DNA of 64,000 bases from Escallonia rubra (taxonomy: Eukaryota > Streptophyta > Magnoliopsida > Escalloniales > Escalloniaceae). Location of the stretch: the NCBI GenBank assembly GCA_033065855.1, contig JAVXUO010001488.1, forward strand, positions 496,001 to 560,000, in the 5' to 3' direction. Below, piece by piece: positions 1 through 64,000 of the stretch (its first letter is position 1; each line of letters starts with the position of its first letter). Both the position numbers and the translations under genes were made by a program. The notes under the pieces were generated by a model that saw nothing but the letters and a program-made list of their open reading frames with translations, was not told the origin of the DNA and ran no database searches.

Positions 1-208
1 ACCAAACTCTTGAGATACCTTTATTATTGGCATTATGAGTGAACTGCCAATTTTTATTCCATTTCCTTGTAATAGCAGGAATCTGCTCAACTTGTACTTT
101 GGTTTCAACTAATCCAATAAGTCCAATATTCAGACTCTTTATTACTTTCCTCACTTCATACTGCTTAGATGAGGTATTAAGACCTCGTATATTCCAACTA
201 GCTATCAT
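1..208 (-). CDS. LINE ORF2, N-terminal endonuclease start (partial)
   Basis: The frame opens MIASWNIRGLN, the typical first strand of the apurinic endonuclease domain of plant LINE ORF2, which nicks target DNA and primes reverse transcription. GLVETKV about 30 residues later fits the next conserved block, with its metal-binding Glu. Only about 69 codons are present before the window edge. The ATG (208-206) lies one codon after the ORF1 stop and in the same frame (TAA ATC ATG). ORF2 could therefore be reached by reinitiation or stop readthrough. Confidence 0.75.
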   Translation of the reverse strand, partial: MIASWNIRGLNTSSKQYEVRKVIKSLNIGLIGLVETKVQVEQIPAITRKWNKNWQFTHNANNKGISRVW

Positions 209-211
209 GAT

Positions 212-1813
212 TTAAGTAGAATGGTTACCTCCTCCTTTCCAACCAGCTGTACTGTCTCTTCTTGTCTTGTTTGCTGCAATAGTAGTCCTACCCTCACTCT
301 GTTGGAGTGTAGGTAGATGTTCACCTCCTGTTTGTTCTTCAGAGACATCCCCTATACTTGAATCTAATTGCTGAAACCTATTCTGCAGAACTGTGGTTGT
401 TGGGTTCATCATTTGACCATTGCCACTTATTCCATTGTCATCCATACCTGTTCTCGCATCATTCTTTGAGATTGTAGCTCCTGTTTGTATTTTTTCCTTC
501 CATATTTGTTGGACCCTTGGTTTCACATAACAGGAAGCCTCCCAATGCCCAAACACTTTGCAATGATTGCACCTAGCAGGTTTCCACTCATATACTATTT
601 TTTGTTTGTGGCAGACTCCATTAGGTCCCATAATAGGGACTTCTTCAGGGTATTCACTATTGATATCCATCTCCACACAAACCCTCGCATACATTAGCCT
701 TTCTTTGGATGCAGTCATTTGATCGGTGAAAAGTGGTTTACCCACTATACTGCATATTTTGCTTAGCATGGCTTTTGTCCAAAATTGTAAAGGCAGTTGG
801 GGCAATTTAATCCATACAGGTACAGATTGTACTCCTTCCTTTTCTAGAGCCATTTCTTGAGTCCAAGGCTTTACTATCAAGGGTTTGCTATCAAAAGACC
901 ATGGTCCTTTCTCCAGGATCATTGATTGTGTCTCAGCATTATCAATTTTGATTAGATACATCCCCAATTTCAGCAGGCTAACAGTTATACTCCCATAACA
1001 TCCCCATTTTCTTTCAAGGAACCTTTGCATGACTTGGATTGGGGGTCTAGCCCCCAGGATATAGGCCACAATTGCATGTTTCCATTGACTCAATCCAGAT
1101 TCAACATCTTCCATGGTGTATTGTACACCTTTCGTTCCTTCAATTTCTTGAGGTTCAATGAAGTTTAACTGATTTTCTTGTGTAAATTCTCGATTAGGTT
1201 TTACCACATTTGCATATGATTTTGCAATTGGAAATTGAGTTGATCCTTTACCTGAATCTTCCATGATTTTCCCATGCCCTAATTTTGCTTTTTGAATCTG
1301 TTCATTGCCGTTGTCTTCAAGATTTTTCCCAATTAGGCCTGGAAAATCTAAATCCATTTGCGCGCCAAATTCCGATAGCGCGTGTGTCCTTCCAATTTCC
1401 TTCGCGTTCAATTCACGTGCCCCCTTCGCTGTCAATTGCTCTTCTGTTGTAATGTTGGTCTGGCTAGAGACGCCATTAATGACCTTCTCCTGAGTTAACG
1501 CCTTAACTGCTTCCTTCAATTCCAAATTCTCATGTGATATTTCCATTAACTTTGACCGTAGTTCATTAATCAACTCTCTTAACTCCTTTTCTTCATCGGA
1601 ATCCGAGCTTGTGACTGGAATCTTTCCCGGCTGTATATCCCGAACATCACACACTTCCGATCCTAGTTCCACAGTCAGTTTCTCCTGAGGATCTATGCTA
1701 CTTTTTGTGCCTTTAGTGCTATGCGCATTGGACCACTGCTTCCCAATGTAATCCTTAGCAAATGCATCTTTGGGAGGGCCCCGCATTCTGCTAGATTTTC
1801 TTTGAGTAGCCAT
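212..1813 (-). CDS. LINE ORF1: DUF4283 domain and CCHC zinc knuckle
   Basis: Intact 533-residue ORF. Visible features in order: a basic, polar N-terminus; a predicted coiled coil around residues 75-110 (ELINELRSKLMEISHENLEL); a central DUF4283-like domain with the GLSQWKHAIVAYILG and ILEKGPWSFDSKPLIVKPW blocks; and a zinc knuckle C-x2-C-x4-H-x4-C (CNHCKVFGHWEASC, about residues 415-428). The C-terminal tail is Gly/Thr/Gln-rich. In plant LINEs this protein binds element RNA and forms the RNP. DUF4283-zinc-knuckle proteins also exist as domesticated genes, but the ORF2 start directly downstream marks this one as part of a transposon. The start is the ATG at 1813, the first in the frame. Confidence 0.82.
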   Translation of the reverse strand: MATQRKSSRMRGPPKDAFAKDYIGKQWSNAHSTKGTKSSIDPQEKLTVELGSEVCDVRDIQPGKIPVTSSDSDEEKELRELINELRSKLMEISHENLELKEAVKALTQEKVINGVSSQTNITTEEQLTAKGARELNAKEIGRTHALSEFGAQMDLDFPGLIGKNLEDNGNEQIQKAKLGHGKIMEDSGKGSTQFPIAKSYANVVKPNREFTQENQLNFIEPQEIEGTKGVQYTMEDVESGLSQWKHAIVAYILGARPPIQVMQRFLERKWGCYGSITVSLLKLGMYLIKIDNAETQSMILEKGPWSFDSKPLIVKPWTQEMALEKEGVQSVPVWIKLPQLPLQFWTKAMLSKICSIVGKPLFTDQMTASKERLMYARVCVEMDINSEYPEEVPIMGPNGVCHKQKIVYEWKPARCNHCKVFGHWEASCYVKPRVQQIWKEKIQTGATISKNDARTGMDDNGISGNGQMMNPTTTVLQNRFQQLDSSIGDVSEEQTGGEHLPTLQQSEGRTTIAANKTRRDSTAGWKGGGNHST

Positions 1814-1925
1814 CTCACATTTCTTCCATCAAGATTTGATCATAGAAGATAGATCTTAAGCTATTCAGAAACTGGGAAGTAGATCTGTGCAGGGAGGGAG
1901 GGAGAGAGAGGAGATTCCTGAATTT

Positions 1926-2854
1926 CTGTAAACATTTGTATACACCTCTCTTTCTATTCTCACGTAAAGTCAGTCCTGAATCTGAACGCTTTTCATCTCC
2001 GGCCAGTTTGCATGTGAACAATGAATCAACAGATTGCACTGAACCATTAGAAAATGAGATGATGAAGGAAGAATATTGCATAAACTTACACGGTTGACCA
2101 TGGACTCGCGCCATGGGAGGGGAACGATTTTATTATTTCTCCACAGCCATAGTTTACAATAGAGGTGTATAACATATAGCAACATAGAACATTAAATTAA
2201 ACTGTTGACAAGGTTGCACCTTATCTCAAACTAACCTCGTCTCAATGTTATCCTTGATAGTGAAATTGGGCGCGCCCTTATTTCTCGTCTGGTCTTTAAA
2301 TTTGCATGCACATATTTTTTCCACTTCTTCAATATGTGAATTTGGACACTTCATTTAATATTTCTAGTTCAGTCTGTTAATCTGGACGCTCATCTTGGTG
2401 TCATCTAATACGTGAATCTGGATGCACCTTTTTTTACTTCGTTGGTCCACTTAGTGAATTTTGGGCGTCTAATTTTTATCGTTTTTAGTTCAGTATGTGG
2501 AATTTGGATGTACTATATATCCTGCTTCTAGCCCAGCTTGTAACTCAGGGTGCTATATCATTAACATCAAAATTTACGCCTTTGAAGCCACATCCCGTGA
2601 GACTCAGACATCTAATATTATGGCATTAGCACTGGCATATGCATCAGTAGCAACATCGACATCAATTTTCTTTTCCTTTCTGCCTTACTTTCTTGTCAAA
2701 TTAATTCTCGACGTGGACATCATGACACATTCTAAATTAGGGCATTATTACTGTAAGGGTAATATATTTATTCTACTACTATAACGTGCATCTAGAGTGA
2801 GGGTTTCACTTAAAGCATTAATTGTAATCTCAACATCAAGTGAAATTTATTTGT
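1926..2854. other. Intergenic, no gene seen
   Basis: AT-rich sequence with only short unsupported ORFs. From about 2220 to 2530 it contains loosely repeated phrases of the type 'gtgaatttggacactt / gtgaatctggatgcac', spaced about 60 bp apart, which suggests a decayed tandem repeat. Confidence 0.5.
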
Positions 2855-4118
2855 AGGGTTAAATACACTTTAGTACCCTCAAAGTACCTCAAAATCTTAC
2901 TTGAGAGTCTAAATCTTTTTTTTATGCAAAAGGGTCCGTAGTTTTAAATTTACAATAAGTGAGGACTTCCGTCCAAATTTCTAACGTTCTTCGGCAAAAA
3001 ACCGCAAGGGTAATTTTGTCAAGTCAGTTTTTTTTTTTTTTCAAACCCGCGTTTAATTTAATCTCACGTATTCTTGAAAAGTATAACCACATATTCTGCA
3101 ACATATTAAGATGTGTGAGGGGGAGAAGGCGGGAGGGGGAAGGAAAAACAGAGGCGCGCAGTCGCCCGCGATAGGTGTACGGATCGTGGTTGATGTCGAT
3201 CGGTCACCAGAGAAGGTGCCATTACGGTGGCAAATCGGGTGGCTGGCTTGAATAGCCTTCTTCTTTTTTGTGTTCTATGACGATAAGCTGAGGGACAACG
3301 GCACGACGGAGGTGCAGTGGTGAGGATCTGGTTCTCGGCGGTCGTCGCAGGTCCTTTGTGATAGATCGGTGGCGATGGCGCGGCTGCTCGTCACGGTGGT
3401 GATGGGGCTGTTCACCCATGGTGGCTGGGCTATTCACCCTCTCAATCTACTGATGGGAGTTAGACGACGGAGTGGCGTTGCCGTTGGTCGGTGCTGGTGA
3501 CCGTTGATGGCGGTGGACCGCGAGCAGCGGTTGCGCCGATTGGCGCTAGAGACATCAGGGTTGCTTCTGCCTCCTCGTTTCTTCATTTTTATTTTTTGCT
3601 CGACTTTTTTACGACGATGCCGTCATTTGATGACAGCGACACCGCGACATGGTGGTAGTTCGGCAGTGGTGATGCCGATCTGGTGTAGATTTGATATGTG
3701 GTGATGGCAGTGCTGCGAGATGAAGCGGTAGCGGGTAGCTGAAGTCATAGTGATTTGGGTGAAATTAGTGGGATTACAGGTTGTTGTGATTTGGTGTCTT
3801 TGCAGTACGGGATTAGGGTTACGATCACGATTTGGGGTTTTTGCAGTATGGAATTAAGGTTACAAGATTGGAGTTTGATTTGAGGTAGTTAAAAGGTTTT
3901 TCCCGTTAAGTAGATGATTTTAAACGAGGGTTTAAACAAAGCAAATATAGCTTGACAAAATTGCCCCTGACGGTTTTGGCTAGATCGTTAGGAATTTGAA
4001 CAGAAGTCCTTACTTATTGTGAATTTGAAACTATAGACCTTTTTGCATACGCAAAAAATAAACATTTGGACCCCTCATGTGAGGGTACTTTTCGGAATAT
4101 TAAAGTGTTTTTAACTCT
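2855..4118. mobile_element. Non-autonomous TIR DNA transposon (about 1.26 kb)
   Basis: The first roughly 170 bases (AGGGTTAAATACACTTTAGT...) match the reverse complement of the last roughly 170 (AGAGTTAAAAACACTTTAAT...). Shared inner blocks include ATGCAAAA, CAATAAGT, GGACTTC and CAATTTTGTCAAG. The arms are diverged (I estimate about three quarters identical by eye). The interior (3110-3720) is much richer in G and C than the flanks and has no recognisable protein. Long TIRs and no transposase suggest a Mutator-like non-autonomous element, but I could not find a clear 9-bp target duplication, so the superfamily is uncertain. Confidence 0.65.
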
Positions 4119-4274
4119 TATATATATCATGTGGGCTAAATTGATTTAAGAACTCGTGAGCAGTTGTCAACTTATAACGATATATGAACTACGAATTGTT
4201 AGGTTGTTTGGATGGTGCATGACTGCTAAGAAATGCTAGCTAATGAAATAAAGATTATCTTTTAACACCTACTT

Positions 4275-5095
4275 GCTTCCGGGGTCAAAGTGCCCGCAAT
4301 CAAAGCTGCTTCAAGGTTTACAAAAACTTCCCGAGCAGTTGCCAGCTATATATCAAGTAAGAATCAGTCCTTGGCTACACAATTAATTAATTTCTTTGAA
4401 TTGTATAGCTTTGTTTGCTTTGTGATTGAAGACTTTCTCAAATGAAAAACTGGACTTCAATGATTGTGCTGGTACGCTCAAGTGCACGAGACAAATATCA
4501 GAATCCTCTAGGCAGAGGATAAAAATAAGGATATGGAGATTTGGTTTCTGCACTAATGTCTGTAACAAAGAACCATATCAGATAGTACAAATTTCGATGT
4601 GCTTATTTTGGTACGTAGAGCATTTTTCATGCATGTTAGCCTCTAAATTTTTAGGGGTAGCTCAACGTAAAGTCTCAAGGTATAATTCTAGTATCCATGG
4701 GAGGCATGCCGCAAGTAATAATGTCTTGTAAATTCTGAAGTGGATGATCTTGTGATACCAACTGCCCTTAAACCAACAACAAAAGATTAGCTTCTAGCAT
4801 TTCTCATGTATGGGGTACACAACACTAGGGTAGACTTCTTGTTTAAACATTGTTTTCTTGAAGCCCAGTGCTTCCGGTGCCAATATGGTATTATCGACCG
4901 CAATCAAAGGCAAGCCTACTTGCATGTTATTAAAGCTTCCCGAGCAGCTCCAACTAGTCAAATTCAACAAAGTGTGCTGGCTAGTACTGGGCTATGCTAT
5001 CAACTTCTTAGAACTTCGGAGCAGTGTTTAATTTTTGAAGACTTTCTTAGAATGAAAACTTTAAATTTGGTCGTACACACCTAGGTGCTTGAGAC
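4275..5095. repeat. Diverged direct repeat upstream of the peroxidase gene
   Basis: A block at about 4275-4500 recurs at about 4868-5095. Both contain TGCTTCCGG, CGCAATCAAAG, CTTCCCGAGCAG, GAAGACTTTCT and GAGACAAAT in the same order, offset by about 590 bases with many substitutions and gaps. No protein is encoded. The rest of 4120-5817 is AT-rich upstream DNA with nothing else recognised. Confidence 0.5.
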
Positions 5096-5817
5096 AAATT
5101 ATGTATTGCTTGGGCCAAGGGAATTAAATAGCGAGAATAGACAAGGAGTCTCAATTATACTATGGTGTTTTACTTGACATCGTTGAGGTTGCAATAACAC
5201 AACACTTTTCTTGTACAAATTAAATGATAGAATTATCCTATATCAGATACTTAATCTACCATGAGGCTCATTCGCGTAGCCAGCCGCGTCCAGCATTTAC
5301 AAGTTCCTTACCTTTGACTTTAGGTTTATGCAATAGTTTTTTCTGTGTATTTTGTGCATGAGACGGCTGTTGGCTGGCTGTGGCTTCTGCAAAAACCAGG
5401 TCAGAGTGGTTAGTTGTCACCTAATCGTGGATTAATCCACAACAAAGGTTTCTTGTCAAACATGGCTTTGACTGTACTCTTACGACTTACGTAAATAATT
5501 AATTAGGAAACGTTTCCCCTCATTATCTAGGTTTATGACTCTCATCTCCTCAGCCCTAACCAAGTGAACTAGTATTGACATGGGAAAATAGTAGGGTTGT
5601 TATAGTCATTGCACATTAAGAGCGCAATTTATTTTTCATGACCAGTTCTCGAAGCTTTAAAGTCGTTAACCAATCTTTTGGATCGACTGCCTGTTGGCTG
5701 GGGAAAGACACGAGTAAATTTCCTTTAAGCAATTCAGTTGGCTGGCTAAGTCTAAGTTTTAAACAAAACCCTAGCTAGACACGCTCTTGGGTTGCCCAAG
5801 TCCATACATTCCTCTCC

Positions 5818-5825
5818 TATAAATA
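5818..5825 (+). promoter_or_regulatory. TATA box of the peroxidase gene
   Basis: TATAAATA in a C/T-rich context, about 73 bases before the peroxidase ATG. That allows a transcription start near 5850 and a short leader. The spacing is typical of plant promoters. Confidence 0.7.
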
Positions 5826-5897
5826 CACAGGAGGTTCCTCTTCTTAAAGCATAAAACACAAGCCACAAAGTGTTCTTACTTAGCACAATCCATCAAA

Positions 5898-7328
<1,431 letters not shown>

Positions 7329-7484
7329 GTTGTTGCTAATCCTTTATATTCAATCGTAACTTTTGTGTTTCTGAGTGAAAGCAATTTGTGAAATAACATT
7401 CATTTTCTCTTCTATGAGAGGAAGTAGCGGCAACTGTATAGTTTTGTGCAAAGATTTGTATCAAACGATTACGTTCGCGTTCTT

Positions 7485-7490
7485 AATAAA
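7485..7490 (+). terminator. Poly-A signal candidate for the peroxidase gene
   Basis: AATAAA about 157 bases after the stop, in AT-rich DNA, is a plausible 3'-end signal. Plant poly-A signals are loose, so this is only a candidate. Confidence 0.4.
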
Positions 7491-10400
7491 ACATAGGTCG
7501 TTCGTTGTTCGAATTTTCAAATGGTCATTATTAATTAAGAGCCTCGCACTTTCATGTCACGTCTCGTGTCTCACTCTTCGGATATATTCTTTGCGATACT
7601 CCTACATAGGTGCTCTGTTGCGTAGTAGCTATCGTTATCTATCACCATCCTTTTTTTTTTAATTCATTTGGTACGCATGATGTTGAAAAGAAACTAATTA
7701 CGGACCATACCACCCCTAAAATATTTGTTTCCATCAAGTTGGTTAGTCCTAAAAATAGTTATGGAAATTGGGTCAGCTAGCATTTGTTTGGGCTTCTACA
7801 GCGAAGTGTATGGGCTATGGCGATATATGGGCCAGCTTTACGCCATCATGAGTTGATGGTTTATTAAGTTTGGGCCGGCTAAGGACAGCTTCTACTACTT
7901 ACTAGCTGCTTGATCCGGCAAGGCCCGGAATATTTTTCATTCAAAGATTTAAGTAAGATTGTAATGCCAGATAATAATTATTGAAATGAGTTGTAAAAGC
8001 TTGGATTGGCTATTTTCTCATTTAATCGTTTTCTTACGGTATTTTGATTCTTGACTTATTTTACTTGTGATCATGATATGTCAATATATACTGGAAAAAA
8101 AAAAACTAAATTTGTATTGATTTGAATAAATCTTTACACAAAAAAAATTATTCCCTTTCTTGAGTAAGGTTTGGTAGAAGGCTTGATAACTTGTTTTCTG
8201 ATCAAACGACGAATTTAACTGAGTTCGTCGTGAACACTTGAAGAATTTCCATAACAACAAGCTTGAATGTCTGAACTTGGCTAATGAATTATCTGATCGA
8301 CTTGAATGTCTGTAATTATATTAACTTTAGAGGTCAATCTACAAATATTTCAAACTTCAAAAATCGATCTGCAATTGTATAATACGTTGGGATAAATCTG
8401 CAATTTATCCCTTATCGACAACAACTGCAAATAAACCCTAATGGACAGCCGCAGCAAATTATCCTGATTGAGAGCCATTGGAAAATAGGGCAGCCGTCAA
8501 CAAATTGATTTAGTTTGAACTAATGAATCTTACAAACGATTAAAGGATTAAAAAAAGACAACCCTAATTAATTGGTTTTATATGAAGTCATGTAGAAAAT
8601 ATTCAATGAAATTTTGTGCAAATAAAAAGCAATTAGACAAATTCGAAAATATTCAATAAAAAGCAGTCGATAACTTTAAAGAATTAAGCACAAAAAAAAT
8701 TTCATTGATGCATAACTAAGGTTGTAGTTCTAGCATAACCTGATCTGATACCACTCATCAAATTTAGCTCAATCTTTTATGCTAGAGATCTAGAACATCA
8801 TATAAACTACCGATCGAAGCCATGATTCAGTATAATCAATTAGAACAATTATCGACGCGTGCACTTATGCGTTTAGGGCAAGATCTTCCTCTCCCTCTTC
8901 TTTTAGAGTTGAAATCATGTATCACATAATAAGGTGTGCTATCACTTACATTAGGATGGGAGACGGGACCTAGCCTTAATAGGATTCCAATGATATGGGC
9001 TCACCCTTTAGGAAACCCACATAATTAAACATGCTACACACTTCTATCATACCACATGATAATAAATAACATAAGATGAGGCATAGTCGTCCACATACTT
9101 TAATGATCACTCAATATTTGTATCTCAATCACACGTCCAATTCGTTTTAAAAAATTCAAAATATCACAAGTAATGACAGTCACAATTCAAAAAAAAATTC
9201 TAACAAAATATACTCCTCCAACCAATTCCATAGATCGTGAAATAGCCCATTAATACAACTTTGCAAGCCAGTGCACTTGATATTGACAACAAAATAGAGC
9301 TGAAAGATGTTGATCAAGTCTGAGTAACCAACCACATATATAAATTTGGATATAAGGAAGTGAAATTGTCTGTACGTTGCAGAGAAGCAAAGGGGACTAT
9401 TTGTTGCCGAATTAATGTTCGATGCTACAAGACCATTTGTTGAAAAGTTCCTTCTTTTCGTTTTTATATACAAATGCGACTCCGTGTTTGCCTACCAGAC
9501 TTAGTAAATTGTCAAACCTCTGAGGTACTTTTGAGAATGGCGTCCTGATAACGAAAACATTTGATTTTAAGTTTACGCATAAAAATTATTCTATACTAAA
9601 GTAGGGTTTACTAGAAATACAAATAGCATAAAATTTACCCCATTCCTTTGTAATGTTAAGAGATGATATATATTGTTGGGTTCATTTTCTAACAACTCAG
9701 TTTTTAGAGTAAATGGTAACTTAACATAGTATCAAGACTCTGGTTCTTCTAACTTGCATATTTAGTATTCTCTTTTTACTATATTCATGGTGCACTTTAA
9801 TAATTAATAGCTTATAATTAATCTCTTAACACAGATGCTAAGTGAATTGCTTACTTAACATCTTTTAACATCAAAAGCCTTTAATATTGGCATGCCAGTG
9901 ACCACACATGCACACTGGCCACGCATTTATAGGGTAGGAAGTGAGTAAATACAAAGAGAAGCTTCCCTATGCCTTCACCATGTGCGCGAGAAGCACAAGA
10001 CACGGCCAGGCCAGAAAGATTCCGATGATACTTCAGCAGAGAAATACATAAAATTAGGAGATAGGAACCTGTAACCATCTTTCCTCTTTTCATTAAATAG
10101 TCGGATAGAAGAGACAGAGTGATGAGCCATCCAAGGATAATATATAAATGTCTTAGAGCTATCAACCTACTAAATGCCACCACCAAACTAGCTCCGAGCT
10201 AACTCCCTTGATCTTTTCTTAAAAAGGGCAAGGCTTTGCCTTAAATTGGCAGTGTGTACAAACAAATATCAGTATCTCTTTGTCAAGCTTTGATATCTAT
10301 GTAGGGTAATGTAATTGCATAATGCTGTGGTTCATACTGAAAAGATGGGAGATAATTTGTACAAAAAGACGTGCAGTGGTTAGGATGTCCAGGCCAGTAG

Positions 10401-11362
10401 TTGACTTGAGTACTACTCCCAGTGGATCCTGATTTTCTAACAATACCAACAAAAAAGATTTAGCGACGAAAGAGTTTGATAAATGTCACTTGAGGTCGCA
10501 GGTTACCCACCTGTATGTCACTCTAAGTTTAGGAGACAAAATGGTTGCATAGGCAATATCAAAATCCAGTTTTCAAGTGCTTGGTATTCTTTAACACTTT
10601 AGTACGCATTTTTGTTTGAAGTTTATCAAAAGACGAGCAAACTGTTGTGCATCTACACTGCTCGTGATTCTAAACAGATCTTAAACTTTGTTAAGTACAG
10701 TAGGTATAACTTTGTCGAAGATTATCAGATCATCTACTAGCAGCCTCCGATGAATATATTATTTTCAAGATCATACAAGTAGAAGGCCGGTCATTGCAGT
10801 TTCATGTTAAGTTGCAAGAGCTTAGCTACATAGTTCAAAATTTAATCATAAACACGAAAAAGAAGTTTGTTGCTGGACAATTGAAGGTTTCTAATTAGAA
10901 GGTGCATTCGTGGTACTTGTATTAGTTCATCCTTCATGCCGGAGTTAGTAAAGATGGTACTCTTGCCTTTGAACAAAACCAAAGAAGTAGATGAAGAAAT
11001 TGATATGATTTTTAGATCCAATGAATTTCATCGTTTATTCACTTAGTTCCCATGTTTCTTTTATGCAAGTCTATAAGAAAAATAGTAAGAAAATCAAGAA
11101 CAGAAAAGGATGCTGAACACTAATAAGATCATATACATTTGCTGAAAATTAACTCTCTTTCTTCTCTTTTCTTTTTGGAGCCAACAAACAGCTAACACCA
11201 AACACTTGAATTGCCAGTCCTGGCAGTTGAAGTCACACTACCACAGAAAGAAAACTAGAAAAAAAGCCCACGAGTCAAGAGCCACAACCTCCAAACATGA
11301 AATCAAAAGGGAAAGATATCAAGGACGGAAGATTGATTCCTTAAGCATGTAGTACTAATACC
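7491..11362. other. Intergenic, 3.9 kb without a supported gene
   Basis: AT-rich. All ORFs are short and without recognisable content. Traces of old LTR elements may be present: GATCTGATACCACTCA near 8750 and AACATAGTATCAAGACTC near 9725 resemble degraded primer-binding sites, on the minus and plus strands respectively. I saw no paired LTRs. Two short A-runs lie near 8095 and 8141. Confidence 0.45.
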
Positions 11363-12004
11363 TTAACCAGATCTACGGCCAACCATGGACAACAAAGCTT
11401 TCTTCATGATCACAACCGAATATCCACCATATTCCTTGTCCCTGTGATTGACACCAAAACACAGCATTGAGTCAGGAGAACCATGGGACACATGTTCTTC
11501 GTCATCCACGATAATCCTATCATCAAGTGATCCCATGCTCAGGAATCGCCTTCGTCGCCGATAGGCCTTGGATGGTGTCATTGGAACACTAGACATTGAT
11601 GAGCGCGACGACGACCATGATGAAGATGAGCCCAGAGAAGAAGATGGTGATGTTGGCATTATCGCCTGGCTGGCTTTCTTCAGATTGATCCTTAGGAACA
11701 AATTGTGCAAGAGCTGCTTGGATTTCGAGAAGTGTTTCTTGGTGTGTTTCTCATTGTTGATGGAATAGTAGGAAGGGGGAGGGGTGAGCGGAGGGAGGGA
11801 GTGGTCAGAAAATTTGTGTTTTGGGGTACCAGGCTGAGACTCCCACGTGAACGGGACTGCACCAGCTACGCCTCCATAGTAGACTCTGAATGAAGGGTTT
11901 TTCATGGAGCTTTCCTTTGACATAACCCTAGAGAAGAACTGGTCATCTTCCTTGATTTGCATCATGGCTTTGCAGATATGGCCTGTACCACTAAAAGTAC
12001 TCAC
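11363..12004 (-). CDS. DUF688-type protein, single exon
   Basis: 213 residues in one exon. The diagnostic block is AVPFTWESQPGTPKH (about residues 49-63), the VPF-W-E--PG-PK signature of the plant DUF688 family. A proline-rich stretch (PPLTPPPSYY) follows, then a basic segment, a serine-rich run (about residues 118-140), an Arg-rich patch (YRRRRRFLSMGS) and a C-terminal segment with GYSVVIMKKALLSM. There is no signal peptide or membrane segment. The biochemical role of the family is unknown to me; the composition suggests a disordered, possibly nuclear or plasma-membrane-peripheral protein. The start is the first ATG in the frame. A (TA)n run sits just upstream. There are no breaks. Confidence 0.82.
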   Translation of the reverse strand: MSTFSGTGHICKAMMQIKEDDQFFSRVMSKESSMKNPSFRVYYGGVAGAVPFTWESQPGTPKHKFSDHSLPPLTPPPSYYSINNEKHTKKHFSKSKQLLHNLFLRINLKKASQAIMPTSPSSSLGSSSSWSSSRSSMSSVPMTPSKAYRRRRRFLSMGSLDDRIIVDDEEHVSHGSPDSMLCFGVNHRDKEYGGYSVVIMKKALLSMVGRRSG

Positions 12005-12083
12005 TTAGAGGAGAGTGAAGATGGAGAGAATAAAGGGTGAGGGAGCTAGCTCTAGCTTGGGTTTCAATTGAGCATTCAAGTCG

Positions 12084-12115
<32 letters not shown>
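12084..12115. repeat. (TA)n microsatellite in the DUF688 promoter
   Basis: About 16 TA units, starting 80 bases upstream of the DUF688 start codon. It may serve as, or overlap, the TATA region of that gene. Its length is likely to vary between individuals. Confidence 0.85.
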
Positions 12116-15100
12116 CTACAAGGGTCATGTTAAATTTATTGTTATTTACATTAGGATTTGTGTCAAGATCCATATAAAGTTTTAATGTCATCAACTTGAC
12201 AGATTAATAATGCACAGGCCACTTTGACCATCTGATGTGCTTTTTAACGGTTTAAAAAGTCTAGACTAGGATTGCTCGTACCATACAGCTATGTTCTTGA
12301 CGGACTGCCTGAACTTATTGCAGTAACTCTCATGCGACATGGGTTAGAGAAAACAACATGAATAACATTATTCCTGGCAGCCAAAGTTCATTTAGAATTT
12401 TGTCTAAGTGGAATCACAAATCATGCCATGCATCTTGGTCTAAGCATTTTTTTCGAAGTCGAACCTTATATTACAACATAAACTTGGCACAGCATAAACT
12501 CGAATAAAAGTATATATAGCATATGTTTAATGTTAAAACTATTTTAATCCCAAAAAGGAACCAGTAGATTATCTATGATGAATATGAATTGGGTGACTTT
12601 ACTAATCTTTTTTAATTTTTATTTTTTGGGACAGAGAAACTTTATTAATCTTGATGCAAACAGAATATAACTTGGTTTCACCTCGGATTAAGTCCTGCTT
12701 ACCACGGATGGGGTGAGGGGGAAACTTCAAGTGAATTTTGATGGGCAACCAAGATAGGGCTAATATTTCTGAATCAAGTGATCAAAGCATCGAATTGTTG
12801 GCCCCCAAAATTGGGTCTGAGTTGTTATTAGGTAGGTTATGCTTTCCCTACTTTATCTGTTATTAGTATCATTTTACTTCAAGAAGGGAAGCACCATAAA
12901 AGGGAGAGAATTCAAAACTTTAGAATATATTCATGAATGGGTATTAAATTGTATACCTTTCTGGTGAAGGGAGTTAGGTCAGAGGCGTCTTTACATTAAT
13001 GTACATCACTTGTGAGGTACGAACTACTAAATTGGGCTCAGTAGGGCAAGGACGGTGATCTAAACAAGGAAAACAAGCTTACAAAAGGGGTGATGAGAAT
13101 TAAATTGCATGGTCCTCATGGGTTGGTATGAACATATAAATGAGTGTGGGAAGAGTGGTCCTTCATACATTCTCTAGTAGGTTGTGGTGAAGTGACATGA
13201 CCCCTAATGTGCGAAAAGAGGGATATTTATGTTTTTGGAATGAGGAAATACTAAGACGGAGTTCTTAGGTGTCACAAGCTTATCGTTTTAGCGACAAATA
13301 AAAAGTTATGCTAAACAAAATTCAACTTTTTTCCTTTGGTCGTGCGAAATTCACTTTTAAGTTTCTTTTCAGACGGTATCACTTGATTTTTCTAGACAAG
13401 CATAACAAAAGGTTTCTTTCTTAATAATAAGTGTATTCAAAAAGCAGAACCGGTAAATAGGAATATTGAGTGTGTTTGAAAAAATAGCAAACAGTTATAT
13501 GTTGAGCCTGATTTTAAAAAGTCATATTGTCAGCAAAAAGTACTGCACATTAGTCCTAACCTTGAAGGTCCCTAAATACATTGTACTTGGTAAATATGTA
13601 GTTTTGACGCTCTTCGTGTCCCGTATATATCTTGTACTTTCGGTCGAGAGAGTCACGTGATAGAATGAGAACAACAAAAGAGTGAGACTTTGAATATTGC
13701 ACTGTAAACTATTGATAGAATAGTAGAACCGCAACTTGGCGCCGGCCATGCTTCGAGGACGTTGCAAAGGTGCGAAAAAAAAATACGATTATCTGGCGTA
13801 TTGGTGAGTATCGTGAATCAAGTTTCTTCGTTTTTCTTCTTTATATTGAATGTGTTAATTTGCAAAAAATAAAATAAAATTAAATGACTGAATAAAAACA
13901 ACCAAAAGGATATGTAACTATATATGGCCTGAACCAAGTCAAACAATTAGCAATTACCCCCTAAAACACCTCATACTTCTTTGTCTAAATGATTCATTAA
14001 ACACGGACGTGCCAAAACAAAGTGGCTTATATAACTCAAATTATATGTTGCCTGGACCTCATGCTTGCTTTATCAAGTAGTTGTCTCAAATTACAAAGTA
14101 ACCAGTTATTAGGGCTGATGGATCATGACACTCACCACAATGTCCATCTTGTTTTCTTCTTTTTGGCAATTTTGGACACTACAATACCTTTTGAACTGTC
14201 ATGAGAGCAATCATATCTTTACATACATCCTGACACACCATGGTATGTGGTAGAGAAATAAGCTCCAGATGGTGGCTTGCTCAATAATTCTTCAATCTAC
14301 TCCGAAGTCTCAACTAGTCTCCAGGGTAGTCCTGGATTGGATAAAACCCTAGACATAGCCCTTTTTACTTTCTTGCGTACTTGATATGACACTCATATAA
14401 TGTATATATATGTGAGTCTCTCTAACACTGTTTGTCGTTATAGTCACTTAACGCAAAAACTTTATTAATTGGATTAAACTTTTGTTATAACGTGATATTC
14501 GAAGAGCTTCTAATGATCTTAAAACATTTAATACACATATGCACTCGTTCCTTTCCCTTTTTCTGAGAATAGGCATGGCAAATGACTCTTGGATAGTTAG
14601 CCATGCGTGATGCATTACGTCCTTCCTCCTTTGCTACGTTAGAACTGAATAGTTTATCTTTCCAGCAAGCTAGCATCATGCTTCCATATTGCAGAAATAG
14701 ACAGTAAAGGTATAGTTTAAAGATCTTATAATCCTCCTCCAATGCATGTCATAATCATGTAATTATTCTTCCTAAAATGATGATCGGACGTTTATGAGGT
14801 ATGTCATCAGAACTAAATGACAACTTATTAACAGTATAATATTTGTCCGAGCAGATCAAAGGTCCCCTCCCCTCACCCTAGCTAGCCAATCTGTAAGAAA
14901 TTGATCGGATATAAATCTGATCTGGAACGAGAATTGCAGGGGGAGGTGGGAGACACCATCATATCCATACACGGTCATATGGGTCCTCTGGCCACGGGTG
15001 ATGCTCATGTGTAGGCTTTGATACTCTTGTCTGGGACATAAGGCATACTCCCTTCACTGTATAAAATGTACTTGGAGCATTGTCGGTGGGTTGTGCAATT

Positions 15101-15338
15101 CTGCAAACCTGACTAAAAGAGTTCATATATGAAGCAAATTGCTCTTACACCAAGAAACATTTTAGATTTGATAACTGGATTTTGGTTACCAAAACTTTTG
15201 TAATGCCATTTTGCCATTCTCTGGTCCCAAACGTTGCTACAAATGAATTGAAGAATGTTAAAACCCAAGGTGTCTTTCATAGCGGAGGCAGCGGGGGGCA
15301 CGTGCCCACCTACTGCCTTTGTATTCCCCATTGTATAG
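12116..15338. other. Intergenic, no gene seen
   Basis: AT-rich with short ORFs only. None shows conserved motifs or plausible splice partners. No clear repeat structure was noticed. Confidence 0.45.
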
Positions 15339-16811
15339 GAGAAAATATTTAGTAGTTGTCTAATTAACGTCACATCATCGGCATACGTGGTGTTAGACTA
15401 CCACTAATATCACGCCAACTAAGCGAGGGTGGCAAGTTGTGGGCTGATATCCAAGTAGATCTAAATTGTTAACCATGGTTTATAAAGTTAAAATTGAAAT
15501 TTTCGGGAAAAAAAAAAAAGAATTTCCCGCCCACCTTTTTTCATTTTTCAGGTTAAAACATTTGAATCCATTTCCAGTTCTTTCTCCTCTCTTTCCTCTC
15601 CCATTTCACTTCTTTCTGGTCTCTCTTTCATCAGCAATTCAACTGGCAATAAATCAGTTTGGAGATTGGGATGTTTAGATCTTCTTGAACATGTTTAAAT
15701 TTAGGGTTTCCACCGTCCACGGTAAGTACCACTTGGTCTGTGTTACCCTTTTGGTTGTTTAGGTCCTGCATCTCTAAGTTTGTCCATCACCATCCCATTT
15801 CAGAGAGAAAGAGAGTGAATGACTATTGCACCTTACTAATACAGCAGCAGAAGAACCCATCATGCAACTAAGGAACGTGTTGATTAGTCAAAGTTCATGA
15901 CACAAAAAGATGATTGCCAAAGCAGAGGGGGTCACCGTGAAACTGAGCACAGTGCACTTCATTTTCCTTCTTTTCTTTGTAGAAGCAAAAAGTTGAATGG
16001 TTTAAGGTTTTTAATTCAGCTCCTGTAAATGATATTGGCCCCGTTTTCCACACCAGGAAAATCCTAAGTAATTATTCTCCTTACATTTCCCCAGCAATTG
16101 CTGCAAACTTGAATACTAATACTCTTGAATATGAAAGTGACTAGCAAAAATATCAGAGTACTTTCATCTCAAGGAAATATTTTCTTCCTTATGAAATGTT
16201 CCCTAAATACTGGAGCCATAGCATAAAGAATGGACCATAAAAGGATACTAGCTTCTTCCCTGCGTGAACAATTCGCGGGCAAGCCCTCCATAAACAGAGT
16301 ACTGCTAGCGTCAGGAGGCATAGGATCTTCAGGTCTCCAACCACTCACTCCCATTTTCTAGCCATTTACAGTCGCAGCAGGGTCTGAGCCCCCAATGCCC
16401 ATCATAGGAGGATCATCAACATGAGTAGTTGAAGGCACAAGTTGAATTGCTGATGGTGCTTTCTTATTGCCAGAAGATAAACTCCTATACTCGTCCGCCT
16501 TTTCCCAGGTCGGCGCCGCATATAGCCGGGGAGATGAAAGAGGGACAAGAAAGAGATGAAATGGGAGAAGAAAGAGAGAATAAAGAAATAAAATGGATTC
16601 AAATGTTTTACCCTGAAAAATGAAAAAGATGGGCGGGTAATTCAAAATTTTTCGAATCAATTTTAATTTTATAAACCATGGTTAAGAATTTAGATCCAGC
16701 TAGACATCGGCCCACAACTTGCCACCCTCGTTTGTTTGACGTGATATTAGTGGTAGTCTAGCACCACGTATGCTGATGATGTGACGTTAGACAACCACTA
16801 AATATTTTCTC
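15339..16811. mobile_element. TIR element with long arms and a captured gene fragment (Pack-type)
   Basis: The left end (GAGAAAATATTTAGTAGTTG) is the near reverse complement of the right end. The match continues inward for about 300 bases through the CACATCATC, TACGTGGTG, CTACCACTAATATCACG, AACCATGGTTTATAAA and AAAACATTTGAATCCATTT blocks. The total length is about 1.47 kb and no transposase is encoded. The interior carries a fragment of an RNA-binding-protein gene on the minus strand. Long TIRs with a captured host exon fit a Pack-MULE. No clean 9-bp target duplication is visible, so that label is inference. Confidence 0.72.
16169..16660 (-). pseudogene. Captured fragment of an RRM RNA-binding protein gene
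   Basis: One minus-strand frame runs through this stretch, interrupted by a single TAG (16360-16358). Before the stop it reads HVDDPPMMGIGGSDPAATVNG-like sequence. After it come WRPEDPMPPDASSTLFMEGL and PANCSRRE. This linker plus first RRM beta-strand is typical of plant RRM proteins of the nuclear-speckle NSR type, where DASSTLF-EGLP--C-RRE leads into the RNP motifs. Similarity ends right after RRE (about 16264), where the RRM should continue, so only part of the domain was captured. The N-terminal side merges into the element's arm near 16530. Not expected to give a working protein. The family assignment is from memory of the motif. Confidence 0.6.
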
Positions 16812-16955
16812 TTTTTTATAGAGTACACCAACAATAGTGTGTTACCGCCACGGGCGGAGGAAGAAGCATTGTGCACCAGTGTCCAGGATGAGAGGGAAGG
16901 TTGAAGTTCCTGTGAGGCTTGCAAGAGTACGATGCAGATTGCAGAATAGATAGAA

Positions 16956-18910
16956 CACTACAAGAAAAAAGACTTTTTGCGACTTAGTTATGTCCGTCGA
17001 TAAAAATCCATCGCTAAAAGTAACAGTTAGCGACAGAATAACCCGTCATCTAAGATCCGTCGGTCAAAACTTTTACCAACGACGGATTTTAGAAGACGGG
17101 TTTTGAGCGACGGATTATCCGTCGCTAATAGGATTTTCTAAATTTTGTATTTTTCGGTCAAATTTTTTAAATATTTTGGGAAAAATATTTAGCGACAGTG
17201 TCTTTAGCAAAGGTCTTCTCCGTCACTAAAAGTTTAAAAAAAACAAAAATACGTTTAGCGACGGACTTTTAGCGACAGCATAGTCCGCCGCTAAAAGTGA
17301 ACCCTAACAAGCGAAATGTTCCCCTTATTTCTCTCTCTCTCTCTCTTTCTCTCTCCTCATCGTCGCCGTTCATCCTCCCGTCCTCTGCCGTCGATGTTCA
17401 CTCCATCACCTCTCTTCATCGTTGGCGCCCCTGTCCTATGTCGTTGCCCTCCCTGTCCCCCGCAGCCTCTGTCATTTGCCGTTTCCCTCCCCCTCCCTCG
17501 GTCGCCCCTCGATCTCCTCTGTCGTCGCTCTCCCCCTCCCCCGCCATGCACCCCTCTCCTCTATCTCCGCCCCTCACCTCGGTGGCCCACCGCCTACCCA
17601 CTACAGGCCAAGCCGTCGCCCACTGCCACTGCAATCCCGACGATCGCACGGCCACTGCCCATCCTCGATCGATATGTGTCTAATTTGATTTGTTATAGTG
17701 TACTTGAATCCTAATTTGGTAATGTTGTATTTCATTTGTTATAATGTAATTGCATTTGATTTGTTATAATGTAATTTATTTAATCTGTTGTAATGTAATT
17801 GTATTTGATTTGTTATAATGTAAATGAATTTAATCTGTTTTAATATAATTGTATTTAATTTGTTGTAATGTAATTGTATTTAATTTGTTAGTTGGGTTTA
17901 ATTAGGAATAATTACTATAAACTAGAGTTTAATTAGGATTAATCAGTTTTAATAAGGCCGCGTAAGTGGCCTCCCCGGTATGACTGCATGCACGTGCCGT
18001 GATAGGAGCACCCCCACCCCCCGCTGCATCTCCACAGACGCAGACACCGACCGTGGAGCGCTCGACGTTACATGAGGATGAGGTTCGTCACATTGCTGCG
18101 GAGGTTTAGGAGGATCACAGAGCATAATCAGGTACAACCATTATATACGTTTAATTAGTGAACACTATACGATTGCTATCGAGATTAATGCGTCTGTGCC
18201 TTTACATGCAGGGCACTGTTGCTGGACATGCCGAGCCGGATCCGGATCACAGTGCCCCCGTGGACGAGGACGATTAGCAGGACCCATCAGATCCGGGACT
18301 CGCTGAACCCTAATCAGCCCTTCCCCTCCTAACTCTTTGTATCCTGCTCTTGTGCCCCTTCCGCCCCCCCTGCCCCTCGACTTGTACTCCCCTCCCCGAC
18401 TCTATTAATATACCCAACTCCCGTGCCCTCCTAAATTTTGTATACATTGAATTGTGATTGTTGGATTGTGAATACATATTTAGGTATTAAAAAATAAAAT
18501 TTAGTTTGACTTTTAGCGACGGACTAGATTCCGTCGCTCAAAGTCTAAGTAATTTTAAACGAATGACTTTTACCGACGGGAATTCCATTGCTAAACATTT
18601 AAACGACAAAAGTTTAGCGACGGAATTTCATCGCTAAATATTTAGGTAATAAATTATTTTTGAAAAAAAAATTTAATACGGAAAATAGAATTAGCGATGG
18701 AATATCCGTCGCAAATTGTATTTGTACTTCCGTCGTTGAAGGTAACTTTAGGCGACGGATTGAAAAATTTTGTCGCAAAACTTTTAAAGACGGGGTTGTA
18801 GGCAACAAAGTTTTAGTGACGGGATGTCCGTCGCTAAAACTTTTTTTCGACGGATATTGGACTTTTAGCGACGGAAGTGTCCGTCGCTAAAAGTCATTTT
18901 TCTTGTAGTG
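16956..18910. mobile_element. Non-autonomous CACTA (En/Spm-type) transposon
   Basis: It begins CACTACAAGAAAAAAGACTTTT and ends AAAAGTCATTTTTCTTGTAGTG, the classic CACTA inverted termini. Subterminal regions (16970-17300 and 18500-18900) are packed with both orientations of TTTTAGCGACGGA / TCCGTCGCTAAAA, the kind of repeat that binds the element's own transposition protein. The flanking triplets are GAA and AAA, so the 3-bp target duplication is imperfect. The 1.1-kb interior has a C/T-rich Pro/Ser low-complexity stretch, an AT minisatellite and a short GC-rich stretch around 18040-18280, but no transposase. It would need an autonomous partner to move. Confidence 0.88.
17690..17895. repeat. 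AT-rich minisatellite inside the CACTA element
   Basis: About six to seven degenerate copies of a roughly 30-bp unit around TTTGTTATAATGTAATTG. It is followed by GGTTTAATTAGG-type phrases like those in the array at 21.3-23.1 kb. Confidence 0.65.
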
Positions 18911-19370
18911 AAACTAAATAGTTTATGATCAATGGAGGTGGAAATGATAATCCAACCAAAAAGGCAGAACACAAACCAATCCATTCACAAAATATAAAGA
19001 ACAATTTAGTGCTAGTAAATGGTAAAAACCCATCTCTAAAAATCCATGGAAACAACGGCGCCTTCGTTGCTACCATGGGCCGCTGCAAATCGTCATCGAC
19101 TCCGCTCTCCAGTCCGTCGGTATTTGGGTTTTAGCGACGGGGTGTCCGCCGCTAAAACCTTTTTTCCGACGAATATCAGACTTTTAGCAACGGAATTGTC
19201 CATCGCTAAAAGTCATTTTTCTTGTAGTGAAACTAAATAGTTTATGACCAATGGAGGTGGAAATGATAATCCAACCAAAAAGGCAGAACACAAGCCAATC
19301 CATTCACAAAATATAAAGAACAATTTAGTGCTAGTAAACGGTAAAACTCATCTCTGAAAATCCATGGAAA
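18840..19370 (+). repeat. 319-bp tandem duplication spanning the CACTA right end
   Basis: The block holding the last subterminal repeats, the terminal TTCTTGTAGTG and about 140 bases of flank (AAACTAAATAGTTTATGA..., through CCATGGAAACAAC) is repeated with the TAGTG ends 319 bases apart (18910 and 19229). The element therefore has two possible right ends. Because flanking host DNA is included, the duplication happened after insertion. Confidence 0.8.
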
Positions 19371-19478
19371 CAACTAGTGGCCAACAAATTACAAGAGTAA
19401 TCTAAATACCGACGGACTGGAGAGCGAGTCGATGACGATTTGCAGCGGCCCATGGTAGCAACGAAGGCGCCGTGTTTG
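19053..19478. repeat. Short inverted repeat, about 70-bp arms
   Basis: 19053-19122 (GGCGCCTTCGTTGCTACCAT... to CCAGTCCGTCGGTA) reappears in reverse complement at 19408-19478. The spacer is about 285 bases and contains the second CACTA right end. Confidence 0.75.
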
Positions 19479-21279
19479 TTGAACTAGTTGGAGATGTCAA
19501 ACCCAATTTTTGAACCACCGCCAGTTTCCTCACAATACATCTGCCTTGCACGGTGAGTCCATTTCTTCTTGTACTCTTGAAAGTTGGAATGGTCTTTAAA
19601 TATCCATCTACCAGTTCCAAGCCTCGACTGTAACGATTGTTGTGGTGGCTGATAAGTGGTGCCTCGTTCAGTAGCACACGTGTGTCAAAATTAAAGAAGA
19701 AGAGTCCACGAAACCAAGGGTTCTTGCAAGTTTGACAACTTCTTTTTACAGTGCATGTGTCGAACTTTGTTGCCAGAAGTTTTATTACTTTTCCACGTCC
19801 ATTCATCCTCACCTGTTCATGGTCATGTCCAGCATCAGAGAAATGATTCCATGCTCTATTATTTTATTCACATTGTTATCTATTAGCAATAGTAATAACT
19901 TGTTAATTTTGTGTCATTACTTGCGCTAAGAACTTAAGCCGTTAGAAAATAAATTCAATAATGTTATCATGTTTGACATTCTTCATCGCATACAAACTTC
20001 CAATTAGACGCGGTGATAAAAATCATTGAGATAGAAACAATGGTGTGCCATCACCAAGTTGCGCTAATAAACGAGTGTAAATTACACTGCTATTCCGGAG
20101 AGGTCAAATATGCAAGCGAGAATAATCAAAATCAAGACCTTGCACAATGAGATAATTTATTATGTAATCGGTTGTTCTAAAAGTTTAAGTTAGTAGATAA
20201 CGTACTCAACAATGTTATCACGCTTTCTTGTAGCGGCACCGTTTGGCGACGAAAGAAAGCGTGGGCAAGACATGAGTTTAGGCATATCTTAATTGCTTAA
20301 TCAAAATATATATCAAGTACCCACCCCGCCCAACAATTTTGGCTCCGCCACTGTTTCATAAGGCTTGAGAGAGTCTATCGAGAAAGAAATAAAGTTATGC
20401 TTAAGTTGCAGGGGTATTTTTCAAATATTTCAAATACGTGACTGCGGTTAAACAATGGGATAGAAAAATAGCCAAATTTGAGCTCATAGAGGGATGGATA
20501 TTTCCACTTACCAATAAAAAAAAATAGTACATCATTGTTAGCACTATCTTCCACATTCAACACAAGAGTGGATCGATGAGGGGGAAACAAAGCCCATCTA
20601 AAGGGCCCTAGCTAAATGTGGGCCACCATGTTTGTCCAGAGCCATAAGTAACATTCAAGAAGTGAAGACGTTGAATAACAACTCTGGTGTCGATGATGGC
20701 TAGTCTCGCCGCCCAAATTGGGTCCGAGAAAGGGTTGTTGATGATGTTGTTGGTGTCAACTACGAAGATAATATATTTGTTCTTAAAGCCAAATTTATTG
20801 CCAATAGGGCAGGGAATGCTTATGCACTTCAAGTTTAGGGGAATGGGAAAAAATCTGTTCGAGCAGAGGTAATAATGCCTTCAGAGTTTTGGCAGATTGC
20901 AGCAATGCAGGATTTTTTTGGGCAAAAGGCAACATCAAATATAATTTAAAACTGTCCAAGGGGCGGAGGTTGCCAAATTGACGAGGGAGTGGGATGTTTT
21001 GGTTAGAAGAGGGAAGAGCGGTAATTGAGGAAACTTCGGTTAATCATTTTTGGAAACCTTAATGGATTAAAACTGAGGCTTTCAAAGATAACTATGTTTC
21101 TGGTAAGCCAAAGAATGTCAAAGAGAGTTGCAACAATAAGAGTGTATGAGTTTTTGTTATCATCGGTTAGGCCAGGAGGGTTCAAAATGTTCTATCTGTT
21201 TGGGGACGGTTGAGCACTTTTTGTGGCGGCCTGAAGTCTTGGGGCGAGGACATCCAGAGTAATCTGGTAAGGTCACAAT
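19479..21279. other. Repeat-derived DNA with a possible LINE remnant
   Basis: A minus-strand ORF at 19402-19812 (136 residues) shows no family I recognise, and its end reads through the inverted repeat, so I do not call it a gene. At 21003-21185 (-) the frame TLIVATLFDILWLTRNIVIFE resembles the stretch just after the zinc-binding domain of LINE reverse transcriptases, a weak hint of an old LINE. Nothing else is supported. Confidence 0.35.
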
Positions 21280-23100
21280 CCTAATTGAACCAAATTAGGG
21301 TTGTAACGTAATTGTAACAATTAAACCCTACTTACCCCTAATTTGTTCCCAATTAACCCTAATTGAACCAAATTAAACCTATTTATCCATAATCTAACAA
21401 ATTAACAATAATTAACCCCGCGTAACCCTAATTGAACGAATTAACCCCAATTAAACCCGATTAACCCTAACTGTACCAATTAATTGTAATTAACCCTATT
21501 GAACCAATTAGCCATAAGTAATCCCGATTTAGCTTAATTGAACCAATAAATCTTAATTAGCCCTGATTAATCCTAATTAGTCTGGATAAACCCTAATTAA
21601 CCTAATAAAGCCTAATTAATCTAAGTGCATCCAATTACTCGAATTGCATCCGAAATAGCCTAGTTAAGCCTAAGTACATCCAAATTACTCGCGATCCCCT
21701 TCGACCCCCTACCTCCATCATGCCCCACTGACCCATTGCCCCACCGGCCATCGCTTGTAACCCCGACGACCGGCCACCGCACTGCCAGCCGCCTCCCACT
21801 TGTACGTATTATTTTAATTAAATGTTGGAATTTTTAATTTTTTTGTGAAAGGTCTTTTATTCCATTAAATACAATACTTACATGCCTATGTTTATGTACA
21901 TTCTACATTATACACTAAACCCTAAATTAATCTGTAGTATCCCTGTTTCATCAATCCCACATGCCCTTCATAGTGCTATATTCTTGGCATCTGTTGTGAC
22001 TTGTTGAATTATTCTGATTATAGTTAATTATAATTATTATTTTTTCAAGTTATTCTGATGTCGAAGTGTTCTTTTTGATTTCCAGAATTATTTGTAATGT
22101 GAAGTTTTAGAAATTGATACCTTAGCCCCTTTGATTGGTAGTTAGGAGTCACATGAAAATTAAATTCCTCCACGAGGGGTAACCATATAAAAATAATTTT
22201 GATTAACCCCGATTAACCCCTAACACATCCCTAGGTAACCTTAATTAACCTTAATTAATCATGATTCACCCTAATTAAACATAATTAAACCTAGTTAACC
22301 CCGATCAACCCTAAGTAACCCCGATTAACTGTAATTAACTCTGATTCACCCTAATTAAACCTAATTAACTATTATTAAACCTAAATAACCCTGATTAACC
22401 CTAAATAAACATCATTAACCACGATTAACCCCTAACACATTCCTAGGTAACCCTAACTAAACTCTAATTAAACCCTATTAATATATTCCTAATTAACCCT
22501 AATTATCCTAAATACTCTCTAACCCTAACTATATACTTAAACCCTGGACTCAATCACAAGTGGAACAATTTCAACTCTGCGAATTTACTCAACGAATTCT
22601 AAAGTGACTCAATCCTAATTAACTCTAATTAACCTTAATTAGCTCTTATTTAAACACTAGTTAATAATTATTAAGTCTAATTAAACCCAATTAACCTATT
22701 TAGGTCGAATTAGCCCTTATTAGCATTAACCATATTTAGCTCGAATTAGTCCTAATCGGCTCTAATTAACCCTAATTAAAACTAATTAACCCTCATTAAC
22801 ATTAATTGACCCTAATTTACTATTAATTTAATCTCTAATTATCCCTAATCACCATCAATTAACCTAATTAAATCCTGATTGTCCTGATAAATCGTAGACA
22901 ACCCCTAATTAAACCTAATTAGGGTAATTAACTGTAATATGCTATAATTAGGCTCAATTAGCCTTAAGTAGCCCGAATTAATCCCTCAATAATATTAATT
23001 GAGTCTAATTAAAGGTAATTAACTGTAATCAACCCTAAATAGCTCGAATTGCCCCTAATTAACACATTTACTCGACATTTTCACCTTAATTAGCTATATC
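21280..23100. repeat. Degenerate AATTAACCCTAATT array
   Basis: About 1.8 kb dominated by variants of CCTAATTAACC and CCCTAATTAAA at irregular 10-14-bp spacing. It is interrupted near 21690-21800 by a C-rich stretch and near 21830-22140 by ordinary AT-rich DNA. It resembles telomeric CCCTAAA only superficially: the period is wrong and the AATT spacer is constant. The same phrases appear inverted (GGGTTAATTAG) beyond the palindrome's right arm, so the array belongs to the same inverted structure. Confidence 0.7.
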
Positions 23101-23182
23101 TATTTAGGCTCGGTACAAAATCATTTGGTTATACTGAACATGAGCAGAGAGAGAAAATCATCATTCCTAAATCCTTTAATAC

Positions 23183-23417
23183 TTAACGATCCACCAAATC
23201 AGGATTCTCAAGTAAACCCGGTGCTTTTGGTTGGTAAGTTATGGACTCAAAAATTTTCCTTAGCGCGTCATGTTGAACCATCTCGTCTAAGATCTTATCT
23301 TCCGAAACTTTAGATAACACTTTTGGCTCGCAACTCTCCACGTCTGCAGAAGAGAAGAGTTTCTAAGACAAATTAAAGGTCTTTCTCAACCTGTCGCAGA
23401 CATTTTCTGCCATCCAT
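23183..23417 (-). pseudogene. Gene fragment, left arm of the palindrome
   Basis: Read on the minus strand, this arm encodes a C-terminal segment: a start-like ATG at 23417, MDGRKCLRQVEKD, then a 4-base insertion with a stop. The frame then resumes VESCEPKVLSKVSEDKILDE, MVQHDALRKIFE and QPKAPGLLENPDLVDR, closing with a TAA. Codon-like substitutions between the arms suggest a real source gene. I do not recognise the family. Confidence 0.5.
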
Positions 23418-23772
23418 TATTCCTGAGGTACTTAGATGGTATATATACATAGTTTTCTTCTTACCAATCCTGTATGCGCAACATATGGCTTGCCTTTCAA
23501 CTGATGGGTTCCAACCAATATTAAGCAAAAATAACTATCGATACCCCAACCAGGGTCGATTAGAGCTAATTCGAGCTCATTAGGGTTAATGCTAATGAGG
23601 GCTAATGAGAGCGAAATGAGGTTTGAAAGGCAAGCTATGTGGGACATAAATTTGGTTGGGGTGTCGAGATTTGTGTTGCAATCTATCAGTTGAAAGGCAA
23701 GCCATATGTCAGGCATACGGGATCGGTCTGAAGAAAACTGTGTATATATATCATCTAATTACCTCATGAACA

Positions 23773-24003
23773 ATGGAGGGCAGGAAATGTCTTCGACAGA
23801 CTGAGAAAGATCGTTTGTCTCAGAAAGTCTTCTCTTTTATAGACATGGAGAGTTGCGAACCAAAAGTGTTATTTGATGTCTCAGAAGATAAGATCTTAGA
23901 CGAAATGGTTCAACATGACGCGCTAAGAGAAATTTTTTAGTCCATAACTTACCAACCAAAAGCACCGGGTTTACTTGAGAACCCCGATTTGGTGGATCGT
24001 TAG
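23773..24003 (+). pseudogene. Gene fragment, right arm of the palindrome
   Basis: The mirror copy on the plus strand. From ATG 23773 it reads MEGRKCLRQTEKDRLSQKVF, then SFIDMESCEPKVLFDVSEDK and ILDEMVQHDALREIF, before a TAG at 23938-23940. The same frame continues with QPKAPGLLENPDLVDR to a second TAG (24001-24003). The left arm has GAG where the first TAG stands, so this copy was inactivated by a nonsense change while the left arm carries a frameshift. No upstream exon or promoter was recognised. Confidence 0.5.
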
Positions 24004-24275
24004 ATGTTAAAGGATTTAGGAATGATGATTTTCTCTGCTCAAGTTCACTCTGACCTAATGATTTTGTACCGAACCTAAACAGATAATAGCTAATTAAGGT
24101 AAAAATACAGAGCTAATGCGTTAATTAGGGGCAATTAGGATAGTTCGAGCTCTTTAGGGTTGATTACAGTTAATTACGTTTAATTATACTCAATTAGTGT
24201 TATTAAATGATTAATTCAGGCAAATTCTGGCTACTTAGGGCTAATTGAGACTAATTAGGGTTAATTTTGATTCAT

Positions 24276-25267
24276 TACAGATGACATTAGAGCTGACTTT
24301 TGAAAGCTCGGGTTAGGCTATCCTGTCGGATTGCCAATGTTTAGAGGAAACGAAGGAAAGCCCAGGTATATCCCACATCAAGAGGATGGTTGGGGCAACG
24401 AAGGGTGATCAGGGTATATCTCACATTGGCTAGAGAGGAAGATTTTGAGCTATGTGCTATCGAGGCTTAGCAATGACGCTAAGGCATAAGGTGGGGAGAT
24501 TGTAATATCCCATATTGGATGTGTGGTGATTTGTAATTAGCCTTATAAGACTTTGCATGTGAACTCATAAGTACCTACCTAACTAGCTCTTTTGAGGGAA
24601 AACATTGTCTTGTGGTGGGGCTGTAGATCGGGTCGTTATAGGACTGGGTTTCGGGATTCTTTAAGTGTGTCGAACAATTTTGTGGGAGGTTTAGTTTCAA
24701 AATGGAATGATTTGGGGCTAGAGGGTTTTGTTTGTTGGTGTGAAGTATGAGGGGTTTATGGTCAGAGAAGGAGGCATAGAAATGGGTGATCGTGGCATTA
24801 GGAAAGAGGGCACGTGGTTACTCTGGGTGAAGGGTTAAAATAAAACCCAAGGTCTACCATAAAATTTTTGTTTATGAAACCACAAACTCCTATGTAAGAG
24901 GAGATGGTGACTAGACACCTCCTTTTTGTCTTGATTGAGAAACAACTGCGTTAAAGCCTCTTATGTAGACCCAAGGGCCAAGCAAAGTAATGGTCAATGC
25001 AAAGGCCAAGGCAGCCAAAACGAAGGCCATGACCGCCTTAGCCTTGGTAGCCAATGCCAAGGCCAAGCAAGAGCGGGTGTGGGCTTGAACAGACAAGGCA
25101 GTAAGAGCTTGCCCAGGAGTAGCCCATGCGACTTGAACACAGTCGAGGAGCTTCTCAAGGCTTGGATCAACGACTTCTCTTGTCAGCAAGAGTGATGACT
25201 GCCTTCTGTTGTCAGCAAAAAAGGCATTTTTTTCCTTTTTTCTGCCTAACTCCTAGATCATCACTCT
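24276..25267. other. Intergenic, possible LTR-like traces
   Basis: Contains phrases such as TGTAATATCCCATATTGG (near 24510) and GGTATATCCCACATCAAG (near 24365), the style of start found in many plant LTRs. No paired copy or internal domain was found. No gene is supported. Confidence 0.35.
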
Positions 25268-25358
25268 CACACACACACACACACACACACTCTCTCTCTC
25301 CCTCCCTCTTTTCGTACCTCCACCACCACCACCACCACCACCACCACCACCACCACCA
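25268..25358. repeat. Compound microsatellite (CA)n(CT)n and (CAC)n
   Basis: CA repeats at 25268-25290, CT repeats at 25290-25300, then about 13 CAC units at 25319-25358. Short His-, Val- or Thr-repeat ORFs across it are artefacts of the repeat. Confidence 0.9.
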
Positions 25359-26608
25359 TCATGGACATCATGGACATCAATGACCGCTGACATAATAAAT
25401 TAGGCCCTACCGCTTTGCCACCATGAAAAACCTCGTCCAACTGTCGTGCCACCACAGAGGAACACACCCCACCGTTGTGCCACCAGGAAGAACCATCCCT
25501 CGCCACAATAACCACCATGGGCACCACTAGTCTCCCTCAATCTCGTCTCCTCCGTCCCGCACAGCAGCCACTAAAAAGCCATCTCAAAATCACCTTAACC
25601 ACCGGACCACTACCATGTATCACCAATCGCCACCCACAGTAGCCACCTAAATGACCACAACACCATCCTCAACCGTCAATCCCCACACCCTTTATTCAGT
25701 TTGAAATTTTACTACAACCAAATGGAAGTAATACAAGAAGATGGTGGTTGTGGTAACTGGTTTGGTAGAGCCGATGGTGCGGATGTGGAAGAGACGGTGG
25801 TGATGCTGGGCTTGGTAGATGTTGTGATAAATCGTCTTTTTCTTGCAAAAAATGGACGGACTAGATTAATTTAGATGAGGGAAATTGACTTGAGACGGGC
25901 CTGTTAGGCAAGTTGTTAGAACTTTTTTGACTTTTTAAGGGCAGTACATTGAATTACCATATTATCAATAGTTAGGAAAATTGTTTTAAAAAATCAAAAA
26001 TATTAGTGAAAAAACTTGTAACATAAAAAAAGCATAGAGTTTTATTTTTAAAGTTAAAATTCACAATACAAAAATAAGAATTAAAAACTAAAAATTAGAA
26101 ATATAAACGAACAAGCCCAAGAAGTCCAGTCCATTGTTTTGGGATTACCTCTCGCCCCATAGAAGGGGATAGTTTGGTTGACTCGAGAGCAGAAGTGCCA
26201 AGACTTTGCTGCAAGTCTTTGAAGTTATGGGTCTCCTCCCACTAAGGAAAGTGAATTCCGAGCAAGGGCAAGCAAATTGAAATTTTTTCCCACTCACCCT
26301 CTTCAATTTCCTTCCACCTTTTTGGGGCTTCCAGGAAATTCGAACGTTACACTTGCACTTTTCTCAAAGTACATACATCACCACACAACGTTACTCTCTT
26401 CTCTGTCCACTCTCTTCGTCTCCATTTCTCTCTTTTTCCACACTCTATTTGTCTCTTCTTCACTGTATACATACAAGCAGACTTATTATGCTGTGTGTTT
26501 AATAATGTCTCTTTGCTAAAGTACAACGTTTGTGAACAACGTAAGTTTATCTTTTCTGGTCCACCCATTTCGCCATTTTTGAGTTTAGGGTACTGGTCTT
26601 GTCTTTAT
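25359..26608. other. Upstream region of the WEB-family gene
   Basis: No gene. A CCACC-rich low-complexity stretch runs to about 25640 and AT-rich DNA follows. A CT-rich tract at about 26390-26470 (CTCTTCTCTGTCCACTCTCTTC) is typical of plant core promoters and 5' leaders just ahead of the start codon at 26609. A four-codon upstream ORF (ATG at about 26504) lies in the probable leader. Confidence 0.5.
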
Positions 26609-29600
26609 ATGGCGCTACAGAGCTCCAATCGCGAAGCAGCGGAAACCCTAGAGGTGGAAGGGTCTGTTTTGAGGTCTAAAGGTGACCCGGATTCGGAGAA
26701 GACGAAGCAAGAGGGTGTGAGAGGCGAAATCGACACTTCGGCGCCGTTTGAGTCTGTGAAGGAGGCAGTGAGTCGGTTCGGTGGAATCGGGTTTTGGAAA
26801 CCCAGTTCGTACAAGCCCTCCGAAGCTTCTGAGGTACTCTCTCACTCTTTCTGTAATGTGTCTGTGTGTGTCTACAACTCTACATTGTGTTAGTATTCAC
26901 AGTGAGGCTTTATTTATTTTAGGCTTTGTTTGTTGAAATTTCTGTAACATTGTTGGTAAACTAATAAAATTGTTCATTGTGATGGCATATATGATGTTAA
27001 ATTTTCATTGCATTTGTAGCATTTTTTTGATATTGTATGGTGTAATTTACTAATTGAATAGTTTGAGCGACCATTGCCTTGCTTTTTTTTGCTCCTCACT
27101 TTCTCTTGGATTCTGTAATTGACTTGATATTTGGTAGCGTAAAACAAGCAGATAGGGGAAAACTTGCATTTTAAACAATATTGGGCCATATAACTACGAA
27201 AGCAAATGTTGTTCTGCTCTATCAAAGATCTTTTTTACGTGCTCATTTAGAACGATTCTGATCTAGTTTGTCTCCTATATTAGTAGTATCATGTACGTAA
27301 CTGAAATGGCTGCTTTGTTTGATAATGATCGGATGCTGCTGCTTCAGTGTTTGAGAGTTTATGGATAGTAGAATCTGCGTGTCACCACGGGCAAGTTGCT
27401 TATGGGACACAGAGCAGTGATAAGAAGCAGCTTCCACCCATTTACCGTTTTGGTCTGCTTTCTCGATGGAACCATATATAGAGTATGCAGCATGTGCTAT
27501 ATATGCTGGATTGCAATAGTCTGTAAACAGCCAGCTACCAAACTTATAGCTGTTATTTTCTTTTGCTTTTGTGGCTTATGGTAGCGAGTGGGATCCCTAA
27601 TGATAACCTTAGTGAGGGTCGTCTTCTCAAATTCGGTTGCTGGAATCCCTACTTAATTTTTGGTGTGATAAATGGATGCAAACGACATAAAATGTAATAC
27701 TCTTTGGTACTCATGAGAACTCCAATAGCTCTGTGATCAACAGTATGAGAGATTTAGTTCCTGAACCACCCATAGAATTGGTCTGTATTAATTGCTAGAC
27801 CATTAAAAAGGAAAGGCCAAGATAAAGCACAATGATGTCGCTTTACGGCTCTTGCGGTTTCTAGGAAGGTTTCCAATAAGCAGCTATAATCCCATCAATG
27901 GAGAGGCTGATGGATGTGATACGGAACTGCAAAAACAGCAGAGTATTTCCAGCACCTGCATGGAGCATCTTGTATCCATTGTCCTTCATTTTCGTAACTC
28001 TTTTTTGATGGAACAAGTCAAACCTCAAGACAACCTGCCATGTCAGAAGGTGAAGTCCTCCTCATTTCTAATAAGGCACTCCTTGCAGATTGTGACATAA
28101 GTAAGTTTGTATGTAGTTTCATATATGGTGATACATTCGCGGACCCTCCGTGCCTTTCATTTTTCTTGCTCCTCTTTTACTAGTACTTTTAGGTCTCTGC
28201 CCATTGAGGAAGCAGAAAACAAGCCTTAAAACAACACTCTCACTAATATTGATTTGGACAAGGGAACCCTCTTGACATGTCATTGCTAGAACACTCACTG
28301 GATGTAGTGTCAAGCCTAGCACCTTGTAATATCTCTCTGCATGTTGCTTTCTTTATGAATATTTGTTCATCTTCACAAAAGATGTTGATTGCACTGTGCT
28401 TCCATGAATGCAGCATGACATTGAAGTGGTTGACCTTGCCAAAGTGGAGGAACAGGCTACGCAGTTGGAGAAAGATCTTATTCTGAAAGAAAGAGAAACA
28501 CTTGATGTTTTAAAGGAACTGGAAACGACTAAAATGGTTGTAGAGGAGCTAAAAGTAAAGCTACAGAAGGAAGCATCTGAAGTCAATGTAGCCCTTAACT
28601 CGAATGCAGATGACAAGAATGCAAAGAATGTTGTGGATGAAAAGGAAAACATTCCAATGAGCGGTTTGGGGTTGTGTCCTTCCTCAGCTCCTGGTTTTAT
28701 CTTAATGGAGTTGAAACAGGCCAAGTTGAACTTAACGAGGACTACAAATGACCTTGCAGACATTCGAGGCACTGTGGAATCGTTTAGTAAAAAAATAGAG
28801 AAGGAAAGAATTTCTCTTGAGAAGACTCGTCAGAGGCTATCTTCAAATTCCTTGAAAGTTTTATCTCTTGAGGAAGAGCTAAGCCAAACAAAAGAGAAAC
28901 TACAGCAGGCCAAAGGTGTGGAGGTTGAAGGTGGTTCTGATCATTCGCTAAATATTTCGCAACAGCTTCAACGGTTGAGTTCTGAAACTGAGCAGTTTAA
29001 GAAAATGGGAGAAGCAGCAAAAGCTGAAGTTTTGAGAGCAATGTCTGAGATTGAGCAGACGAAAACCAGGATAAGGACCGCTGAGATCAGGTTGATAGCA
29101 GCCAAAAAAATGAAGGAAGCGGCTAGGGCAACTGAAGCTGTTGCTCTTGCAGAAATAAAGGCCCTGTCAAACAGTCAAAGCATATCTGGAGCTTCTCAGC
29201 AGAAGGCTGAAGTGGTAACTCTTTCGTTTGAGGAATACTCCTCTCTGACCTCAAAAGCTCGAGAAGCAGAGGAAGCTTCCAAGCGGAGAGTATTTGATGC
29301 CATGCTTCAAGTTGATGAAGCTAACGTTTCAAAGACAGAGATATTAAAGAGCGTAGGGGAAGCTACAGAAGAAGTCAAGTCTTGTAAAAAGGTCTTGGAA
29401 GAGGCTCTGAACAGAGTAGAGGCTGCGAATAGAGGAAAGTTAGTGGTGGAAGAGGCTCTGCGTAAATGGCGATCTGAGCATGGTCAAAAAAGACGATCTG
29501 TTCATAACTCTACTAAGTTTAAGAATTCTTTCCCGTCTCACCATCGCAAAGATCCTCGTCTGCTTGATGTAAATGGTATTCATTTGGTTAATGATGAGTC

Positions 29601-29910
29601 CACTCCGGTGTTGAAGCCAACTCTGTCGATAGGACAGATCCTGAGCAGGAAGCTGCTTCTAACTGAAGAATATGAGAAGGGGATGCAGGTCAAAAAACGT
29701 ACCATGAGACGCAATGTTTCGTTGGGTCAAATGCTTAGTAAACCAAGTGACGAAGTAGAATCTGGCCGTAAGGGTGAGAGAGAAAGCAGTCACAAGCAAG
29801 TTCCTGCAAAGAGAAAGAAGTTGTTCAGTCGTATCTCGCTCCTCGTGACAAAGCAAAGTAAGAAGAAGAAAAAGAAACAAACCACAAGCTCACGAAGGCC
29901 GAGTTGGTAG
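26609..29910 (+). CDS. WEB family (DUF827) coiled-coil protein, two exons
   Basis: Exons 26609-26833 and 28414-29910, phase-0 junction, 573 residues. The N-terminal signature RGEIDTSAPFESVKEAVSRF (residues 38-57) followed by GGIGFWKP is the WEB family hallmark. Exon 2 is almost wholly coiled coil (about residues 80-360), with the family block AEVVTLSFEEYSSLTSKARE. The C-terminus carries LSIGQILSRKLLL and VSLGQMLSKP blocks and a Lys-rich end. WEB1/PMI2-type relatives act in the cytosol on light-driven chloroplast movement through actin; shorter members like this are less studied. The ATG at 26609 is the only Met codon of the exon-1 frame ahead of the signature. The intron is 1,580 bases. Confidence 0.9.
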
Positions 29911-32684
29911 ATCAACTGATGGATCAGTTGATATGCTTCACTAACTAACTTCTCTATGCTAAGTTTTCTTTCTTTCTATTCTCTTTCCTATCCCCCTCAT
30001 CTCCCGAAATTTCTTCTCTTTTCTTTTCTGGTTTTATTTATCTCAGGCGATGGTGGTTAGCACGTAAGATTATGAATGTTTGCTAGGGTTGCCAATGTTT
30101 TCTCACTTGATGTTTTTTGCCTTGACTGATTCCGCGAAGGGATTGTTCGCCATGGAAGCATCTCAAGTAGCTTGGCCTAGTGTGTATTGGTTGATGATCT
30201 TAATTATGTGAATTACTACTACTCCAATGGTACATGGTAAGTTTGGTTTGAGCTAACTTTCACCTAACAGAGAAGTTCTAATGCATTTTCTTAAATCCAT
30301 CAAGGTAAACAAAAGTCCTGGGAAATCTGTATATCCATTTGGGCTTAATTGCACCATTATTCTTCTCATCTGTGTTCATCGCAACCACCATGACTTAGTT
30401 CTATTTATGTCCTACCTTCTACCGTTTTAAAGCATTACAGAATGATCTACTTTCCCAAGCTTTCGGTTTCCGTGGAAAGTTTTTGGTTGATGTCCTTGTT
30501 ATATATAGAGAGATACTTGCAGCAGGTTTTTATGCCAGTTGGTTGACCTGTGGCTTGATATAAGGCAGTCTGAGGTTCATGAGTTGGGAACTGTGGCATG
30601 GCATCAATGGCGGTCTCCGGCTATGTCTCTCATCTTGCCAAACACCTTCAAGCTATCGATTCGACAGTAGTTAGATCAGTTTTGGCATCTGGACGGCAAA
30701 AGCTCTAATTCGTCACACCAAATCTCTCTCCCTTTTGCCAGACTCCACGGGGGCAGCCGGGACTTAAGCACGAGTTGCACGCTCTACATCACACAATTTT
30801 TACATTGAATCCGTCGTATTTAGGAGGGAAGAGACACCGTCATTTGTTATGCTCGACCTTTAAAGGATGTAACACTTTGATATTTTTCAAATAAGGAAGT
30901 CCTCGGTATACATAGTAGCGATTAGGTCCTCGGTTTAAAAAAAAAATAGAAATTGATAGACAATATATAGGTCCTCGGTATACATAGTAGCGATTATCGG
31001 CATACCTACAAATGTGAAATAAGTGCTATTTTAAAACGATGAAATTTTACTACAACATTTTGAAAAAAAGTCAAAAGAGAGAAACTTTATTAGACACTTG
31101 AAATAAACACAAACTAAACTACCTTTGAATGTAGAAAGATAAAAATAAGAAGAAAAATCAAACGTGTGAATTTTTCTGATTATATAAACTACAAGATTCT
31201 CCTACCTAACCCCAGACTTTGTACTGTTTCCCATACCCAATTTGCGTGTAACCAAGAAAACCAAGCAATCTTGCAGTGCATTTGGTCAAACAAACATGAA
31301 TGAAGCCAAATAGTACAACAAACAAAAATTTTTAAACTTCATCGACTAACTAACGGAGACAGGCAAAGAGAGAACATCGAAAACATAATTAGAGAAACAT
31401 AAATACCTATGACTATGAGCAATAAGATAATCTCAACTTTCGACCAATTCAGAATCTGGTCTGGGTCGTTAAGGAGTAGAACGGTGAAACTGTGCTTGCA
31501 ATTTTCTTGTCTGCAATGAATATAATTGAAATTCAAAAGTTATAATATTACAAAACACCGTAAAACAAACTTTTTACAAATTAGATCGAATCGAATGACT
31601 TCAAAATGAGCCGATAAGATCTTTATTGACAAAACATGACAAAATCAATAAACATCCTCAAAATGGATTTCTAATCTTTATTCCTTTTTTTGTTTAGGTG
31701 CTTGCTTTCCATTATTGTACTTGGCAATCTTTGAATAAGCCGTCACCTGTTAGAAGCTCCAATTATTAGGATCCTCTGCTCTCTCTCCCTCTCTCTTCTG
31801 TCAGCATCAAAACACTAGCTACAATTGATGCTGACGTGTCAAAATATTATTGCTTACCTGGAAACGTTGTTCAAAAGGAGATGTCGCAGAAGAACAAAAC
31901 CCACTTTTACTGGACGTTTTTAGTTTAAATTGAGCCAACTACAATTCAACCCCTTTTCAAGGAACCAGCAGCCCTCATCTCCTCTTCCCCAAATAAGCAA
32001 TTCCTTAAAGACTTTAGCACAAGGTATTATCTTTGCTTCATTAGGTTGATGTAATCTGGATTTTGAAGTTAGGGTTTCCTTCCTTTCACTGTATATCTCT
32101 CTCTTGGTCTTTTTTTCAATTGATTTAGATGTTTCTTTCTGTTTACATAATAGTTCATGTGAACACATAGATAGAGATATCAGTATTGATTTGCTCCATG
32201 GTTTTATGCTTTACATATGTGTTATTTCTTCTAAAAGAGGCTATATATATGTTTGTAGATACTGCAAAACTATGTGATTATCAGTGTCCTATTGATTCTG
32301 GTCCACTTGAACAGATCTCTTGTTACTAACATGGTAAAAGCCTTTCTTGGGATTTTAGTTTTGCTTTTAATACGTGAGATAAAGGTTAGAGGGTTATCAT
32401 AGGGGAAAAACTGGGCCTACTTGTATGTCTCTGAGGTTTAAATACCCATTTCGATTTGAAACTTGTTGACCGACTATTAACCGACTATGAATGGGATTAG
32501 CGTACAAGAGGTTGACTTAGATGGAAGGCCTTCTGTTAGGGGTTGTCATTACTTTCTTTGTTAACAAGCAAAGCTTAAGTAGAAGTTCAAAGGTCGATAG
32601 TTGTGGAAGGTATAATTGAGCAACAGTGATTGTGGCAGGGTTTTGCAGGTCCTAGAAGCGTAGAAAAATGGACTAGAGTACAGA
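29911..32684. other. Intergenic, no gene seen
   Basis: 3' flank of the WEB gene followed by AT-rich DNA. A phrase GGTCCTCGGTATACATAGTAGCGATTA occurs near 30898 and again near 30969, a short local duplication. A CT-rich tract lies near 31780. Confidence 0.45.
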
Positions 32685-32935
32685 AGTTATAGTGTAATAT
32701 AAAGCCTGTGAGTCTGCTTTCGAGATAATAGTAGTTTGCATAGTTGGGGAGAGAGTATAAAAATTTGCAGAAGGACTTCGATATAAGAAGTTATAGGGTC
32801 GTGTAAAGCCTGTGAGTCTGCTTTTAATAGTATATATTTTGCCTAGTAAGGGTGGGAGTATTAAAATTTCAGAGGGACTTTGATAAAAGAAGTTATAGGG
32901 TCGTATAAAGCCTGTGAGTCTGCTCATGAAAATAT
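32685..32935. repeat. Tandem repeat, about 103-bp unit, 2.5 copies
   Basis: AAAGCCTGTGAGTCTGCT recurs at about 32701, 32805 and 32907. The spacers are related and contain AAGTTATAGGGTCGT and AATTT(G)CAGA(G)GGACTT. Minus-strand ORFs across it are repeat artefacts. The stretch to 33820 is AT-rich promoter DNA of the saposin gene with nothing else recognised. Confidence 0.75.
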
Positions 32936-33820
32936 TTTTAAGTAATTTGCTTGATGATGGTGGGCGTGTTAATCCTATTGAAAACGCTCAGTAAGGTGGT
33001 TTTGATTGGTAGATTTGTGGATGAGCTCAAGGTTAGCTAAAACCGCCATGACCAAGTTTGTAAGCACCAATTAAGCTTAGATTAAGTTCCACTTGATTCC
33101 AAGTTCAATCAAGTAGTAGCAGACAACCTATTAGTTGAAGTGGCTAGTAACAGAAACGGCGTATTGTTTATATCCAGAGTAGAAGATGTTGCTATAGCTA
33201 GATGATTACCACACCAGCAAAGAGATATTTATACGTGCAATACCATTGCTTTTACTGAAATAGTGTACATCAATATGACTATCTGATTGTGTTTTCACAT
33301 GTAGGCTTCTATAAACACGACGAGTGTATTATTTTAATGTTTATCTTGATGCATTTGGTGTTCACCTATGTGCTATCTTTCATATACCAAAGAATACCTT
33401 CTTTTGAATTAAGCACTTCTGTTGCAAATATATTCTTTAGTTTTATATTCCTCCCCGTGTTTCTCCCCAGAAAAAGTATATTTGTGCCTTTAGCCCAATC
33501 TTTATAGTTCTTGACTAAGTTTTAATCAACTATCTGGGGGATGTAAGGTCTACATTTAGGGAGAAAAAAGAAATTCATTTGTCTGTTATTTGGGTTTTGT
33601 ACCTTCTTAAAAGTTCAGATGCATTTGAAATGTGGAGTCTCATTTAGGATGATCCTGTGACTGCTCTGCTTTAGTAGTGAAGCTTTTCAACTTTATTGCA
33701 CAACTGTGATTCTCTGCTACTTTTGCCTCGGAAGGATGATTATCTTTATCAATTTTTCTTATTGGTTTTCTTCCTTTTAATTTTTTCTGTGGATTCACGA
33801 AAATCATCACCTTTGGCAGC

Positions 33821-36800
33821 ATGGGTGTGAGAGTTGGTCTCTTAATTTTATTCGTGTTGGGCGCTAGCTGGTCCTCTGATGCTAGAGAATTCATGACCAC
33901 TAATCTTCTTGCAAGTGAAACTGAGATCGCTGATGTTTCAGGTATTCTTTCAACTTATTTATGCATATTCAGCTCACCGAATACTGAAGATTTATTGCTA
34001 AATGCTTAGACTGTACAAAAGTGTGCTCTACAAGTGTGATTTTAGCATTTGGCTTAATTAGATTAGTAGTCTACCTAGCCTGCAATTTAGAGTGTGTTTG
34101 GAACCATGGAATTGATGGGATTTCATTTCAAATACTTAAATTTTGTTGTTTGGAACATTTAAAAAAGGAATTGGAATTGGATTTCATGGGATTTGACTGG
34201 ATTTGTTTCTATAGTGTGAAATCCGATGAAAAATGGTTAGATTTCGTGGGATTTGAATTTACTTGAATTAAAAGTAATTATTTACCTATCTTACCCTTTT
34301 TCTGGATCTCTCCAACAATTAACCCACCACCACCATCTTCACTGCCGCTACTGCCACACCACATTTACAACCACCACTTCCGCCATCATTATTGCCACCG
34401 CCACCACTGTCGTCACCACTACTGCCACCACATTTGCCACCACCACTACCACCGCCACCACCATTACTGCCACCACCACCACCACCGCCGTTGCCAGCAC
34501 TACTACCACCACCGCCGCCGCCACCACTCTCGCCGCCGACGCTACCAATACCGTCACCACCACCACCATCGCCAGCACTACCACTGCTGCCACTACCTCA
34601 CCATTGCCACCACTGCCGCCACCACCATCACCGCTATCGCCACACCACTTTTACTACTATCACAGGCACCACTACTGCTATCAGCACCACTATTACCGCC
34701 ACCACCACCACTGCCACCACCACGCCGCCACCGCCCCCGCTGCCGTAGCAGCCACTACTACCGCCGCCGCTGTCGCCGCCACCACCACCACCACTTTTAC
34801 TACCACTATTGCCACCGCTGCCACCACTGCTGCCACCACCACTGCCACCGCTATCGCCACACCACCACCACTACTGTCACCATCGCCGTCGCCGTCACCA
34901 CCACCCCTACCACCATCGCCATCATGTGATGGCATTAGCACACTTGAAATCACTTACTGTAGTTCATTTTTTATTATAAGTCAAGGATATATTTGTCTAA
35001 AAATTTATTACCTTTCCATTTCTATTGTTCTCCAAACAAAAAATTGGAATTCTGTAATTTGAATTCCCTTCGGTTCCAAACAAGAAAAAATGAATTGAAT
35101 ACCAAATCCAATTCCGAATTTGAAATTCAAATCCTAAAAATTTGGTTCCAAACAGACTCTTAGCTACACATATTTGTCTGTAGGTCTTTAAGCAGTTCGT
35201 GCTTGCTTGGTCTAGCCATCTAGATGTCCTTACTTGTTTTATAGTACGAATTAGATATCCTGCTGGTATCTCTTAGAGATGCTTTCAACTGCTGGGGCCT
35301 TGTATGGTTGCTGATACATACTCATTGCCCTTTTTGTCGAGGCTTATTGTTGAGCTTCATTATAATAGCTTATAATACGCTATCAATTTGCTTGGAGGAT
35401 AACAAATTTTTTCTGAAGTCATTAAGATGGAAGTCCTTTTGACCTTCCAGCTGTAGCCAATATTTTGTATTCTTCCCTGTCTTCAGTATTGCAGTTAAAT
35501 CGCCAGGAAATTCGAGCTTCTAAACTTGGCAGGAACGAAAATGTTTGCACGTTGTGTGAAGAATATGCTGCTGAGGCGCTGAATTACCTTGCTGAGAACA
35601 AAACCCAAACAGAGATCATGGCTACCCTTCACAAGTCTTGCTCTAAGCTTCTTTCTTTCAAGGAGGAGGTGAGTATCTACTTTTAGCAACAGATAAATTC
35701 GTTCTTGAAACCCAACGAGTACCTTAACAATTCATTTGACCGGTGCAGGGATTTTTCTACCTAAAATTACTTGGTTCTTTTGTTATTAGTATCAAAACCC
35801 TGGTGCCCAATGGTCTTATCAACCTAGCCTGGACATACCTAGATTGCTTTAGTATTTCACTCTCTCTGTGTGTATATATATATGTGCATTGCAAACTAGA
35901 AAGCTCCCTCAACGTGATGAAGCTCACTCGATGTTATGAATAACATACTTTACCGCAAGGGTGGCCTGCATTTGATTAGTGCAAGGCTGCAATGCTTGGT
36001 AAATAGGCTAATGTACAGGAGCTGGCAACAACTTGGTATACTTAAATAACAGGGATGTTTTACTTTGCCACTCTTTTTGTTACTTGATTGACATTGATGT
36101 GCTGTTTTTTTTTTTTTGGCAGTGTATCACTTTGGTGGATTATTATGCCCCTCTTTTCTTCTTAGAGGTTTCCTCTATGCAGCCTGGGAATTTTTGTCAA
36201 AAGGTCAACCTCTGCGAGAAAACGGTTGTCATTGTTCGGCACCTTGGTGAGGATAGCTGTAGTTTGTGCCAATATGCCGTCGCAGAAGCATTATTGAAGT
36301 TGAAAGATCCCGACACACAGGTATTTTCTTTTATCATCAGCCAATGAGTAGATATTTTTTGCAATTTTGGCACCTGTCATTTTTTGGATTTTGAAGCTAC
36401 TTACGTAGCCATGGTTCTAGTTACATTTAGTCATCAATCTAGAATAATTCACAAAGTTGAGACTGTAATCCCAACTTCTATGTATTCACTTGTGTTGTCC
36501 ACTTTTCTTTCGGTTATCTTTGTAACCCTGCACCTCCTGCTCCTCTCCTCCCCCCTTTGGCCCCCAGCCCTCTTCCCACCAGGAGGAATCTTTGGGGCCA
36601 CAAATATGACGTGAAATGATTAACACAATTCCGTTGCTGTTTAGGATACTATTTAATGGTTATGTTGATCATGACAGTAAAGTTCCTGCTTGATGTTTAT
36701 CATATTATGGGTGTCTCTATTCAAGTCAGTTCCATATTAGAGGCAAAAATGTTCCTTTGCTTTTGCCAGCCCACCTGAACAATTTATATTCTTTGTCTAA

Positions 36801-38010
36801 TTTCTGACTGAGGGTTCCTGAATGGAAAAATGACATAGTACTACCTGCTGATGTTATACAAGTACCACTTGGAATCTCAAAAAACACGTGTATTTGGTCT
36901 AGGCCTTAAATGTCCCTCACATGACCTGCAACATTGTAATCTCTTATGACGTCTTAAAAATGTTGCGTGGTTAGTTAATTTTGAGTTGACTTGTGTTCTT
37001 TTTGGCTTTTTTCAGTTAGAAATACTTGAGCTGCTTTTGAAGGCTTGTGACGCTGTGGAGAGCTACGTTAAAAAGGTTAGAATAATCTAAACCTTGCTTA
37101 AGAAGTCCAAAAATTCTATTCTGCATCTATACGGTTGCCTCCACCCAAGTGCTCAAGTTTCAGAGATTACACAGAAATGATGAGATTCTCCAGTATGTGA
37201 ATGTTTTTTATTGGAGCCTGTGTACAGATATGATATACGTACAGCATAACAATGAGAACTCAATGTGATTCTGTTGAGTGCTTTGTCCAAACCGCTTCCA
37301 TCAGAGGACCATACCACTTATCACTGCCGCCATCTCATAGAGCTGACTAATGAACAAGTTGGTCATAGGATTGATATCTTTTGGATTTATTTGATTTGAA
37401 CACAAAAAAGAGTACTCCCGGTTCCTGTAGCTCTGAATTACCCTTGATTTTACAAGATGATGATCATGTGAACTGCTTCACCCTCTCTCTGTCCTTGTTA
37501 GTCCTGCATCAAGTTGGGTTTATCACTGGCGGACCCTGACAGTGCATCAATTAATATATTAGGAAGTGCTCTTATAAGACAAACAGACACTCCACATTTT
37601 GAGTGTCATGAAGGCATGATTCTAGCCTGTTGCTGCAGAAAGGAAAATCAACGCTTGCATACTAAAATTTTTGGTCGAAAGTCAAAATCCGCACCCTATA
37701 TGCTTGTCCAGACTTCATTTTCCGCTAAAAGTAGCTTCAACAACAAATTATGTTAGGATAAGCATACGTGGTTCTGGAGGCATTACCTATTTTCTGCTTT
37801 GCATACCCAACAATACTGTCAATGATGGTTATCCTAATGTTAGTTCTCTCACAATTACAACTGTTTTGGCAGTGCAAGCAAATGGTTTTCGAGTATGCGC
37901 CTCTGATCCTAGCCAACGCAGAGCAGTTACTGGAAACAACTGACATATGCACCGTGCTTCATGCTTGTAATCCGTCTACAGCTAGTAGCAAGCTTTCCGG
38001 TCAATCTTAG
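33821..38010 (+). CDS. Secreted protein with two saposin-B domains (prosaposin-like), five exons
   Basis: Exons 33821-33941, 35487-35668, 36123-36320, 37016-37075 and 37873-38010; all splice sites are GT-AG and in frame, giving 232 residues. Signal peptide about residues 1-20 (GLLILFVLGASWSS). Saposin-B domain 1 has Cys 61, 64, 92, 102, 126 and 132; domain 2 has Cys 147, 150, 178, 188, 213 and 219. Both show the complete six-cysteine pattern, and an N-glycosylation site (NKT) lies at residue 78. Saposins are small helical lipid-binding proteins that present membrane lipids to hydrolases in lysosome-like compartments; vacuolar or extracellular targeting is likely here. Cysteine codons sit at the starts of exons 3 and 5, so exon joining sets the disulphide pattern. 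Intron 1 hosts a MITE. Confidence 0.92.
34090..35159. mobile_element. PIF/Harbinger-like MITE in saposin intron 1
   Basis: The left end GAGTGTGTTTGGAACC and the reverse complement of the right end, GAGTCTGTTTGGAACC, match at 15 of 16 bases. TTA flanks both ends (34087-34089 and 35160-35162), a Harbinger/Tourist-type 3-bp target duplication. The arms continue as imperfect inverted repeats rich in GGAATTGGATTT and AAATCCAATTCC. At about 1.07 kb it is unusually long for a MITE because the centre is a CCA/CCG-repeat block. No transposase is present. Confidence 0.85.
34323..34924. repeat. Low-complexity CCA/CCG/ACT trinucleotide block
   Basis: About 600 bases built from CCA, CCG, CTG and ACT triplets on the plus strand. 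Long Thr/Ala, Pro or Val ORFs appear in several frames simply because the triplet repeat avoids stops. It forms the core of the MITE. Confidence 0.9.
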
Positions 38011-39942
38011 AAAAGGCAGTAAAGATATACGAGATTGATACTTTCACGAGCTGGGAAATATACACCCGATTATTGTTTCCACGATGTGTGCATAATGTTA
38101 AATTGTAAAATTAACAGTCGAGATTCTTGTAATAAGTTGTTTTACTTATTCTTGAAAGAATTATTTCGTTTGATGGAGTCGATGAACCATTTTAAGAGGT
38201 GTGACTGGTTAACACCGATCACCGTGCAATCATCCTTGCAGGATTCGTAAATGATACCAAGAACTTGTAGTGTCGCATTCAGAGAGTCTGGGATGGACCA
38301 TATATTCTTAGTGAACTTTACACCAAACGAGTAAAATCTACTACCAAATAACCAAATGTTCCTACAAAACGATCAAATGAAATGATTTTAGTATGGAAAT
38401 TGATAACCATGAGCGCTTTCTACTTGACCCAACGTATCATTAAACATTGGTTAGAAGAATGTTGTAATTTAGTATGAGTAGTAACTTCTGCTTATAAGAT
38501 AGTAAAAAAGAAAGAGTCTATGATGTATTCAAAGCTACAGTACAAAAAATCCACCAGAGTCGATACTGACTTATCCCCTTCGTATGTAATTTCATAGAAA
38601 TTTCTTCGTTGTTGCGTTTAGAAATGGAATGCCTTTACCGAACAAGTACTTGTACAAATATATGAACTAAGACGTATCAACACCTCTGCGTGAAAGGGGA
38701 CACGTCTGAGCTTCAGGCAGTAGGAGAGGAATAATATTCAGAATAAGACAGTTTTCGACCTTTGTGTCGGGACAAAACGAAGATAAGATAGAATAGAAGC
38801 AAGTCACCGCTAGCAAGCAACTTGAGTTGTACTTATTGATTAAAAGAAGCCACTAAAATAGAGTGATATGAGCATGCATGAGGCCTTCTAAAACCTCAGA
38901 AAGGGATGATTAATACTTGTTATTCTTAGGGGTCATGATGAGTTAGGTGGATTATATTGAAGCCAGAGACTTCCATAATGATTCTTAGGAGATAGGCATT
39001 GACACAGTAAGTGGATTAGACATACCACAAGCAATAATCTTTGGCAGTTGCTCATTTGAAGTCATGTATGAGAGTGACATCTCGCCCAAATGAATCGCAT
39101 GATTCATAAGAACCCTAAGATCACTCATCCGTTCGCAAGTTGTCGGGGAAAATAGCGCGTTGCTTGCATGCTCACAATGGCGTCAAATCAATCTACCGAC
39201 AACAAGAAGATTCTAACTATTTCAGCAAAAAAAGTTTGAAAAACATCGTCATATACAAGCGCTGAAATAATTTACTTTGCATGGCACTAACACGAGGCAT
39301 TTGAACTAAAGCGTCGCTCGTTGAGCTCAAACAAAAAAATTCGACGCTCTAGAGTTGTAGTTCCATATCTTTTCCAAAACATTTCACCTCTTCGAAAACA
39401 GAAAGAAACGTCAAACTATTTGGCCCTGTGATGATGTAATCATAATACCATGGAAGAGATGGAGACGTGTATGGTAAGAAATTCAACTGACCCCATATGC
39501 CTAGAGGTGTGTCCCAACCAAAGGTAGAACCTCCATCCCAAAGGAAGCTTCCCCTTAGTTACGCGTCAATTTTGCCAGTGGATTAATGGTCGCTACAAGA
39601 CTGCCTTGCAGGTTCTTGCAAGGAAGTTTGTACTGCAGCTTGTTGGTTGCCCCGTGCCAATGGCATGTCAAATCGTGTATAGTTGGCCTAACTGGATGAT
39701 TTTCTTGAAGGGGGACATTGATGGAAGAACACGTCCTGGATCAATGACAACTAATGATTACAACCCGGGTTAATTAAGGACTGCTAATCAACGAAAGGAG
39801 AAGCAAGCAAAAGAGTTGATCATTTGCTGCATTCCCTGGGTGCTTTTTGTTTTGTTGAGAAGAAAATAAGGAAATGGAAAGTCAAATGAGGTCTCTAATC
39901 AAACGTATAGTTGGTAATAATTAGCTCTTAGCAAGTTAGCAG
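38011..39942. other. Intergenic and CIPK promoter region
   Basis: No gene supported. The first part is the 3' flank of the saposin gene. The remainder is AT-rich with no clear repeats. Confidence 0.5.
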
Positions 39943-39950
39943 TATAAAAG
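39943..39950 (+). promoter_or_regulatory. TATA box of the CIPK gene
   Basis: TATAAAAG followed by a pyrimidine-rich leader (CTTTTCTGTATATCTGTTCTTCC). It lies 1.2 kb before the ATG, which makes sense if the leader contains the intron described next. Confidence 0.55.
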
Positions 39951-40036
39951 CTAACGGCAGCCTTTTCTGTATATCTGTTCTTCCATATTCTTCTTGTTGA
40001 TCCATATTCAAAGTTCAAATTTTCATCTTCCACTAG

Positions 40037-40698
40037 GTAATGAATTCATTCACGTTCAACTCTATCTCTCTGCTCACCATTAACCTTCAAGAATTTTGTG
40101 CCTAAATGTGTTTTTTCTTGAACCTTTTCACTTTCCTGTTGTTCTGTTTTTTTTTCTGAATGCATCCCTGTTCTGTGCCAAGAAGATCAAATTACTTCTC
40201 TGTTTGGCTGCTTCATCAGATCTTAATCTGATGTCTCAACCCAATCAATTTCACTTTCTTTTGTGATCCTCTTCTTTCCTGATGTACCTTTCCTTTGTTC
40301 CTAATTCTGGATACATATTTCTTTCTTATTACTACGAGTTGCAATGGTTTTGTACCTCTGGAAAATCTGATTCTGTCATTACATGTTATGCGTATCCGCA
40401 GAATTTCTGAATGTGGGTTTGTGCCCAAAAATCAGTATATTCTAAAAGTATTTCTTGACATGAGATTTGATCATGCTCTGTTAGAGTGAAGCAGCATATT
40501 ATGTTACTTCTTTACATGCTCTTTTATTATTATTATTATTATTTTATTTTTTTTGCATATGAGGATCCTAATAACTTTAGCACTCTCAGTGTCTTGAAAT
40601 GCTTTCCAGTAATTCTTCTCTAAAATTCCCTTTATCCATGTATTGAACTTAAGCACATTTATAGTTTGTAATATTTACGCTGTTCGATCCCATTTCAG
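40037..40698 (+). other. Probable 5'-leader intron of the CIPK gene
   Basis: The donor CACTAG|GTAATG and the acceptor CATTTCAG|GTGATC enclose 662 T-rich bases. Leader introns are common in plant kinase genes. Inferred from splice motifs only. Confidence 0.45.
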
Positions 40699-40836
40699 GT
40701 GATCGTCGATCTCTTAAATCTGCTGCTAAAGATATTAAAGCTCTCGGATTATTCTGTCCTGCCTCTCCGATGATCTGCCAAAGGTTCAAATTTTCAACTT
40801 CGTTTGGTATTCTCTAGTTCATGTTAAAACCAGGGA

Positions 40837-41040
40837 ATGCTGGAAGATGTGGTTACAACTAAGAGGTCTTTCTCTGAGGTTCATGAGCTCAGAGCTCCAT
40901 TTGAGCGGTCCTTGGTTATACATGATGAGATTGGATGTATAGACTACCTCCCTTTTAAATTCTTTGGTGAAATGCCCACTGTGGCAATATACTTTAGGGG
41001 ACAAATTGTATCATACCACGACTTCTGTCAAGATGGTTGA
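40837..41040 (+). promoter_or_regulatory. Upstream ORF in the CIPK leader (67 codons)
   Basis: An ATG-initiated ORF (MLEDVVTTKRSFSEVHELRA...) ends 111 bases before the kinase ATG, within the predicted leader. No family is recognised. If included in the mRNA it would be expected to lower kinase translation. Confidence 0.4.
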
Positions 41041-41151
41041 GCTCTTGCAGAGTAGGAAATCAAGTCCTGTGCTGCCAATATTGATATTGCATACACACCG
41101 ATAGCTGGGGAAAGTACTGTTAATTTTGTGAATCGACTTTCATAATTCGGA

Positions 41152-42579
41152 ATGGAAAACGATGGGGGTGTGTTGATGCAGCGTTACGAGGTAGGGAAAC
41201 TGCTAGGACAAGGAACCTTCGCCAAGGTCCACCATGCAAGGAGCCTTAGAACTGGTATACATGTGGCCATTAAGATCATTGACAAAGAGAAGATTTTGAA
41301 GGTTGGGATGATAGATCAAATTAAGCGAGAGATTTCTGTAATGGGACTGGTTAGGCACCCTAACATAGTGCAGCTACATGAGGTTATGGCTAGCAAAAGT
41401 AAGATTTACTTTGTCCTAGAATATGTCAAAGGTGGGGAGCTCTTCAACAAGGTGTCAAAAGGGAAGCTGAAGGAGGATATCGCGAGGAAATACTTTCGAC
41501 AGCTGATCAGCGCGGTTGATTATTGCCATAGTAGAGGTGTGTACCACAGGGATTTGAAACCGGAGAACATACTGTTGGACGATAACGGGAATCTAAAGGT
41601 TTCAGACTTTGGATTGAGTGCGCTAGCTGAATCTACGCGTCAAGATGGGTTGCTTCATACGACCTGTGGGACGCCTGCATACCTTGCTCCGGAAGTGATC
41701 AGTAGAAGAGGTTATGATGGATCCAAAGCTGACATCTGGTCCTGTGGTGTGATCTTATATGTCCTTTTGGCTGGCTATCTCCCGTTCCACGATTCGAATC
41801 TTATGGAGATGTATAGGAAGATTAGCAAGGCAGAGTTCAAGTTTCCCAACTGGTTCCCGCCAGACATTCGCAGGCTGATATCAAGGATATTGGATCCAAA
41901 CCCAAAAACCAGGATATCCATTGCCAAAATCATGGATAACTCTTGGTTCCGGAAGGGTTTTAGCCTAAACGCAGTAAGAACTGATATCAAAGAGAAAGAT
42001 TTGGCCACCATTGACACTGATGCAGTTTTTGGCCCTCATGAGAATAGCAGTACATCAGCGGAACCAAAACAAGAATCGGCCAATCCTAGCAACTTAAATG
42101 CTTTTGAAATCATCTCCCTATCGGCAGGATTTGACCTGTCTGGTCTGTTCGAGGCAAATGACCAAAAGAAAGAAGTTAGGTTTACATCAATTCAGCCTGC
42201 CAAGACCATCATCACCAAGTTGGAGGACATAGCTAAGCGTCTGAAGTTGAAAGTGGTGAAGAAGGACAGAGGGTTGTTGAAGCTGGAAGGATCCAAGGAA
42301 GGCCGAAAAGGTGTCTTGTCCATTGACACACAAATCTTCGAGGTTACTCCAACTTTTCATCTGGTTGAGGTGAAGAGGTCTGGAGGAGATACTCTGGAGT
42401 ATCAGAAGACAATGAAGCAAGACATAAGGCCAGCTCTGAAAGACATTGTTTGGACTTGGCAAGGTGATCGTCCGCAACCGCAGCCGGTGCAACCCGAGCA
42501 ACCAGAATTGCAGCCTTCTCAAGTAGTCCAGATGCAGGTTGCCTCTCCTCAGAATCCTCAAGAAAGGAATTGCTTGTAA
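41152..42579 (+). CDS. CIPK: CBL-interacting protein kinase (CIPK/SnRK3), intronless
   Basis: 475 residues in one exon. Kinase domain about residues 12-267: Gly loop GQGTFAKV (19-26), Lys41 in VAIK, catalytic HRDLKPEN (132-139), DFG (152-154) and APE (179-181), with a full activation loop. The regulatory half carries the NAF motif, [18 protein letters not shown] starting at residue 316, which binds calcineurin-B-like calcium sensors and releases autoinhibition. The adjacent PPI-type segment ([20 protein letters not shown]) docks PP2C phosphatases. CIPKs relay calcium signals to ion transporters and stress responses at membranes. Lack of introns places it in the intron-poor clade, and the sequence looks closest to the CIPK2/10/20 group, from memory. 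The C-terminal tail is unusual: about 35 residues rich in Pro and Gln. Confidence 0.95.
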
Positions 42580-44992
42580 TTTGTCTGTCTTTAGCTGATT
42601 CTGAGATGTAACACTTCAATCAGCAAGGTACTAGTTGTGGATACTCTTTGTGACTGATTTCAAGGATCCATCCTAGCATAAATACACTGTAAATAACATA
42701 AACTCGAGACCTGTTTGGCTTGTACTTGACTTTAGGGAAAAATTGGCACCAAAATATCTTCCCAATCAAGAAAAATGAACTAGGTACATCAGATACAGGC
42801 TTTGGTGGATTGCACCCATGTTAGTGTAGTCTCATTTCAAGTCCAATAATGGTAATGGCCCCACAACCTCCTCACCATAGATTGCTATCTGGCAGCAATG
42901 TGTAACAGCTGCAGACATTCATGATTGCCTCTAAGTTGTTTTACTTTCCTGGCGTATCAATACACTCAGAACCATGATAGGTAACTAATACAAACTGAAA
43001 GCAATCTAATCTAAGAACATCAACTGTTTTTTGCATAGTAGATTAAGAACTTGGGCCACTATTCATGTTAGAGTGATCGTATGTTTGAGCCCCCCTTTTC
43101 AATACTAACCAAACTCTAAAGTTGCAAAACATTTCAAACTGCAAACGATTAGATTTGCACAGCACAAATATGAAAAAGAGAACATAAGGCTGGGTCAAAA
43201 AGCTTAGTTGCTCCTAGGGTTGGTGTGAGAGGAGGCTAGCTTCTCCTAGTAAGGTTTGATCACCTATTTGGTGATACCATAGTCGAAGGGGATCCTTGAG
43301 GATTCTCAAGATCCCCGGCATAGCAGGCGTCTCATGTGGATTGGACGTGCATTTTTATCCATATTAGAACCTATCGTGTGAACCAAACGGTGGTGATCAA
43401 TTTTATTCGAGTTTGCATAACCCGCTGTTATTTGTATATTCTGGGTTGTTATACTATGAAGGTGGGAGATCGCGCGGTGGCAGTTGCAATAGAGAACTTT
43501 AAAGTGGTAGATTGCTTGGGGGAGTTCACGGCAATGGTCAGGTTCGGGGACGACTGATCTTGCGGGAAGGTGGCTCTGGTGGTTGGCTTGGTTTGGATTT
43601 TGTGGTGATGGTAGTTCTATGGTGCTTTTGTGCTGGCAGACAGTGAATGATTTTGGGTGAAGGAGAAAACCGAAGCAAAAAGAAGAGAGCTGCACCGGCT
43701 ATAATGAAAACCGAAGCAAAAAGAAGAGAGCTGCACCGGCTATAATGGACACACAACGCCCCTCTGGTGACCACACTAAGCGGTTCGAACATGATTAGAT
43801 GTAATTGTTCGAGTGAGAAGTGGATTTTGGTAAAAGAAGACTAACCGCCCGAGAGAGGAGCACTTGTACGAAACTTGAGAAAAAACATAAAACTTGTACC
43901 ATTCACCCAGTAGCGTGAACGGCCAATCGCAACTGAAAAAATGAGAGTTTTGCTAGCGCTATTTGTGAATCAACTCCATTTTAAGTTAACGAAAGATTGT
44001 TGCCCAACGTATCTAAATTATAAATAGAAAAAAATGGGACCTCTGAAGAATAATTCAATGGGAGAACCGATAGATCCGCATCTGCTTTGTGTTCCATTAT
44101 TGCTGGTAAGTGCTAATGAACTTTTCCGATACAAAGAAGTTCAGAGAAAAGTATCTGACAGCAAGATGTCTCATGAAATAATCACCTCTAGTCCTGTAAT
44201 CAGTAGAATTCACCTTATAATTCCCACAAGAAGATGCCAGTCCACTCTCAAAACAGGTGAACTGCACTTGCAAACAAGAAACGGAAAGCTCAAACCGCAA
44301 AGCCCCTTGGTCCAGCGTCCATAATAGCTAAATCCTATGGGATCTAAAACTAGGCCTGAGTTATCTCGCCAAGCCATAATTGAGATAACTCAGGCCAAAA
44401 TCATATTAAGCACAAACGCGATCAATGCACATGCACATCCATACGCCAAGCATTAATACGATCAGTGAATATGATCATGGTAAACACTAAAAATGCGCAC
44501 AAAAACCTAAAGTTGGCTTGCATCTCTTAAAAACTACCATTCAATAGGGGACCTCTGCAGTGCTCTACCATATCAATGGCCTGAATACAAGTGCCAGCCA
44601 GTACCAGAATCACGTCAGGCGTGTATGCAGGAAGTAAAAATGCAGCTATGAGAAATAAGCCAACCCTACAGAGATTTGTTCTTCCTCTATACGATAACCC
44701 TGCCCAGGCTTCTTCAAGATGGACGCATATCGAGCGAGAGGAGAAAAAATAAAGAAAAACTAAAAGAGGAAAAACAATTGCTTGAAGTCGAACGGTTACC
44801 TGATGCACTAGCGCATGCATGCCACGTGTATTCCTATCATGCTAATGTAAGTAAACCTTCCATATAAAGAAGAGGGTGTTACAACGCATCAGTATTCTAA
44901 ACTCTCCTCCAAAAGAGGCTGTTTCCCTCTTCAGAACAGGTATTTAAGTCCCTCATACTATGTCACTTATCCTTTTATCTATCTGTAGCTTT
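42580..44992. other. Intergenic between CIPK and the convergent NST1-like gene
   Basis: Holds the 3' ends of two convergent genes. ORFs at 43306-43792 (-) and 44527-44820 (-) show no recognisable family and no splice partners. A 41-bp tandem duplication is listed separately. Confidence 0.45.
43666..43747. repeat. 41-bp perfect tandem duplication
   Basis: Two identical adjacent copies, starting AAAACCGAAGC and ending CACCGGCTATAATG. Perfect identity suggests a recent slippage event. Confidence 0.92.
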
Positions 44993-47900
44993 TCAATCAT
45001 ATGACCAAAGTGACTGTACATCTGGGTTGGAATATAGTCCACCAACAGGGGGCCTTATCCCTGATGAGTTCCCACTGCCTTCGCCTGAACCCTGCACATT
45101 CCACTCCTTCCTGCAAGAAAAGCAAAAGCCATTTGAGCATCGAATACATAGATTGAAGAACAATATACAGAGAAAAAACAAGCATCAGAACTACTAAATC
45201 TGCAACAAGTTGAACAAAACACGAGGCACAGTTCTTATCATACTCTGTATGACAAGTGGACTAGCTTTCCATTACGACAAGGAGGGAAATTTTCAGAGAT
45301 TGTCGTTATCGATATGGAAGAAAAATATAAACCACAACACAAACAGACAACTCTAAAACATGTCTTTTCACAATTTTAGAAATAGGAGAATTTTTTGTCA
45401 TATTTCAAAAGCAAAGACCAAGTTATGAGAACTTATGTAAGCTACTCAAGTATCTTTCTTTTCTCAACAATATGAAATTGTTTCTTAAAGGAGGCACTTG
45501 CCCAGTAAAGATGTCCTACAGAATCCTAATTCCTAAGAAGGTACTCACTCCATTAAGTATGTACGTTTCATAATCTCATTATAGGAAACTTAGGGTAGGT
45601 TGCTTTTATTCTCCCATTTAAACTAAACTTCAGTATCTGGAAGAGTTTCTTACTAAATATTTAAGCTTTAAACACCTTATAGTGGGTAGGATTGTTTCAA
45701 ATAATGGATACAAGTATTTATGACATAATAATATACACAAAGATCAACTATCTCTCATCAAGAAAAGTTATACAGGACAGACAACTTTGGAAAGGAAATG
45801 CATTTAGTTGATCTCTTTTAATTATGGCATCCATAATAATTGGTTCATTCATCGGTTCAAAACATCTTCATTTATTTGAACTTGTCATCAATACATACGC
45901 TTATATGCATGCATATCAAGTTGGTATGGCTGATCTACTCTTTCTTCCATCATGGCAAACCTCGAACTGGCTACATATATGTCAACAATTCTCACGAATG
46001 CACCAAAGCTCATTGGTAGGAAATGTCAACAGCTGTTTAATGAGCCAACGCAATGTGAGCTTCCCTCATCTTGAGCCCAAAACCGAGCCCAAAACCACAG
46101 CAAATCCGCTATTAGAACCGTATAATTGTCAAGGAGTGCCCTAGCAGCAGCCCTAACCAACAACTTACAAAACCTCAAATATAGAACCAAGTTGCCATGG
46201 GGACAAGGATATGGATATCCTAGCTATTAGTCAGGATATCCAAAACCTGATAATATCCCACTGATTTATTCAATTTGAGCAATTGCCATACCCTTCTGGT
46301 CAAATATCTCATTTGTTCATTATCCATCTCATGCATCCAGCTTTTGGTCAAATCTATCTGAAGGAAATACGGTGAGAGTTTCCAACGTAAGTGCTCTAAA
46401 GCATCTACTATCCTTAAATTCACGTACACGGTAATGGATAATAATTTAGGATACTGTTTCCAGTGCAGAAGGCTGTAGCATTAGTGTTTGAGAAGGTCTC
46501 AATAGGCAACCTCAGGCCCTCAGCCCATTTCTGGAGGCTAGAGAAACTGATTCACGATACTGAACATACAAGTATAATGCTTAGCAAATTAGCACTCTCC
46601 AATGCAACAGTACGAAGCTCCCTTCAAGTTTTCCTCTTTAATTAAATTAAGGACTTGAAGTCCACCTTCAGCCAATTGAGCACCACCTTTAGTATTAGCT
46701 ACACTTTATGAAGGCAAATTGGATTTTTAGCGACAAAAGGTGGAGCCCATATGTTATTTCCTGTAAATATACATATATACATACGTACAAAGGCATACAC
46801 ATAGATACATACAAAAAAACAGAAGCACACACGCGCATACATGTATCTCACGAAAGATAATATACTTCTATTGGAAACATCTGTCGCAGAATCAGGCAAC
46901 ACTGACATCAATGCTTTCAATTAATTCTAAGTATAAAGAAGTGCGAAAAGTCTGGGCCCTGCAATGGCAATTAAGTCTGTCTTGATGGTGCATTTAGATA
47001 GTCCAAAGGCCTGGGTTTGAGGGCCAAATATGGCCTTGCGAGATGGAACAGAAACAAGCTGAGAGTTTTGGGCTGATCCACCACTGACCTGCACATTGTT
47101 TGCAGTTTGTCCTGAAAATAATAATCAGATCCAACTGCTACTTTTCTGCCTTAGATGAGCTGTGCAAAGTTGAAAATCCTACAGAGTTCCGGTTGAGCAA
47201 ATTACTCAAATAGCTGCTTTAGATTCAGCCTCTCTCTAGTATCTTTATGCTTACTCTAGTTTTTATCCAAGCATGTACAAACTTTGTTTCTGACGACAAA
47301 AGGTACTTATTTTTGTGCTGGTTCACTGTTCATCTGATGTGTGCTTTTTCCCCTTTTGGTCAAAAGGAAACAGGAAAGGGACTACCAGTACCCAAAAACG
47401 TCTTTCATTAAAGACCATATGAACCATCTTCTATTGGGGGTCATGCCCATGGTCCTAGGTGGATTGCCTTGGCTTTTTACTTCACTCATTCGAATATCTG
47501 CACCTTGAGCCTCTGACCAAAATATTCCCTAAAGCAGGCAGCACCTTTTCTTGCCCCTTTAGTCCTCAAGCCCATCACTCTCCCAACCTTCACCCTCCAC
47601 AATCAGCCTCTAATCTCTCTCCCTCTCGCTCGTCCTGCGTCATTTTCCAATTCGTGGTTGCTGGATAAAATCTGCACTTTTTTTTTATATACATATTTAA
47701 GTTGAAGAAATCTGCACGTTTGACGAAAGATTCATAGAATTTGGCGGAACAAGAGATAGTCCAAGCCAAAGGTTGGGCCAACTGTCTATCCCAGGTGCCA
47801 TCTTGTACTTCATACCATTGAACTTGGCAACCAAAGCTACCTAAAGTAGATAAAGTCACTACTAGTGAGCATCACAGGGGGCATCATTAGAGTTGGGCTA

Positions 47901-50900
47901 ACTCCGCCTATGTACTTCAAAATTCACACTTAGATGTGACCATCAAATGTTTTTACATGCTAAATGAAAAAAATGAAATGCAATTGTGTCTTTCAGGCTA
48001 GTTGGAACCAAGACACGTCAAATAGACCAGGAAAAAAAGACACAAAAAATATGCATCTTGCTGTTGTTTATGTGCAATTTCTTCTAGTGACATCCCAAAG
48101 AAGTCAGGATCCCTAGTTCAGAGGCAATAAAGCCAATGATAATCTGCCTCCTTCCACTAAAAGTGGCTTGAGGAAGCACTTTTCCCCTGACAAAGCCAAA
48201 CCTATAGTATCTGAGTGGAAAACATCATGAAACAGGACATACTAAAGAAAATGTAATGGATGATGAGTAAGTCAGAAGAAAAAGGCCCAAGGGAAGAGAG
48301 AGAGAGAAATTTTTTCAGGAAATAAAATGTGCAGGAAATGAAATGAAGGACACAAGTGAGTAAGAAAAGATAGGCAGCCTAAGGTAATAAGAGTGTTTTC
48401 TCACTTCATGGCCAATATATATTACTAAGTACATTTGTGGCTATAACATTTCCAGTTCTACAGCATAACTCACCACTATGTCAGAATAGGGCCTGTATTG
48501 CTGGCTATTAGAACCTTGAATTTAGAAAATGGGGGAAATAAAATTAGCCCGTCACTATGTAAGGTATTAATTTCAACAATCAAGACAAAAAAAAGGATAC
48601 AAACCATTGCTACCACTTCATATACTCGAATAATCAATCTTCCTTCCCTCCTGTCTCTGAACAACCACTACTTTGTAAGAAAATCTGAACCACCACTGCT
48701 TGCCGCCGTCCTCACTGCTCACACCACTGCTTTCCACCAGATATGTTTCTGTTCTCAAAAACACTGGAGAAATGGCAGATTGGCATCTCTGCCGAAATAC
48801 CAAATTTCTTTTCTTTCCTTTTCTTTGTTTCGATAAGTGCGACTTGTTAAAAAAATCAACCACCCCACCATGGCTCAACGCCCGGCAAAAGGGTATCTAC
48901 ATTCCGGACACATGCAGATGGTGTTTATTCCACGCACTTTATACACATCATCGTCAAGCATCTCTTTACGAAAATAATGTGTGTTCCAGCAGAAGTCAAC
49001 ATTAATTATTTACCATTCACGGATAAATAAGGAATTATAACCTAGGTTCCATCTGGCCTAGTTTTATATAATTGGTGGGGTGGGGAATGGATTCAGGTTT
49101 GGTGTTTTTTTTTTGGGGTGGGGGGGGGAGGGGGTGGGCGGTTCGCTGCAATCACTACCAAACAATATCAACCACCCAAAACATCGGAAGGACGCTAACT
49201 GCGTTCTTCCCTTCAAACTTCGAATTATGTAACGAGTGGGTGAACGTTAAGTCAAAAGTATGACAATATTCATCTTACTTTAATACCTTAAAAAAAACTC
49301 AGAAGTCCTTCCTTTCCACATTCATTTTTCTCTTTTCTATATTTTTGCCTAGCAATGAAATTTAAATGGGCTATTTTATTTGACTGTTATCAAGTACGTT
49401 ACTTGTCAAACTAAAAAATTGCAAATTTAGCCAGAAAGTCGAACGCTGGTCAAAAAGTAACCAGGAACTTAGCAAGGTACATCTAAACCTCTATAATAAA
49501 TCGACAAAGGAGGACTTTCTTTGAACTATTAAAAGTTACATAATGAATCAGTAGTATACGAATTAACAACAACTTTCTATTCTACAAATTTACCGAAAAA
49601 CATGTTTCGGCACCTTACAACTATGCCGAGCTGTCAAGCGACATTTGCTGGGACATACGAAAAAGAGTCGGCTTTATTACGTAAGAGACTAAGGTAATAA
49701 CATTTTCTTGGCTAAAGTTTTACATCAGTAACACAAGGTAGTCGTAGATTCTAGTCAAAGAGTGGAATAGCAGCATGAAGTAAGCCCAGAAAGGTGAGAA
49801 GGATATTATTGTATTTCACGAGAAAAAGAATCTTCAGTTTCACAACTTGTCTTTTTGTGTGTGAAGCTAAAGTGTACAAGTATCTAAGTTAACCTCTAAG
49901 TCTAACAATATCAAATAAGGAGCTACCTGTATTTCTTCAAGTACACGTGTTAAGGACATGTCACTTTAAAGAAAAAAAAAAGATATTGAGTTGCTGTGCT
50001 TACTTGGGCCAACCATTGGCTGGTAACATATCAAATGGATGATTACTCGCAGACGCACTGGGGCTTCCATACATCATTTCATTCTGAGGAGTTCCATCCT
50101 GATGTTTCAGAGAGAAATGGTTTTCGCCACCTGGCATAGACCCGAACAAATTTTTTTGTAACCATGGATCATCAGCAGCACCAGGCACAGATGTACTATA
50201 TGTCCCACCATTCTGAACATTGCCAAGAAAAACACTCTGGGGAGAATGAGTGGCAGAAGGGACTTGATCATCATTTTTAAAAAGCGACGCCATGGTCTTA
50301 TGAGGTCCAGGATGACCAAAATCTTCCTTGTTCAATCTGTTCAATTCTGAAGGTAAAAGCCAGCTCGGAGTGCCACCTATCAAACCTAAGCCATCCTGGC
50401 CAAGAGGAGAAGAATTCCACATCTGCCACGTACCCTTCTCATTTGCATTGCTTGAATCATCCATAGGCAAATTGCGCATATCCTGAGCCTTTGGGGTAGC
50501 AGATAAAAGGAAAGAATTAGCATGCCTCTCATCAGATACTCTTATTCGAGACATCGGAGACTCGATTGGCGATAGCCGGCTGACTTCAGAAGATGCTGAC
50601 ATGTTCCTTAAAGGGCGAGGCTTTTCCAATCCCATGTTTGTTACAAACCCACGGTCTAACTGAAAATTGTCAAGCGACTCTGAAACTGGACCAAGCAAGG
50701 ATACTGGGTCAGGGATATAACACGGGTCTTCAAAAATATCGGACTCTTCTGGTAAAAATTCAGAAGGCGCTTCTCCAATTCGAGGAAACATATATTCAGA
50801 TGACAATGGAACACCTGTACTACTGCTAATTGATCCATAGGGGAAAGCAGGTAAAGTAAATGGCGACGGTAAACCAAAATTTATAGGGTTTTCATATGAT

Positions 50901-52910
50901 TGTGTCAATGGTGCACAACTAGAAAAAGGAGGGCTTTGAACTTCTGCTTGGGACTTTCCAATTGGTCTGCTTATGACATTTTGGGAAGGAACAGGTGATG
51001 AGCGAGTGAATAGTTGCTGCCATGATTTCTTAGGGGCTGCATAAGGTTGTGGTTCAATAAGTACCTGCAGTAAACCATGCATGTTAATTATAAAGACAGA
51101 CATCTATCATTCTGGAACCAAAGAAAAACGAACTTAAATGACACTATCAAAAGCTGAGGGATCACTGCCACGTGCGTGCATGTAAATCGAGCAACCTACT
51201 TGATTCGGAAATAGTGTCCAGTCTAGAAACTTTAGCTTAATGAAAATGCTTACATATTCATGACTAATACATAAGCAAGCAATACAAATCCATGGAAGGA
51301 AAGCAAATTATAGGAGAATGATGGACATATTTCTAAACACTTTCCAAAATTGTTTAACAGTCAATTAAACATTTATGTGCCCCGCTTCAAAAACCAATCA
51401 AAGTGGACAAGTTGCAGTACAAAGGAATCTAACATAAAGAAAGATGACTTACAGGACGATTGATGGTCTTATCCTCCACAATGATATTTGATTTCCCGGA
51501 TACATGCTCAGGCTGCAGTAAATCTCTCCTATTGGCAGAAACTTGAACAAAATCATTAGACTTGTGTTCTCTTGAAACAGTAGCAGAAGTATTAGCATCC
51601 TTCCCAAAGAATCTACCTCCAGTAAATGCCCTGGAAGATGACAAAAAGGTACCACGCATGCGATCTAAGTATCTAGTTCCAGCATTTCCCCGGTTTTGGT
51701 TGTTTGCAGTAGCACCCTTAAACCCATGCCCTGTATCGGTGCTATTGGGACCAGTTCTGTGATGTTCCCGGCGATCAGTCTCACTCTTCCTGCTCCGCTC
51801 ACTTTCCTTTCCTGCTCTCCTTTCCACTTCTTCCACATCAGAGTTGCTTTTACTAGAACCCCTGTCCTTTTCCTTCTTTCTTTCTTGACGCTTCTTTTCT
51901 GCTTCCTTTTTACTATCTTTTTCTCTAACAGAAATGGACCCTTTGCCACGATCTCTCTCAGCCTCAATCTTCTCATCCCTTAATTTCCTACGTTCCTCCA
52001 CCAATCTTGCAACTTCCTCCCTCTGCTTTCTCTCCTCTTCCTCCAATTGCTCCTTCTCTAACCTAGCCTGTCTCTTCTCTTCAGCTTTTCTGCGAGCTTT
52101 TTCTCCTTTGCTCTCCAGACAATTTTCCCCATTCTCACCTCTCTTGGACATCATCCCTCCATGCATCGCATCCCCTGAGTCATCATCTGCTGACGAACTA
52201 ACCCTAAAAATCCTTCTCCAAAGCCACACGATAGTCATGAAAAAGGCTGACAATGCCTTGTAAACAAAACTAAGAAAACGGAAATAGGATTTCTCCGCAA
52301 AACAATGCTCGTCACTCCCAAAAAGCCCCTCGGCGTTCTTCTGCCAATATCCAGGCTTCCCAGCAACCCAGTTACCGTTCTCTAACCATTCTTGACCACA
52401 CATCCAGCCATTGTCAGACCAGGCCTTTCCATTGAAAATCTTCCCACCTTTACCAACTAAATCCTTCAAAATCCCAGAGTTCGAGAGACCCAGTCCCGAC
52501 GATAAAGGCAACTCTAGAACCGGCCGCTTCGATATATGCCCGCAGTACAAACACATAAAACGTCCCCCACCTGGATTCTGGTCCCGATAAGGAGTCAAAC
52601 AGTTCCTGCACTTCCTCGTCGCAGTCTTCCGGAGCTTCTGCATCTCAATTGCCTCGGTCCTCTTCTTCTCCCTGAGCCGTGCATTCCTCCTCACCCGCCA
52701 CGCTGACAGCTGCGGCATCAGAATCTCGTACCAGAACAGGGTCACCAGGAGTACGAACACGCACGCCAGCCTAGGCGACGTGATTTCGAACCGAAACGCG
52801 GGCGGCAGAAGCTGCGACAGCGCCCATAGCACAATCAGCGGTATCACCAGCCACGGCAGCATGGTAGCAACCCGTCGAGACCACTTTGTAATCACGCACA
52901 GTATACACAT
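44993..52910 (-). CDS. Membrane-anchored coiled-coil protein, 'stress response NST1-like', three coding exons
   Basis: Exons 52910-51453, 51064-50004 and 45110-44993, joined in frame to 878 residues. The N-terminus has two hydrophobic segments (about 17-38 and 46-65), then a zinc-ribbon-like C-x2-C...C-x2-C (Cys 101, 104, 120, 123), a third membrane segment (about 210-235), and a long Glu/Lys/Arg coiled coil (about 265-370). A Ser/Pro-rich C-terminal half follows (SWQQLFTRSSPVPS, MLPANGWPK). The last exon reads KEWNVQGSGEGSGNSS to VQSLWSYD. Plant proteins of this layout are annotated NST1-like; true function is unknown to me, and an ER or other endomembrane location is likely. At exon 2's end the donor GTAAGC contains an in-frame TAA, so an unspliced reading would stop at WPK (50000). 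Confidence 0.82.
45111..50003 (-). other. 4.9-kb last intron of the NST1-like gene
   Basis: The donor CCCAA|GTAAGC and acceptor TTGCAG|GAAGGA give an in-frame W-P-K-K-E-W junction. No ORF inside shows a recognised domain. It includes a TA/CA-rich stretch at 46760-46840 and a G-run at 49115-49138. A small unrecognised exon within it cannot be excluded. Confidence 0.65.
49115..49138. repeat. G-rich run (GGGGTGGGGGGGGGAGGGGG)
   Basis: 24 bases, almost all G on the plus strand, preceded by a T-run and by another GGGGTGGGG at 49077-49085. It lies inside the intron of the minus-strand gene. The pattern permits an intramolecular G-quadruplex. Confidence 0.8.
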
Positions 52911-53400
52911 TATCCTCTACCCGTCACCTATCTTCCCGACTCCAATGTTCAACCAATGAAATCCAAACCCTAATTAAAAACGATAGTCAACCAATCACAG
53001 CTCTCCAATCTCAAACAACGCTGTACAAATCGAAAACCCTAACCCTAGCAAGGCGATTTCCGTAGTGTGACCTAATTTGAAACAAAATAAGCGGAGGTTA
53101 ATCAGGAAAATGACCTCATGTCCGCAAGAACCGGTCAATGAGGTTTGTAAAGCGGTGGAGTTTTGGCAGCTACGAAACCAAGTAAAACAAGAAACGAATA
53201 ACAACAACAGCAATCAATCCAAGAGGTTACAAGGAACTTACAGATTGGGAGTCCATTAACCGGGATATTGCCCGCGACGGCAGAGGCGACGGCGGTGGCG
53301 GTGGTGGCGGTAATGGTGACTGCTCGGCGACGGTGGTCGTTGGTGTGATGATTGATGAGAGAGAAAAAGATAAGAGAGAGAAACATCAAGAAGAAAATCT
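52911..53400 (-). other. Probable 5' leader with intron, NST1-like gene
   Basis: Read on the minus strand, a donor-like CTGTAAGTTCC (about 53240) follows a Gly/Thr-codon-like GGTGGCGGTGG-type repeat region at 53270-53335. TAG or CAG acceptors occur before the ATG. This fits a 5'-untranslated exon near 53241-53400 and a roughly 300-base leader intron. Inferred only from motifs. Confidence 0.4.
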
Positions 53401-54609
53401 GAAAATTAGAGGACTATGCATTATGTAGCCATCTTTGAACCGGAGGGTCGAGTTCTAGACCGGGCTCAAGGGTCAAACCGACTTATAATTTGAAGCCTTC
53501 TGCTGTTGGAGGGTATGCATCGAATGTGGTTCAAAGTATTGGGAATATCCGGACACTGATTTTAACTGCTTCTTCGCGCTGTATTTGTCGCTAAAATTTA
53601 ATAATCGCTACCGAATATTAGCGATCCGATAACAAATATAGTAGAATCTAGGGTATGGAAATGCAGATTAGGTTGGGTCAAATATAAGTTTTTGAGATGG
53701 AATTTATGTCAATGTTGACTAAGTAAAGAATATTTGGATTAGGTGTTAAATGGCAAAAGTGACCCCCACCTATTTGTCCCTCCTAATTTGCATTTGCATG
53801 CTCTATTTTGCATGTTGGTGTCTTCCTAAAAGTGATGAAATCATGAAAAAGGGTTGTCTTGCTATTGCTATTTTGCTATGAAGATTGGAAGCCATCTGTC
53901 TTATCTATTGTTGATTAGCTAGCAAGGAATCATTTATTGTGCATTAATAACAAGTTTTTTGCACTAATTTGGGTAGGAAATATAGGATGATGTGAGGGCA
54001 ATAAATGTAAATGCATGCCTCTTTTGTATGTTAGATATAGATATGTAGATTAGATTTTTAACATGGTGCATGTAAGAGAAGTGTTGGGATGTTTGGTATT
54101 GTGTGTGTAATTCTACTTGTGTGTGCATTTCTACTTTTGGTTTGACATGTCAATTGAGAATAATGTGCATCTGAGAATAATATTCTAATTTAATACGCAG
54201 TTTGTTACTAGCAAGTCTCACGACGCTTGTGATGCATGTACAGCAAACCATGAAGTGTGTTTTGCATGTATCTTTCGTTGTATAATTAATTTTCTGAAGG
54301 TGACATACGATTATTTATTTTATGAGCAGTAGAACGTGATATCTCATCTGTACTACTCTAAAATTACCAATGGTACATAAAACTTCTCAAATGGATATAT
54401 GACATACTTGAGGCGTGTTCAAATAGTTATGCAGCAGATTATGTGTGGAGTGATGCATTTCGTCGTTAGGAAAATGCCATATGCAACTTATAGAAACGTG
54501 TCACTGTGTGATGCTAAGTCTAGATTTTCATTTTCAACCAAACATCAATATCAATAATTATGTACGCAGGGGGCACATATTTGTGTGTATGATTGTGGCT
54601 CTAAAATTT
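53401..54609. other. Intergenic, no gene seen
   Basis: AT-rich DNA upstream of the NST1-like gene. TTTGTCGCTAAAATTTAATAATCGC near 53590 recalls CACTA subterminal repeats, but no CACTA terminus is present. Confidence 0.45.
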
Positions 54610-55066
54610 ATCCAATTTGTACGTGCACGTGCATTGGGTGTGTGCATGTGCATGTGTGTGTGGGCAAATATGTGTTGTGTGTGAGTGTGTGCTAGTACAT
54701 GTTTGCGTGCGTAAGAGATGTGTGTTTGCGTGTGTGCACGTGTATATATGTGCGAGTGTGTGTGTGGTGATGGTAGCGATGGTGGTGTTGTGGTGGTTGG
54801 TAGTGTTAGGGTTGTGCCATGATTGTGATTGGTAGTGGTGGGGTGGTGAGTTGAAGGGGGCATCTCCATAGAGAGATTGGGTGGTGCTGTGGTGTTTGCT
54901 AATGGTGGATGATTCGTTGGTCGTGTTGTACTTGAAGGGGAAAGACCAAGAAAGGAAAGTGAGAAGGATGGAGGGGGTTGCTGTTGGAAACAAAGAAAGA
55001 AAGAAAATAAAGATGAAAGGTTGCACTAAACAAGGAAATTCAAGACAGACAGACAAACAATGGGTT

Positions 55067-56581
55067 TTTTTTTTTTTTTTTTTTATAATAAGATAATTGC
55101 ATTGATAAAATAAGAAGTCCCAGAGGGAACGAAGTATGACCTTATGGCCTTACATATAAAGGTCTAAAAGGCAATCAGAGCCTCATGACAGAAACACCGC
55201 TAGAAAGAAACCAAAAAAAGCGGTACAAACTATATCCCACTACATACATTAGGTACATTCCATCATCTCTGACAATCGTTAGCTACTCGGGTTATCACGT
55301 ACCCAATCTTGGTAGACAGATATGCGAGCCTGACATACAAAATGAGCTAATGATCGAGCTCCCTTCAGTAGGCGTGGGCTAGCCCTGTTGAGACTGTAAT
55401 GATGGAACAATTTTAAAAGATGGCACATATCAAAGATTATAGGCGCCACCGTATCCAGTATGTCTTCAGACCCCGACATATGATGTAAGAGGAAATGAGA
55501 TGTAGTTAGAACTTGAATATGCAAAAAAAATTGTTTAAAGCCCACTGTGACGTAAGTAGCAATCAATGACATAGAGCAGTATAATGGTCAGATGAAGAAG
55601 TAGAAAAAGACGTCGTTCCATAACAGTAATTATTTGTATAACATACTATACCAACTCCAGCCCGTAGTCTGTTTTTATCAAAACAGGCATGGATGACCAT
55701 TGTAACTGTGATTGGTTTTGAGCAGGAACAAGGTGTTTGGCTAGAATGCAAAGAAATTGGCCCGGTGGGGGTAAGAGAACTAGAAGTCCTACTATCCGGA
55801 GAGCAGTTAGGTTGTGGAAGATGTCGAGGTGAAGTAGGTAAATTATGGGAGTATTGGGAGATGTTGTTAGTTAACAGACAAAATTGGCGTATCACAACCA
55901 CAAGGTGAAAAGGGAATATTCCTAAAGACTGAGTTATTTCTATGGTTCCAGATGGACCATAGGGTGGCAAAAAAGAAGACGACAGAGCGCCAGTTGAAAG
56001 AGGGGTAAGAAATCGGGTTGATCCAAGCGATGAGCCATTCTTTGAAAGGTTTATCAATATCAGCGGTTTTGATACCAAGGGGTATGCCAAACCAGACTTG
56101 TCTAATCACGGGACACCTTAGGAAGACATGGTTTGTGTCTTCAGGTAGCGTATTGCAGAGGGGACAAAGGTTGGAAGTGATGATCTGACGCTGATAGAGG
56201 TTGCTAGCGAGAGGTAAGCGGTCCCATAAGATCTGCCAAATCAAGAAATTAAACTTTAGTGGTAAATTTAGTCTCCATAGTTCTTGTGGGTAAACTGGAG
56301 GTTGGGAAGGAGGTTTAAACTGTCTTGATAGTGAGTAGGCTTGCTGGCGGTACAACATATGGTATGCCGATGCAATGGTAAAATTTCCATCCTTGGTGTA
56401 CCCCCAAACTTCTTGATCTTTGAAGTCATTTGTGGCCACATGGATGGCCTTAATTTTATGTCTGACATCCGCCGTAAACCACTGATCAATCTTTCGATGA
56501 TCCCAAGTGCCATTCAGAATAAGCTCGTGGACAAGATGAGGCTGGTTGCTGGGTGTATGGGACTGAAGAATTGGAATCCTA
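55067..56581 (-). mobile_element. 5'-truncated LINE with poly-A tail
   Basis: A run of 20 T at 55065-55084 is the poly-A tail of a minus-strand LINE, followed inward by its 3' UTR, RNase H remnant and zinc-binding domain. The 5' end stops near 56581. GGGTT occurs at both junctions (55062-55066 and 56582-56586), a short possible target duplication. The unbroken duplicate at 56.96 kb gives the empty-site layout and supports these limits. Confidence 0.8.
55279..56513 (-). pseudogene. LINE ORF2 3' part: zf-RVT and RNase H-like remnants
   Basis: In one frame: TWDHRKIDQWFTADVRHKIK, WGYTKDGNFTIASAYHMLYR, LPLKFNFLIWQILWDRLP and CPLCNTLPEDTNHVFLRCP, the zinc-binding domain that follows reverse transcriptase in plant LINEs. 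A frameshift leads to FDKNRLRAGVGIVCY (RNase H first strand) and ends with LNRASPRLLKGARSLAHFVC before a stop. Only the last part of ORF2 is present and it is frameshifted, so it is inactive. Confidence 0.8.
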
Positions 56582-57055
56582 GGGTTATCTCATTTAACAA
56601 AACTTGTTACCTCCATTTGTATATTGTCTTAGCAAAGGACGTATTTGGTATTCTGTGTACTCAGTAGATACACATGAGATTACCCCATAATCTCAAGGGG
56701 TTTAGGAATATTTGAATGTGTGTGCATTTATGGGTGCGCGTGCGAATGTGCGTTGTGGTGGTGGTGTTAGAATTGAATGAATTAGATCTAGAGAGAGAGA
56801 TTAAGTGGTGTTGTGGTGGTGGAAAAAACATTGGTGGTGTTGGACTTGAAGGGAGAAGACTAAGAGAGGTGGGGGAAGGGGCTGTTAGAAACAAAGAAAG
56901 AAAGAAAATAAAGATGGATGGTGGCATGTAAGAGAAAAATTCAAGGCAAACAAAGGATTAAACGAGTCATTAAATAAAATATGTTATCTCTTTTATATAT
57001 CGTCTGGTCAAGAGACGTATATGATATTCTCTATGGTCAGTGGATACACATGAGG

Positions 57056-57728
57056 TTAGAAGTAAGGCATATAGGCTGTTAAGGGAAATTAGATCAGCAC
57101 AAGTAGTGATAGAGGTAACAAAATGGTGATAATCAGAACCAAGGCCAACCAACAAGGCCTGGATAAGATCTTCATCGGAAAGGGGCTCACCAATAGCAGC
57201 CAAAGTATCTCGAATTTTCTTTCCTTTTTGAAAATAGTCATGCATAGAGAGATCACATTTGTTAAGACAATGGAAATCATATCGAAGATTGAATATCTTT
57301 GACTTGGATTGAGAAGCGAACATACGCTCCAAGGATAACCATACTTCGGCCGAGGTGTTGAGACCGAGAGCTTGAGCCAAGATCGGCTCAGTGAGAGACG
57401 ATAATAACTAGCTAAGTAACAACTGATCTTGCTTGTGCCAGAGAATAAATGTAGGATTAAGTTCCGGTGTAACATCTCCTGAGATGGGAGTGACAACTAC
57501 ACCTTCAGAGTTGGGAGTTTCAGTTTCAGCAAGATCAACATACTTTGGAGGAGCTGATGTAGACCCATTAACAAAACCCATAAGATCATAGCCACGAAGA
57601 AGAGGCAAAAATTGACTCTTCCAAATGAGGTAATTTTCAGTAGTGAGTTTGACAGAAACAAGGTTATGGATGTGGTTTACTGGAAAGACCAGTGTAGAGG
57701 GTGAAGTAGAAGAAGATGAGGTAGCCAT
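57056..57728 (-). pseudogene. Copia gag polyprotein, N-terminal part, one nonsense codon
   Basis: The ATG at 57728 starts MATSSSSTSPSTLVFPVNHI, followed by the conserved VKLTTENYLIWKSQFLPLLR and GYDLMGFVNG. A single TAG (57410-57408) interrupts the frame, which continues unchanged with LTEPILAQALGLNTSAEVW, FHCLNKCDLSMHDYFQKGKK and LIQALLVGLGSDYHHFVTSI. The zinc knuckle and everything after are missing. This is the capsid region of a plant Copia element and is inactive. Confidence 0.85.
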
Positions 57729-57760
57729 GGAAGGAAAAAAAATCAACTGTGAGACTATAT

Positions 57761-57774
57761 TGGCTCTAATACCA
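57761..57774 (-). other. Primer-binding site (initiator tRNA-Met type)
   Basis: TGGTATTAGAGCCA on the minus strand, one substitution from the usual TGGTATCAGAGCCA, directly after the LTR end and 33 bases before the gag start. Confidence 0.8.
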
Positions 57775-58009
57775 TGAAAGAACAAAACTTGCAAACATAG
57801 ATTGTTAAAATCTATTTTCTGTAACCTTTACATTGCACGGTTTACACCATTATATAAGGATACATCACATGTTTGAATTTACAGATATGACTAAGGTTCA
57901 GGCTACATATTTGAATTTACATATATGGCTAAGGTTCAGGCTGAGGTTGAATTCAAAGATGGAGGCTTTGTTATCTTGTTCTCACGTGCTCCAATACCCC
58001 CTAACCACA
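57775..58009 (-). repeat. 5' LTR of the Copia relic (limits approximate)
   Basis: The minus-strand end TTCTTTCA abuts the primer-binding site. The start is placed at TGTGGTTAGGGGG (58009), next to the broken GDSL exon. CCTTATATAATGG near 57850 is a likely LTR TATA box. At 235 bases the LTR is short; with no second LTR its outer limit is inferred. Confidence 0.5.
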
Positions 58010-58015
58010 AGAAAT

Positions 58016-58236
58016 TTAGGAATATCCCTGTGGGAAGTTCGCATTTGCTACAGTTGCAAGTCCATTATAATTGCCATTGTCGCTAGACGAGTCTCGGAGA
58101 ACAAAGTAGCAAGACCCTTGCGGTTTTCCAGTACTAACGAATATTTGCAACTCCAGAACGAACAACAACAATAGGGACACTTTGAACCCTCGCTTAGCCC
58201 CACACAACGTCGTGACAAGAAAGTAGCCAAGAACAT
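58016..58236 (-). pseudogene. GDSL esterase/lipase first exon, degenerate
   Basis: After an ATG at 58236 the frame shifts. In the second frame one reads a signal-peptide-like GFKVSLLLLFVLELQIFVST, then GSCYFVLRDSSSDNGNYNGL and ATVANANFPQG. This matches the start of plant GDSL esterases (FVFGDSL-DNGNNN--AT-A-ANFPPYG). The Gly before the catalytic Ser block is replaced by Arg, and the sequence ends in a stop at the Copia LTR. Remaining exons are absent. The secreted family hydrolyses lipids and acyl esters. Best read as a gene killed by the retrotransposon and later decay. Confidence 0.6.
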
Positions 58237-58270
58237 GTTTTAAAGCTGCAAGTTGAAGGCAATTAAAGAG

Positions 58271-58285
58271 ATATATATATAGAGG
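58271..58285 (-). promoter_or_regulatory. TATA-like box of the GDSL pseudogene
   Basis: CCTCTATATATATAT on the minus strand, about 35-50 bases before the pseudogene ATG. It suggests the native promoter is still in place. Confidence 0.45.
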
Positions 58286-59829
58286 AAAAGAAGAAGTAAT
58301 GCTTTACTAATGAGGCCTAAGCGTTATAGCAGCTGGGAGAGAACAGTTAGCACCAAATTAAAGGTTATAAGCTACACCACCTTACCCTAGGGAACTCCTA
58401 GAAGTTGTAGGGTAGATAATTACCATCCCAAGTCTAAGGCCTCGTACCGATATATTTTAATTTCCAAGTTTCAATTTAAATGATAATAATGACCAGTATT
58501 TTGCTGTATGGACTTTATTTTTTTCGATCGACCTATTATCAGACATGTTTGGTATAAATATCGTCAACTTGTATGCACCAAGTATCACCTATCAACTTGC
58601 GCGGGCGTGTGGTAGCGCCAAGTTATTGTTGTCCTCTTGGTCATGACAATTTGTTCTAGTTGGTGCTTGGCCTGCCGGCGATGCTTGGTAGCTTAATAGG
58701 TGCCAAACTCCCAGAATTGATTGCCTGAGAGCAGCAGCCCCAGCTAGCTAGTTTTGGCCGGCTTTCTCTAGACTAGATCCATTCCGACCCAATATATCCT
58801 ACGTATGTGTAGCTCTACGTCCACTTTCGATGTTAATTTGGGTACTTTTTGCTAGGTGGACGCAAAAGTTACTCTCTATGAATTTAACTAATAAAGAGAA
58901 ATTAGGAGCCGACCGCGTGCAACTATTGAATGTAAACAAAAATTATTTGAGACAAAATCGTCAGCTGTAAGAGGTAAAGTGACGTGCGATTATCATTTTT
59001 GATCGCTTTAAAAGCGCTTTATTCCTGGGCTTTACACCCACTTCGACAAAGAGCCCAGTACGTTAATTTGCCTGGAACTTGGAGGGATGTAATGGAGCCA
59101 GGGTCCAGGCTTCCTTCATGGAAGCCACAAGTCTGGAAGTAGGCACCTCCCAGAGAGCCCATCATTGAGCTAGTCCAACAACATATCAGGTCCAGTGAGT
59201 CCATTAAAGCCCAACCTTTGGTCCAGTCTATAAGGCCCGCACTTTGCATCATCAGACAAAATCTCCAGTGTATGTAAGTGTGCAATGCCAGGTTTTGATT
59301 TGGAAGTGGAGAGAAAAAGTTTTTGGCATTGCAAAAGCAGCCTCAGCATAAGAGGCTTGTACCTTATGCATCCAGTTTTGGACACTGCCTGAGGAAGGCA
59401 GATCCATGTCACCCACATTCCCATCTCCTACATAAGATTAGGATGCTCTTACACAGACCTTGGGGCTGCAAACTCCACCATATTTCTAGGGAGGGAAATG
59501 GTAGGTTTGCTAATGTAGATTCCTTTATGCAAGTCCCTGCAGCGTGACAAAAAATGTCACTAAAAACCTTCAATGACAAAGTCTCGTCACTAATGAGAGG
59601 GGTTGAAGCAGCTGCTCGAACCAAGAGTTGGGGCACGAATAAGAAATCTAAGCACAAGCTTGAGTTTAAGCACAGATAAGAAGTTATACGTGAGTCGCAT
59701 GATTTTACGACAATTGTATTGGCATTTCATAAATGGTCATTGATATTTTCTGCTTTGCATGATTGTGTGTTGTATAAATTGTGTATATAATGCTAAAAAA
59801 TGTCATTAATTATTAAGAAAGTGACAATC
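58286..59829. other. Intergenic with a weak LINE hint
   Basis: No gene. The stretch 59000-59680 is less AT-rich and has ORFs on both strands, probably a decayed retrotransposon. The rest is AT-rich promoter-like DNA of the dead GDSL gene. Confidence 0.4.
59440..59532 (+). pseudogene. Possible LINE RNase H C-terminus remnant
   Basis: The frame RMLLHRPWGCKLHHISREGN resembles the last RNase H motif of plant LINEs (W-C-L-HI-REGN--AD-LA). The following Ala-Asp is degraded and no upstream domain is recognisable. Confidence 0.35.
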
Positions 59830-60214
59830 AATCTACTCTTAACTAAACTCGAGAGTATTCCACAGAGATCATTTGAGCGTAAATGCTTTTTAAATCCCCC
59901 TAATTAACTAAACTTAGCTTGCCAAGTAAATATTTATTTAAAAAAATGGTCTTAAAAGATGCTATTTAAGACCATCTTATAAGATAGATGTCATAAAGAC
60001 AAACCAGAAAATTACGCTAACGCTCCAGAAATTTAATGAAAATAGCTTGAACACCACTCAGGCTACTGGGCTTGATTGGACCCTTAAATGACCTAAATAA
60101 CTACTCTTACACTCTCTACTTTTCGGCTACTGCAACCTTCCAGGCCTAGAAAGCCACATGATTTGCCAAATTTGGAGTTTGGCGTTGCTTGTTCGCTGTC
60201 AATAAGATAGAAGC

Positions 60215-60270
60215 ACTGCTGAGATGATCACTAAATGCTGGTACTGCTGAGATGATCACTAAATGCTGCT
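60215..60270. repeat. 28-bp tandem duplication
   Basis: ACTGCTGAGATGATCACTAA and eight further bases are repeated immediately, with one difference near the end of the unit. Confidence 0.9.
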
Positions 60271-60396
60271 AGAAAACGCTTAAAGACACGTCTTCTAGAC
60301 GCTTTTCTTAAGATAATAGTCATTCAATTCCTACCACTTTGGGTATACAGGTAAGTTGTTGACATATTTGTAAGATACAATGAAGCCATGCAGGTG

Positions 60397-60417
60397 GGTG
60401 TGTGTGTGTGTGTGTGA

Positions 60418-60458
<41 letters not shown>
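60397..60458. repeat. (GT)n(GA)n microsatellite
   Basis: About 10 GT units followed by about 18 GA units. Ser/Leu and His/Thr repeat ORFs here are artefacts. Confidence 0.92.
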
Positions 60459-60460
<2 letters not shown>

Positions 60461-62055
60461 ATGTCTGCCTGCAAGATGCACTAAAGAATGCAGAATTAGA
60501 ACACCTGCCAAGATGTATGAACATTGTTATAGCGCATGAATAGTGTCTAGAATTTATTTGTAATAAAATTATATGAAAAGCTGAAATGCAAAGACTACGA
60601 TGTGGCACACTTTGATCTCCTCGTGATTGGTGGCGTTCCATTTTTGCCGATTTCATCTGGTATGTTGATCAAGAACGGGTATGATTGAACAAGCCCGTCC
60701 ATAAAAAAAGATGTGATTGTTGATCCTTTCAAACGGTCGAACAGTTTCTGACAATGAACAATTTTCACGTCTGGACCGTTTAATAAAGTAGACTATTAAT
60801 CTAACGGTTAGAAACGAGTGGGATGTGACTCCTGGAACATGTTCCAATAGGTCTGTAAAATGGCTGCAGATTCAGCCATTTAACACACACCAGAAATCAG
60901 CTCACTGCGAGCTCACAAGCGTGTGATGAGTAGGACCATGGCTCGTATTGTATGCACCCATCCATAGCATATTACATAAAGTAGACTTATAAGTAGAAAA
61001 TCCACCTATATATCTATTTTTGCATTTTTCGTCTGTTTTACACGTAATTTAAAGTTCTACAACATTTCTTCTCTTCTTCCCATAAACATGAAAAAAAGGA
61101 AACCAAAAAAGAAACAAGAATTTGTTTTGAAAACTCCAACATAACAAGTTACCAATGCTGATATGCAAATTTAATAAGAGGGTTTCATTGAGCATGAAGA
61201 AACCCATTTAAAAAGGCAATTTGAGATTGCACTTCTTAGACCAGATCTCATCCAGCACAAGAATCATCGCAGGATTTAAGGTTTTTTGTTAAGTTGCTAC
61301 GTAGTTGTAGTTGTACTTTTAAGCGATCACCGGATTTTGAAATATTAAAGTACGACACAATTTGACCCAAAAAAAGTAAAATACGAGTCATGATCTGCTT
61401 TGCACGACTTGACAATGCCACAGTTCCACAAATTGGCATTTTATGTCCTGCTTTGCATAATTTAACATTATACAGATTACACAAGTAAATATGAAGGAAT
61501 CATTTACAAAGTGCCAAGTATAGTGCTATCCCTAACTAGGCTCAAGACTCTGCAATGGAAATCAGTTGAGCTTAAATGCTTTTTAAATCTCCCTAATTAA
61601 CCAAAATTAGCTTGCTAAGTACATTGTCATTTAAAAGCTGCTATAAGGAGACCACCTCTGTCTGAGATTTGCTCTATAAAGACCAAAACCCTGTACTATT
61701 TTAAAGTTTGAGAAACTTAATGAATTAAGATTGAACTTCACTCCGATAGCTGGGCCTGATGACCGAAATAACTACCAGATTTGGTTGGAGTTTGGATCTG
61801 CTTGTGAGCTCTCAATAAGGAAGCAATTTTTTTCTTTCTCCTCGGATTGCATGCATATCAAGTTACCAATGTCGATCAGCGAGTTTCTAAAAGGGTTTAA
61901 TTAAGCATGAAGAAACCCACGTGAATTGCCACTTGCGAGCTAGTGCTAATCTTAAACCAGATCTTATTCCAGCACAAGAATCACGAAAGATCATAGGGTA
62001 TTTGCTAAGTTACTACGTAGTTGTAGTTTCAGGTGATCATAGACTTGTGAAATAT

Positions 62056-64000
62056 TATGCAGAGATTCCACAATAATTCAAGATGCCCAGATAATGAACC
62101 CCCTCCTGCATGTTTTCGATACAAAGAAGAATATAGAAATTAACTTGATAAGGACCTAATTGAATGATTGTTTGGTAAACGTTGGCATGCTGACAAGCTG
62201 CACCGGCCAGAATCATCAAGGTCTGGGTAGGCCGCAGGTGGCTACATCAAATGCAGGACCAAGAGTTTATAAGTCTAGACACTTGTCGCAATTGTTTATG
62301 GTTTTAGTTCAATCGTGAGCAAAGATCGAGTCTGATAGCATGGTGTTGTAATAAGTTCATAGGTGTAATGAAGTTAAGATACTTTTGATAAAGAATTGAG
62401 ATGGCACTGCACAAGGGTATTCTCCTTTATTTTTACCGGTACCTTCATTTGTTATTATAAAGTGCACGGAGACCATTCATTATACCTTTTAGCAGCAAAT
62501 GCAATATGGAGAAACATGTGACCGGTGTGGAGATGAGCGCTCCCCTTTCTGAAATTCATTTTATTAGATTCTAGACTCTTGTTAGGGTTGGCCGCATGAG
62601 GCTACTGTAGTAATTTTGACGAGTACTTGTGAAATTAGCTACAGAACGATTCTTTCAGCAAGTTAATGGGTCTAGACCTTGGACACAGTACGAGTATTTT
62701 CTGAAGCAGGCTATATATATAGCATGCTTGCTTTAGGAAGGTTAACTCGTTTATATACCCAAATTCCACTGTACGTGATACAAATCTTGAGCAGACGTTG
62801 AGTTTCAGGCCGATACATAATACCGAGATGTTCTAATGAATCCATACATAATTGTCCGAGATAGCACATAATAGGAGGACGTTCAATGAGTCCACGCATG
62901 TAATGGTAGAATCTACTTTTGATATTTATAGATTTGCACTTTGAAGGCATGCAAATTGACCAATGGCATCTCCAAAATCTATCATTTGAATTGCTTGTTC
63001 TTGTTTATGGCAAGCCTAGATTCACTTTTCATTGATTTTTATTTATTTTTGGGTATGTCATTGATGGCATGCCTAAATATTGCGGATTAGGGTAACTTTT
63101 CTAGTTGGTTGCTACGCCACTTTTTATTTTCTATATCCCCTCACCTTATTTCCTCACCTATCTTTGTTGAGGTATAACTTTCAAATCCGATTCAGTAAAT
63201 AGTTTTCGTACATAAATCTTGTGGGTCTCTCTTCTCATTACTAATTGTACATAAATATCGTGAATCTCTCTTCTCGTTACTAATTAGTTTTGAATTAGAT
63301 TTTTTGATTTAATTTTAGTACCTAACGTAACTCGTCTATGTTCACACGCGAAGAACGCATTGTAATATAAATTTCATATCGGATAAATAATAATAACACG
63401 TATCTCAGTTCTTCTCAGAGAGGGATCTTTTTAAGCATCAAACTTATCAATCACTGTTTACGCATATGTACAACACTTAATATGTCTACATTATTGGCCA
63501 ACACAGAGAACGTGAGCAGAAGAGCTGGTTGTACCTGAACGTTTCTGTACCACCAGAAAGTTACAAGGGCAAGTTGGATTATCAATTAATTAGTGGGCCC
63601 TAAGTAGACCGTCGTTTGTTAATTATTGGCTACCAACAATAATTGCTCTTTTTCGTGTGCCATTATAATTAATTGGTTTAAGCTATCTGATAATGACCGG
63701 GACCAACCCATCTTTATCGTTTACATTTACCCACCTATCAATAATATAAGGAGTTCTTATGTCATACTGTCCCTTGAGTAAAGCTCTATGATAAACGTCA
63801 ACATTATCTAATTTTACTATTTTTGTCCAATATAATCCCAATCAAACAAGACGGACGACTTGAATCAAAGTGATAGCAAGTTTTACTGGCATATGTAAAG
63901 CCCGACACCCCGTTTTCTTTTGTCGTTCTTGCTTATACGCATTTTACTTTCGAATTTTCCGAACAACTCAAAGACAAGACATTCACGCCCGCTTTACTGT
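62056..64000. other. Intergenic to window end, no gene seen
   Basis: AT-rich DNA without coding signal on either strand. Only a 39-bp tandem duplication stands out. Confidence 0.45.
63208..63285. repeat. 39-bp tandem duplication
   Basis: Two adjacent copies of a unit starting GTACATAAAT and ending CTTCTC(A/G)TTACTAATT, differing at several positions. Confidence 0.85.

Follow-up and report, generated by a model that had tools for sequence, protein, structure and literature searches.

An inverted piece of a host SNF2-type gene as probable internal cargo of a CACTA transposon family in Escallonia rubra

MicroRNA genes can originate by inverted duplication within transposons and pseudogenes (PMC3237417). 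In rice, miR820 lies inside CACTA elements and represses OsDRM2; 22- and 24-nt RNAs come from its stem-loop, cleavage and co-evolution have been shown, and five copies are reported in Nipponbare (PMC3459959). Longer foldbacks have been described in soybean, where siRNAs were mapped to a 621-bp long inverted repeat of a piece of the aquaporin gene NIP6-1, within one 5-kb region of Gm14 (PMC3534067), and in Arabidopsis, where IR71 is transcribed into a long endogenous fold-back RNA, a dsRNA of ~3 kb that serves as a Dicer-like substrate (PMC12825306). In maize, Mu killer (Muk), a transposon-related long hairpin proposed as a source of siRNAs, represses the MuDR transposon (PMC2725412). Pack-CACTA elements have CACTA ends, 3-bp target duplications, a captured gene piece and internal tandem arrays (PMC8978399; PMC13317346). 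The palindrome from Escallonia rubra described here touches on several of these systems: it is very probably internal cargo of a CACTA family that bears an inverted piece of a host SNF2-type gene.

The palindrome was analyzed in a window of 64,000 nt (contig JAVXUO010001488.1 of assembly GCA_033065855.1, positions 496,001 to 560,000). Its features, in window coordinates, are as follows:

21281..24266, + strand: truncated internal segment of a CACTA transposon, neither end with a TIR (homology to other copies)
21281..21690, + strand: outer left degenerate ~10-bp tandem array of the CCCTAATTAA type (lag-10 match 0.49 vs 0.30 expected)
21691..22195, + strand: piece A, a unique stretch between the arrays, partly common to several other copies
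22200..22900, + strand: inner left degenerate ~10-bp tandem array (lag-10 signal)
22945..23552, - strand: arm 1 of the palindrome, its gene sense being the minus strand (alignment)
23099..23174, - strand: arm 1 piece of the parent 3′ flank, from 668 bp further downstream in the gene
23172..23552, - strand: arm 1 SNF2-type gene fragment, with the end of the helicase C-lobe, the C-terminus and the stop, its frame broken by a 4-nt insertion
23553..23652, strand not assigned: centre or loop, holding a short TTAGGG-orientation array at 23556-23620
23645..24014, + strand: arm 2 SNF2-type gene fragment with in-frame stops, one of them after ...ALREIF
23653..24257, + strand: arm 2 of the palindrome, whole (alignment)
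24012..24090, + strand: arm 2 copy of the same parent 3′-flank piece
24090..24265, - strand: inverted-orientation array of the TTAATTAGGG type, up to the right truncation point

An earlier, sequence-only reading had described this locus as a near-perfect palindrome, paired nearly completely to its centre, with the same coding piece in opposite orientation in both arms. The inverted repeat exists: local alignment of the window scores the two arms at 737, whereas 20 mononucleotide shuffles reach no more than 29. The named peptides were recovered from both arms in opposite orientation, and the disablements were borne out, with a nonsense codon in arm 2 and a 4-nt insertion in arm 1. The description as near-perfect is wrong for this copy, because only 513 of the 585 ungapped columns are identical between the arms (87.7%), the alignment has 43 gap letters, and the K2P distance is 0.136; nor is pairing complete to the centre, where 100 nt (23553-23652) fall outside the arm alignment. 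With plant substitution rates of 6.5e-9 to 1.3e-8 per site per year, the K2P distance would correspond to a divergence of about 5-10 My. The further claim that a transcript, if made, would be a long duplex agrees with the folding model, in which positions 22920-24285 as RNA reach a predicted -821 kcal/mol, a figure that stands without a shuffle control at such length. The window arms have 46 perfectly paired 21-mers, and perfect runs reach 43. Three other inverted pairs of at least 60 nt are present in the same 64-kb window.

The arms are bordered by the degenerate ~10-bp arrays, of the CCCTAATTAA type on the left and the TTAATTAGGG type on the right and in the centre, which give a clear lag-10 signal and are dense in the window only at about 21.3-24.3 kb. 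The left limit of the window copy was set at the start of the ~10-bp array, and its homology ends on the right at about 24258-24266, where other copies run ~1 kb further to a CACTA terminus. The window copy carries neither CACTA end, and a search for a target-site duplication around it met only array words. A hairpin-free CACTA element with the same ends as the family lies at 16956-18910 of the window; a relation of piece A to the interior of the window's CACTA was rejected, with a score of 25 against a shuffled maximum of 32.

The sequence-only reading took the palindrome for a young single locus; it proves instead to be a decayed, truncated member of a CACTA family present at roughly a hundred loci or more. 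When the source assembly (566 Mb, 3222 contigs) was searched with arm 1, there were 349 first-look candidates, 40 of which were scored. Apart from the window, identical at 100%, they include 39 matches over all or nearly all of the arm at 88-91% identity, and four more at 84-85%. With a peptide as query there were 387 candidates, and the best 150 rows fall at 118 loci on 106 contigs, window included, a count possibly inflated by contigs that resemble duplicate haplotypes (C2814/C2815; C1563/C2428) and deflated because only 150 of the 387 candidates were scored. Among those best 150 rows, the two rows of a locus, in all 32 loci that have a pair, follow the order (-,+) with 435-563 bp between them. 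That reading had named, as grounds for giving up a regulatory interpretation, a repeat family of hundreds of copies with no host-gene parent; the high copy number was found, and the lack of a parent was not, since a parent gene exists.

Comparison with other copies placed the palindrome inside longer elements. In 29 other arm-1 loci, compared with 1.5-kb flanks and at most 14 matches for each locus, homology often ran through the arrays and the palindrome, and in several loci also through part of piece A. Eighteen copies (of 20 planned), picked for long alignments and good arm-1 matches, were fetched at ~10 kb each, and all 18 of this sample, selected by arm match, have both arms. In most of them the shared sequence extends ~1 kb to the right of the palindrome to ...TTTTTCTTGTAGTG, a CACTA terminus; with at most 2 mismatches this right end is present in 14 of the 18, being absent from L032, L040, L041 and L046. 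Both the right end and a CACTACAAGAAAAA-type 5′ end (again with at most 2 mismatches) occur within the fetched stretch in nine copies. Identical 3-bp flanks, the mark of a target-site duplication, surround seven of these nine (L036, L037, L038, L043, L044, L047 and L048), and the flanks of L031 and L042 differ. The seven elements with matching duplications are 5.1-9.3 kb long, and the longest open reading frame is 661 aa in L047 and 112-174 aa in the other six; judging from these lengths, the CACTA (En/Spm) family carrying the hairpin looks non-autonomous. A Foldback (FB/Galileo/Tm1-like) element, an identity raised by the long arms and the 10-bp arrays, was rejected, as arrays and palindrome are internal and the ends are those of CACTA.

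Reading the arms in 19 copies (38 arms) revealed a longer frame, and 6 of the 38 were open over nearly the whole 116-residue probe with no stop or gap. The natural stop-free arm of L041 matched SNF2 helicases in the PDB by phmmer (RAD54, 2.2e-10; ATRX, 1.5e-9; INO80, 1.7e-9; also ISW1, CSB and DDM1), and a joined majority reading of the arms gave the same picture. The captured part presumably corresponds to helicase motifs V-VI. The SNF2 piece was detected by phmmer against the PDB only after the inner half of the arm had been added; the 58-aa tail peptide had no significant match in Pfam or the PDB, Pfam missed the piece in every form tried, with matches only below cut-off, as did NCBIfam, and Rfam returned no match at the gathering threshold. 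On the window arms alone, a coding test gave a weak signal in the chosen frame (P 0.03-0.04), and over the whole block no frame reached significance. Searches of viral and prokaryotic contigs for relatives of the 58-aa peptide gave 12 and 114 pattern matches, none of which was confirmed. Antisense open reading frames of 84 and 91 aa were discarded, their best matches being below cut-off in Pfam (TRAPPC10, E 0.21) and the PDB (PRDM9, E 0.88), with a best tblastn E of 0.93; a suspected resemblance to DUF4283 likewise met only weak sub-cut-off Pfam and PDB matches, and flanking frames suspected to be LINE-like had nothing above the Pfam cut-off.

A search of the source genome for the parent, which the sequence-only reading had recommended, found it. 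The assembly was searched for the SNF2 family, and five short stretches downstream of candidate genes were compared with the arm. One of them, L053 on contig C1563, shares the C-terminus: its protein is 75.6% identical to that of L041 arm 1 (E 1.9e-61, 189 bits), and the other four score 71 bits or less. Around its SNF2 match the C1563 gene keeps a frame of 641 aa open, and contig C2428 carries a near-identical twin (547/552 columns). A probe lying upstream of the captured piece and slightly overlapping it had 13 matches, led by C1563 and C2428 at 195.6 bits and followed by C3003, C1924 and C2685 at 53-70 bits; the rest are short fragments and weaker genes. Pieces of the parent gene occur at C1244, C2702 and C287, and at C1208, C1245 and C3030 more of the gene's upstream sequence lies 0.2-1.5 kb from the arms. 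The arms are thus an inverted duplication of a host-gene fragment, the C-terminal end of an SNF2-type gene.

At the DNA level, the majority arm 1 is identical to C1563 at 327 of 362 positions (90.3%) and the majority arm 2 at 297 of 338 (87.9%), with 311 of 362 aligned bases (85.9%) and 283 of 338 (83.7%) for arms 1 and 2 of the window. Differences between majority arm and parent fall on parent codon positions 1/2/3 as 5/8/22 and 8/8/25, and this third-position excess fits a constrained gene. Beyond the coding piece the arms continue with 76-80 bp that are located 668 bp further downstream in C1563, joined at a GGA microhomology; the join has no GT-AG splice signals, so spliced capture is not supported.

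This six-frame probe search, run exon by exon so that a gene divided by introns may escape it, had 23 scored candidates, among which the C3003, C1924 and C2685 genes are the nearest to the parent with long frames. The parent scores 126-143 bits with these three genes and no more than 86 bits with any named SNF2 structure. Three clades, of which one contains CLSY1/2 and another DRD1, have been described as a monophyletic group, and the helicase C domain alone does not unite the four Arabidopsis CLSY proteins (PMC12389316); CLSY1, DRD1 and RMR1 have also been placed in a Rad54-defined subfamily (PMC2725412). The scores of the parent with its three relatives fit the three-clade group, a fit weakened because the comparison uses the helicase C region. 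The comparison, made with genes of the assembly and named SNF2 structures, suggests that the parent may belong to the CLASSY/DRD1 group. We provisionally take the C1563 gene to be CLASSY3/4, C2685 to be DRD1, and C1924 and C3003 to be CLASSY1/2. The CLASSY/DRD1 group acts in RNA-directed DNA methylation (RdDM), and CLASSY-type remodellers bring Pol IV to transposons for 24-nt siRNA production.

The duplication had been supposed to arise at the window locus, a view that does not hold, as the inversion is most likely older than the spread of the family. This order is indicated by the clustering of arm 1 from all 19 copies (a modest support of 0.61, or 0.92 if one arm-2 row is included, with midpoint rooting). 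The majority arms are identical at 397 of 411 positions (96.6%), with 14 differing sites and 32 more columns gapped in one of them, which implies that the hairpin was nearly perfect when the family spread. Copies now stand 5-6% from the majority, and this later divergence is similar at the three codon positions, slightly lower at the second (0.053/0.041/0.049 and 0.065/0.054/0.062). Arms within one copy are 88.58% alike, compared with 88.63% between different copies (permutation P 0.66); the arms have drifted independently since spreading, and selection upholding their pairing was not seen in this comparison. The 4-nt insertion is a family polymorphism, present in 11 of 19 arm-1 rows and 2 of 19 arm-2 rows. 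Among 15 copies, identity is 91.7/89.6% in the arms, 90.4% in the loop, 88.4/89.4% in the outer arrays, 86.4% in the right internal part and 84.5% in the subterminal part; the higher arm identity is not read as selection, because the copies were chosen by arm match.

The history that best accommodates these data would begin with an ancestral CACTA element that took up the C-terminus of a host gene for an SNF2-type remodeller, probably of the CLASSY/DRD1 group. The captured piece would then have been duplicated head to head into a near-perfect hairpin, which the element would have carried to roughly a hundred places or more; the copy in the window is truncated and decaying and has no transposon ends. 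If copies are transcribed, Dicer-like enzymes would be expected to cut the long hairpin into siRNAs that match the CACTA family and also, wherever it is still identical, the parent gene. Of this chain, transcription, processing by Dicer-like enzymes and action on the parent are inferred. At least one perfect 21-mer is shared with a 2-kb parent stretch by 30 of 36 non-window arms (mean 8.6 perfect, 50 at no more than 1 mismatch), and by none of five shuffles of majority arm 1; the two window arms share only 1 and 3. No CACTA element with an inverted CLASSY/SNF2 piece was found in the open-access literature searched, and one may be in print elsewhere.

Whether such a hairpin has done anything for its carrier is a separate matter, and the account we favor, with some reserve, is a passive one: the SNF2 piece was picked up by chance, became inverted either at capture or later, and was carried along without any function. 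CACTA elements commonly capture gene fragments (PMC8978399; PMC13317346), inverted pairs are not confined to this palindrome within the window, and the independent drift of the arms with a near-neutral codon pattern is what a passenger would be expected to display after the spread. Chance capture leaves unexplained, however, why this gene group was chosen and why both arms were kept in every long copy examined, in what was a selected sample. The arms are also somewhat more alike among copies than the right internal and subterminal parts, yet so are the loop and arrays near them, and the sample is biased. Even as a dead passenger, the CACTA cargo explains a striking palindrome, and it is a warning that such repeats should be traced to a transposon family before they are named as new regulatory loci.

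A more consequential reading is that the hairpin is, or was, an active counter-defence, in which its siRNAs lower a CLASSY/DRD1-type parent and weaken RdDM of the element, as miR820 does through OsDRM2. It is consistent with the fit of the cargo gene's closest long-frame relatives to a group containing RdDM remodellers, with the near-identity of the majority arms in a high-copy family, and with the excess of perfect 21-mers to the parent over shuffles, and rice provides the precedent (PMC3459959). However, the equal likeness of arms within and between copies argues that pairing is not being kept up now, divergence is similar at all codon positions, and the window arms have hardly any perfect 21-mers to the parent. 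In addition, the subfamily label is one that we have assumed, and the helicase C region on which it rests is described as poor at uniting CLSY proteins (PMC12389316). We consider this reading reasonable but unlikely on balance, and judge the fuller proposal, that a CACTA family evolved a long-hairpin silencing suppressor from a CLASSY-type C-terminus, its siRNAs knocking the gene down during the spread and the window copy being a relic, to be similarly doubtful. If true, it would add to miR820 a second CACTA case of independent origin, striking the RdDM pathway at its entry point, and would mean that the strategy seen in miR820 has arisen at least twice and can work through a long hairpin. A hairpin that works or worked in this way would amount to RNA interference built by a transposon and aimed at the class of plant genes that guides the silencing of transposons, and the family would offer an arms-race system open to direct test, with a candidate target gene already identified.

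Two other readings are less probable again. Epigenetic conflict, in which sequence shared with a needed gene makes silencing costly and so protects the element as camouflage without harm to the gene, is a model described for captured genes (PMC13317346; PMC8978399), and the cargo does derive from a host gene with an open frame; an inverted repeat is not needed for it, though, and a strong hairpin would rather attract silencing, which makes this reading quite improbable. Equally improbable is a self-silencing trigger, whose hairpin siRNAs would be turned on the CACTA family that carries it, in the manner of Mu killer and MuDR: Muk hairpin silencing is described (PMC2725412) and the arms include family sequence beyond the gene piece in their arrays, but the hairpin spread with the family and is not a once-only rearranged copy.

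Cargo of a CACTA family thus stands as the preferred reading of the palindrome, and set against the known systems it is closest to miR820. The foldback lies inside a CACTA transposon and derives from a host gene, and as with miR820 the CACTA element both carries and spreads it (PMC3459959). The target of miR820 belongs to the DNA-methylation machinery (PMC3459959), and the parent here may be another gene of that pathway. The two differ in that the foldback here is a hairpin of ~1.3 kb, present at around a hundred loci or more, made of a piece of an SNF2 remodeller and known from DNA alone. Measured against a young MIRNA or hairpin-siRNA locus, it has the inverted host-gene duplication, and lacks the near-identical arms and the recent local origin. 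With the soybean aquaporin repeat it shares a long inverted repeat of a host-gene piece, although it belongs to a dispersed transposon family (PMC3534067), and the predicted hairpin resembles IR71 in being a long foldback, although this one lies within a transposon, its arms come from a host gene, and its transcript is a prediction (PMC12825306). If transcribed, the hairpin would plausibly be a Dicer-like substrate as those two are. Muk is likewise a long hairpin related to a transposon, directed at a transposon, whereas the arms here are a piece of a host gene (PMC2725412). The family resembles Pack-CACTA elements in its ends, target duplications, captured gene piece and internal arrays, and it departs from them in the inverted duplication of the captured piece, which is not among the features described in the accounts drawn on here (PMC8978399; PMC13317346).

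Sequence related to the SNF2-type remodeller gene whose C-terminal end forms the hairpin arms was found at further sites in the source assembly (G000):

C1208:72472-72558, C1245:175422-175508 and C3030:194066-194152, additional parent-gene sequence
C1244:36002-36109, C2702:51202-51303 and C287:92456-92566, short parent-gene-like stretches (72-79% protein identity)

The first three share their contigs with hairpin arms, at a distance of 0.2-1.5 kb, and are possibly copies retaining more of the captured gene. The other three match parent-gene sequence lying 5' of the captured piece, and are probably other scraps, captured or pseudogene.

Among the fetched family copies, the frame-breaking 4-nt insertion is confined to arm 1 except in L031 and L044, where arm 2 carries it, which hints at occasional arm-to-arm conversion. 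Another copy, L047, has a 661-aa open frame (oriented positions ~1690-3680) within a complete 9.3-kb element; it looks like a nested hAT-type gene.

The window also contains the following:

212-1813, ORF with DUF4283
15339-15632 and 16533-16811, arms (84%) of a terminal-inverted-repeat element with ends GAGAAAATA
16956-18910, CACTA element without the hairpin, ends CACTACAAGAAAAA
19229, another CACTA right end
28408-29910, ORF with WEMBL domain
41152-42579, ORF with kinase and NAF domains, presumably CIPK-type

The domains of the three ORFs indicate a plant as host. The hairpin-free CACTA element encloses AT-rich tandem repeats (17683-17890), and its 3-bp flanks (GAA/AAA) have no exact match between sides. 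Flank repetition is only rough for the terminal-inverted-repeat element, which we take to be MULE-like. Some 230 bp right of the hairpin copy's truncation point, a possible polypurine tract with TGTAATATCCCATATTGG (24490-24510) resembles, in our estimation, the start of an LTR.
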